Positions 1 to 45,132 of a DNA stretch of 45,132 nucleotides are shown here, piece after piece; within the stretch, counting starts at the first letter, position 1, and every line of letters begins with the position of its first letter. Both the position numbers and the translations under genes were made by a program. The DNA comes from an uncultured Bacteroidota bacterium. GTDB lineage: Bacteria; Bacteroidota; Bacteroidia; 2-12-FULL-35-15. The stretch covers positions 1 to 45,132 of the forward strand of contig CAINDA010000016.1 in assembly GCA_903847205.1 (NCBI GenBank). Reading direction: 5' to 3'. The notes under the pieces were generated by a model that had not been told where the DNA came from, made no database searches, and saw nothing but the letters and a program-made list of their open reading frames with translations.

Positions 1-160
1 ATGAACTTTAAACGCGTAATGAACCTTTGGAAGCTGGGACTTAAAAGTATTATTGAAAATTTATTCTTATTAATAATCAGATACTGGTGCACTTTCTTTA
101 TTCAAAAATTAAAACCGACTTTTTGAGTGCCGACTAATTAAAATGAAACGATTACAAAAT

Positions 161-523
161 TTATTTTTTGGTAATATCTGTAAGGTCTGCAGGGATGCCT
201 TGAGCGCATCCTGCCGGCTGTTTCATTTTTAAAGTGTGATAGTTAAAAGAAATTTCTAAGCCGTCTACATCTAAATTATCCGGCAGTTTATTTTTCGGAA
301 TAAGTATGGATGGCTTTGCAGGGTCAGAAATAATTATCACGCAGGCGCATCCGCCGGCACTGTAATGATGCGAAACTTTCCCAACTGTTTTGGCTGCCGC
401 AGAAGGCTGTTCCGGATCAGGCGCTGAAATAACCGGGGCAGTTTTTACAGCAGCATCCTTTGGGCTCCTGCATGAAGAAATAAAAAAAATGCTGCAAATA
501 AAAACCAAAATGCAATGCTTCAT
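161..523 (-). CDS. Small predicted lipoprotein, unknown function
   Basis: This encodes a 120-residue protein of unknown function. The frame stays open to 565, but I chose the ATG at 523 because it gives a clean lipoprotein signal: Lys2, a hydrophobic stretch, and a lipobox ending I-S-S-C with Cys18 as the acylation site. The mature part opens with a Pro/Ala/Lys-rich linker, probably a tether away from the membrane, followed by a short domain holding a G-G-C-A-C segment and one further Cys. It could sit in the outer membrane or the periplasmic face of the inner membrane; the sequence does not decide. It lies about 90 bases downstream of a T9SS cargo gene on the same strand, so co-transcription is possible. 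I do not recognise the family. Confidence 0.6.
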   Translation of the reverse strand: MKHCILVFICSIFFISSCRSPKDAAVKTAPVISAPDPEQPSAAAKTVGKVSHHYSAGGCACVIIISDPAKPSILIPKNKLPDNLDVDGLEISFNYHTLKMKQPAGCAQGIPADLTDITKK

Positions 524-615
524 ACTTAAAATTATTGAATCAAAATTGCTCTGAAGCCTCTGCATTTATACTTACAGTGCTGATAAAAAGAAGCGGCAAT
601 TGCAGCATCTTAAAA

Positions 616-2478
616 TTAGTTGACAGCAGTTTTAATAACTCTCTGAAAATCTTTATTCCCGACTCTTACCAGGTAAGTGCCTTTGGCTAACCCGCTGATA
701 TTAATTGTTGTTTCAAACATATTTGATACCGGATTAATTTTCTTCCCAATAATCTGCTTCCCCGCCATATCAAATAAATCAACCGAAAGCTCCTCGTCTG
801 AAATGAGCTGTGATGCTTTAACATTCAATACATTTTCTGATTGAAAAACTGAAAACACTGCGCGGTTCTTATTTTCTTCAATGCCGGTAGTTGTTGTACT
901 TATCTTAAAAGAATAAATGCGTGTTGCAGGGTTTGAGCCCACAATATATTCGCCTGTATGCCAAAATGTTTGTCCGTCAGGATCAAGCATTAATTGGGTA
1001 TAATCACCATCCCTCACTGAACAGTTGGTGGAGGAGGAGGTAGATGCAATGGCAGTCTGTTCGCTGAAAGTCATTGTATTGAGAGGGTCTGAGCTTACCC
1101 TGCCCGTATAACGCAGGTTCATATAATCGGGAGCATTTGGCCCGGAAGTGCAGTAGGCCAATGCAATACTTCCATTATCATCCATACCTATACTGCCAAC
1201 CCAGCGGTTCAAAGCATCAGGCGCCAAGGTAGATTGCTGGTAAATGCTCCATACATTTGTGTTTTGATCCTGGCGCAGTTCATACCATCTTACAGCTACC
1301 TGGCCGGGGCTTGTGTTTACTTTAACTGCATGGCAGAGTGTTACGGTGTTGTAGCCGGTCCATCTTCTATACTGCGCTCTAAAAGTAAGTACTCCGGCAA
1401 TAGCATCTATTTTTTGCGTTGTTCCTGGCTGTGAAACATCGTTCCAGTTAGGATCGAAAGATGCCGCATCAAAAGGTGTTGTGTTTAATGTTTGATCAAC
1501 AGCAATAGTTGTATTTGCCGGGGTTGTAAAATCGGTGTGCATTTTCCAGATTTTCAGCCTGTCGTGAGTCACCCCTGTCCAGCTGTCGTCTTCATAAGAA
1601 AACAAAGGGCAGAAAGTTGTGGCTGGCGGTGGCAGCTGGCTGTCGCTTGCATCACCCGGCAGCGGGCAGAAAAACGAACCGGAAAGAGGGCTTGGAAGAT
1701 TTTTTACAATCATCCCTGCTGCAGGATTTCCTAATAACATTTTAGTACGGTCGAATACAACTACTTTTTCACTGCTGTAATTAGAAGTCATGTAATATCC
1801 ATCCGACCATATTGCAAATTTAGGATAGTCGGGCGAATCATTTGCATCAGGAATAAAACTCCAGGTATAATATGTTCCGGCAGCATTATTAGTAGTTGAA
1901 ACTGCAATAAGTATGCGCTGTGTATTATCACTCACCTGAAACTGGGTAATAAACCAGCGGTCGGCAGCCTTGTCATATAATACTATCGGGTCGCCGTCAT
2001 CGATGCTGCCAGACCATAAAGTGCTTAAATTTTTTGCCGCGCCTATAGGTGCTCCGGTAGATTTATTATAAACACGAAATGTAGTATTAACAGCCTGAAC
2101 ATACTGAGTTAAACCTGCAGCTCCTGTAGGATCAGGAGGACATCCGGAACCGCCCTGCCCCTGCCAGTTAATTAATGGAGCGCCCAAAGATTTGGCACCA
2201 AGCGAAGTTTGCACCGATTCGTCTTTATTATTTGCATTAGGATTTATATTTGGAGGCAGCTTTCTTCTGCTGTGAAGATCGCTTGATTCTTTTACAGTAT
2301 TCGCCTCGGCTTCTTCGGCATCCGGCAGCTCTGTTACAGCTTTTGAAACGGCAAAGCTTGAAGCCTTAATAAACGTTACGCCGTTTTCATAATGGGTGAT
2401 ATTAGGGTTCTGTATATTTTGAGCGCTTATGCCGTTTGCGATAATAAATCCGCTTATTAACAGTAGTGATTTTTTCAT
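616..2478 (-). CDS. Secreted protein with T9SS type A sorting domain, beta-propeller-like core
   Basis: The 620-residue product is predicted to be exported by Sec and then carried across the outer membrane by the type IX system. Residues 1-19 form a signal peptide ending ...G-I-S-A before Gln20. The core (about 110-530) has the run 'PPDPTGAAGLTQYVQAVN', then 'DGDPIVLYDKAADRWFITQF' and repeated Trp/Asp-rich strands; this pattern occurs in large secreted bacterial proteins with probable beta-propeller folds and no known enzyme activity. The last 80 or so residues resemble the type A C-terminal signal: 'LFDMAGKQI', a Gly-Thr-Tyr-Leu-Val-Arg-Val strand and a short basic end. No catalytic motif is visible. 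Binding or adhesion is a guess; the secretion route is the firmer part of this call. Confidence 0.8.
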   Translation of the reverse strand: MKKSLLLISGFIIANGISAQNIQNPNITHYENGVTFIKASSFAVSKAVTELPDAEEAEANTVKESSDLHSRRKLPPNINPNANNKDESVQTSLGAKSLGAPLINWQGQGGSGCPPDPTGAAGLTQYVQAVNTTFRVYNKSTGAPIGAAKNLSTLWSGSIDDGDPIVLYDKAADRWFITQFQVSDNTQRILIAVSTTNNAAGTYYTWSFIPDANDSPDYPKFAIWSDGYYMTSNYSSEKVVVFDRTKMLLGNPAAGMIVKNLPSPLSGSFFCPLPGDASDSQLPPPATTFCPLFSYEDDSWTGVTHDRLKIWKMHTDFTTPANTTIAVDQTLNTTPFDAASFDPNWNDVSQPGTTQKIDAIAGVLTFRAQYRRWTGYNTVTLCHAVKVNTSPGQVAVRWYELRQDQNTNVWSIYQQSTLAPDALNRWVGSIGMDDNGSIALAYCTSGPNAPDYMNLRYTGRVSSDPLNTMTFSEQTAIASTSSSTNCSVRDGDYTQLMLDPDGQTFWHTGEYIVGSNPATRIYSFKISTTTTGIEENKNRAVFSVFQSENVLNVKASQLISDEELSVDLFDMAGKQIIGKKINPVSNMFETTINISGLAKGTYLVRVGNKDFQRVIKTAVN

Positions 2479-2642
2479 TTTTTCGTACTTAAATTTTATT
2501 CTCTGGAGTTTACATTTCAGCTAAGGTAAAAAAGGGATTTTGAAATTCCTAATACTTGAATAGCCTTTTTTTTGAGGTGTTCTAGGGGATAGTCTGGCAA
2601 TGAAGCCCTGTTGTAGTATAAAACAGATTGGATAGTCAGCTT

Positions 2643-3065
2643 TTATTTCACTTTTTCTAATGCAGGAAATTCTATTTCGTCTTGAACTAAAAAAGCGGAC
2701 GGGAACTCAACCTGCACCTCTTTTAAAAATTTAGAAGCTTCTAGTTTGGTTCTGAAATCACCAACGCGGATATTGAAATTCGGCTGATCGTATTTTTCGT
2801 ATGCGGGCACGTATGGGAACTTTGCATTAAAGTTTCCCCTTATTTCTCTTGCTTTATTTTTATCGGTGCCAAAATGTATTTTAACCCTGTATCCTTTTAT
2901 AGGTGCATTTGTATTAATAACTACATGCTTAAGAAGTAATTCCTGCACATTATCTTCAACAGCAAATTCTACTTTCCCGGTATCGCTTGCCATTTTTTGC
3001 CCATACGAAAAACAGGACGCAGCACATACAAAAATCAGAATAAGTATATTTCTAAAACACTTCAT
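2643..3065 (-). CDS. SPOR-domain periplasmic protein
   Basis: The product has 140 residues with a signal peptide (1-22, ending F-S-Y-G before Gln). The rest resembles a SPOR domain: two alpha/beta repeats starting 'YRVKIHFGTDKNKAREI' (about 59-75) and 'FNIRVGDFRTKLEASKFLKEV' (about 97-117), the second with the typical R-V-G-x-F pattern. SPOR domains bind glycan strands stripped of stem peptides and direct proteins to division sites or other peptidoglycan regions. This protein is essentially one such domain with a short leader and no partner enzyme domain. Binding to peptidoglycan follows from family membership. The gene stands alone between two T9SS cargo genes and has its own candidate -7 promoter box just upstream. 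Confidence 0.75.
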   Translation of the reverse strand: MKCFRNILILIFVCAASCFSYGQKMASDTGKVEFAVEDNVQELLLKHVVINTNAPIKGYRVKIHFGTDKNKAREIRGNFNAKFPYVPAYEKYDQPNFNIRVGDFRTKLEASKFLKEVQVEFPSAFLVQDEIEFPALEKVK

Positions 3066-3081
3066 AAATTAATTTATGCCG

Positions 3082-3089
3082 CAAAGTTA
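3082..3089 (-). promoter_or_regulatory. Candidate -7 promoter box of the SPOR gene
   Basis: On the minus strand this reads TAACTTTG and matches the Bacteroidota -7 consensus TAnnTTTG, 16 bases before the start codon. I could not find a -33 TTTG at the usual distance, so it rests on the -7 match and its position. Confidence 0.4.
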
Positions 3090-3175
3090 ATTTTTAAAAT
3101 GTTTCTTTTCCTATAAATCAGCATTAGCGGCAAAACAATTATTATAATTGAGTTTAATAAAGATGGCGTATGGAT

Positions 3176-5350
3176 TTATCGCACTAATGTTACACTTTCA
3201 ATACGCCGTTCTGTTTTTCCGCGGAGACTTTCAACATCAAAAACGCAGACATAAACAGCCTCTTCCGCATCGGCGCCTTTGCAGGTGCCGTCCCAGCCGG
3301 CTGTCATATCGGTTGATTCAAAAATAAGCTGGCCCCATCGGTCAAAAATACGCATGCGGTATGATTTAATACCAGAGCCGTATCCAGTAAAGAAATCATT
3401 TCTTCCATTCTTATTTGGTGTAAAAGCATTTGGGATATAAAAATAAAAATCGGGTATTATTACAATTGTTTTAAAAGTTGTATCGGAGCAGCCGTTTTGA
3501 TTTTTTGAGATAAGAGTTACTTTATAACTGCCGTCATTAGTATAGTAATGCTGAGGGCTGGCGTCAGTTGATGTTGAATCAAGAGAGCCGTCGCCAAAAT
3601 TCCAGAAGTAAGAAACTGCTCCTGCAGAAAGGTTATTAAAATCTATTGTTTGATTCGTGGAAAATATATAGCTGAAAGCCGCATTTATTGGATAAACAGT
3701 AACTAAAACTGTGTCGGAAACCGAAAAACCGCATTCATCTGTAACCTTTAGAATATACGTTGATGAATTTACCGGCGAAACTGTTATGGAATCAATGGTA
3801 GTAATATTAGGCGACCAAAGATAGTTGTAAACAGGCAGGCCCTTGGTAACATCCGCATCAAGCAAAACCGTGCCGCCTCCGCATATAACAGTATCATTAT
3901 TAAGGGCCAGCTGCATAGGAATATACGGCGTGAAATGTACAGTGCTGGAATCTGTTGCAACATTACCGCAGCTGTCTCTTACAGTTACAATATAGGTTGT
4001 GGTTGCCAAAGGGTTGATATGTATAGTGTCTTTTGTTCCTGCGGAATTAGTCCAGCTGTATCTGTATCCTCCTATTGCAACGCCTCCGAAAGTGCGGGCG
4101 GTTAAAACTAAATTATTAGAAGGGCAAACGAGAGATGTGTCGTCATTTAATCTTACTTTAAGAGGAGGGGTATCAATAATATAAATTGTTTTGGTAAGAG
4201 TATCATTACCGCCGCATGCAGAAAAAACAAAAAGGGATAATTTAACTGTTTCGGTACTTTCAATAACTGCATCCGGCAGTGAATTAACAACAATATAAGC
4301 AGAATCCTGCCCGGCAGCAAAATGCACGCTGTCGCTCAAATGAACATAATCAACTCCATTAGTTGCTGTACCGCCGACTGAATAATGAAACGTCTGAGGA
4401 ATTGCAATATTTGTAAGGCCTCTGTAAACAAGCAAAGATGCAAAACCGCAGCCTTCATAAATAGTAGAATCATTATCGCCCACAGCTCCGCCGAAATTTG
4501 TTCCGGAAGTGAGCACAACACTCGGCGTACTTGAAAAACTGCCGGCTTCCAGAAACACACCAGAATCCCACGCCCCATCGCCTCCGTCAGCAATCGCAAT
4601 TTTAATATGATAGGTCTGTCCGCAGTGTACATTTCCTATTGCTGTTAGGGGCACAGTAAAACCGTCGTATTGAACCGTTAAACCATCGGGGGCCGTTCCT
4701 GTACCGTTTCCATCACCGTTATCAAAATAATATGCTCCATGATTATTTAAATTCACATTAAACATTGTAACAGGCAGGGTTGTGCCGGGTATCAATGCGA
4801 TGTTCTTTGCGTTATTGCTGAATGGCCCTGTAATGCCGGGTCCGCTGATAAAAAAGCCGAATCCGTCATTAATGCCTCCGGGGAAATTACTTACAAATTC
4901 CATGTATTCTTCTGAGCCGAAAACATAACGAAATTTAACAGTGTCGGAAGTGGGTATAAAATCAAATTCAAGAATGCAGGCATCATAACTCTGTGACCCA
5001 GCCATAATCAAATCGAGGTCGGGATCTCCTGGCAGACTAAAGTCAGTGTAATCACTGGACCCTGAATTATTGTTTGGGCCTACGGAATTTACAATGTTTC
5101 CCGAAGACATTATCACACCACTTGGTAAACCTAGGTTAGAGGCTGAACCATTAAATGAACCGATAGCAAGAGGAGCCCCATTGTAAGTAATATTAGAAGC
5201 CGTTACGCCGCTTCCAAGTAATACTGTTTGAACCAGCTGCGCAGGAGTAAGAGCTGAACTAACTGATAATTGTGCTTTTGCAGATGAAACAATAAAAAAT
5301 AAAAAAATGAATTTTAAAAATGCAGGCTGAATTTTTTTAAATTGTAACAT
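3176..5350 (-). CDS. Large T9SS cargo: choice-of-anchor L, PKD and gliding-type C-terminal domains
   Basis: The chosen ATG at 5350 gives a 724-residue secreted protein; the frame extends to 5383, but the extra 11 residues would precede a good signal peptide (basic start, hydrophobic core, A-K-A before Gln). The N-terminal third looks like a choice-of-anchor L domain: 'GLPSGVIMSSGNI', 'DACILEFDFIP', 'FRYVFGSEEYMEFV', 'NDGFGFFISGPG'. A Calx-beta-like segment with E-S-T-E-T-V-K-L follows, then two Ig/PKD-like repeats and a clear PKD motif, 'YFWNFGDGSLDSTST'. The last 85 residues match the gliding motility-associated (CHU_C, type B) C-terminal domain: 'IPNAFTPNKNGRNDFF', 'IFDRWGQLIFES', 'GWDGTCKG'. 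It is probably a surface or released adhesin. The ligand cannot be told from sequence. Confidence 0.88.
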   Translation of the reverse strand: MLQFKKIQPAFLKFIFLFFIVSSAKAQLSVSSALTPAQLVQTVLLGSGVTASNITYNGAPLAIGSFNGSASNLGLPSGVIMSSGNIVNSVGPNNNSGSSDYTDFSLPGDPDLDLIMAGSQSYDACILEFDFIPTSDTVKFRYVFGSEEYMEFVSNFPGGINDGFGFFISGPGITGPFSNNAKNIALIPGTTLPVTMFNVNLNNHGAYYFDNGDGNGTGTAPDGLTVQYDGFTVPLTAIGNVHCGQTYHIKIAIADGGDGAWDSGVFLEAGSFSSTPSVVLTSGTNFGGAVGDNDSTIYEGCGFASLLVYRGLTNIAIPQTFHYSVGGTATNGVDYVHLSDSVHFAAGQDSAYIVVNSLPDAVIESTETVKLSLFVFSACGGNDTLTKTIYIIDTPPLKVRLNDDTSLVCPSNNLVLTARTFGGVAIGGYRYSWTNSAGTKDTIHINPLATTTYIVTVRDSCGNVATDSSTVHFTPYIPMQLALNNDTVICGGGTVLLDADVTKGLPVYNYLWSPNITTIDSITVSPVNSSTYILKVTDECGFSVSDTVLVTVYPINAAFSYIFSTNQTIDFNNLSAGAVSYFWNFGDGSLDSTSTDASPQHYYTNDGSYKVTLISKNQNGCSDTTFKTIVIIPDFYFYIPNAFTPNKNGRNDFFTGYGSGIKSYRMRIFDRWGQLIFESTDMTAGWDGTCKGADAEEAVYVCVFDVESLRGKTERRIESVTLVR

Positions 5351-5380
5351 TATAAATATTGTTTGTGCTGTGATTAATAA

Positions 5381-5388
5381 CAAATATA
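5381..5388 (-). promoter_or_regulatory. Candidate -7 promoter box of the PKD cargo gene
   Basis: The minus strand reads TATATTTG, a full match to TAnnTTTG, 30 bases before the start chosen at 5350. Its position supports that start over the upstream one at 5383, which would leave almost no room for a leader. No clear -33 box. Confidence 0.45.
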
Positions 5389-5533
5389 TTGAAATAAAAT
5401 TACTGCATCACATTGTTTTTTTGTCTCTAAACGGCAATCAATGTTTTTCTTTTAAATTAAAAACAGTAAATTTCTTCTGTCCTTTTTGATGTTATTTGAA
5501 TTGAAATAGTTGCATTGAAGCAGAATGTTTTGG

Positions 5534-5555
5534 TCGATTTAATACCTTAAATCGA
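5534..5555 (-). terminator. Perfect 9-bp hairpin downstream of the permease/membrane protein pair
   Basis: TCGATTTAA and TTAAATCGA flank the 4-base loop TACC, a perfect 9-bp stem 18 bases after the stop codon at 5574. The stem is AT-rich and has no strong T run after it on the minus strand, so it is a weak intrinsic terminator or an mRNA 3' end structure. Confidence 0.4.
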
Positions 5556-5573
5556 AAATTAATTATCTCAGCA

Positions 5574-5918
5574 TTATAAATTCACGTCCATCCTTTTGTA
5601 AAAAAACACCATGGATATGATGAAAAAAACGGAAAAAACAATTCCTGCATAGCTGACATCATTTATGAACAGCAACAGTATTTCTTTTATAAAAAAAGTA
5701 ATAATAAATAAATCAGCGCCCCAGCGTTTCATGTGCCACACGCCGATGTAAGAAATGAAATTCACTGCCACAATTAACCCGAATAACGCAGGATACCAAT
5801 CGCCTAATTTTTTTACGGAAGGTGAAAACACCGCCGGAAAACTGAATACTATCCATATAAAACCCAGCACGCAGACAGTTGTGATTAAACCCGGGCGTTT
5901 TCTGACTACTGATTCCAT
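5574..5918 (-). CDS. Small four-helix membrane protein, unknown function
   Basis: This is a 114-residue integral membrane protein. Four hydrophobic segments can be seen: about 11-32, 42-64, 70-88 and 90-107, separated by short charged loops. The N-terminus is basic (V-R-K-R-P) and would sit in the cytoplasm by the positive-inside rule. There is no recognisable catalytic or transport motif. The gene starts 51 bases after the stop of the permease gene on the same strand, so the two are probably one transcript, but that does not show a shared function. Confidence 0.65.
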   Translation of the reverse strand: MESVVRKRPGLITTVCVLGFIWIVFSFPAVFSPSVKKLGDWYPALFGLIVAVNFISYIGVWHMKRWGADLFIITFFIKEILLLFINDVSYAGIVFSVFFIISMVFFYKRMDVNL

Positions 5919-5969
5919 TCGATAAAATGCTTCATTTTAATACTATTCATTGTTTAGGCCGGTTTCCGG

Positions 5970-7214
5970 CTAATTAGCTCTTATCGCTTCTACCGGATCC
6001 AGCTGTGATGCACCATAAGCAGGAACAAACCCCGAAACTACTCCGATTAAAACCGAAATAGTAAAACCTAATATTATATTTGATTTGCTTAGTGAAATTT
6101 CCATGCCCAGCGAATCCCCAGCCGTTAAGGTTATGATATATACAACCAGCAGGCCGATGACGCCTCCGATCACCGACAAAAAAACCGATTCAAATAAAAA
6201 CTGAAGCAGAATAAAATAATTTTTTGCTCCAAGTGATTTCTGTATGCCGATAATTGCTGTGCGTTCTTTCACAGAAACAAACATGATGTTAGCGATTCCA
6301 AAACCGCCTACAAGTATTGAAAAGCCGCCGATAATCCAGCCGGCAATTCCCACAATGTCAAACAAACTGTCGAACTGTTTGGAAATTAAACTGGTTTGGT
6401 TCAATGCAAAATTGTCTTCTCCCAAAGGTTTTAATTTATGTATTGAACGCATCAGCCCTGTGAGCTCGGCTATTAATTCATCATTACTGATGCCGGGTTT
6501 TGCTCTTACAAGGATACTCGGCGATAAATCTTCATCATGAATATTAATTAAGCTTCGCGCGTAATTCACTGGAATAAGAACCTGTGTATCGGGGGTGCCT
6601 CCTAAAATACTTTCTCCTTCTTTTTTAAAAACCCCTATCACTGTTGCTTTTGCGCCATTCAGTTTTACTGTCTGCCCCAAAGGACTTTGGTTTGGAAACA
6701 AGGCTTTTGCCAGAACATCACCGATAACCGCCACAGAACGGCCTGAAGCGGATTCAATATCAGTAAAATATCGTCCCTCTGCAATTTCAAAATTTTTAAC
6801 TTTTTCATATTGATGAGATGCACATACAATAGTTACATTTTCAATGCTGTTGCTTTTATATTTAATGGTTATACGGGTGTTGATATTAAATGCGGCAGCC
6901 TGCGCGCCGTTGCATCTGCGCAGTATTTCGGGCAGCTCATTATATTCAGGGAGAGGGCGGTTCATGTATTTCCACCAAGGATAATTCCCCTCAAAAGTCC
7001 AAGGCCATTTTTCTATAAAAACAACATCGTCTCCAAGGCTTTGAACACTTTTACGCAGATTTTGTTCCAGCGAATCAACAACTGTAAATACCGTGATAAC
7101 CGCGAAAATTCCGATGGTAATACCAAGAAGCGAAAGAAACGTTCTCAGCTTATTTACTGCTAATGCATTAATGGCAAAAAAAACACTTTCCTTAAACAGG
7201 CCGAAAAAAATCAT
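5970..7214 (-). CDS. ABC transporter permease, MacB/FtsX family
   Basis: The 414-residue protein has the standard MacB-type layout. TM1 lies at about 17-45 ('TFLSLLGITIGIFAVITVFTV'), a large periplasmic MacB_PCD domain spans about 50-270, and an FtsX domain with three more helices fills 275-405 ('GGFSILVGGFGIANIMFVSV', then 'RTAIIGIQKSLGAKNYFIL'). The end 'PAYGASQLDPVEAIRAN' is the signature tail of this family. MacB-type permeases do not form a through-channel; they couple ATP hydrolysis to periplasmic work such as driving efflux or moving lipoproteins. The matching ATPase and membrane-fusion protein are not next to it, so the substrate cannot be inferred. The small membrane protein gene just downstream is likely co-transcribed. 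Confidence 0.9.
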   Translation of the reverse strand: MIFFGLFKESVFFAINALAVNKLRTFLSLLGITIGIFAVITVFTVVDSLEQNLRKSVQSLGDDVVFIEKWPWTFEGNYPWWKYMNRPLPEYNELPEILRRCNGAQAAAFNINTRITIKYKSNSIENVTIVCASHQYEKVKNFEIAEGRYFTDIESASGRSVAVIGDVLAKALFPNQSPLGQTVKLNGAKATVIGVFKKEGESILGGTPDTQVLIPVNYARSLINIHDEDLSPSILVRAKPGISNDELIAELTGLMRSIHKLKPLGEDNFALNQTSLISKQFDSLFDIVGIAGWIIGGFSILVGGFGIANIMFVSVKERTAIIGIQKSLGAKNYFILLQFLFESVFLSVIGGVIGLLVVYIITLTAGDSLGMEISLSKSNIILGFTISVLIGVVSGFVPAYGASQLDPVEAIRAN

Positions 7215-7400
7215 CTGGTAGCAGGATGTTTATGATTCAGGCAAATATACCATTTTTTTATGCCGGAGCCAGCCTTGTTGTAATTACAGAAAGGACGAGT
7301 TTTTAAATAAATATTTTGAGTCAGTTTTTTCATTTATAGAAACGTGAGCGAAAGTTATTCACCAATGGGGAATCCGGTGATTTATCAATTGTGTTCTTTA

Positions 7401-8120
7401 TTAAAACGGCAGTCCTGTTTTAAACCCCAGAAGCATTACCGTGTAATTTACAACGCTGGTGTACTTTTGATAGGATGCATTATAGAGGGGGGCATTCCTC
7501 ACTTCTACAAGTTCATTAACCATTGCATAGCGCCATGCCAGCCCCGCGTATATATCAGTGAGAATTCCTCTCCGCCAAAAACCTCTATATTGAATACCCA
7601 GTTTTAATTGAAAATCGAGTAAGCTGTAGCCCGCATTATAACTATATGGGAATGCCCCATTCAGTCCCGATTTTAAGGGGTCTTTAAAAGAACAGGTCCG
7701 GTAACTTATTGCCGGCGAAAGGTAAACGCCGTTGAAATCATTAAAAAAACCGGGGTAATAACGGATACCAGCTTCTGCGCATGGTTTTAATACTGTATTA
7801 CCAGGCGGTGTTGCTAAGGATGATCTGAAAGCATATGGATGAAGCTGAAATGCTTCAAAAACAGGATCTCTGTAAGTCAGCCCTAATCCTGCTTCGCCGG
7901 TGAGTTTGTCAGTAATTTTAAATTCGTAATTCATTAAAAATACGCCGCGTATTAAAAGGGAATAATTCCATTTAATGCAATTTTTATCAACGTGTTTTGG
8001 CAGAACTAATTTCGACGGAGCTTCTTGATTTGGCGGCACATACTGATAAGCATCAGTTTTTTCATTTTGTGCAAAGCCAAACTGCGAAATAAAAAAAATA
8101 AAAAAAGCCGTGCTCTTCAT
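7401..8120 (-). CDS. Predicted outer-membrane beta-barrel protein
   Basis: The ATG at 8120 is preferred over the upstream frame opening at 8171 because it directly yields a signal peptide (M-K-S-T, hydrophobic core, cleavage after F-G-F-A). The 239-residue product has alternating hydrophobic/polar strands rich in Tyr, Phe and Gly and ends 'VMLLGFKTGLPF', with a terminal aromatic residue as in many outer-membrane barrels. Turns such as 'AEAGIRYYPGFFNDF' and 'KLGIQYRGFWRRG' fit a small 8-10-stranded barrel. No specific family was recognised. It follows the lipoprotein gene by 47 bases, and the two probably form an operon. Confidence 0.6.
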   Translation of the reverse strand: MKSTAFFIFFISQFGFAQNEKTDAYQYVPPNQEAPSKLVLPKHVDKNCIKWNYSLLIRGVFLMNYEFKITDKLTGEAGLGLTYRDPVFEAFQLHPYAFRSSLATPPGNTVLKPCAEAGIRYYPGFFNDFNGVYLSPAISYRTCSFKDPLKSGLNGAFPYSYNAGYSLLDFQLKLGIQYRGFWRRGILTDIYAGLAWRYAMVNELVEVRNAPLYNASYQKYTSVVNYTVMLLGFKTGLPF

Positions 8121-8167
8121 AAAATAAAAATTGTCGTTTGAGATGTAAAAATGAAATCGAAACGGAC

Positions 8168-8542
8168 TCATTTAAATTTAATTGCTGCTCCTGATACAAT
8201 TAACACGTCAGCTCCCCACATATTAATTGAGGAAGAAAAAGTTATATTCACTACTGCATCGGCTCCTAGATGCTGTGCTTTTGTTTTCATTTCCAGCAGC
8301 AATTCCTTGGTTGTAGTATGTTTTAAAGTGCCCTTTGACATTATATAAAAAAGTTCATCATAATTTTTTTCTGGACGCGAAGAAAAGTACAGCGGGATAC
8401 CTGAAGAGTTAAGTGCGGCAAGGTTAAAAGCATCTCTGCCTTTATCGTTCACCATTGATATAAAATGGGTATGAATACATCCCGTGAGAATGCCTGCGAA
8501 AAGAATAATAACAGCTGATAATAATGCTTTACTTTTTTTCAT
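8168..8542 (-). CDS. Small lipoprotein with a YbjQ/RcsF-like core pattern
   Basis: From the ATG at 8542 the product has 124 residues, with a lipoprotein signal ending L-T-G-C (Cys22). The frame continues upstream to 8581, but that part is not signal-like. The C-terminal half carries 'LLLEMKTKAQHLGADAVVNITF' and then 'GADVLIVSGAAIKFK'. This is the helix, G-A-D-A-V-V and final 'GxA' strand pattern shared by several small sensor or metal-associated folds (YbjQ-like, RcsF-like); the resemblance is weak and no Cys pair or metal ligand is obvious. It is probably anchored in the outer membrane. The beta-barrel gene 47 bases downstream is the likely operon partner. Confidence 0.6.
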   Translation of the reverse strand: MKKSKALLSAVIILFAGILTGCIHTHFISMVNDKGRDAFNLAALNSSGIPLYFSSRPEKNYDELFYIMSKGTLKHTTTKELLLEMKTKAQHLGADAVVNITFSSSINMWGADVLIVSGAAIKFK

Positions 8543-8779
8543 TTTAAATTTTGTATTTGAATCGATAGGACAGATTAACAAGCATAGAACAGAATGCGGA
8601 AATAGAACGGGGATTAATAAATATTATTATGAGCCGTAATTTATTGAATAAATCAAACTGCAGGCAGAATCAGAATCTTTATAAATAACCGGAAAGGTCT
8701 GCTGATATTGATTGGCTGGACCTTAATTGAATTTCGGCAGGTCTTATTTTCCTCTCCTCTTTCAAACCCAAACCTAGTT

Positions 8780-11383
8780 TTAAATTTTTCCTCCAAGCAC
8801 ACATGTTTTTTTATAGCTCTTTACAGTGCCGGCTAAATCAAACACTTCAACAAAAACAATGTAAATTCCAATACGCGATTTTTCGTGGTTGTCGTTTATC
8901 CCATCCCAGCTGTAAGTGCCTTTTATACCTAATAATTGATTCCGGACAAGCTGTTTTGTCAATAACCCTTTGCTGTCGTAGATAGTTATGTTGGCCGTAA
9001 ATCCAGGTGTATCAAAATGATAATTGATATTTACAATATCGTTGATGCCGTCTTCATCGGGAGAAAAAATTTCAGGAGTAATTTCTACTGCATTATCTGC
9101 TGCTGTTCCGCCGCCATCGTTATACTGAGAGTTTTTATAAGCAGGCGTTGCAAAGCCTGCATCCTGTGCTGCTGAATGCCAGTTAGTGCGGTCCTGTGTG
9201 GGACGGTTAAAATCAACACGCTCCAATGAAACACCTTTGCTGCTGTTCAGCAGCGGGAATTGCATATTTGAATAATATTTTAAATTATCAATAATGTCTG
9301 AAGCAGTAGATAAACAAACTGTTCCGCCCGAAATATTCATTGTAATCATGCTTGGCAGATCTAAAAACCCTTTGGGATTTGTTGTATTATACTGGCTTTT
9401 TACTGCATTGCCGTCAGCACTTAATACCACATAATCCCCCGGGAAAATAAGGTATCCATCTGTAGTAATGGTTTTAATGCTGGACTGTACATTGTTAATT
9501 GTATCAAACTGCGACAGAAAAATTGTTTTTAAATCAATCACTTTAGCGGAGCGGTTATAAATTTCAACAAAATCAACTCCGTTTGCATTTGGGTCATACA
9601 GTATTTCATTAATAACAATATCGTTCGGCAATGCCTGAACTGGAATAGCAAAGCGGGCTGTATTATTCAAACCTATTGCATTGCCGGCGCAGTCTGTAAC
9701 TGCATTGTTTACTGAAATAGTATAAATTGTTCCTGTCAGCAGCGGTGCTGCCAAAGCTAATTTCACACTTAAAAAATCAGGGGAAACTGGCCGCACCTGA
9801 GATGGTGTGCCGATGCCGTTATCTACCGTATAGATGGCAGCCGCAAGCATTGTGGTGCTGTCCAAAGATTCGTTAAAATACAGCTGTATAGTATCGGCAG
9901 CAATAATTCCCACCCGCACAGCCTGCGGGGGTATTATGTCTGCATTTACTGCATTTACGGAGTTCCTCCTCCCGGGAGTTCCGCCTGTAATGTTCACCGA
10001 TGCCCGCCAGTTACCCGTTCCGGCGCAGGGATTGTTCGGATCAATCTGTTCTAAACTCCAGCCCCCGTTCATTTTATTTGCATCCTGGTACCATTGGTCG
10101 GTATATGAAACTGTTGATATTACTGCTCCTTGAGGGTTTTTTAAAGTCAATGTCTGCCCAGTATTGGTTAATGAAAAACTCGAAAAATCTGTGATTAACA
10201 TTGATGCAGTATCAAAGTTCGGTTTTGCAGTTGTAGAAGTCAGCACTAAAAAGCTGTCGGCTGGTATTGTAATATTTGGTAAAAATTTTATTGTAGAACC
10301 TGTAGCAAAAGTCCAATTATTTAAATTGATGGGATATGTTGTTTTATTAAACAGTTCGGCATACTCATAGTTCGGCAGTCCGACAGGAGGATCGGGGTCA
10401 GCCATAATTTCATTTATTACAATATCAAAAGGTTTTGCAAGGTAATAAGTAAAATTCACAGCGTTGCTGGTAAGGGCATTAGAGCTTAAGTCCTGAACGT
10501 TAATAACAGTGAGAGTGTTGGACAGCCCGCTTAAAAACGGGTTTGTAAAAATCAGGTGCACAAGGCTGAAATTATTAGCATCTCTCATAGCACTTGCAGG
10601 ATTACCTAAACTATTATTTGCAGTATAATTTGCAGCGGTCTGAGAGGTTATTATATCAACCGCTTCGCTGAAAGATACATCCAGCTGTGTGCTTGAAATT
10701 ACTGCAGCAGACAGCACTGTAGGCGGAATTACATCAACAACCAGGGGGCCGTTATAAAAATTATCGAAATAAAATTTTGCAGCATTGCTTGATGAATATA
10801 CCGTGGCAACGCCCCAAAAACTGGTTGTAGTATAAGTGTTATCATTGCCTGAAATTTCGAAGGTATAGGCTGTTCCGCCTGTTAAGTCAATTGATAAACT
10901 CCATAAGCCAGCCGCGTTGCGGGTAACTTTAATGCCAATGGCAAATGAATTTGCAATCTCCGCATTGTTGCCACGAGCAATAGAAGTGCTGTTAACACCG
11001 GTCTGGCGAAGCAGTTCAACTGCATCCATACTTCCTGATTCGCCGAATTGTAAATAGTAGCCATTCAGAGGCCCTTCTAAGTTTGCCTGGTCTGATGCAA
11101 GATAAACTCTTCCGTAATTGAGTGATGACGGGGCAAACGACTGTTTAATATAAAACCGCCATTCGGTATTATTCAATGTAGATGCGGGGCTCGGTGTTGA
11201 AAGATAAGATGCGCCTGCAACGGTATTATTCAATTGCAGCTGTTTGGAAGTGTTTACAATAAATTCAGAGGCATCGCCGCTCCAAACTGGATTATTTGTA
11301 AAGTCCCCATCGGTAAAATTATCTGTTATCTGCGCAGATCCTGGCAGTGCGGCGAATATTAGAAGATAAAAAAAGAAGCGCAT
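8780..11383 (-). CDS. Large T9SS cargo with two lamin-tail domains and a gliding-type C-terminus
   Basis: An 867-residue secreted protein with a signal peptide at 1-17 (ending L-P-G-S-A). The N-terminal ~215 residues form a lectin-like beta-sandwich ('DNFTDGDFTNNPVWSGD'). Two bacterial Ig-like segments of the SbsA type follow ('PTVLSAAVISSTQLDVSFSE', about 217-310; another at about 480-570). Two lamin-tail domains begin 'DIVINEIMADPDPP' near residue 319 and 'DIVINEILYDPNANG' near residue 585. The tail has 'FSPDEDGINDIVNI', 'IYDSKGLLTKQLV' and 'YSWDGINDN', the FlgD/gliding-type C-terminal sorting pattern. Lamin-tail domains in bacteria occur in secreted nucleases and surface proteins; no nuclease domain is present here, so a structural or adhesive role is more likely. 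Confidence 0.85.
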   Translation of the reverse strand: MRFFFYLLIFAALPGSAQITDNFTDGDFTNNPVWSGDASEFIVNTSKQLQLNNTVAGASYLSTPSPASTLNNTEWRFYIKQSFAPSSLNYGRVYLASDQANLEGPLNGYYLQFGESGSMDAVELLRQTGVNSTSIARGNNAEIANSFAIGIKVTRNAAGLWSLSIDLTGGTAYTFEISGNDNTYTTTSFWGVATVYSSSNAAKFYFDNFYNGPLVVDVIPPTVLSAAVISSTQLDVSFSEAVDIITSQTAANYTANNSLGNPASAMRDANNFSLVHLIFTNPFLSGLSNTLTVINVQDLSSNALTSNAVNFTYYLAKPFDIVINEIMADPDPPVGLPNYEYAELFNKTTYPINLNNWTFATGSTIKFLPNITIPADSFLVLTSTTAKPNFDTASMLITDFSSFSLTNTGQTLTLKNPQGAVISTVSYTDQWYQDANKMNGGWSLEQIDPNNPCAGTGNWRASVNITGGTPGRRNSVNAVNADIIPPQAVRVGIIAADTIQLYFNESLDSTTMLAAAIYTVDNGIGTPSQVRPVSPDFLSVKLALAAPLLTGTIYTISVNNAVTDCAGNAIGLNNTARFAIPVQALPNDIVINEILYDPNANGVDFVEIYNRSAKVIDLKTIFLSQFDTINNVQSSIKTITTDGYLIFPGDYVVLSADGNAVKSQYNTTNPKGFLDLPSMITMNISGGTVCLSTASDIIDNLKYYSNMQFPLLNSSKGVSLERVDFNRPTQDRTNWHSAAQDAGFATPAYKNSQYNDGGGTAADNAVEITPEIFSPDEDGINDIVNINYHFDTPGFTANITIYDSKGLLTKQLVRNQLLGIKGTYSWDGINDNHEKSRIGIYIVFVEVFDLAGTVKSYKKTCVLGGKI

Positions 11384-11472
11384 ATTTTTTGTTTTTAATT
11401 TTGCATCGTAAATGTAATAAAATTGGGTAGATCAAAATATTAAAGGATGCTTAATAATTTGCCGCAGCAATT

Positions 11473-11505
11473 TTTGCTCAAAACAAAAAAAATGAATTAC
11501 GTTTG
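11473..11505 (+). promoter_or_regulatory. Bacteroidota-type promoter of asd
   Basis: TTTG at 11473-11476 and TACGTTTG at 11498-11505 are separated by 21 bases, matching the Bacteroidota sigma consensus (TTTG at -33, TAnnTTTG at -7). Transcription would begin near 11512 and leave a leader of about 37 bases. This is the best full promoter match I found in the window. Confidence 0.65.
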
Positions 11506-11548
11506 TACAATGCTGCAAAACTAATTTCTAAAACAAAATAATAATTAA

Positions 11549-12547
11549 ATGAAAGTATCAGTAGTAGGCGCAACGGGCTTAGTAGGCACAAAAATGATCC
11601 AGGTTTTAGAGGAGAGGAATTTTCCGGTAACGGAATTAATTCCGGTTGCATCCGAAAAATCAGCCGGTAAAGAAGTCTCTTTCAAGGGAAAAAAATACAC
11701 CGTTACAAATATGCAGGATGCAATTGACAGAAAATCTGATGTGGCTTTGTTTTCCGCAGGCGGCAGCGCATCCCTTGAATGGGCCCCGAAATTTGCAGCA
11801 GCAGGAATAACTGTAATTGATAATTCATCTGCCTGGAGAATGGATGCTTCGAAAAAATTAATTGTCCCTGAAATCAATGCTGACGAGCTGACCGCGTCTG
11901 ATAAAATTATTGCTAATCCAAATTGTTCAACTATTCAAATGGTAACGGCATTAAATCCACTCCACACAAAATATAAAATTAAAAGAATAGTAGTTTCCAC
12001 TTATCAATCCGTTACCGGGACAGGTGTTAAAGCCGTTACGCAACTGATGAACGAACGCAAAGGCGTTAAAGGTGAGATGGCGTATCCTTATCAGATTGAT
12101 ATGAATTTAATTCCTCAGATTGATGTATTCACTGATAATGGATACACCAAGGAAGAAATGAAAATGGTAAATGAAACAAAAAAAATAATGGACAACAGCA
12201 TACGTGTTACTGCAACTACAGTGCGTGTGCCCGTTATGGGCGGACACAGCGAAAGTGTGAACGTAGAATTTGAAAATGAATTTGATTTGAATGATGTGCG
12301 TGAACTGCTGCAACATGCTCCGGGCGTGGTTTTGAATGATGATATTAAAAACTTAAAATATCCAATGCCGATAGATGCCCACGAAAGGGATGAGGTGTTT
12401 GTAGGAAGACTGCGCAGAGACGAAACCCAGGAAAAAACATTAAACATGTGGATTGTTTCTGATAACCTTCGCAAAGGCGCTGCTACCAATGCCGTGCAGA
12501 TTGCAGAGTACCTCATGAAAAACAAACTGCTTGCCATTAGGAAATAA
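11549..12547 (+). CDS. asd: Aspartate-semialdehyde dehydrogenase
   Basis: This cytoplasmic enzyme reduces L-aspartyl-4-phosphate to L-aspartate 4-semialdehyde with NADPH, the branch step towards lysine/diaminopimelate, threonine and methionine. The 332-residue length is normal for the family. The N-terminal 'VVGATGLVGTKMIQVL' is the Rossmann nucleotide-binding loop. 'SAGGSASLEWAP' is the phosphate/cofactor loop. 'NPNCSTIQM' carries the catalytic Cys (about residue 130). 'YQSVTGTG' and 'RVPVMGGHSE' carry the conserved substrate-site residues, including the His acid/base. All key residues are present. A strong promoter lies just upstream, and the neighbours are unrelated in function, so it is probably monocistronic. 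Confidence 0.97.
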   Translation: MKVSVVGATGLVGTKMIQVLEERNFPVTELIPVASEKSAGKEVSFKGKKYTVTNMQDAIDRKSDVALFSAGGSASLEWAPKFAAAGITVIDNSSAWRMDASKKLIVPEINADELTASDKIIANPNCSTIQMVTALNPLHTKYKIKRIVVSTYQSVTGTGVKAVTQLMNERKGVKGEMAYPYQIDMNLIPQIDVFTDNGYTKEEMKMVNETKKIMDNSIRVTATTVRVPVMGGHSESVNVEFENEFDLNDVRELLQHAPGVVLNDDIKNLKYPMPIDAHERDEVFVGRLRRDETQEKTLNMWIVSDNLRKGAATNAVQIAEYLMKNKLLAIRK

Positions 12548-12626
12548 AACACCTTTGATACTTTTGAAATTGAATACGATTTCATTGCAATTTTAGTTTG
12601 CACGTATTTCGCATTACAGTTTTTCG

Positions 12627-12634
12627 TAAATTTG
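12627..12634 (+). promoter_or_regulatory. Candidate -7 promoter box of the Asn-rich lipoprotein gene
   Basis: TAAATTTG matches TAnnTTTG. A TTTG at 12597-12600 is 26 bases away, longer than usual. Use of this box would give a leader of about 130 bases containing the mini-ORF at 12688-12756. Confidence 0.3.
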
Positions 12635-12687
12635 AACTTCGCGTTTTTGCAGAAACAAATAGGTTGAAAATCAGCAGGTTGTGCAAC

Positions 12688-12756
12688 ATGAAAAAGTTTG
12701 GAGCGAAAGTTGTATTTACACTGGAAGACCATCGAATTAATAAAAAAACAATTTAA
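12688..12756 (+). CDS. Possible 22-residue leader peptide
   Basis: This short ATG-to-TAA frame encodes a basic peptide beginning M-K-K-F-G-A-K-V-V-F. It stops 12 bases before the start of the Asn-rich lipoprotein gene. The position fits a translated leader or upstream ORF, but the peptide has no run of regulatory codons, and such frames arise by chance in AT-rich leaders. It is listed because it would be missed otherwise. Confidence 0.2.
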   Translation: MKKFGAKVVFTLEDHRINKKTI

Positions 12757-12768
12757 AAACCCAAGACA

Positions 12769-13860
12769 ATGAAAACAACTTTCAACTTTCGATTTTCGAT
12801 TAAACAATTCGGATTTCTTATTTTACTGGCTGCATCGCTGCAGGGATGTTATGTTTATCAGCCGGCCCCGGTTGTTCGCAGAGATGTTGAGCCCCCGCAA
12901 TGGGCTCCAGCTTATCAGAACCCAAGCCAGGTGCAGTATTATTATATGCCCGATATAGAAACGTATTATGACGTATGGAACCATCAGTATGTATATATGG
13001 CTAATGGCAACTGGATCATGACTCCAGGGCTGCCTCCAATGTACGAAAGTTATGATTTATACGGCGGACATGTTGTGATTCTTGATTATCATGTACATGA
13101 GCCATGGAGACATCATGATTTATACTCTTCTCATTACCCGAGATATTATCACCAGTCCGGTTACGACAATGACCAAGGAGAACATTACAGCGGTTTTGAT
13201 GAAAATACAAAACAGCATTATTACGGTGCCCGCAACGGCTCTAATTCATCCGGAGGCAATAACGGAGGACGCAGTAATACAAATACACAGAATGGAAATG
13301 GAACCGGAGAGCTGAGAAATACAACGCCTCAGGGCGGCGGACGCACTAATACAAATACTCAGAATGGAAACGGAAACGGCGAGCTGAGAAATACAACTCC
13401 TCAGAATGGCGGACGCACTAATGCTTCCCCTCAGAATGGAAACGGCCAGCTCAATACCGCACCTCAGAATGGATCACGTACAAATTCGGCTCCGTCAAAT
13501 GAAAATGGAAACGGCGACAGAAATAATTCGAATACTGCTCCCCAGAATAACGGCCGCACAAATTCTTCTCCGGTTGGAAATGAGAATAAGAATAATTCTC
13601 CCGCACCGCAGCAGAACCAAGGAAACGGCCGTACAAATTCAGCTCCTACAGGAAATGAGAATAAAAACAATTCTCCTGCACCTCAGCAGAACCAGAATAA
13701 CGGAAGAAGCGGAGGAAGGCAGGATCAGGCTCCTTCTCAGAACAAAGATAGAATGGTGGGTCAGCCTGTAAAAGTTGAGAAAAATATGACAAGGCCGAAG
13801 AATACTGTTGCACCTAAGAGTACTGTAGAGCCTAAGAAGGAAACCGGAGGAAGACATTAA
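12769..13860 (+). CDS. Lipoprotein with Tyr/His-rich domain and Asn/Gly/Pro repeat tail
   Basis: The 363-residue product has a lipoprotein signal ending L-Q-G-C (Cys27). Residues about 50-150 form a Tyr/Trp/His-rich domain ('YYYMPDIETYYDVWNHQYVYM', 'NGNWIMTPGLPP', 'YDLYGGHVVIL'), a pattern I know from other Bacteroidota envelope proteins without an assigned function. From about residue 165 the chain is low complexity: Asn, Gly, Pro, Gln, Thr and Ser dominate, including two tandem repeats with different periods (72 and 75 bases at DNA level). The last 30 residues are Lys/Pro-rich and basic. Such a tail would be flexible and hydrophilic and could pass through or bind peptidoglycan or polysaccharide; this is inference. 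A strong hairpin follows the gene. Confidence 0.75.
   Translation: MKTTFNFRFSIKQFGFLILLAASLQGCYVYQPAPVVRRDVEPPQWAPAYQNPSQVQYYYMPDIETYYDVWNHQYVYMANGNWIMTPGLPPMYESYDLYGGHVVILDYHVHEPWRHHDLYSSHYPRYYHQSGYDNDQGEHYSGFDENTKQHYYGARNGSNSSGGNNGGRSNTNTQNGNGTGELRNTTPQGGGRTNTNTQNGNGNGELRNTTPQNGGRTNASPQNGNGQLNTAPQNGSRTNSAPSNENGNGDRNNSNTAPQNNGRTNSSPVGNENKNNSPAPQQNQGNGRTNSAPTGNENKNNSPAPQQNQNNGRSGGRQDQAPSQNKDRMVGQPVKVEKNMTRPKNTVAPKSTVEPKKETGGRH
13267..13410 (+). repeat. Tandem repeat, 72-base period, two full copies
   Basis: Gly-Arg units begin at 13267, 13339 and 13411, exactly 72 bases (24 codons) apart. The first two units share G-R-x-N-T-N-T-Q-N-G-N-G at the start and G-E-L-R-N-T-T-P-Q at the end, with mostly synonymous differences between them. 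The third unit (from 13411) keeps the start and then diverges. Confidence 0.85.
13552..13701 (+). repeat. Tandem repeat, 75-base period, two full copies
   Basis: Units begin at 13552 and 13627 with a partial third from 13702, all 75 bases (25 codons) apart. Each has G-R-T-N-S followed by G-N-E-N-K-N-N-S-P-A-P-Q-Q-N-Q. This unit differs in length and sequence from the 72-base repeat in the same gene, so the tail grew by at least two separate duplications. Confidence 0.85.
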
Positions 13861-14313
13861 AAAAACTGTTTTGTTCCCCAATGAAGGTATAAAGTAAATG
13901 TCCTGATTAAAGGAACAGACAAAAACGCAGACGCCGAAGTCCCTTATATTTTCATACTGACTGTTTGAAGTCATAATGTATATATAAGGGGCTTCGGCTT
14001 TTGTAAACAAACTATAAACTTTTTCATCATACGTTTTTGATAAACCTCACAGAAAGGCGTTGCGGTCCACTTAAAATTTATACATGCCCCAGGTTGGAAA
14101 AGAATAGCATACTCAACAATTAAAAACTACAGTTTTTTTATTGAAGAAATATTTGCCGGACGGTTTATTCCATAGCCTTAATAGTAAAAGGAAAGAAACA
14201 TATCTGCACATACTGGCTATATGTATATAAATCAGTTCCTGTTGCATATTAAAGTATTTACTTATCTATTAAGTGAATACTTTTGATAAATTATTTGAAA
14301 TAAAATTTTTGTT
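13861..14313. other. Intergenic region between lipoprotein and Omp85 genes
   Basis: These 453 bases have no convincing gene on either strand. The only strong element is the long hairpin at 13933-13998. The remainder (14000-14313) is AT-rich and presumably carries the promoter of the Omp85-type gene, but I found no full TAnnTTTG match there. Confidence 0.6.
13933..13998 (+). terminator. Long hairpin, probable terminator of the Asn-rich lipoprotein gene
   Basis: Arms 13933-13949 and 13982-13998 pair over 17 positions with one G-U. The loop contains a smaller stem (TGACT/AGTCA). CTTTTGT follows the right arm, and a run of A precedes the left arm, so it could work in both directions. It begins 72 bases after the lipoprotein stop codon. 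Confidence 0.6.
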
Positions 14314-15675
14314 TTGAGTTTATATCCTGTCAGATATTTCATTTTTAAGTTCAAAAAAATTATTCCAACAGGAATTATTTTCTACGCGTGTTTAATAATG
14401 CTTGGTAATACAGTTGCTGCCCAGAATGTGAATTCGGAAAATATTCTTACTGAGGACACCACGGTTTTGTCTAAAAAAAATCAGAAATTACTAGTGTCGC
14501 AAGTGGATATTAAAGATCTTGCAAAAGAACTTTTTGATATCAGGCATCATTTAACTTTGAGGATTGTTGAAGACAGCGGATTTTTTGTTCACCCTCTTTC
14601 ACACCCGGTTTTACAATCTGAAAACGCTTTTTTAAAACCAGGTAAACTGCTTTTTGCAATTCTCCCGGCAGTAGGTTATACTTTGCAGACTGGAACAACA
14701 GCAATTGTTGCAATGAACTTGTCTTTTTTAAAAGGAAATGCCGACAGCACCAACCTTTCAACCATAACAATAAATCCTGCAATGTCCCTGCAGTACAATC
14801 AGTATTTTTTAAATATAATATCTAATGTTTGGTCAGAAAAAAACAAATGGGATTTTTTAGGCGATTGGCGTTTATATAAATACCCTACTTATACATACGG
14901 CTTAGGGGGTCATTCCACCGTTAATGATGCAGACTTAATAGATTATTCATTCCTTAGAATATATCAGAATGCCTTAAAACAAATAGGCGCATCTGATTTT
15001 TATACGGGATTTGGATATAATCTGGATTACCATTTCAGTATTTCTGAACAGTCGGATGCAATTGGTACAGATTTTCATTTATACAACGGAAATGCTCAAA
15101 AAACTGTATCTTCAGGACTGTCATACAATTTATTATACGACAGCAGGAAAAACAGCAACTATGGGGAAGATGCCTCCTATTTTAATCTTTCATACCGTTA
15201 CAATTCTAAATATATGGGAAGCGATCAAAACTGGCAGTCGCTCTACCTTGATTTCAGAAAATACATTAAACTTTCTCCTCATTCAGATAATGTATTGGCG
15301 TTTTGGAACCTGGATTGGTTTACCTTTGGAGGAAATGCCCCTTATTTTGATTTGCCGAGTACCGGCTGGGATGTTTATTCCAATACCGGCAGGGGCTATA
15401 TACAAAGCAGACTTAGAGGTCCTGGAATGCTTTACTTTGAAACAGAATACCGCTTTAAACTTACCAAAAACGGATTGTTCGGCGGAGTAATATTTGCAAA
15501 TGCAGAAAGTGTTTCAGAAATCGCAACTAAGAGGTTTGAAACCGTTTTACCGGGGGAAGGATTAGGGCTGAGGATAAAACTTAATAAGATTTCAGGGGCT
15601 AATCTTTCTATTGATTATGGTTTCGGAACCAGCGGGTCGCAGGGCTTTTTCTTTAATATCAGTGAAGTATTCTAA
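14314..15675 (+). CDS. Omp85-superfamily (D15-type) outer-membrane barrel without POTRA domains
   Basis: This 453-residue protein resembles the BamA/TamA surface-antigen barrel family as found in Bacteroidota. The start is TTG at 14314: it gives a plausible long signal peptide (basic segment F-K-F-K-K, hydrophobic core, V-A-A before Gln), while the next ATG falls inside that core. Barrel signatures include 'LPAVGYTLQTGTTA', 'WDFLGDWRLYKYPTYTYGLG', 'YDSRKNSNYGED', and 'TGRGYIQSRLRG', which corresponds to the loop-6 'RGY' motif placed inside the barrel. It ends in Phe, the usual barrel signal. About 100 residues precede the barrel, too few for several POTRA domains. Members may help insert or translocate outer-membrane components, but this subfamily has no assigned substrate. 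Two envelope genes follow on the same strand. Confidence 0.82.
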   Translation: MSLYPVRYFIFKFKKIIPTGIIFYACLIMLGNTVAAQNVNSENILTEDTTVLSKKNQKLLVSQVDIKDLAKELFDIRHHLTLRIVEDSGFFVHPLSHPVLQSENAFLKPGKLLFAILPAVGYTLQTGTTAIVAMNLSFLKGNADSTNLSTITINPAMSLQYNQYFLNIISNVWSEKNKWDFLGDWRLYKYPTYTYGLGGHSTVNDADLIDYSFLRIYQNALKQIGASDFYTGFGYNLDYHFSISEQSDAIGTDFHLYNGNAQKTVSSGLSYNLLYDSRKNSNYGEDASYFNLSYRYNSKYMGSDQNWQSLYLDFRKYIKLSPHSDNVLAFWNLDWFTFGGNAPYFDLPSTGWDVYSNTGRGYIQSRLRGPGMLYFETEYRFKLTKNGLFGGVIFANAESVSEIATKRFETVLPGEGLGLRIKLNKISGANLSIDYGFGTSGSQGFFFNISEVF

Positions 15676-15789
15676 TTAAAAAAAATAATTTGTAATTTAA
15701 AGATAGATTTTTCGTTTAATTTAAACAAGACGCTTTAGAAACAATTTTTCAATACTATTTGATAGTATTAATAATTAAAAATTATTACA

Positions 15790-16530
15790 ATGTTTAATAG
15801 TCATCTTTTATTTTCCAGCAGATTTCTCCGGTTTTCCGGGATTATGTTTCTTACGATGCTTCTATGCATGCCGGCAGTTAAAGCTCAGGATACCCTAATT
15901 AAGCGGAATAACGAAAAAATAGTTATTGTAATTCGTTCAGTGGATCCGGATGTAATTAAATATAAACGCTTCGATTACCAGGAGGGGCCTGTATTTACAG
16001 TAGGAAAGTGGGAATTAAAAAGCATTGCTTACAGCAATGGTGCAACCGAATCATTTGAAGGCTATACAATGCCTGTATTCGAGAGTCCGGTAAAAACGGA
16101 TCTTTCTATTCAGCCTACAGGAAGATTTTATTATTTCAAAAATCAAAAAATTAAGGAACAAAACATGCTGGATGTGGTTTGGAAATTAAATGACAAAAAA
16201 ATAAATATGGCCGTAGCCAAAACAGAGCAGATAAAATTTACAAAAAACTGTTTTCTTGTCGGCGGAATTGCATTAGGAGCTGGAGGTCTCTTAACTGCAG
16301 CCGGTGTTTTTTCTGGTTCAAATTCCCGCACTGCTAATTCTACAATCGGAGGCGCCGGCAGCCGCAGGAGGGCTCAAAGAGCTGCACGGACCCAAAGCCA
16401 AAAGATAGGCGGGTATATGATGTTGGGAGGGTTAAGCTGTGAAGTTGTTTCAGTTGTTATTAATATCAAGGAAAGAAAATATGCGCATATTGCTGTTGAT
16501 TTATATAATAAAGCCCTGCTTCAACAATAA
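15790..16530 (+). CDS. Secreted or membrane-anchored protein with Gly-rich helices, unknown function
   Basis: The 246-residue product has a signal peptide (about 1-33, ending A-V-K-A before Gln). The next part contains 'VDPDVIKYKRFDYQEGPVFTV' and 'LKSIAYSNGATESFEG', a recurrent Bacteroidota pattern in which a small beta domain describes 'I-K-Y-K ... G-P ... I-x-Y-x-N-G'. Two hydrophobic Gly-rich segments follow, about 156-176 ('GGIALGAGGLLTAAG') and 215-232 ('YMMLGGLSCEVVSVVIN'), separated by an Arg/Ser-rich loop. The second half could be a membrane hairpin. The gene lies 114 bases after the Omp85-type gene and 93 bases before the Met-rich lipoprotein gene, all on the plus strand. No enzymatic motif is visible. 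Confidence 0.65.
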   Translation: MFNSHLLFSSRFLRFSGIMFLTMLLCMPAVKAQDTLIKRNNEKIVIVIRSVDPDVIKYKRFDYQEGPVFTVGKWELKSIAYSNGATESFEGYTMPVFESPVKTDLSIQPTGRFYYFKNQKIKEQNMLDVVWKLNDKKINMAVAKTEQIKFTKNCFLVGGIALGAGGLLTAAGVFSGSNSRTANSTIGGAGSRRRAQRAARTQSQKIGGYMMLGGLSCEVVSVVINIKERKYAHIAVDLYNKALLQQ

Positions 16531-16623
16531 ATTCGACATAATAACAGAGTAAATAATTTAACACAATAATCTGCAGCAGGTTATCGTTTTCTAAACAAAT
16601 TATTTCTTATTCTATAATCAAAC

Positions 16624-17502
16624 ATGAAAATTATAATTAAATACTGCATATCTGCTGTTGCCGTGGCTTTATTTATTTCGTGCAGCAATACTGTTAATAA
16701 AGGACTTTGGCAGTCTCAGCCCCTGCTGGTAAATGAGGGTGGTAACCGATCACTTGATTCGTTTAAATCATATGATAGCGAAAGTGAATTGTATTATACA
16801 ATAAGCAACGATCTTGACAATTTGTATTTTTCTATTAAAACAAATAATCAGAAAACTCAAATGAGGATACTCCGCTCAGGAATTGAGTTTTGCATTGATA
16901 CTGCCGGAAAATACAGCGACAGGACAAAAATTCTTTTTCCGTTTGCCGTGCTGCATAAAAAAAATAATTCTGCTTCAGGCGGAAGTTATGGAGCAGATCA
17001 AAGCAGCGGGCATTCAAGAAATCATGGCATCAATCAAAAGCCAGAAACACTGGAATTGTTAAAGAAAAAATTTACAGACGCAGATAAAACAATGCACCTG
17101 ATTGGCTTTAAAACTCCCATCGGCGGGGCAGTTCCGTTACCGAATGATTACGGAATAAAAATGAATATCAGCTGGGACACCTCCAATACTATGATATATC
17201 AGGCTTCTATCCCATTTGTTACTTTTTATAAAAAACTGATTCCTGCTTCCGACAGTGCAAAAATTTTCGGTATTTCCATGAATCTTAATGGTCTTCCAGT
17301 GCAGCAAAGTCCCTACGGAATGAGACCTATGGGCGGAGGCGGTATAAGCATGGGGATGGGAGGAATGGGCGGAATGGGAATGGGCTTCGGGGTAAGGATG
17401 CCGATGGGAGGAACACCCGGCATGGGTAACCCGGCCTATCAGCAGACCAGCAGCACTAAAATAAAAATGAAAATAAAATTGGCGTTGAAACCCGATAAGT
17501 AA
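16624..17502 (+). CDS. Lipoprotein with DOMON/CBM9-like domain and Met/Gly-rich tail
   Basis: The 292-residue protein has a lipoprotein-type signal with Cys20 after F-I-S. Residues about 30-200 look like a DOMON or carbohydrate-binding family 9-like sandwich: 'YDSESELYYTISNDLDNLYFSIKT', 'FCIDTAGKYSDRTKILFPF', and late 'GIKMNISWDTSNTMIYQASIPF'. Residues 233-269 are extraordinary: 26 of 37 are Met or Gly, including M-G-M-G-G-M-G-G-M-G-M-G. Met-rich stretches bind Cu(I) or Ag(I) in some periplasmic proteins, and DOMON domains can hold haem or sugar. Neither function is proven here. The stop codon is 16 bases from the end of the convergent L,D-transpeptidase gene, with a shared hairpin between them. 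Confidence 0.7.
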   Translation: MKIIIKYCISAVAVALFISCSNTVNKGLWQSQPLLVNEGGNRSLDSFKSYDSESELYYTISNDLDNLYFSIKTNNQKTQMRILRSGIEFCIDTAGKYSDRTKILFPFAVLHKKNNSASGGSYGADQSSGHSRNHGINQKPETLELLKKKFTDADKTMHLIGFKTPIGGAVPLPNDYGIKMNISWDTSNTMIYQASIPFVTFYKKLIPASDSAKIFGISMNLNGLPVQQSPYGMRPMGGGGISMGMGGMGGMGMGFGVRMPMGGTPGMGNPAYQQTSSTKIKMKIKLALKPDK

Positions 17503-17523
17503 TCTGATTTAATTTTTATCAGA
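17503..17523. terminator. Candidate bidirectional terminator between convergent genes
   Basis: TCTGAT and ATCAGA flank a 9-base AT-rich loop. The hairpin occupies the 16-base gap between two convergent stop codons and reaches into the minus-strand gene's end. The stem is short, so the call rests largely on position. Confidence 0.35.
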
Positions 17524-18262
17524 ATAAATAATTTCCTTCTTTATCAACCTTCACATTTATTTCCTCTGAAGCGCTGTTGAATTTATCAAAGCCGGTTTTA
17601 AGATTGCTCCAAAAGTTCAGCATTGTTTTGTCTGATTTGTATTTTTCTTTGAACTTAGAAACATTGGTATCACTGAACTTGAAAGGGAAAATGTAAACCG
17701 GTATTTTCGACTGTCCATTTTGCGACGCTTGAATGGCATAGATATAAATTTCTTTTATTTTATCATTGGTCATCGGCATACAGCCGATGGTAACGCATTC
17801 TCCGTGTATAAATATATCGCCGCCGAGGCTTGCCGCAGAGCTTTTTAACTTGTCTGACTGGTTCGGATAACTTACTCCCAAAGAAAGATAATAACTGCTT
17901 GCAGGATTAAATTTTTCGATGTAATAAAAACCTTCCGGCACCTGCCCGTCCCCTTGCATCCGCTTAGGGCCAAGCTCTCCGGAGCTGGAGCAGATATCAT
18001 AGCTTGTCAGTTTTTTATATTTTTTTTCGCTTTTCTTTTTCACATAAATATTTAATTCATGCTCATTCTTAAATACCGTTATCAAAATATTTATGTTGTC
18101 AAGGCTCAGGTCAGCGCTTTTTAACTTCTCTGTTAACAAGGCTTCTTTGTCGGCATAAGCACTTTTTACGCGCGGATATTTTTTCTGCTCCGCTAAAAAA
18201 TTGGTTTTTAAAGCAAAGGCGCTTGACAAAATAATAACTGTCAAAAGAATAAATGTTTTCAT
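17519..18262 (-). CDS. L,D-transpeptidase (YkuD/YafK-type) domain protein
   Basis: The ATG at 18262 yields 247 residues with an N-terminal hydrophobic signal or anchor ('FILLTVIILSSAFAL'); the frame opens further upstream at a TTG, but that part is not signal-like. The catalytic motif is intact: 'IHGECVTIGCMPM' at about residues 150-162, giving the H-G-x5-G-C pattern with the nucleophilic Cys. Upstream, 'PEGFYYIEKFNPASSYYLSLGVSYPN' matches the YafK-like version of the fold. Family members form 3-3 peptidoglycan cross-links, attach proteins to peptidoglycan, or cleave such links (YafK/DpaA type). Sequence alone does not choose between these. The gene starts 28 bases after the helicase-nuclease stop codon, so the two are probably co-transcribed. 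Confidence 0.85.
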   Translation of the reverse strand: MKTFILLTVIILSSAFALKTNFLAEQKKYPRVKSAYADKEALLTEKLKSADLSLDNINILITVFKNEHELNIYVKKKSEKKYKKLTSYDICSSSGELGPKRMQGDGQVPEGFYYIEKFNPASSYYLSLGVSYPNQSDKLKSSAASLGGDIFIHGECVTIGCMPMTNDKIKEIYIYAIQASQNGQSKIPVYIFPFKFSDTNVSKFKEKYKSDKTMLNFWSNLKTGFDKFNSASEEINVKVDKEGNYLF

Positions 18263-18290
18263 CGGAATTGATTTTATTAAATTGTTTGAA

Positions 18291-21200
18291 CTAACATTCC
18301 ACAACTTTTTCATCTTCAATATAAACTAATAATTTTTCTGTAACCAGGTAGCCCATTTGATTGAGCAGCTCGGCATACTGGAGTATCTGTTTTTTATGGG
18401 CCGGCTTTTCTTCCCCTGTTTTATAATCAATAATTACAGCGTTTTTTCCGTTTATAACAACCCTGTCGAGACGGAACATTTCTTTTGCGAAAGAAATAAT
18501 TTCCGCTTCGTTTTTTACGATTAATCCGGCAGCAAAATGAGGCTTCAGTTTTGGAAGTTTAATAATTTTTGTAATCACGGAGTTTAAATTTTCTTTTTCC
18601 GCCAGAGTAACTAAGCCTTCCGAAAACATTGAATTTACTGCAGGTTCAATATCATCAGCAGATTTTATTTTTGCCAGTGCAGTATGCACCATCACGCCGT
18701 AATCTTTTTTACTTTCAGTTACTTCTAAATTCCAGATGCTCGGTGCAGCAGCGCGCATTTTAATATTATTTCTCCATTGATTGGAGTTAAAAGTCTGCAG
18801 CTCATAGTTGGCCATCTGATGTTTCTGGGCATGCTGTATCCGTAAAGTTTCTGTTCCAAAAGTATAAATAGTTTTTCCTTCCTGCCATTCGCCCTTCATC
18901 TGATAATAATGTGCGAACATATCGCTGACAGTATTTAAATTATCAGCAGCCCTTGAAGGCTTGCCGGTAAGCACATACAGCCGTTCTTCGGGACGGGTGA
19001 GTGCAACATATAAAACATTAAGTCCGTCGAGCAGCGATTTATTTTTTTCATCTTCATATAAATCGGCATAAGGCGTATCTCTTAAACTTTCGCTTGCAGA
19101 AACCAATGCCGACGGTAGCTGCGGTATTTTTTCATTTGTGATGTCCGCCCATAAATGTTTTTTACCTTTTGTTGTTTTCCCATTGGAGAAAGGCAGAATC
19201 ACAGCCGGAAACTCCAATCCCTTGGCACGGTGAATGGTCATAATGGTTACAGCATTCATCCCTTGCGGCACAATCAGCGAGGCTTTTCCTTTTTTATCTT
19301 CCCAGTATTCAATAAAATCATTCAGGTTATTATTCTGTTTGATAGAATAATTCAATACTTCATCCAGGTAAAACTGAATGTATGCATTCGGCTTTGTGTT
19401 GAGTTTAAATAAACGCACTAATTCTTCGCATAGCTCATACAGCGCCATTTTCGAAAGCTCCCTGCTGTTAAAATCAACACATGATTTTTTGAGAACTGAG
19501 ATAAAATCCCGTTGTTTGTGCTCAACAAGCAGTTCGTTTATATCCGTTTTTTCAAGCAATCCGGAAGCTGCCAGGTATTCCATCAGCTCGGCCTGAATAA
19601 TCTGATCGTCGGTATTATTTAAAAAGCGGAGCAGCGAATAAATAAAATTCACTTCGGGCGAATTGCTTAATAACAAAGAGTCAGAGGAGATTACTTCAAT
19701 TCCTCTGCCGGATAAATAATTTGCAATTTCGCTTCCTTCTGTATTTTTCCTCACCAGCACTGCAATATCTTTAAGCAGAAAATTCTGCCGTACTAAATCT
19801 ATAATTATGCTGCAGGTGCGTTCTAAATTTTGCTGATGCACTTCTTCTTTTTCTCCTTCCAGAAATTCAACCTGCACATATCCGCCTTTGTTTTCGGGGT
19901 TAAATCCCTGCTCTAATTTTTCATAAATGCTTTTAAATTTATCATTCAGTTTGTTGGAAAGTGTCCTGAAAATTGCATTATTAAACTCTATGATCTCTCG
20001 TTTGCTTCGGTAATTTTTATCCAGCACCTGCGGGTTATGATTTCTTTTTAATGCAGCTTCGCGTTCCAATACCAGTGGATTATTATTGTGTCCAAAAACT
20101 TCGGGCAGTGAGGCAAACTGTTCTACCTCGCCTCCGCGCCAGCGATAAATAGCCTGCTTGCCGTCGCCTACAAGCATTGTAAAATGTCCGCTGGCAAGCG
20201 AATTGTCAATTAATGGCAGCAGGTTTTGAAACTGCAGAATAGAAGTATCCTGAAATTCATCAATCAGATAGTTGTTGTACTTCTCTCCCAAGCGCTCATA
20301 AATAAAAGGGATAGGCTCATTCAATACAATTTTTGCAATCAGTTTATTGAATTCCGAAATATGTAAAATATTATTCTGCGCTTTGTATTCATTCAGCAGC
20401 TTTTCAATTTCATTCAATACAGCCAGTGAATAAATAGATGCATTTATTAATCGGAATAAAATGATCTCCTGCAAATTACTTTGAATAAAATCCCAGGCTT
20501 CATCGTATAGTTTGATAAGCCCGCCTTTTATGCTGTCGATAGCATCCTTCTCCGACTGAACAGCCTTTCCGGCATACCATTTATCGGAATCAATATTTTT
20601 CTGCACAGTATCCGAAGGTTTTAATTTGTCGAATCTTGTTCCTGCCAGGTAAGTAAAATATTTACAAATACCGTTGGCGCCTCCTGCAAACTTCTCATGT
20701 TCAATTCCTGAATCGCTGATTATTTGAAGAGCTTCCTTTCCGCATCGGCTGATAAATGTTTCAAATTTTTTAATCTCAGTCTGAATGGTATCTTTTATTT
20801 TAAAAAAATCATCAAGGCTTAAAAGGCGCAGTTTATCTATATGTACAGTGCCGTCTTCAGTCAGGAGGTTTTTTGCAAAATATTTTAAATCGTTCTCAAT
20901 ATGCCAGCTTTTTTCATCGTCGGTTTTGCTTTCGGTAAATTCAACCAAGGCTTTGGTTAAAAGTTCGTCGGTCCCAATCTGAGCTATTAACAAGTCAATT
21001 GCCTGAGTAAGGAGTTTGTCATCATCCATTTCAAGTTCAAAGCTCATTGGTATTTTAAGATCAAATGCAAAGGTGCGGACTATCTTATGTACAAAGCTGT
21101 CGATTGTGCCGATTGCAAAATCGGAATAGTTGTGTAAGATCTCTGTTAACAAATTATTGGCGCGTTTCCTGATGATGGCATCATCTAATTGGAGAGAGGC

Positions 21201-21494
21201 ATTTAGCTTTTTATGTTTCTTTAATTCGCTGAGCAGAGTTTTTGTTCCTCCCGAAAGCTGTGTGTAATCATCTATCGAAAGCTCTTTCAATGCTTTTATG
21301 ATGCGGTCTTTCATTTCAGCCGCAGCCTTATTGGTAAATGTAACAGCTAAAATACGGCGGTATGCACTGGGAGGTTCGGAGGTATCATTCAAAGCCAATG
21401 CAAGGTATTCCTTTACTAATGTAAAAGTTTTGCCTGAGCCTGCAGATGATTTGTATATCGTAAAGTTTTTGTCCTGCATTTTGTGATTGACCAT
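18291..21494 (-). CDS. UvrD/RecB-type helicase-nuclease (AddA-like)
   Basis: The 1067-residue protein is a superfamily 1A helicase fused to a C-terminal nuclease, as in AddA/RecB double-strand-break repair enzymes. Walker A is 'SSAGSGKT' with Lys22, Walker B is 'LIDEFQDTS' near residue 411, and the late helicase motif is 'NVLYVALTRPEERLYVL' near residue 825. 'TIMTIHRAKGLEFPAVILP' is another typical UvrD_C motif. The PD-(D/E)XK nuclease appears as 'VVINGKNAVIIDYKTGEE' near residue 1010-1025. The protein would resect DNA ends for RecA loading. Two starts are possible (ATG at 21494 or 21479). Its usual AddB/RecC-like partner is not adjacent: the next gene upstream is divergent. Confidence 0.9.
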   Translation of the reverse strand: MVNHKMQDKNFTIYKSSAGSGKTFTLVKEYLALALNDTSEPPSAYRRILAVTFTNKAAAEMKDRIIKALKELSIDDYTQLSGGTKTLLSELKKHKKLNASLQLDDAIIRKRANNLLTEILHNYSDFAIGTIDSFVHKIVRTFAFDLKIPMSFELEMDDDKLLTQAIDLLIAQIGTDELLTKALVEFTESKTDDEKSWHIENDLKYFAKNLLTEDGTVHIDKLRLLSLDDFFKIKDTIQTEIKKFETFISRCGKEALQIISDSGIEHEKFAGGANGICKYFTYLAGTRFDKLKPSDTVQKNIDSDKWYAGKAVQSEKDAIDSIKGGLIKLYDEAWDFIQSNLQEIILFRLINASIYSLAVLNEIEKLLNEYKAQNNILHISEFNKLIAKIVLNEPIPFIYERLGEKYNNYLIDEFQDTSILQFQNLLPLIDNSLASGHFTMLVGDGKQAIYRWRGGEVEQFASLPEVFGHNNNPLVLEREAALKRNHNPQVLDKNYRSKREIIEFNNAIFRTLSNKLNDKFKSIYEKLEQGFNPENKGGYVQVEFLEGEKEEVHQQNLERTCSIIIDLVRQNFLLKDIAVLVRKNTEGSEIANYLSGRGIEVISSDSLLLSNSPEVNFIYSLLRFLNNTDDQIIQAELMEYLAASGLLEKTDINELLVEHKQRDFISVLKKSCVDFNSRELSKMALYELCEELVRLFKLNTKPNAYIQFYLDEVLNYSIKQNNNLNDFIEYWEDKKGKASLIVPQGMNAVTIMTIHRAKGLEFPAVILPFSNGKTTKGKKHLWADITNEKIPQLPSALVSASESLRDTPYADLYEDEKNKSLLDGLNVLYVALTRPEERLYVLTGKPSRAADNLNTVSDMFAHYYQMKGEWQEGKTIYTFGTETLRIQHAQKHQMANYELQTFNSNQWRNNIKMRAAAPSIWNLEVTESKKDYGVMVHTALAKIKSADDIEPAVNSMFSEGLVTLAEKENLNSVITKIIKLPKLKPHFAAGLIVKNEAEIISFAKEMFRLDRVVINGKNAVIIDYKTGEEKPAHKKQILQYAELLNQMGYLVTEKLLVYIEDEKVVEC

Positions 21495-21596
21495 GTCAGT
21501 GAGGCATTGGGTTAGCCTGCGATAATTTTTTTCAAAAAAAACCTGTTTGCAAAGTACACATTTATTGAGTATTATTGTATATAGAAAATTAAGGTA

Positions 21597-23279
21597 ATGA
21601 ATAAAATTACAGCATGCTTTGCTGCCCTTCTTCTTTTGACCTGTCGTATTATATCTGCGCAGGAAACAAATATTGTTCCCGGCAATTTATTAGTGATGGT
21701 CAGCTCCGATGCCGATGCGCAGGGGCTTTCAAAAGAACTCCAATTTATTAACGGAGTAAAAACTGATTTAAAAGTTGATCGGGAACTTTCAAAATCAATG
21801 CACATTTATCTGTTTGGTTTTAATCCTGCTTCTGTTAATCAGTATGAAATGCTGCGCGCAGTTAAGATGAATCATTCGGTAAAAATCGCGCAGTTTAATC
21901 ACACATTTAAGGAGCGGAATATTCCGAATGATTCTTTGTTCGGAAACATGTGGGACCTGAAAAACACCGGGCAGGCAGGAGGTACGCCTTTGGCAGATAT
22001 CCATGCTGCACAAGCCTGGGACATTACAACAGGAGGGATGACTACTCAGGGTGATACAATAGTTATTGCAGTGATTGACGGCGGGTTCGACATCACTCAT
22101 CATGATTTGGATTTCTTGAAAAATTATCAGGAAATTCCTAACAACGGGATTGATGACGACGGCAATGGTTACATAGATGATTATAACGGCTGGAACGGTT
22201 CAAATAATACCGATCATCTGCCTCTTGCAAGCCACGGCACGCATGTGTCGGGAATAGCGGGAGCGCGGGGAAATAACGGTATTGGTGTAACTGGTGTAAA
22301 TTGGAATGTAAAAATACTGCCCATCTCCTACGGCTCAGGCGGCAATTTCGAATCCGAGGTAGTGGCTTCTTATTCGTATGCCATGCACCTGCGCAGGTTA
22401 TACAATCAAACCAGCGGAGCAAAAGGAGCTTTTATAGTTGCAACAAATTCTTCTTTCGGTGTTGATCTGGGCCATCCTTCAGCCTATCCCCTTTGGTGTG
22501 CGATGTACGATTCATTAGGCGCTGTTGGTATTTTAAGCGCTGCCGCGACAGCCAACAACAATTATAATGTGGATGTGCAGGGAGATATCCCGACAGCCTG
22601 CCCCAGCGATTGGCTTATTGCCGTTACTAATACAACCAACAGCGATGCTAAAAACAGCAGCTGCGGATACGGCGCAACTACTATTGATTTAGGGGCGCCG
22701 GGTACAAACATCACATCAACATATCCGTCCAATTCTTATGCTTCAATTTCCGGGACTTCTATGGCATCACCGCATGTTGCAGGTGCCGTAGCCCTGATGT
22801 ATGCAGCAGCGTGTACTCAATTTATTACTGATTTCAAAGCTGATCCTGCAGGTATTGCAAGGGTTGTGAAAGATTCACTTCTTGGATCTGTGGATATTAT
22901 ACCGTCTATGAGCGGCGGGGTAACAGTTACAGGCGGACGGCTGAACCTGCTTAAAGCTGTAAGATCAATGATGCATTATTGCGGTGTTCCTGCTTCCGTT
23001 GCTGAAGCCGGCCTATTAAACAATAAGTTTGAAATCACTAGGGTTTACCCTAATCCTGTTGCCGCTATTTTAAATGTAGAATATTCCGGCTCTGAAAATG
23101 CTGAAATCAGTATCGTTAACCTGCTTGGGCAGGAAGTAATGAGGGCTAAAGGAGGTGGTGCTGCAAATGGAATACAGCACAGCAGTATTGATATCAGCTC
23201 AATTGGGAAAGGTATTTATTTTCTGAGCATTAATGTACAGAACAAAAAATCGAATGTTGTGAAAGCTGTAGTTTATTAA
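21597..23279 (+). CDS. Subtilisin-like (S8) serine protease with T9SS type A domain
   Basis: The 560-residue secreted protease has a signal peptide (1-21, ending I-I-S-A before Gln). A ~95-residue propeptide-like segment precedes the catalytic domain, which begins near 'WDLKNTGQAGG'. The triad is complete: Asp161 in 'VIDGGFD', His213 in 'SHGTHVSG', Ser388 in 'SGTSMASPHVAG'. An acidic loop 'NNGIDDDGNGYIDD' (about 181-194) resembles a calcium-binding D-x-D-x-D-G site. The final ~75 residues are a type A sorting domain: 'VYPNPVAAILNVEY', 'IVNLLGQEVM', 'GIYFLSI'. Sec export, T9SS secretion and propeptide removal are inferred. It is divergent from the helicase-nuclease gene, with about 100 bases between the starts. 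Confidence 0.95.
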   Translation: MNKITACFAALLLLTCRIISAQETNIVPGNLLVMVSSDADAQGLSKELQFINGVKTDLKVDRELSKSMHIYLFGFNPASVNQYEMLRAVKMNHSVKIAQFNHTFKERNIPNDSLFGNMWDLKNTGQAGGTPLADIHAAQAWDITTGGMTTQGDTIVIAVIDGGFDITHHDLDFLKNYQEIPNNGIDDDGNGYIDDYNGWNGSNNTDHLPLASHGTHVSGIAGARGNNGIGVTGVNWNVKILPISYGSGGNFESEVVASYSYAMHLRRLYNQTSGAKGAFIVATNSSFGVDLGHPSAYPLWCAMYDSLGAVGILSAAATANNNYNVDVQGDIPTACPSDWLIAVTNTTNSDAKNSSCGYGATTIDLGAPGTNITSTYPSNSYASISGTSMASPHVAGAVALMYAAACTQFITDFKADPAGIARVVKDSLLGSVDIIPSMSGGVTVTGGRLNLLKAVRSMMHYCGVPASVAEAGLLNNKFEITRVYPNPVAAILNVEYSGSENAEISIVNLLGQEVMRAKGGGAANGIQHSSIDISSIGKGIYFLSINVQNKKSNVVKAVVY

Positions 23280-23464
23280 GTTTCCTCTTTTCTAAATTTC
23301 CAATGGTCTAAAACCATTTAAATACAAGGGATTTATATAAATGCAACACATTTCTCCTGCATCTGGCTTATTCTGCGTCTGAAAATATCCATACTTTTTA
23401 ATATCAGCTCTAACAAGGGATTCATGCCTCTTTTATCATATTATCTAGCTGCAATAAATGTAAC

Positions 23465-23482
23465 AAGTGATCTGTATCACTT
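23465..23482. promoter_or_regulatory. CRP/FNR-type palindromic operator candidate
   Basis: AAGTGAT and ATCACTT flank CTGT, which gives GTGA-N6-TCAC. That is the half-site and spacing of CRP-family sites, though the outer bases differ from the E. coli consensus. It lies about 50 bases upstream of the -7 box and 170 bases upstream of ppiD. Confidence 0.35.
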
Positions 23483-23530
23483 TCTCCCTGAAAAAATACC
23501 GAAAATTTCTCAAAGTAGTTTAAAGAATCT

Positions 23531-23538
23531 TATATTTG
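23531..23538 (+). promoter_or_regulatory. Candidate -7 promoter box of ppiD
   Basis: TATATTTG matches TAnnTTTG exactly. Initiation near 23545 would leave a leader of about 110 bases. No clear -33 TTTG is present, which would suit activation from the palindrome further upstream. Confidence 0.5.
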
Positions 23539-23653
23539 CAACCCGCCAAAAGAAATTAAGAACTTCTGTTTGCGGCGGATACTAATTTATATTCAATAAT
23601 TTTCACATTAGAATCAGCATATAACAGCAACAAAATAATTAAACAAAAAGATT

Positions 23654-25840
23654 ATGAGTGTTTTAGAAAATTTACGTAAACGTTCCGGACTATTAGTAAC
23701 AATAGTGGGTTTAGCGTTATTAGCATTTGTTTTAACAGGCTTGTTAGAAAAGAGTTCTTCGGGGAGTTCAAAAGATAAATCTGTGGGCGAGATAGCTGGT
23801 AAGATGATTGATTATAGCTCATTTAATGCAAAAGTGCAGGACGCAGTTGAAAACAAAAAACGTAACAGCGGCAAAACGGCGCTTGAAGAAAGCGAAATGG
23901 ACGGCATCGTTCAGCAAGCCTGGAACCAGGTGATTAATGAAGAAGTGATGAACAAAGAATATGAAAAACTCGGTATTTCTGTTTCTGACGAAGAGCTGTA
24001 TGATTTAATGATTGACCATCCGCACCCTGCGCTGATCCGTAATCTCAGCGATCCTCAGACAGGTAAAATTGCGCCTGCTTTCGCGGATGCTTCAGGTGCA
24101 TTAAGCCCTGCTAAAATAAAAGAATTCACACAAAAAATGACCCCGGAACAAGAAACATCCTGGACGCAGTTAGAAACTTTTATCCGCCAGATACGCATCA
24201 ATGAAAAATATAATAACCTTATCAAAAAAGGTTTATATGTAACTACAGCGGCTGCTAAGCGCGATTACATTGCTCAAAATTCAAACATAGCCATTAAGTA
24301 TGTTGCTAAAAATTATAAAGTAATTCCCGACAGTACTATTAAAGTTACTGATGCTGATTTAAATACATATTACGCAGCTCATCAAAATGAATTTAAACAG
24401 GAAGCTTCAAGAAAAATTGAGTACGTAGCATTTGATATTTCTCCTTCACAGGAAGATAAAGACGACGCGCTGAAGTCAATGCAGGGTGTTGCAAATAATT
24501 TTAAAGGAACAAAAACCGGTGAGGATTCAGCTTTTGTAATTTCTGAATCAGATACTCACAATATGGATTTAAGTTTTCATGCAAAAGGAACTTTATCTCC
24601 TGCAATTGATTCAATAATGTTTAAAGAAGATATAGGAACAGTATTCGGACCTTATTTAGAGAACGGTTCTTTTAAGGTTTCAAAATTAATTGCCGTAAAA
24701 AAATCTGCAGATTCTGCAAAAGTCCGCCATATTTTACTTGCATATAAAGGCTCTGGAGCATCTGAATCAGTAACACGTACAAAAGAACAGGCAAAAACAG
24801 AAGCAGACAGCCTTCTTAAATTATTAAAAAAAGGCGCAAAATTCGCGGATTACGTAGAAAAGTTTTCTGATGACGGCGGTAAAAGAATGCCTCCGAACAA
24901 GAAGCCAAACGAATCCTATCCAGGTAAAGGCGGAGACTACGGCTGGTTAAATCCGAAAAGCCAATTTGTTGAACCATTTAAAAATGCTGGACTTGACGGC
25001 AAAAAAGGCGACATAGTAATTGCTGAATCACAATTCGGATATCACATTATTGAAGTGATGGATTCAAAAGGTTCTCAGAAAAAAGTGGAGGTGGCTACGA
25101 TTGAAAGAAAATTAGAACCGAGCAGCAAAACAATGCAGGCAGTGTTTGTTCATGCAAGTGAATTTGCAGGCAAAAACAATACAAATGAATTATTTCAAAA
25201 AGCGGTTATTGAAAATAAATTAAATAAACGCATTGCTGATAATATCAAAGAAAACGATAAAACTATCGCCGGGATTGAGTCGCCGCGTACTTTAATCCGC
25301 TGGACATACGATAACAAAAAAGGCACAGTATCCGATCCTTTGGAATTTGGAAATAAATTTGTTGTTGCCGTTTTAGCCGAGATAAGAGAAAAGGGCACTG
25401 CGCCTCTGCTTCAGGTGAAAGACGACGTTACAGCCAAAGTGATAAAAGAGAAAAAAGGCGAAATGATTGCTAAAGAATTGAGCTCATCAATTACTCCTGG
25501 TGTTCAGATTGAAGCACTTGCAGCAAAAATGAAATTAAATGTAGAGCAGGCTCAAAATATTAATTTTAATGCATCAGCTATTCAGGGAGCCGGAAACCAG
25601 CCAAGTGTTATCGGCGCTGTTTCTGTTCTGAAAGCGAATACAATCAGCAAGCCGTTATCAGGTAAAGACGGCGTGTTTGTAGTATTTGTAGAATCAGTGA
25701 AAGAAGCCCCTGCACAAAAAGATTATAAAATACATCAGACTGCTGCCCTTGCTCAGTTGCAGCCGCGTGTTGAAAACGAAGTATATGATGCATTAAAAAC
25801 GAATGCAAATATCGTTGAGCATTTGGTGAAGTTCTATTAG
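23654..25840 (+). CDS. ppiD: Periplasmic peptidyl-prolyl isomerase, PpiD/SurA type
   Basis: The 728-residue foldase is anchored in the inner membrane by one helix (about 12-31, 'GLLVTIVGLALLAFVLTGLL') with most of the chain in the periplasm. A SurA_N-type chaperone region (about 45-200) contains 'IVQQAWNQVINEEVMNKEYEKLGI'. The parvulin (rotamase) domain runs from 'AKVRHILLAYKG' (residue 355) to 'SQFGYHIIEVMDSKG' (about 460), with 'GGDYGWLNPKSQFVEPF' in between. A long C-terminal segment follows. PpiD helps newly exported proteins fold as they leave the Sec channel; in this phylum it would serve many T9SS cargoes and barrels. A strong terminator follows the stop codon. Length and layout are normal for Bacteroidota. 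Confidence 0.92.
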   Translation: MSVLENLRKRSGLLVTIVGLALLAFVLTGLLEKSSSGSSKDKSVGEIAGKMIDYSSFNAKVQDAVENKKRNSGKTALEESEMDGIVQQAWNQVINEEVMNKEYEKLGISVSDEELYDLMIDHPHPALIRNLSDPQTGKIAPAFADASGALSPAKIKEFTQKMTPEQETSWTQLETFIRQIRINEKYNNLIKKGLYVTTAAAKRDYIAQNSNIAIKYVAKNYKVIPDSTIKVTDADLNTYYAAHQNEFKQEASRKIEYVAFDISPSQEDKDDALKSMQGVANNFKGTKTGEDSAFVISESDTHNMDLSFHAKGTLSPAIDSIMFKEDIGTVFGPYLENGSFKVSKLIAVKKSADSAKVRHILLAYKGSGASESVTRTKEQAKTEADSLLKLLKKGAKFADYVEKFSDDGGKRMPPNKKPNESYPGKGGDYGWLNPKSQFVEPFKNAGLDGKKGDIVIAESQFGYHIIEVMDSKGSQKKVEVATIERKLEPSSKTMQAVFVHASEFAGKNNTNELFQKAVIENKLNKRIADNIKENDKTIAGIESPRTLIRWTYDNKKGTVSDPLEFGNKFVVAVLAEIREKGTAPLLQVKDDVTAKVIKEKKGEMIAKELSSSITPGVQIEALAAKMKLNVEQAQNINFNASAIQGAGNQPSVIGAVSVLKANTISKPLSGKDGVFVVFVESVKEAPAQKDYKIHQTAALAQLQPRVENEVYDALKTNANIVEHLVKFY

Positions 25841-25863
25841 AAAAAATTCCTCTTCACTTTCCT

Positions 25864-25897
25864 AATTCCCCAGTCTGAATAAGATTGGGGAATTTTT
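25864..25897 (+). terminator. Rho-independent terminator of ppiD
   Basis: Arms 25864-25876 and 25882-25894 pair over 13 positions (one G-T) around the loop GAATA and run into a T tract. The hairpin lies 24 bases after the ppiD stop codon. Confidence 0.85.
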
Positions 25898-25936
25898 ATT
25901 TCAGCCTGCTTATTCTAAAAACAGAACTGTAAAATA

Positions 25937-26014
25937 ACCACGGAGACACGGAGAACATAAAGAAGCAGGGAGAAACTACTCTGTTAAACTCCGTGAAATC
26001 AGTGTCTCTGTGGT
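25937..26014. repeat. Intergenic inverted repeat (CACGGAGACACGGAG-type)
   Basis: ACCACGGAGACAC (25937-25949) pairs with GTGTCTCTGTGGT (26002-26014) over 13 positions with one G-U, and CACGGAG (25947-25953) is also complementary to CTCCGTG (25989-25995). The element sits in the gap between the ends of two convergent genes. It resembles the short dispersed palindromes seen between genes in many bacteria and does not look like a simple terminator. Confidence 0.65.
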
Positions 26015-26068
26015 AAATTTTAAAAATTCAAAATGTATAAATTTATCCCGTTTTGAGTATATTTTGTA

Positions 26069-26500
26069 TTAAAGCCTGCGAAGCACCATGGCAGTGTATT
26101 TTTCAGGAACAGCCAATTCTGAGGTGCAGTAATTAATCTTATTCTGTATGGAAGGCGGGTACTCTTCGGTTATTTGAAATCCGAAAGGAATAAAAAATTC
26201 AGGGATGATGCAGACCAAATAAATGTCCTTAGAAGAATTATTGATCAGCTTAGTTACAATTGCTTTGCCTATGCCTTTTCGGCGGTGTTGTGCAATAACA
26301 CCGAGGGAGCAGAGTTCAAGGCAGCTGTTGTGTTCGCGAAGTCGGCCGAAACCGGCTAAAATAGTATCGCGTAAAGCAGCAGTAAATTGTTTTTTCTGAA
26401 GCTCTCTATTATCCAATTCAAACTCGTTTATAAAAAAACAAATTTGACTGAACTCTATGTCCGTAGGTACTCTGAGGCTAAGCTGCAAATTGTTCAACAA
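26069..26500 (-). CDS. GNAT-family N-acetyltransferase
   Basis: The 143-residue protein has the GNAT acetyl-CoA loop: 'LELCSLGVIAQHRRKGIGKAIVTKLI' (about 60-86), where R-R-K-G-I-G is the pyrophosphate-binding Q/R-x-x-G-x-G/A motif. The late 'IPEFFIPFGFQIT' matches the usual beta6/beta7 region with F-x-x-F-G-F. It would transfer an acetyl group from acetyl-CoA to an amine; the substrate cannot be predicted. It is slightly short at the N-terminus, and the only start available before an in-frame stop is TTG at 26500. The gene ends near the inverted repeat and is convergent with ppiD. The slyD gene lies upstream on the same strand, separated by a terminator. Confidence 0.8.
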   Translation of the reverse strand: MLNNLQLSLRVPTDIEFSQICFFINEFELDNRELQKKQFTAALRDTILAGFGRLREHNSCLELCSLGVIAQHRRKGIGKAIVTKLINNSSKDIYLVCIIPEFFIPFGFQITEEYPPSIQNKINYCTSELAVPEKYTAMVLRRL

Positions 26501-26536
26501 TGAATTCTAAGATTATTAAGTGTAAAACATCGTAAA

Positions 26537-26589
26537 TAAAAAACTCCGCTCAGAATTACTTTCCCAAAAGATTGTAAAATGAGCGGAGT
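26537..26589 (-). terminator. Terminator of slyD
   Basis: ACTCCGCTCA (26543-26552) and TGAGCGGAGT (26580-26589) form a perfect 10-bp stem with a 27-base loop. On the minus strand a run of T follows directly. It begins 17 bases after the stop codon of the slyD-type gene. Confidence 0.8.
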
Positions 26590-26606
26590 ATATTTTGTTA
26601 AGCTGT

Positions 26607-27113
26607 TTAGTGATGATGGCCGTGTGCCCCGTGAACATGTCCGTGAGCCAGCTCTTCTTCAGTAGCTGCGCGTACTTCAAGCACCTCGCCTTTAAAGTGA
26701 AGATCCTGACCGGCTAAAGGGTGGTTAAAATCCATCTTAACATATTCTGATGTGATTTCTTTTACCAAACCGTACAAACGTCCCCCTTCATTATCAACCA
26801 TAGGAAGTGTTACGCCTACTTTTACATTTTCTTCATCAAATTTGCCGTCTTCACCAACAAATGCGTCAATTGGTATCTGCACAAGATGCTGTTCATCGCG
26901 AACACCGTAACCCCGTTTGTGATCAATAAAAAAATCGAATGTATCGCCTGCTTTTTTGCTGATTAAATTGGTTTCAAAATCTTCTAACAAACCGCCAGTA
27001 CCAAATATAAACACAAATGGATGTTCTTTGCTTGTTTGTTCAATCTGTTCACCGGTTTCTTTTTTTGATAAAAGGTAGTTTACTGAAACTACTGCATTGT
27101 TTTCTATTGTCAT
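26607..27113 (-). CDS. slyD: SlyD-like FKBP-type peptidyl-prolyl isomerase
   Basis: The 168-residue cytoplasmic isomerase/chaperone has the SlyD layout: an FKBP half ('VSVNYLLSKKETGEQIEQT', 'FVFIFGTGGLLEDFETNLISKKAGDTFDFFI'), an insert-in-flap domain ('YGVRDEQHLVQIPIDAFVG ... LPMVDNEGG'), and the returning FKBP strands ('MDFNHPLAGQDLHFKGEVLEVR'). The chain ends in a His cluster, H-G-H-V-H-G-A-H-G-H-H-H, which in SlyD proteins binds Ni(II) and other divalent metals. No hydrogenase genes are near, so a general folding role is the safe reading. A candidate promoter box precedes it and a terminator follows, so it is probably monocistronic. Confidence 0.93.
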   Translation of the reverse strand: MTIENNAVVSVNYLLSKKETGEQIEQTSKEHPFVFIFGTGGLLEDFETNLISKKAGDTFDFFIDHKRGYGVRDEQHLVQIPIDAFVGEDGKFDEENVKVGVTLPMVDNEGGRLYGLVKEITSEYVKMDFNHPLAGQDLHFKGEVLEVRAATEEELAHGHVHGAHGHHH

Positions 27114-27504
27114 GATTGCAAAATTTTTAAATTAATATTAGGAGGCAAAAGTATATGAAATTGAGGAAATAATTAACGAAAAGATGTGTTTTATTTTAAC
27201 GGCAGTATTGAAGCTGAAACCAATTAAACCTTCAAAAACTTAGGGATATTTCGATTGAAAAAAATAAAAACTCTTCACTGGTTAAATAAAAACACTCTCA
27301 TAAACATTGATTGCAACCTTTACTTACAGCTGTTTTAAAAGTGTCTTTTTTCGTGTTAGGGCTACTTGTTTGCATGGAGTTTTTTGTTTATGTAATAAAT
27401 CGCACCATGCAGTAAGGTCTATGTTTGTTTAACAGCGGATATTTTATTACCCGCCGCAACTATAATAAATGCAATAAAATTTTTGTATTGATTTCGCCCT
27501 TTTT
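27114..27504. other. Intergenic region between lepA and slyD
   Basis: These 391 bases contain the slyD promoter box at the left. Otherwise I see only short inverted repeats: TGCATGG/CCATGCA (27371-27411) and GCGG/CCGC near 27435-27460, one of which may end the lepA transcript. No ORF or known RNA is apparent. Confidence 0.5.
27146..27153 (-). promoter_or_regulatory. Candidate -7 promoter box of slyD
   Basis: The minus strand reads TACTTTTG (TAnnTTTG), 32 bases before the slyD start codon. The same octamer recurs before lspA and the carboxylase gene. Confidence 0.5.
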
Positions 27505-29295
27505 TTAATCATTCAGCTTCAACACTGCCATAAACGCACTTTGCGGGATTTCCACGCTGCCTACAGAACGCATGCGTTTCTTACCTTCTTTCTGTTTTTC
27601 AAGGAGTTTGCGTTTACGTGAAATATCACCGCCGTAGCATTTTGCAGTAACATCTTTACGCATCGCTTTTATTGTTTCGCGCGAAATAATTTTAGCGCCG
27701 ATAGCTGCCTGAATAGGGATTTCGAACTGATGGCGGGGAATTAATTCTTTTAATTTCTCGCACATTTTTTTGCCAAACTCATAAGCATTGTCACGGTGAA
27801 TAAGCGACGACAATGCATCTACAGGCTCTGAGTTGAGCAGTATATCCAGTTTTACTAAATAGCTCTGGCGGTAATCCAAAGGCTGATAATCGAAAGAAGC
27901 ATATCCTTTAGAAATAGTTTTTAAGCGGTCGTAAAAATCAAATACGATTTCGCCCAAGGGCATGTCAAACATCAGCTCCACACGGTCTGTAGTTAGATAT
28001 ACCTGGTTGGTTAAGTTGCCGCGCTTGCCGATACAGAGCGTCATAATGTTGCCTACAAATTCTGATTTAGTAATAATCTGTGCTTTGATGTATGGTTCTT
28101 CAACACGGTCGAGCCTGCTCGGGTCGGGCAGATCAGAAGGGTTGTTCACTACCAGCATTTCTTCTTTAGTTGTATAAGCATGGTATGATACGTTGGGAAC
28201 AGTAGTAATTACAGTCATTCCGAACTCACGCTCCAAACGTTCCTGAACAATTTCCATGTGCAGCATACCCAGGAAACCGCAGCGGAAGCCAAAGCCAAGT
28301 GCAACAGATGATTCTGGCTCCCATGTTAAGGAGGCATCATTCAGCTGAAGCTTTTCCATGGAGTAACGCAGCTCCTCAAAATCTTCGGTGTCAACCGGGT
28401 AAATACCTGCAAACACCATCGGTTTCACATCTTCAAAACCTTGAATAGGCTCAATAGAAGGGTTCAGCACGCTTGTAATTGTGTCGCCTACTTTTACTTC
28501 GCGTGCATCTTTAATCCCTGAAATAATATAACCAACATCGCCTGTTTTAATTTCGCCGCGCGGCTCCTGCTTTAATCTTAAAACACCTATCTCATCAGCA
28601 TTGTATTCTTTTCCGGTGGCAACAAATTTTACTTTCTCGCCCTTTTTAATTGAGCCGTTCTGGATTTTAAAATATCCGATAATGCCGCGAAATGAATTAT
28701 AAACAGAGTCAAAAATCAATGCCTGCAAAGGTTTCGAAGGATCGCCTTTCGGGGGAGGAATACGTTCAATGATTGCAGCCAGAATATCGAAAACGCCGAG
28801 TCCTGTTTTTCCGGATGCTGAAATAATTTCCTCGCGTTTACAGCCCAGTAATTCTACGATCTGGTCTTTTACTGCTTCGGGTTCTGCACTCGGCAGGTCA
28901 ATTTTATTTAAAACGGGAATAATCTCCAAATCATTGCCCAGCGCGAGATATAAGTTAGAAATAGTCTGCGCCTGTATGCCCTGCGCTGCATCAACAATCA
29001 GCAAAGCACCTTCGCAAGCAGCGATAGAACGTGATACTTCATAGGAAAAATCAACGTGTCCGGGAGTATCAATTAAATTTAAAACATATTTTTTACCCTG
29101 ATATTCATAATCCATTTGAATAGCATGGCTCTTAATGGTAATGCCGCGCTCTTTTTCCAAATCCATATCATCCAATACCTGCGCCTGCATATCGCGTTTG
29201 TCAATTGTCTTAGTATATTCAAGCAGGCGGTCGGCAAGAGTGCTTTTACCGTGATCGATGTGTGCAATGATGCAAAAATTTCTTATGTTGTTCAT
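27505..29295 (-). CDS. lepA: Elongation factor 4 (LepA), ribosome-associated GTPase
   Basis: The 596-residue protein is a complete LepA. The G domain has '[15 protein letters not shown]' (P-loop, residues 10-24), '[13 protein letters not shown]' (switch I), '[12 protein letters not shown]' (G3), and '[11 protein letters not shown]' (G4). Domain II, EF-G-like domains III and V ('[25 protein letters not shown]') and the LepA-specific C-terminal domain ('[29 protein letters not shown]') follow in the usual order. LepA acts on ribosomes during initiation and stalled elongation and helps under ionic stress. Many bacteria pair lepA with a signal peptidase gene (lepB); here signal peptidase II (lspA) lies upstream on the same strand, 448 bases away and separated by a palindrome. 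Confidence 0.98.
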
Positions 29296-29743
29296 TCCTT
29301 AAATTAAATCTCCATTTTAAATGTGATTGCGAATCTACTAAAAATCCATGAATTAGAGGCGTAAAGGGTGAAAGGCAATTATCACCTTTTATTTGCAGGC
29401 TTAGAAAGACCTGTCAGGTTTTTAAACCTGACAGGTCTATAAAAGAGAACAGTTTGTTAAACATAAATCGGACTTAGGGGATAGGCTGTTAGTTGAAGGG
29501 AATCAAAAAAAATCCTTGTAGATTTACTCAAATAGGACAGGGTTTCCTTTATTCACAATTATTTGCAGAAACCTGATGTTTTTTCGGAAGCATTCCTGGC
29601 TATTCTTTTAACAAAAAATGAGACGCGACAAATTTAGATTCTGGATACAATGCGAATGGAACAGACCGCCAATTCCTTGAAGCAGGAGTAGAATTCTGTT
29701 TAAAATTCCAATAAAAACTGACGAGAATCTCCGTGTCAATTAA
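29296..29743. other. Intergenic region between lspA and lepA, with palindrome
   Basis: Apart from the 15-bp palindrome at 29407-29438, I see no gene or RNA in these 448 bases. Short frames with no plausible protein character are present. Confidence 0.55.
29407..29438. repeat. Perfect 15-bp intergenic palindrome (CCTGTCAGG type)
   Basis: AGACCTGTCAGGTTT and its exact complement AAACCTGACAGGTCT are separated by two bases. On the minus strand a short T-rich stretch follows, so it could end the lspA transcript, but it is about 300 bases downstream of lspA. It looks more like a dispersed intergenic palindrome than a gene-specific terminator. Confidence 0.75.
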
Positions 29744-30433
29744 TTATTCAGGATGAGATTCAGGAGTAACAGGTGTTTTAGAAGCAGGTGAAGCTGATTC
29801 AGGAGTTACTTCAGCAGGTTTCTCTAATGGAGTGACAGCTTTCTTTCCAAAAAAACGTTTTTGAAAAAGCACAATCATTCCTACACCGCCGCTGATTGAA
29901 GCATCGGCGAAATTAAATACCGGGCGGAAAAAAATAAATTCTTCGGTTCCCCAAAATGGAAACCATGCAGGAAAATGTCCCCTGATAACGGGGAAGTAAA
30001 ACATGTCAACTACTTTGCCGTGTAAAAACGAAGAATAGCCGCCTTCTGGAGGCATAAACCTTGAGATTTCGCAGGTGCTGTCGCTGAATATCATGCCGTA
30101 AAAAACACTGTCGAGAATATTACCTACTGCGCCTGCAAAAATTAATGAAATACATACAAGATATAATTTATCTTCTTTTTGTTTTGATAAACTCCATAAA
30201 TACCAGCCGATACCAGCTACTGCCGCAATACGAAATACGCTTAAAAACAATTTGCCGAAATTGCCGCCGAACTCCATGCCGTAAGCCATTCCATTGTTTT
30301 CTGTAAAATGTATAATGAACCAGCCCCCTGCGACATTTACCTCGTCGCCAAGAAAAAAATGGGTCTTTACATAAATTTTAATCAGCTGATCAATCAGCAG
30401 TACAAAAAATATTATAATTAAGGGCTTTCTCAC
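29744..30433 (-). CDS. lspA: Lipoprotein signal peptidase (signal peptidase II)
   Basis: This inner-membrane aspartyl protease cuts the signal peptide of prolipoproteins just before the lipid-modified Cys; many lipoproteins in this window need it. The 229-residue chain has four membrane helices. Conserved motifs: 'DQLIKIYVK' (helix 1), 'NNGMAYG' (the N-x-G-x-A-[FY]-G motif), 'GNILDSVFYG' with the first catalytic Asp (near residue 107), and 'FNFADASISGG' with the second (near residue 176). The Bacteroidota insertion 'GKVVDMFYFPVI' is present. A ~30-residue Pro/Thr/Ser/Glu tail extends beyond the usual end. The start is GTG at 30433: no in-frame ATG exists before the upstream stop. A -7 box lies 27 bases upstream. 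Confidence 0.95.
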   Translation of the reverse strand: MRKPLIIIFFVLLIDQLIKIYVKTHFFLGDEVNVAGGWFIIHFTENNGMAYGMEFGGNFGKLFLSVFRIAAVAGIGWYLWSLSKQKEDKLYLVCISLIFAGAVGNILDSVFYGMIFSDSTCEISRFMPPEGGYSSFLHGKVVDMFYFPVIRGHFPAWFPFWGTEEFIFFRPVFNFADASISGGVGMIVLFQKRFFGKKAVTPLEKPAEVTPESASPASKTPVTPESHPE

Positions 30434-30459
30434 AAATGAGGTTTTAAATTAATGCTTTG

Positions 30460-30467
30460 CAAAAGTA
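30460..30467 (-). promoter_or_regulatory. Candidate -7 promoter box of lspA
   Basis: The minus strand reads TACTTTTG (TAnnTTTG) 26 bases before the GTG start, leaving a leader of roughly 20 bases. This supports the GTG start. Confidence 0.45.
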
Positions 30468-30633
30468 AAAAAATATTCGGCAATATATTGTTATGACTTC
30501 AGGCCTGCACAGCTAAAAAACAAATTTTAACAATAATTACAAAGAACATGCAGATTCATTATCCTTTCAGAAATGTTTCAATACGTTCTTTTTCATTGGC
30601 TTGATATTGATTCCCGACGGATTGATTTATAAA

Positions 30634-31848
30634 TTAAGAATTGAAATCTTTACAAAGAAACATTATTTCTTTCTTCCAGGTTTTATCGGCTTTTTCAATC
30701 ACAATTTTTTTACAGCCGTTGAATTCCGAAAATTCTTTCAGCTTGGCAGCAAACTGCAGGTTGAAGTTTTCATCCGGTTTGAACCCTTTTTCAAAGTGCA
30801 TTGATTTAATGTAAAATGTTTTAGAAGCGCGGTCTGCTTTGGGATCAAAGCGGGCAATAAATTTATCACCGTATAAAACCGGCAGGGTGAAATAGCCGTA
30901 TTTCCGTTTCGGCTCCGGAAGATAACATTCAATCATGTAATCAAAATCGAAAATGTTCTGGAGTCGCTTACGCTGTATTACTGTATTATCAAAAGGTGAC
31001 AGAAAATGAATGCTGTTTTTTATTTTAATTTTCTTCGATGCATTTAACAGTTGTTCAGGAGATGTGAATACAGGTTTTTCCAATCCTTCAATTTTTACTT
31101 CGATCAGTTCGCCTTCCTGCAGCATATATTTCAAAGCTTTGTTTACAGGTGTTTTTAAGCCGCTGCGCAGGTAAGCAATTTCGTTTTCACCTGCACTGCC
31201 ATGTGCCTGAATGGCCTTCCTAATAAGGTGTTCGGCATATTCTTTTTTTGATGGCACCGAAATATCAATGCCTGCAGGCAGTACGTTTTCTGCTAAATCA
31301 TACACCTTTTGAAATCCCTGCCGCCTCGCCGCCATTAATTTACCTTCCATAAAAAGCTGTTCCAAGGCCCGTTTGGCGGGTTTCCATTCGTACCAGTTGC
31401 TTGGGTCTTTTCTTTTATATTCAAAATCCTTCGACTGCAGAGGACCTTCGGCTTTTATTCTGTCGAGAACAAACTTGTTCATTTTTTTATCCTGTCCAAA
31501 CCAATGTGATCTGCCTTCGGAATATGATTTTTTCCTTGGCAGCGAAAAGCGGTAATCGCTCATCGGCAGGTAGGATGCAGCATGACTCCAGTATTCAAAA
31601 ATACTTTTATCTTTTTCTAAAAGTTCCTTCAGGCTTTCTTCTTTGTAATCGGGAAGGCGTGTCCAAAGAGTGTGGTGGTGGGCCCGCGCAACTATTGATA
31701 TGGTATCAATCTGTATATATCCTAAAAATTCAATTGCTGCAAGCACCGCTTTTTTGCCTTTGCCAAAATCGGGCTGCAGCAAACCCTGGCTTTTTAAAGC
31801 AAGTAAACGGGCTTGTTCAAGGGAAAGTATGGAGGAATGTTTTTTCAA
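30634..31848 (-). CDS. YcaQ/AlkX-type winged-helix DNA glycosylase
   Basis: The 404-residue protein matches the HTH_42/YcaQ family, glycosylases that act on bulky alkylated bases and interstrand crosslinks. The N-terminal 'AIEFLGYIQIDTISIVARAHHHTLWTRL' contains the Q-x-D catalytic motif (Gln46, Asp48), and 'FEYWSHAASYLPMSDYRF' is another family hallmark. Winged-helix segments follow ('KPAKRALEQLFMEGKLMAAR', 'TPVNKALKYMLQEGELIEV'), and a C-terminal domain has 'HFLSPFDNTVIQRKRLQNIFDFDYMIECYLPEPKRKYGYF'. The start is TTG at 31848, since an in-frame stop precedes it with no ATG between. The terminator of the carboxylase gene stands just upstream, so this gene likely has its own weak promoter or depends on read-through. 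Confidence 0.85.
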   Translation of the reverse strand: MKKHSSILSLEQARLLALKSQGLLQPDFGKGKKAVLAAIEFLGYIQIDTISIVARAHHHTLWTRLPDYKEESLKELLEKDKSIFEYWSHAASYLPMSDYRFSLPRKKSYSEGRSHWFGQDKKMNKFVLDRIKAEGPLQSKDFEYKRKDPSNWYEWKPAKRALEQLFMEGKLMAARRQGFQKVYDLAENVLPAGIDISVPSKKEYAEHLIRKAIQAHGSAGENEIAYLRSGLKTPVNKALKYMLQEGELIEVKIEGLEKPVFTSPEQLLNASKKIKIKNSIHFLSPFDNTVIQRKRLQNIFDFDYMIECYLPEPKRKYGYFTLPVLYGDKFIARFDPKADRASKTFYIKSMHFEKGFKPDENFNLQFAAKLKEFSEFNGCKKIVIEKADKTWKKEIMFLCKDFNS

Positions 31849-31890
31849 AAAGGTTATGGTTTTTCCTTTTATTTAAAATCAATTAAAGAA

Positions 31891-31923
31891 AAATGCCGGC
31901 TGGGATTAAGATGGCCGGCATTT
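31891..31923 (-). terminator. Terminator of the acyl-CoA carboxylase gene
   Basis: AAATGCCGGC and GCCGGCATTT form a perfect 10-bp stem around a 13-base loop, 19 bases after the carboxylase stop codon. A T-rich run follows on the minus strand; the plus side is also T-rich. Confidence 0.8.
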
Positions 31924-31942
31924 ATATTTTTATTTTAGTTTT

Positions 31943-33487
31943 TTACAACGGAATATTGCCGTGCTTTTTCTTGGGCAGTTTATCTACTTTGTTTTTAAGC
32001 ATACCGAAGGCTTTAATTAATTTTTCGCGGGTGTCTTCTGGTTTTATTACCTCGTCGATATAGCCTCTTTCAGCTGCGCGGTATGGGTTTGCGAAGTGAA
32101 GGATGTATTCTTTTTCTTTTTCTGCAAGTTTTGCGGCAGGGTCATCCGATGCAGCAATTTCATTTTTGAAAATAATTTCAGCTGCGCCTTTCGCGCCCAT
32201 CACCGCAATTTCTGCTGAAGGCCAGGCGTAGTTCATGTCTGCGCCTATGTGTTTACTGTTCATTACATCGTATGCACCGCCGTATGCTTTGCGCGTAATT
32301 ACTGTAATGCGCGGTACTGTTGCTTCGCAGAAGGCATACAATAATTTGGCGCCGCTTGTAATGATGCCGTTCCATTCCTGATCTGTGCCGGGTAAAAAGC
32401 CGGGAACATCCTCAAACACTAATAGAGGAATGTTAAAGCTGTCGCAGAAGCGGACAAAACGTGCTGCTTTTGCAGAAGAATTAATATCTAATACCCCTGC
32501 TAAAAATGCGGGCTGATTGGCAACTATGCCAAGGCTTTTGCCCGCTAACCGCGCAAATCCTACAACAATATTTTCAGCAAAATCTTTGTGTACTTCTAAA
32601 AAAGAATCCCCGTCAATTACTCCCTTGATTACATCACGGATATCATACGGCTGATTTGGATTTTTAGGAATGATAGAATTTAATTCCGGTCTTTTTTCGC
32701 TGCTGTTACACTCATAAGTTATGCTTGGGGCATCATCTTCACAGTTCTGCGGCATATAGCTCAGCAGAGCTTTTATGTTGTTGATGCATTCAATTTCATT
32801 TGCGCAGGAAAAATGTGTTACACCTGATTTAATGGAATGTGTGGAGGCTCCGCCTAATTCTTCTGATGTTACTTCCTCGTGTGTTACCGTTTTTACAACG
32901 TTGGGCCCTGTAACAAACATATAGGAGGTGTTTTCAACCATCATAATAAAATCAGTAATGGCCGGCGAATATACTGCTCCGCCTGCGCATGGCCCCATGA
33001 TTGCCGACAGCTGCGGTATCACTCCTGATGCTCTTGTGTTACGGTAAAAAATATCGGCATAACCGCCTAATGAAACAACACCCTCCTGAATACGTGCGCC
33101 CCCGCTGTCGTTCAAGCCGATTACAGGTGCGCCGTTCTGCATTGCCAGATCCATTATGCGACATATTTTTTCGGCATGCGTCTCACTTAACGATCCTCCG
33201 AACACTGTAAAATCCTGAGAAAAAACATACACCATCCTTCCGTTAATAGTTCCGTACCCTGTGATCACACCATCGCCTAAATATTTTTCGCGGTCCATCC
33301 CAAACTCAACTGCACGGTGAGTTACAAACATTCCTATTTCTTCGAAACTGCCTTCATCTAATAAAAAATGCAGACGCTCTCTTGCAGTGAGCTTTCCTTT
33401 TTTGTGCTGGGAATCAATTCGTTTTTGACCGCCTCCCAATTGGGCTTCAGCAATTTTTTTTTCTAACTCCTCTAATTTATCTTTCAT
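31943..33487 (-). CDS. Acyl-CoA carboxylase beta (carboxyltransferase) subunit
   Basis: The 514-residue protein is the carboxyltransferase of a biotin-dependent acyl-CoA carboxylase, most like propionyl-CoA carboxylase beta or methylmalonyl-CoA decarboxylase alpha. It moves the carboxyl group between carboxybiotin and acyl-CoA. Two crotonase-like halves are visible: N-terminal '[26 protein letters not shown]' and '[19 protein letters not shown]'; C-terminal '[31 protein letters not shown]' and '[23 protein letters not shown]'. The Gly-Gly oxyanion pairs are intact. The biotin carboxylase and biotin-carrier subunits are not adjacent, so the partner and exact substrate (propionyl-CoA most likely) stay open. 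A -7 box almost touches the start codon, which would give a nearly leaderless mRNA. Confidence 0.93.
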
Positions 33488-33491
33488 CTTA

Positions 33492-33499
33492 CAAAAGTA
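33492..33499 (-). promoter_or_regulatory. Candidate -7 box of the carboxylase gene, adjacent to the start codon
   Basis: The minus strand reads TACTTTTG, ending four bases before the ATG. If used, the transcript would begin at or very near the start codon (leaderless or nearly so). A more distant promoter is the alternative. Confidence 0.4.
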
Positions 33500-33781
33500 A
33501 AAACACGGATTATATTTTTTGAAATGCTGCTTAAAGGGAGGGCTTTCTGCTTCCTAAAACCAGTATACATTTTCCTTGAAAATTTAATTATTAATCGGTC
33601 TCCGGGAAAACATTTTTTTGTTTTTAATGCAGGCAAAAATATGAAAATAACAGCTTAGATTTCTTTTTATTTTTAAGATAAAAAAAGCGGCTAAAGAAAA
33701 ATCTCTATGACGGCTGTACTGCTTTTTATAACAGCATCAAAACAGTTTTGAGCATTAAAATTAATATCGAAAATTATTTAT

Positions 33782-33789
33782 TAAATTTG
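33782..33789 (+). promoter_or_regulatory. Candidate -7 box of the DUF502 gene
   Basis: TAAATTTG matches TAnnTTTG, 19 bases before the ATG at 33809. A TTTG at 33747-33750 is too far away to be the usual -33 box. Confidence 0.4.
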
Positions 33790-33808
33790 TTTTTATTAAA
33801 AACAGAAA

Positions 33809-34381
33809 ATGAAAAAAAGCCTGCGTTACTTTATTCAAGGATTAATTATTACGGTGCCGGTTGCAATTACCGCTTTTGTGGTGTACAAGCTGGTAAAAGG
33901 TGTAGGCTCTTTCATTGGAAATTTTGGAGTTATTGTGAGTCCGATGATTGATCCGGTAATTGTGCTCGGAATTGCCGCCGCACTGATTTTTTTAATGGGA
34001 CTCCTTGGTTCATCAATTATTTTGAGGCCTTTGTTTCTTTTATTCGACAATGCTTTAGAGAACACCCCCCTTATTAAAACAGTATATTCTTCAATGAAGG
34101 ATTTACTCTCGGCCTTTGTCGGGAGTAAAAAGCGTTTCGACAAACCTGTATTAGTTACTATCAATAAAGAAAATAACATTCAGCAGCTGGGTTTTGTCAC
34201 TCAGGAGGATTTGAGTGAACTAAAAATTAATGCTGGTACGGTTGCTGTTTATATGCCATATTCATATTCATTTTCAGGCAATTTATTGATTGTACCCATT
34301 GATCATGTTACTTATTTGGATGTAGCTTCAACGGAAGTTATGAAATTTATTGTGTCTGGAGGAGTTACCGATATTGATTAA
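33809..34381 (+). CDS. DUF502-family membrane protein
   Basis: The 190-residue protein matches DUF502. Two membrane helices (about 9-30, 'YFIQGLIITVPVAITAFVVYKLV'; and 48-75, 'PVIVLGIAAALIFLMGLLGSSIIL') are followed by the family hallmark 'ENTPLIKTVYSSMKDLLSAFVGSKKRFDKPVLV' and a C-terminal beta domain with 'LGFVTQEDL' and 'VAVYMPYSYSFSGNLLIVPIDHV'. The function of the family is unknown; plant members (COV1/LCV) affect vascular patterning and trafficking, which does not transfer directly to bacteria. The gene precedes a T9SS cargo gene by about 105 bases, but the latter has its own promoter box. Confidence 0.88.
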   Translation: MKKSLRYFIQGLIITVPVAITAFVVYKLVKGVGSFIGNFGVIVSPMIDPVIVLGIAAALIFLMGLLGSSIILRPLFLLFDNALENTPLIKTVYSSMKDLLSAFVGSKKRFDKPVLVTINKENNIQQLGFVTQEDLSELKINAGTVAVYMPYSYSFSGNLLIVPIDHVTYLDVASTEVMKFIVSGGVTDID

Positions 34382-34452
34382 TACGATAAAAAAGAGTTGT
34401 AATAAATCCCAATAATAAAATCTCAGCAGCGATGTAAAAAGATTTTTTTTAT

Positions 34453-34460
34453 TATCTTTG
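34453..34460 (+). promoter_or_regulatory. Candidate -7 box of the SBBP cargo gene
   Basis: TATCTTTG, an exact TAnnTTTG match, lies 27 bases before the ATG at 34488. No clear -33 box. Confidence 0.45.
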
Positions 34461-34487
34461 GCTGATAACCTCTAATCCCCGATAAAA

Positions 34488-36782
34488 ATGAAAAAACATA
34501 TACTAATATTTTGTTTCCTATTCAGCCTTTTTACATTTAACAAGGGGGCAGCACAGATAAGCTATAAATGGGCAAAAGGATTCACTGCCCCCAATACTGT
34601 TCTTGGCAGCCGCATTGCAGTGAATAAAAACGATGGCAGTGTTTATATTACAGGAGCCTTCAGCGGTAAGGTTGATTTTGACTTTGGTCCAGGAACAGCT
34701 GATCTAACAGCCTCTGGTCTCGGTGATATTTTTATTGCAAAATATAAAGCGAATGGAAATTATTTATGGGCGAAACACTTTGGAGGGAATAGCAGCAGTT
34801 ATTCAGAGGGCAGTGCTATTGCCTTAGATTTAGCAGGTGATGTCTATGTCACCGGGTCTTTTTATAATACTGTTTATTTTGGCTCAACGACTCTAACTTG
34901 CAACGGCACTTCAGACATTTTCTTAGCAAAACTCGATGAATTAGGAAATTTATCATGGGTGAAACAGGCTGGTGGACATGGAACCAATTTGGGACTAGGA
35001 ATCACTGCTGACAATCCAGGGAATATTTATTTGACAGGCAGCTTTGAAGGAGCAGCCATTTTCGGCTCTATAAGTCCCTTAAACAATTCTGGAGGCGGGG
35101 ATATCTTTTTGTCTAAATATGATCCTTCCGGAACATGTTTGTGGGCTAATAGCATTGGAAGTACAGGCGAAGATAAAGGGTTGAGTGTATCTCTTGATGG
35201 AGCTGGAAAAGTTTATCTGGCCGGAACTTTTAATGACAGCATTTTTTTTGCAAAATACGATGTTTGGGGTGGCGGCGGAAGTGCAGAATTGTTTTTTAAA
35301 ACGGGGTCTGTAAACGGCACCGATATAGCCAATTGTATTGCCCCAGACGGCCGCGGAAATATATTTCTATCAGGAAACTTTGAAGATTCAGTATCTTTTA
35401 ACAATGGGCACAGCCTCATAAGCAGTGGCATGAGTGACATTTTTTTTGCAAAATATAATTCTTCAGGAGTTAATTTATGGGCAAAGAAAATAGGCAGTTA
35501 TGAAGCCGATAGTGTTTATGGAAGCTGTCTTGACACATTAGGAAACTTATATTTAACAGGTCATTTTAATGGCACAGTTAACTTTAACCCTCTTGGTACA
35601 GACGAATTAAATAGTCCAGGATATGTGTTTTATGCCAAATATGATTCTGTTGGACATTTTAAATGGGCAAGAAATGTTGGGGGGTGTTCTAATGATCATG
35701 GAACCGACATTGCAGTTGATAATTCAGGCAATCTTTACACTTTAGGAGAATTTAATGTCACTGCCGATTTTGATCCGGGGGTTGGAACAGCAATTCTGAA
35801 TGACGATGGACAAATCATGACTGCCTTTTTTGAAAAATTCGCTCAAGGCACTTCAATGATTTCTGGAAATGTCAAGAAAATATCTGGTGTTGCTATTGAC
35901 AGCGGTAAAGTAAAACTTTTTACATATTCTACAAACTCTGGCGCCATGAATTTGGCCGATGAAAAATCAATTAATCTTTTAGGAGGGTATAGTTTTAATT
36001 ATGTTTGTGCAGACAGTTTTATTGTTTTAGCTATTGCTGACACTCTTGTTTATCCTTTGGTTGCTCCAACTTTTGCGCATAGCACTGCTCATTGGCACTC
36101 AGCACAGCACATCATTATCACCGCTCCCAATACAAGTATTTCTGCAGACATTATTGTAAAAGCAGATTCTTCGATTATCAGTGGACCAGCCATGATAGGA
36201 GGGAAAGTCCGTGAAGGACCTTGCTATGGATGTCGTGCTCAGGGGGACCCCATACCAGGAATTCCAGTTGGCTTAGAAGGCGACCCCGGCAGTATCATTG
36301 CCCACACAATAACAAACGACTCGGGGGTTTATTCCTTTACTCATCTGCCAGTAGGCAACTATAAAATTTATGTAAATATACCGGGTCTGCCTATGGATTC
36401 AACCTACCATGTAAACATTGCTAGTTCTGATACTTTTCCTCATCTGGATTTTATTGCTGACTCAATTGCCATTTATATAATTCCAACAATAACTTCTGTG
36501 GTACAGACAATCGCACCAAAAATAAATATGCAGGCCGTTCCTAATCCTCATCAAGGGTATACTACTATTGAATTTACAATGCCTGAAGCAAATTTGGTTC
36601 AGATAGATGCGTATAATTTGCTGGGAGAAAAGGTAGCTGAAGTTTTAAATGAAAAGAAAGCAGCAGGAATTGTTAGGTATGGATTTGATGCTGTCGATGC
36701 GGGATTGAAACCCGGCGTGTATTTCTTAAAGTTAAAAGCCGGCAGTAAAATCAGCACTATAAAAATGATACAAGTAGAATAA
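34488..36782 (+). CDS. T9SS cargo with SBBP-type beta-propeller repeats
   Basis: The 764-residue secreted protein has a signal peptide (1-22, ending K-G-A-A before Gln). About six propeller units (residues 25-455) share the pattern 'G-D-I-F-[IL]-[AS]-K-Y-x(3)-G-x(2)-L-W-A-K', as in SBBP (seven-bladed propeller) repeats; one unit near residue 265-280 is degenerate. Two Ig- or carboxypeptidase-regulatory-like domains follow: 'ISGNVKKISGVAIDSGKVKLF' (about 460), and one starting 'IGGKVREGPCYGCRAQGDP' (about 570), ending 'GNYKIYVNIPG', with two close Cys residues that may form a disulphide. The type A sorting domain is at the end: 'AVPNPHQGYTTIEFTM', 'AYNLLGEKVAEVL', 'GVYFLKL'. A surface-binding role is plausible; no enzyme motif is seen. 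Confidence 0.87.
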   Translation: MKKHILIFCFLFSLFTFNKGAAQISYKWAKGFTAPNTVLGSRIAVNKNDGSVYITGAFSGKVDFDFGPGTADLTASGLGDIFIAKYKANGNYLWAKHFGGNSSSYSEGSAIALDLAGDVYVTGSFYNTVYFGSTTLTCNGTSDIFLAKLDELGNLSWVKQAGGHGTNLGLGITADNPGNIYLTGSFEGAAIFGSISPLNNSGGGDIFLSKYDPSGTCLWANSIGSTGEDKGLSVSLDGAGKVYLAGTFNDSIFFAKYDVWGGGGSAELFFKTGSVNGTDIANCIAPDGRGNIFLSGNFEDSVSFNNGHSLISSGMSDIFFAKYNSSGVNLWAKKIGSYEADSVYGSCLDTLGNLYLTGHFNGTVNFNPLGTDELNSPGYVFYAKYDSVGHFKWARNVGGCSNDHGTDIAVDNSGNLYTLGEFNVTADFDPGVGTAILNDDGQIMTAFFEKFAQGTSMISGNVKKISGVAIDSGKVKLFTYSTNSGAMNLADEKSINLLGGYSFNYVCADSFIVLAIADTLVYPLVAPTFAHSTAHWHSAQHIIITAPNTSISADIIVKADSSIISGPAMIGGKVREGPCYGCRAQGDPIPGIPVGLEGDPGSIIAHTITNDSGVYSFTHLPVGNYKIYVNIPGLPMDSTYHVNIASSDTFPHLDFIADSIAIYIIPTITSVVQTIAPKINMQAVPNPHQGYTTIEFTMPEANLVQIDAYNLLGEKVAEVLNEKKAAGIVRYGFDAVDAGLKPGVYFLKLKAGSKISTIKMIQVE

Positions 36783-36801
36783 CAACAAACGCAATCAAAC
36801 T

Positions 36802-36845
36802 AACCCTCGATGTGTTCTTCGCTGAAGAATTTATCGGGGGTTTTT
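36802..36845 (+). terminator. Rho-independent terminator of the SBBP cargo gene
   Basis: AACCCTCGAT (36802-36811) pairs with ATCGGGGGTT (36833-36842, one G-U), an inner stem TTCTTC/GAAGAA extends it, and a T tract follows. It starts 20 bases after the stop codon. Confidence 0.85.
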
Positions 36846-37075
36846 AATTGTATAAATATTTGACGTAAATTGCGTCGTTAATTGTTTTCAATAATATAAA
36901 TTGTTAAGTTATACAGTTAAGTTGCGGAAAATAAAACAACCAGAACTTTCTCAATTTCGCTCACAATAAATGGGTGCTTGCGATTCTAGCGGAGCGAAAA
37001 ATATAGCGAAAGGATATTTTAATGATATAAACGGAGAAGCTTATTTAACAATACCTCGACTCTAAATTTTTATTT

Positions 37076-39259
37076 ATGAAATACGTTTTCAATACTTTTT
37101 TTCTTCTTATTTATTTTTTAGTTTACTCTTCTACCAGCTCTTCCCAGCCAAATAAAATTGACAGCCTAGAAAACGAATTTAAAAAAGCCGCAGATACCTC
37201 AAAAGTAAACATACAGAATGCCTTAGCACAAGAGTATTTAAAAAAGAATCCAGAAACAGCATTAGAATATTCGAACCAAGCGTTAACACTGGCCCAGAAA
37301 ATTCATTTTCAAAAAGGGGAAGGAGACGCTTATGCCAAGATTGGAGCTGTATATTTCGTGAAAAGGAAGTTTGATAATGCGTTGGAGTTATATTCAAAAT
37401 CTTTAAGCATAAGAGAGGCTATTGACGATAAAAAAGGGATTGCAAACAGCTTAAATAACATTGGGAATGTGAAAATAAGCCAAGGGAATTATGAAAAAGG
37501 ATTGAAGGATTATTTTAAATCATTAGAAATTTGCGAATTAATCGGGGATAAAAAATCGATGCCGTTTAACAACATTGCTGCATCATACTATTATTTGGGA
37601 AATTATGAAAATGCGTTGAAGTATTATATCAAAGCATTAAAAAATTTCGAAACTCTATCGGACAAGGAGAAGATGATTAACCCCTCATTAGGAGTAGGCA
37701 ATGTTTATTTTAATACAGGGAAATTCGAAGACGCCTTAATTAGTTATAAAAAGGCATTAGAAATCAGTTCAGATGTAAAAAGCAAACAAGGCATTTCAAA
37801 ATCCTTGAGCAGTATTGGAAATGTATATGAAAAGTTACAAAACAATGATACGGCATTGGAATATCATCTTAAATCTTTGCGGATTACAGAAGAGATAGGG
37901 GAGAAAATCGCAATTGCGCTTTCATTGATGAACATCGGCAATATTTACAGCAAAACGAAAAAACATGAAAAATCATTAGAATTTTATGAAAAGGCGTTGA
38001 AAGTAAATGAGGAAATTGGTGATAAGAACGGAAGTGCGAAATCATTGCTCAACATCGGCATCCTTCACTCAAATAAAGGAAACAAGGCAAAAGCACTGGA
38101 ATATCTAAAAAGGGGATTAACCCTTGCCAGCTCCATCAACAGTAAAGAAATTATAATGAAATGCAACGAAGAGCTTTCGGAAGTGTATTTAAAAATGGAT
38201 GATTATAAGAACGCATATCTTTTTTATAAACGTCATACTGCCATCAAGGATTCATTATTGAATGAAGACAATTCCAAAAATATGGCGGAAATGCAAACCA
38301 AATACGGAACTGAAAAAAAGGAAAAAGAAATTGAGCTCCTCCTAAAAGGCAAAGCATTAGAAGAGGTCGCCTTAAAAAACCAGAAACTTATTAAAAATGT
38401 ATTTATTGCAGGATGCTTGTTATTGATGCTGTTTGGAGCTCTTCTTTACAACCGCTACCTTATTAAACAAAAGGCTAATATTGAGATCAGCCGTAAAAAT
38501 AAAGAAATTAATGAGAGTATCAGTTATGCCAAACGTATTCAAACATCTTTTTTAACTTCCGAAAATTATATTTCTCACCGCCTTTCAGATTATTTTATTT
38601 TATATAAACCCCGTGATATTGTCAGCGGTGATTTTTATTGGATAACCCAGAAAGATTCATACCTGTACGTTTGTACTGCAGACTGCACGGGCCATGGAAT
38701 TCCAGGCGCTTTTATGAGTCTTATAGGGATGGGGATTCTGAATGAAATTATTTATTCCAAATCTCATATCAAGCATACGGATGAAATTCTTAATGAACTC
38801 CGCCGAATAATAATTTTAGCGGTAAACCCCGAAGGGGCCGCTGAAGAGGGTAAAGACGGCATGGATACTGTTTTTTGCCGCTATGATCTTGAAAAAATGG
38901 AATTAGAATATTCTGCAGCAAATAATTCTTTTCACATAGTCAGGAACGGTGAGCTGGTTTCCTATAAACCAGATAAAATGCCTGTTGGTAAGTATATCGG
39001 AGAAGAAAAACCGTTTACACGTACTACCATTCAATTAGAAAAAGGAGATTGCATTTATACATTCAGCGACGGATATGTTGATCAATTCGGCGGCCCCAAA
39101 GGGAAAAAATTCCAGTCGAAACAATTGAAAGAATTGATTTTGGCAAACTGCCACAAACCAATGAGAATACAAAGAGATATTTTAAATAAAACAATCGAAC
39201 AGTGGAAAGGTTCCGGCGACCAGGTAGATGATATTTTGGTAATCGGAATCAGGGTTTAA
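37076..39259 (+). CDS. TPR protein with C-terminal SpoIIE/PP2C-type phosphatase
   Basis: The 727-residue protein joins a sensor-like repeat array to a phosphatase. After a signal/anchor (1-23) come about eight tetratricopeptide repeats (residues ~60-400) with a strict 40-residue period ('...SLNNIGNVYxKxGNYExALExYxKALxIxEEIGDKxG'). A short coiled coil follows, then one membrane helix at about 440-458, a second short coiled coil, and a SpoIIE domain at about 510-727. The metal-binding Asp residues are present: 'SGDFYW', 'TADCTGHGIPGAFMS', 'FSDGYVDQ', 'DQVDDILVIGI'. The TPR part should face the periplasm and the phosphatase the cytoplasm, where it would dephosphorylate a Ser/Thr-phosphorylated target such as an anti-sigma-factor antagonist. 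No such target is encoded here. Confidence 0.9.
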   Translation: MKYVFNTFFLLIYFLVYSSTSSSQPNKIDSLENEFKKAADTSKVNIQNALAQEYLKKNPETALEYSNQALTLAQKIHFQKGEGDAYAKIGAVYFVKRKFDNALELYSKSLSIREAIDDKKGIANSLNNIGNVKISQGNYEKGLKDYFKSLEICELIGDKKSMPFNNIAASYYYLGNYENALKYYIKALKNFETLSDKEKMINPSLGVGNVYFNTGKFEDALISYKKALEISSDVKSKQGISKSLSSIGNVYEKLQNNDTALEYHLKSLRITEEIGEKIAIALSLMNIGNIYSKTKKHEKSLEFYEKALKVNEEIGDKNGSAKSLLNIGILHSNKGNKAKALEYLKRGLTLASSINSKEIIMKCNEELSEVYLKMDDYKNAYLFYKRHTAIKDSLLNEDNSKNMAEMQTKYGTEKKEKEIELLLKGKALEEVALKNQKLIKNVFIAGCLLLMLFGALLYNRYLIKQKANIEISRKNKEINESISYAKRIQTSFLTSENYISHRLSDYFILYKPRDIVSGDFYWITQKDSYLYVCTADCTGHGIPGAFMSLIGMGILNEIIYSKSHIKHTDEILNELRRIIILAVNPEGAAEEGKDGMDTVFCRYDLEKMELEYSAANNSFHIVRNGELVSYKPDKMPVGKYIGEEKPFTRTTIQLEKGDCIYTFSDGYVDQFGGPKGKKFQSKQLKELILANCHKPMRIQRDILNKTIEQWKGSGDQVDDILVIGIRV

Positions 39260-39274
39260 TCTTTTCAGGATATA

Positions 39275-39302
39275 ATAAATAAAAAAATGTTTTTTTATTT
39301 AT
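39275..39302 (+). terminator. AT-only perfect palindrome after the phosphatase gene
   Basis: A 13-base arm of A and T (39275-39287) is exactly complementary to 39290-39302, with TG between. The right arm starts with seven T. It may terminate the phosphatase transcript 15 bases after its stop codon, though an AT-only stem is a weak terminator. Confidence 0.4.
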
Positions 39303-39408
39303 GGAAATTTATTTTCTACGCATCTATGTATTGGTTTTCAGTTTAAAATTCAATGTTAAAACCTGAACATTACCCGCTTTTAAGTATAAAACAAAAACAA
39401 ATAAACGT

Positions 39409-42400
39409 ATGAACTTCAACCGCCTTTTTTTTGTCTCATTGATTGCAATTTCAGGTATTGCGGCCGCATTTACAATAACTAATTATACTAAAATGAAATC
39501 AAGTACTTTATTAATTTTTCCGAAAGGAAGTACCTATGCAAAAGAGTGGAAAAAAATCGATTCACTTACTGAGAAAGGGCTGAACAAATCCGCGCTGGAG
39601 GTTGTGAACGGCATTTATGAAAAAGCTAAAACAGAGAATAATGCTCCTCAATTTGTGAAAGCAGTAATTCATCGGATGAAGTATGAACAGTACATCGAAG
39701 AATATTCATTAGTGAAATCACTTAACAAACTAACAGAAGAGGCCAAAGGGGCGGGTTATCCGGTTAAACCGATTCTTCATTCAATGATTGCAGAAAGTTA
39801 TTGGCACTATTATCAAAACAACCGCTGGAAATTTTATAACCGCACAGAAACAGTAAATTTTAATAATGATGATATTACTACTTGGGATTTGAAAACAATT
39901 TTTTCGCAGGTTATCAAAAATTATCAGGCATCACTTGAAAGCAGCGATAGTTTAAAACGAACCCCTTTGAATATTTATGATGATGTGCTGGTAAAACAGC
40001 CGAACTCAAGGAACTTCCGCCCAACATTATATGATTTTCTTGCCCACCGTGCAGTTGATTTTTATATGAACGAAGAGCCGGATATTACCCGCCCTGCTTA
40101 TAAATTTGAGTTGAACTCTGAAAGTTATTTCTGGAATTTTAACGAATTCGCAAAAATAAAAATTGAATCAAAGGATACCCTTTCAGCAAAATTTTATGCA
40201 GTGAAAATCCTTCAGGACATTATTGCATTTCACTCGCATGATGAAAACCCGAGAGCATTGATTGACGCAGATTTAAAAAGATTGAAATTTGTAAAAAATA
40301 AATCTGTTTCTGAAATAAAGGACAGTTTATATTTAACTTCATTACAGAATTTAGAAAGACATTTTAATTCTGATCCTGCTTCAGCAGATGTTGGATGCGA
40401 AATAGCAAAGGTTTATTCCGAGAGAGGCAATAAATACGCTCCGCTGCAGTCGGAAGAACATAAATGGCTGAAAAAGCAGGCGCTTGAAGTGTGTGATGCT
40501 GTTATTAAAAAATTCCCCAAGAGCGATGGCGCTGTAAACTGCGAGGTGGTAAAAGCACAGATAAAAGAGCATTCCGTTAATTTTGTTACTGAAAAAGTAA
40601 CTCTTCCCAATCAGCCGTTCAGGGCCCTGTTAACATATAAAAATTTAAAGACGGTGTATGTACGCATAGCGCAGATGGACATTGATAAATACAAGAAATC
40701 AGTTGAACGTTATTACGGCGAAGCTCTTATTAAAGAATATTTAAAACTCACTCCTGTTAAAGAATTTTCGGTTGAATTGCCTGATGATGGTGATTTTCAA
40801 TCACACACAGCAGAAATTAAAATTCCGGAATTGCCCTTCGGACACTATATAATATTAACGGGATCTGAGCAAGGGCTTTCTTACAAAAAAAATGGAGTAG
40901 CTTATGCTGCAGCCTGGGTTTCGAATATCAGTTACATCAACCGCAGGATGACAAATGGCAGTTATGACTTTTATGTGCAGCACCGCGAAACAGGAGTTCC
41001 CTTGAAAGGGGCTTCTGCACAGCTGTATTATGAAAAGTATAATTATTCTACCAGGAAATACGAATTTGTAAAATCAGAAAAATATACCACCGACGAAAAC
41101 GGATATTTTAATGTTCCTCCGGTAAATGAGTACAGAAATTTTACAATTGATTTTGCTTATAAAGCCGCTGATGCTGATGTATCTGACAGACTTCAGACAG
41201 AGAGCGCTATTTATCAGTACAGAACATATCCTGAAAGAAAAGAAAGAACCCCCAAAACATTTTTCTTTATGGATAGAGGAATTTACCGGCCAGGACAGAC
41301 CGTTTATTTCAAAGGGATAATGATAAATACCGATGGCGAGACCAATGAAATAATGCCTAATACATTTACAACTGTTGTTTTTTATGATGTAAATTCTCAA
41401 AAAATTGCCGAGGCAAATTTAAAGACCAATGAATACGGCACTTTTAACGGGACATTTACAACCCCGAGCGGTGTTCTCAATGGGCAGATGAGTTTGAATA
41501 ACGGCAGCGGATCTATATATTTTTCAGTTGAAGAATACAAGCGTCCGAAATTTGATGTGACTTTTAATCCTGTTAAAGGCAGTTACCGTTTAAATGAAAA
41601 TATTAAAGTAGAAGGTCTTGCAAAAGCTTACTCCGGTGCAAAAATTGACGGCGCTGAAGTAAAATACCGCGTGGTAAGAAACGCTTCTTTCCCTTATTGG
41701 TGGTATTGGTGGAGAGGATATTATCCTCAGTCGCCGCAGATGGAAATTACAAACGGAGTAACTGTTTCAAATGATACCGGAGCTTTTTTTGTGAACTTTA
41801 AAGCGATACCTGATTTAAGTATTCCTAAATCTTATGAGCCGACTTATTCCTATACCATTTATGCTGATGTTACTGATATCAACGGCGAGACGCACAGTTC
41901 GCAGACTTATGTCAGAGCCGCATACACTGCGCTTAACCTGAATGTGAATGTTCCGGAATTGCTTGAAAAAGAAAATAAAGAAGGCTTTGTTATTTCAACA
42001 ACTAACATGAGCGGACAGTTTGAGCCTGCTCAGGGAAAAATTGAAATATATAAACTGAAAGAGCCTGACAAAACCTACCGCACCCGCCCATGGAGCCGGC
42101 CGGATAAATTTTTAATGAGTAAAGAAGAGTTCGAAAATACATTTCCGAAGGATGAATACAAGGAAGAAAATAATATGTATAAATGGTCGCGGGGAGAGAA
42201 AATTTTTGAAAAAAATTTTAAAAACACCGGCGAAATAATTTCGGCTGCCGGCATAACTTCAGCTCCTCATAAAAATGATTCTGTAAAAATTTTAAATCGT
42301 AAATCGTGGAATCCGGGTGTGTATGTATTAGAGGCACACAGCAAAGATGCTTACGGTGAAGACGTAAAAGACATAAAATATTTTACTGTTTATTCAAATA

Positions 42401-45132
42401 GCGGCAGTGAAGTGCCCGGCAATGAAATCAATTGGTTTAACATGCTTACGGTTAATCCTATTGAGCCGGGCAGTAAAGCGCAGTTTGTAATCGGTACAAA
42501 AGAAAATGATGTAAAAGTGCTGTATGAAATTGAGCACAAAGGAGTAATTGTAAAAAAAGAATACATCAGCTTAAACAAAGAACAAAAGCTGATTGAAATT
42601 CCAGTTGAAGAAAAACACCGCGGTAATTTTTCGTTTCACTGCATTTTTGTAAAAAATAATCGCACTTATATACATGACGGCGCAGTGTACGTTCCCTATA
42701 CTAACAGAGAATTAGATATTGAATTTGAAACTTTCCGCAATAAGCTGCAGCCCGGCCAGCAGGAAGAATGGAAAGTGAAAATCAAAAATAAAAAGGGTGA
42801 TAAAGTAGCAGCCGAAATGGTGGCAGCAATGTATGATGCGTCCTTGGATGCCTTCAGGCCCAACAGCTGGTATTTCGATATTTACAATAGTTATTATTCA
42901 AATTTATATTGGGATGTAAACAGCGGTTTTGGAACTGTGAATGCCCAGCTTTACTCTGATTCTTGGAATGTTTACCCCACAGGTGCCTACCGTTATTACG
43001 ACCAGTTAAATTGGTTTAATTACAACAGCGGTTATTACGGTTACGGCGGTTATCTGGCTGATGAAGAATCCGGCGGGGCGCCAGGGCGGATGAGGGCTAT
43101 GGCCAAAAGCGCGCCGGCAATGGCTGTGGCACGTAGTGAGCAAGAACCTGAAGAGAAGAATGCTGAAGGGAAAGATGGTGATAAATCAAAAAAGAGAGAA
43201 ACTACTACAAAATCAGATTCATTTGCGGAAACACAGGATGTTACTACAGTTGCAACTGGAAGTTCCACTCCAATTCCGGCCGCCACACCGGGTGTTAAAA
43301 AGCCTGAACAAGACATGTCTAAAGTAGCAGCCCGGAGTAATTTTGCTGAAACAGCATTTTTCTTTCCTGCTTTAGAAACTGATAAAGACGGCAGTGTGAT
43401 TATAAAATTCACTATTCCTGAAGCCCTTACCAAATGGAAGATGATGGGCTTTGCACATACCAAAGATTTAAAATTCGGAAGCATTCAAAAAGAATTAGTA
43501 ACGCAGAAAGAATTAATGGTGATACCTAACGCACCGCGTTTCTTCCGCGAGAATGATAAAATGGAATTCAGCACAAAAATTTCAAATTTATCAGACGGTG
43601 ATTTAACAGGCACTGCCCAGATATTTTTCTATGATGCCTCTTCAATGAAAGATATAACAACAGAACTTACAAAAGAAGGTCCGTTAACATTCACATCTAA
43701 AAAAGGACAAAGCTCTGCATTAAGCTGGAACATCGCTGTTCCGGAAGGTTTCGGCGCCATCACTTATAAAGTAGTTGCAAAAGCAGGCAATTTTTCGGAC
43801 GGTGAAGAAATGGCCCTTCCTGTTTTAACCAACCGAATGCTGGTAACAGAAACAATGCCTTTACCCATCAGGGGACATCAGACAAAAACATTCCATTTCG
43901 AAAAATTCATCAATCAAAATAATGGTTCAACCACTTTACGGAATCATAAATTAACATTGGAGTTTACAGCAAACCCGGCCTGGTATGCAGTTCAGGCATT
44001 GCCATACATCATGGAATATCCGTATGAGTGCTCAGAGCAGACCTTTGCACGTTTTTATGCAAACAGCATTGCGTCGCATATTGCAAATTCATCACCCAAA
44101 ATAAAAGCGGTGTTCGATTCCTGGAAATCAAAAAGTCCGGAGGCACTGCTGTCTAATTTAGAAAAAAATCAGGACCTGAAATCATTGATGCTTGAAGAAA
44201 CGCCATGGGTGCTGGATGCGAAGGATGAGTCGGAACGCAAAAAAAGAGTAGGGCTTTTGTTCGACTTTAATAAAATGAGTTACGAGCTGACGTATGCAAT
44301 GAAAAAACTTCAGAAACAGCAGTCGCCGAACGGCGGATGGCCTTGGTTTGAAGGCATGCCCGATGACCGCTACATTACACAGTACATCATCACCGGAATG
44401 GGACACTTAGACCATCTCGGAATAAAAAATGTACATGATGATGCATTGGTTTGGAAAATGGTAACAGACGGTGTAAAGTATTTAGATAACCGCATCCGCG
44501 AAGATTACGAATGGATTTTGAAATATGATAAAGCCCATTTAGATGACAATCATTTAAGCTATCAGCAGATTCAATATTTGTATGCGCGCAGTTATTTCAA
44601 GGATATCAGTATTGATAACCGTAATCAAAAAGCGTTTGATTATTATAAAGGGCAGTCAAAAAAATACTGGCTTAAAAACGACCGTTACATGCAGGGTATG
44701 ATAGCATTGGCTTTGAACCGCTATGATGATAAAGCTACTCCGAAAGATATCATGAAATCAATAAAAGAAAATTCATTGAACAGCGAAGAAATGGGGATGT
44801 ACTGGAAAGAAAATTATGAGGGCTATTACTGGTACCAGGCTCCGATAGAAGCGCAGGCATTGCTGATTGAAGCCTTTGATGAAGTGAGCAATGATAAAAA
44901 ATCAGTAGATGATTTAAAAGTGTGGCTGTTGAAATCAAAACAGACCCAGGACTGGAAAACCACCAAAGCCACGTCAGAAGCTATTTATGCGTTACTGCTG
45001 AAAGGCACCGACTGGCTTGCCACAGAAAGTAATGTAGAAATAAGTATGGGCGATATAAAAATAGATCCCAAGAAAATGCCAGATGTAAAAGTAGAAGCAG
45101 GCACGGGTTATTTTAAAACCTCCTGGAGCGGA
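39409..45132 (+). CDS. Alpha-2-macroglobulin-like protein (3' end beyond the window)
   Basis: The reading frame runs from the ATG at 39409 to the window edge: 1908 codons without a stop, so the true end is missing. The N-terminus is a signal or anchor ('FFVSLIAISGIAAAF') with no lipobox Cys. The first ~430 residues are helical and TPR-like. Macroglobulin MG domains follow: 'FMDRGIYRPGQTVYFKG' (about 623), 'SVEEYKRPKFDV', and 'AFFFPALETDKDGSVIIKFTIPEALTKWKMMGFAHT' (A2M family signature). The thioester motif C-S-E-Q is at 1541-1544 in 'YPYECSEQTFARF', followed by the helical thioester domain ('NGGWPWFEGMPDDRYIT'). Bacterial A2Ms trap attacking proteases in the periplasm and are often encoded next to the peptidoglycan synthase pbpC; that gene may lie just outside. 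Confidence 0.93.
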   Translation, partial: MNFNRLFFVSLIAISGIAAAFTITNYTKMKSSTLLIFPKGSTYAKEWKKIDSLTEKGLNKSALEVVNGIYEKAKTENNAPQFVKAVIHRMKYEQYIEEYSLVKSLNKLTEEAKGAGYPVKPILHSMIAESYWHYYQNNRWKFYNRTETVNFNNDDITTWDLKTIFSQVIKNYQASLESSDSLKRTPLNIYDDVLVKQPNSRNFRPTLYDFLAHRAVDFYMNEEPDITRPAYKFELNSESYFWNFNEFAKIKIESKDTLSAKFYAVKILQDIIAFHSHDENPRALIDADLKRLKFVKNKSVSEIKDSLYLTSLQNLERHFNSDPASADVGCEIAKVYSERGNKYAPLQSEEHKWLKKQALEVCDAVIKKFPKSDGAVNCEVVKAQIKEHSVNFVTEKVTLPNQPFRALLTYKNLKTVYVRIAQMDIDKYKKSVERYYGEALIKEYLKLTPVKEFSVELPDDGDFQSHTAEIKIPELPFGHYIILTGSEQGLSYKKNGVAYAAAWVSNISYINRRMTNGSYDFYVQHRETGVPLKGASAQLYYEKYNYSTRKYEFVKSEKYTTDENGYFNVPPVNEYRNFTIDFAYKAADADVSDRLQTESAIYQYRTYPERKERTPKTFFFMDRGIYRPGQTVYFKGIMINTDGETNEIMPNTFTTVVFYDVNSQKIAEANLKTNEYGTFNGTFTTPSGVLNGQMSLNNGSGSIYFSVEEYKRPKFDVTFNPVKGSYRLNENIKVEGLAKAYSGAKIDGAEVKYRVVRNASFPYWWYWWRGYYPQSPQMEITNGVTVSNDTGAFFVNFKAIPDLSIPKSYEPTYSYTIYADVTDINGETHSSQTYVRAAYTALNLNVNVPELLEKENKEGFVISTTNMSGQFEPAQGKIEIYKLKEPDKTYRTRPWSRPDKFLMSKEEFENTFPKDEYKEENNMYKWSRGEKIFEKNFKNTGEIISAAGITSAPHKNDSVKILNRKSWNPGVYVLEAHSKDAYGEDVKDIKYFTVYSNSGSEVPGNEINWFNMLTVNPIEPGSKAQFVIGTKENDVKVLYEIEHKGVIVKKEYISLNKEQKLIEIPVEEKHRGNFSFHCIFVKNNRTYIHDGAVYVPYTNRELDIEFETFRNKLQPGQQEEWKVKIKNKKGDKVAAEMVAAMYDASLDAFRPNSWYFDIYNSYYSNLYWDVNSGFGTVNAQLYSDSWNVYPTGAYRYYDQLNWFNYNSGYYGYGGYLADEESGGAPGRMRAMAKSAPAMAVARSEQEPEEKNAEGKDGDKSKKRETTTKSDSFAETQDVTTVATGSSTPIPAATPGVKKPEQDMSKVAARSNFAETAFFFPALETDKDGSVIIKFTIPEALTKWKMMGFAHTKDLKFGSIQKELVTQKELMVIPNAPRFFRENDKMEFSTKISNLSDGDLTGTAQIFFYDASSMKDITTELTKEGPLTFTSKKGQSSALSWNIAVPEGFGAITYKVVAKAGNFSDGEEMALPVLTNRMLVTETMPLPIRGHQTKTFHFEKFINQNNGSTTLRNHKLTLEFTANPAWYAVQALPYIMEYPYECSEQTFARFYANSIASHIANSSPKIKAVFDSWKSKSPEALLSNLEKNQDLKSLMLEETPWVLDAKDESERKKRVGLLFDFNKMSYELTYAMKKLQKQQSPNGGWPWFEGMPDDRYITQYIITGMGHLDHLGIKNVHDDALVWKMVTDGVKYLDNRIREDYEWILKYDKAHLDDNHLSYQQIQYLYARSYFKDISIDNRNQKAFDYYKGQSKKYWLKNDRYMQGMIALALNRYDDKATPKDIMKSIKENSLNSEEMGMYWKENYEGYYWYQAPIEAQALLIEAFDEVSNDKKSVDDLKVWLLKSKQTQDWKTTKATSEAIYALLLKGTDWLATESNVEISMGDIKIDPKKMPDVKVEAGTGYFKTSWSG

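Follow-up and report, generated by a model that had tools for sequence, protein, structure and literature searches.

A Met/Gly-rich loop in a family of CBM9-type envelope lipoproteins of Bacteroidota and its possible link to outer-membrane barrels

What does a dense run of methionine and glycine contribute to an envelope lipoprotein? The question is raised by a gene on the + strand (16624..17502) of the window, by which we mean the whole stretch of 45,132 nucleotides of Bacteroidota DNA that was analysed. Defined by its open reading frame and by end-to-end alignment of relatives, the gene encodes a 292-residue lipoprotein with a Met/Gly loop. Gly/Met-rich sequence is otherwise known from chaperones, in the GroEL tail and in J-proteins, and an envelope family that carries such sequence in a fixed loop, often beside barrel genes, would offer a natural test of the role of Met, with hydrophobic contact, metal binding or nothing at stake.

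The Met/Gly segment and the fold around it

In the frame of the open reading frame 16624-17502 (+ strand), positions 17320-17430 read MRPMGGGGISMGMGGMGGMGMGFGVRMPMGGTPGMGN. Recounting these residues, 233-269 of the protein, gave 10 Met and 16 Gly, that is 26 of 37, exactly as the sequence-only reading had counted. The best 37-residue window of the lipoprotein holds 27 Met/Gly, compared to a maximum of 18 and a mean of 11.1 in 20,000 shuffles of the protein and to 5 to 11 Met+Gly per 37-residue window in 10 other open reading frames from the same part of the window. A young tandem repeat or a frame artefact is ruled out by 2.7 copies of a 9-mer in the loop DNA (Tandem Repeats Finder), by mixed Gly codons and by a conserved strand after the loop. 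The Gly codons of the loop (GGA 7, GGC 5, GGT 2, GGG 2) follow the usage in the other window genes (GGA 122, GGC 106, GGT 58, GGG 39). One canonical G-quadruplex pattern occurs in the whole window, at 17352-17392 within the loop-coding stretch; we take it as a by-product and not as the sign of a DNA-level role, the pattern being present in only 6 of 77 family tails.

The protein starts with a signal peptide and lipobox FISC (16624..16683, + strand, assigned from the sequence), with the codon of the lipidated Cys20 at 16681-16683 and without acidic residues at positions +2 to +6; S19 and C20 are invariant across the clade of four to which the window protein belongs. An AlphaFold2 model built from an alignment of 72 sequences (mean pLDDT 81.1, pTM 0.76) shows a confident beta-sandwich, whose core spans residues 25-221 (16696..17286, + strand) according to the model and fold comparison. 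Residues 233-266 are predicted to be disordered (pLDDT <50) and lie between the strand 214-221 and the last sandwich strand, residues 278-285 (17455..17478, + strand). Because this last strand comes after it, the Met/Gly segment (residues 233-269, 17320..17430, + strand, delimited by model and composition) is an internal loop, predicted to be disordered, that joins the final two strands of the CBM9-type sandwich. Of the flexible tail that had been offered as an alternative to metal binding, the flexibility is thus borne out by the prediction, whereas the tail is not.

The guess of a DOMON/CBM9-like domain agrees with the fold comparison. In VIA, the model matched the CBM9 module 7nwo with Z 11.4 (rmsd 3.1 over 148 residues), followed by the CBM9 modules 7nwn (11.3) and 1i82 (10.4), the Bacteroides protein 4jpq (10.1) and the haem subunit 2ivf_C (9.4), against a background of antibody chains and unrelated rows at Z of about 6-6.5. 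Foldseek also placed CBM9 modules on top, if weakly: 7nwn came first with E 2.8e-3, and no match reached E 0.001 or better. Pfam and NCBIfam scans of the window lipoprotein returned zero families at E up to 1, and a Pfam scan of 13 family cores returned no family below E 0.04 and no CBM9 model. Searching the solved structures with the family profile returned 0 matches, and the fold comparison speaks for the folds in the VIA list only. The sandwich fold is what the lipoprotein model has in common with the CBM9 modules (7nwo, 7nwn, 1i82) and 4jpq; it differs from them in an identity of only about 10%, in the lack of a Pfam match and in the added Met/Gly loop, and any sugar binding by it would be hypothetical.

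Two other identities were considered and dropped. Haem-binding DOMON and ethylbenzene-dehydrogenase gamma domains use Met, His or Lys as axial ligands. The core of 72 sequences contains no invariant or nearly invariant Met, His or Lys except the start Met, which disfavours a haem domain. The best PDB sequence match of the lipoprotein is the Met-rich loop of an Aquifex multicopper oxidase (6ttd and 6syy, presumably McoA), at E 0.5 and by composition only. Both proteins have a Met/Gly-rich loop in a beta-sandwich, but the lipoprotein has no oxidase domain.

Met/Gly linkers are not unique to the lipoprotein within its genome. One M-G-M-G pattern matches at 15 places, two of which are the loop segment itself, and one further match sits in an M/G-rich stretch of the unrelated protein L191. 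This protein, also recorded as L018 (G000:C41, ~89979) and labelled SPFH/virion-core-like by eye, carries the linker GMMGAGVGMGMGFGVGSQMGNM with 17 Met/Gly in 37 residues.

Retention of Met across the family

With the protein as query, the family was found in 11 of 59 genomes; a core-only profile found it in 62 of 395 genomes when the class was sampled and in 72 of 395 when the phylum was. The window genome holds a second copy with 39% identity. Nearly all of the 37 named loci belong to metagenome-assembled Bacteroidetes, several of whose names include palsa, fen or lake. No family model for the lipoprotein was found in Pfam or NCBIfam, and the literature searched, which covered few subscription papers, contained no description of the lipoprotein family among the matches listed. 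We regard these proteins as a Bacteroidota family of lipid-anchored envelope proteins, of which some distant members are apparently soluble (about 14, judged by eye, have a signal peptide without a lipobox). The CBM9-type sandwich, the lipoprotein and the Gly/Met segment are each of a known kind; what is new is that they occur together and are linked to OMP_b-brl_3 barrels.

Our comparisons are based on 77 distinct proteins, derived from the window, 60 regions fetched from search matches and the 37 loci. The set draws on part of the class-profile matches, and locus L145 yielded no gene above threshold. Counts on 74 members exclude L116, whose gene is cut by a contig end, as well as L061 and L075, which are near copies of L059. 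The insert was defined as everything after the core-profile match minus the last 18 residues and, in distant members, includes some ordered residues.

A Gly-rich stretch occupies a constant position ahead of the last strand, both in alignments of 15 and 13 members and, by eye, in the fetched regions. Inserts with at least 8 Gly are present in 67 of the 74 members; 66 of these 67 contain Met, the exception being L097, and 53 contain at least three. Three of the 74 inserts (L097, L106 and L107) are without any Met. Relatives with Gly/Ser-only loops, which the sequence-only reading had named as the outcome that would speak against metal binding, did not occur. Judged by these sequences, the family has preserved both the Gly-rich character of the loop and its Met, and we are highly confident of the loop anatomy and the retention of Met taken together.

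Composition was compared in the Gly-richest 30-residue window of each protein (at least 11 Gly), a choice in which Met plays no part. Among non-Gly residues, the 58 family windows contain 31.2% Met and 6.4% His, the 22 windows from OMP_b-brl_3-type neighbours 10.3% and 0.8%, and the 5 windows from other neighbours 1.3% of each. Resampling one protein per clade gave 24-39% Met in the insert versus 2-3% in the core, and 1.5-7% versus about 1% for His; over the family core, Met is at about 2.5%. The family windows are low in Leu, Ile, Val and Phe, low in Asp/Glu and free of Cys, and Arg is a common companion, making up 14.2% of the non-Gly residues in family inserts. A Met-Met distance of 5 was found in 79 of 233 cases in members outside the window clade, within which distances of 2 to 4 prevail.

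In a tree built from 73 core sequences, the window protein pairs with L049 (100/99); L074 (98/90) joins this pair first and L078 (99/97) after it. The tails after the core of these four proteins contain 9 to 21 Met, and the closest orthologue (64% identity) has about twice the Met count of the window protein. Searching the 77 distinct proteins with the pattern G[VIFLM]R[IMLV]P revealed that three of the four, and 0 of the 74 others, share a short G[VI]R[IM]P motif located inside the Met array or behind it; in the window protein it is part of GFGVRMPMGG (residues 254-263, 17383..17412, + strand), with similar sequences in L049 and L074.

Such a loop might do nothing beyond being flexible: a fast-evolving, low-complexity spacer in which Met arrived with the expansion of Gly/Met units and was tolerated as small, flexible and uncharged. 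The positions and spacing of Met and the length of the loop are not conserved, the Met count about doubles between closest orthologues, seven of the 74 inserts fall short of 8 Gly and three lack Met, and an unrelated M/G linker exists in the same genome (L191), all of which is compatible with a passive spacer. Moreover, with 10% Met already in the barrel windows, the lipoprotein family shares part of its Met bias with other proteins, perhaps as a general trait of this group's envelope proteins. Passivity accounts less well for Met in almost every Gly-rich insert of many clades, at three times its share in barrel windows of equal Gly, and for the short motif common to three of the four Met-dense clade members. 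In addition, no Gly codon can become a Met or His codon with fewer than two base changes, which makes drift alone a poor explanation; plain drift from Gly codons is also disfavoured by the Met excess. On balance, we consider a passive spacer somewhat unlikely but a serious rival; even a passive loop would be a clear case of low-complexity sequence that is tolerated despite its strong bias.

Genes beside the lipoprotein and the side of the membrane

The sequence-only reading had inferred a copper-handling segment. Worked out further, this would make Met, and in other clades His, an envelope binding site for Cu(I)/Ag(I) that buffers the metal or hands it over. The composition fits in part: no residues exceed their level in the barrel windows as much as Met and His do, and His at 6.4% in the family versus 0.8% is what a metal role predicts; Cys is absent, Asp/Glu are low, and the short Met spacings of the window clade fit as well. 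SilE is said to be a disordered, His/Met-rich envelope silver protein. A possible precedent is the outer-membrane protein PcoB, whose poorly conserved, disordered His/Met region is reported to be required for copper efflux and also to stabilise PcoA (PMC12509749). The lipoprotein is like PcoB and SilE in having a poorly conserved, disordered Met-rich segment (with His in some relatives) in the envelope, but unlike them its loop is Gly-dominated, it has a folded CBM9-type domain and it has no copper genes nearby. Among 729 neighbouring genes at the 77 loci, four motif types searched with our own patterns (heavy-metal-associated, P1B-ATPase, multicopper-oxidase and CopC-like) had zero matches, and no copper family was found among 18 window proteins scanned against Pfam and 3 more scanned against NCBIfam. 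The genomic support that copper handling would call for is therefore missing, the recurrent neighbours being outer-membrane barrels. Against metal binding stand also the near absence of His in the window clade (zero tail His in three of the four, one in the fourth) and the high share of Arg in the family inserts. We judge copper or silver handling to be unlikely, though a serious rival.

Far less probable still is oxidant scavenging, in which exposed Met would take up reactive chlorine or oxygen species as a sacrificial sink. The high local Met content of a probably exposed and flexible loop would suit a sink, but many relatives are a poor fit with their scarce Met (2 of 73 tail residues in L056, for example), and no recurrent redox-repair neighbour appeared among the clusters listed, a peroxiredoxin-like gene occurring in 5 loci at varying places.

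Clustering of the neighbours yielded one frequent neighbour, a protein of about 950 residues. All five of these proteins that were scanned match the OMP_b-brl_3 and carboxypeptidase-regulatory-like models, and two of the five have a TonB plug match, one of them below the cut-off. At 23 of 74 loci, an OMP_b-brl_3 gene is the immediate same-strand neighbour of the lipoprotein gene, 18 times downstream and 5 times upstream, compared to 15 of 661 other genes in these loci (Fisher p 1.9e-15, with loci counted irrespective of relatedness), and in 20 of the 23 the gap between the lipoprotein and barrel genes is between -14 and 36 bases. The other 51 members, among them the window copy and the other three of its clade, have no adjacent OMP_b-brl_3 gene.

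Members of the window clade have barrel-like company of a different kind. Upstream of the window lipoprotein are genes for a 453-residue protein (14314..15675, + strand), the second half of which is Omp85-barrel-like (NCBIfam Omp85_fam, E 1.9e-16, 60.6 bits versus a cut-off of 200), and for a 246-residue exported protein (15790..16530, + strand) with a weak Lipocalin_4 match below the cut-off. In L074, from another family of the class, homologues of the two (54% and 44%) precede the lipoprotein at the same places, the gene of the 246-residue homologue lying directly before the lipoprotein gene with an overlap of four bases. In G008, the 453/246-residue gene pair is on one contig and the lipoprotein on another, and in G213 the pair lies about 3 kb from a truncated family member on the other strand, with an intact member elsewhere. 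From these layouts, two of the four members keep the Omp85-like, 246-residue and lipoprotein genes together as a trio. In L078, an OMP_b-brl_2 barrel gene is directly upstream of the lipoprotein.

To which side of the outer membrane the lipoprotein belongs can be approached through its N-terminus. In surface lipoproteins of Bacteroidetes, the lipidated Cys is reported to be followed closely by acidic residues (PMC5080379; PMC12578637). With a loose lipobox pattern, 50 of 53 members had zero acidic residues at +2 to +6 and 3 had one; with a stricter pattern, an acidic residue was present in 3 of 44 members versus 14 of 36 other nearby predicted lipoproteins, a weak control in which only 2 of the 36 hold two or more. 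Both patterns are our own, and some rows matched a Cys inside the signal peptide (e.g. L054, L074 and L077). Because the usual surface-export signal is absent, the periplasmic side is the more likely one, as these sequences weakly suggest.

The barrel neighbours carry a Gly-rich stretch of their own after the third strand, in which Arg and Ser outnumber Met; in the barrel neighbour gene of L050 (8192-11038, + strand) it covers approximately residues 286-341. We modelled the barrel encoded beside the second copy in the window genome (949 residues, 20 sequences, mean pLDDT 79.6), in which the Gly-rich stretch (289-341 with pLDDT <50) follows the third barrel strand and would be outside by strand count. 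Direct contact between the two Gly-rich loops was dropped as the main idea: the barrel loop is placed outside by strand count while the lipoprotein seems to be inside given its missing export signal, so that the loops would not meet.

A tentative role as barrel accessory

As the genomic company of the family is barrels and not copper genes, we favour a contact loop of a barrel accessory. The lipoprotein would be an accessory of outer-membrane beta-barrels, more likely on the periplasmic side; the Gly backbone would keep the loop long and mobile, and the flexible, hydrophobic Met side chains could engage a barrel partner or unfolded barrel chains through numerous weak interactions, by analogy with the contact mode proposed for the Gly/Met tail of GroEL. 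The anatomy, the Met retention and the barrel linkage are computed, and to these the proposal adds a membrane side and a contact function that we infer. For the whole statement, anatomy included, that the protein is an envelope accessory whose loop touches barrels or unfolded barrel chains through its Met residues, our estimate is a probability of roughly 0.4. The disordered loop within a confident sandwich, the three-fold excess of Met over barrel windows, the barrel adjacency, the Omp85-like gene upstream in the window and L074 and the OMP_b-brl_2 gene directly upstream in L078 argue for it. Arguing against it are the 51 of 74 members, and the window clade, that no such barrel adjoins, the 10% Met of the barrel windows, the apparent placement of the two Gly-rich loops on opposite sides, and the enrichment of His, which has no role in a contact loop of this kind. 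If it is true, the family provides a candidate partner for OMP_b-brl_3 barrels.

SusD/BtuG-type lipoproteins are reportedly partners of TonB-dependent transporters. The present family resembles them in that its gene adjoins a large TonB-type barrel gene at the 23 of 74 loci, the window copy not included; it differs in the missing surface-export signal, in having OMP_b-brl_3 as partner and in the lack of a Pfam SusD match.

For the (GGM)4M tail of GroEL, replacement of Gly or Met is reported to abolish rescue of one depletion strain, while all variants rescue another (PMC11978752), and the tail is described as forming polyproline-II-like helices, with reported client binding and stimulation of folding (PMC12571646). 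Class B J-proteins are reported to have a disordered Gly-Met region (PMC11722011). The lipoprotein loop shares with the GroEL/Hsp60 tail and the J-protein region its short Gly/Met units and predicted disorder, and may, by analogy, share a tie to the biogenesis of other proteins. Unlike the GroEL tail, the segment is internal and not C-terminal, its fold is unrelated and it belongs to the envelope and not to the cytosol. A bolder version of the contact loop, which we put forward as speculative and quite improbable, would make the protein an envelope assembly factor of Bacteroidota, a CBM9-type lipoprotein whose GroEL-like Gly/Met loop serves as an ATP-free, flexible hydrophobic arm that holds or docks barrels (OMP_b-brl_3, Omp85-like) during assembly or gating.

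Other gene arrangements were observed in the course of the comparison. The 453- and 246-residue genes form a conserved adjacent pair (window 14314-16530, L074 3960-5999, G008:C35 26485-28587, G213:C20 25898-27752, G149:C161 37859-39638), in several genomes without the lipoprotein beside it. L050, L062 and L098 share a different two-gene pair upstream of the lipoprotein, which by eye we take to be a TonB-type receptor and a DUF4249-type lipoprotein. Elsewhere in the window, at 23654-30433 and at most 13 kb from the lipoprotein, there are genes for a SurA/PpiD-like peptidyl-prolyl isomerase, an FKBP-type isomerase and signal peptidase II.
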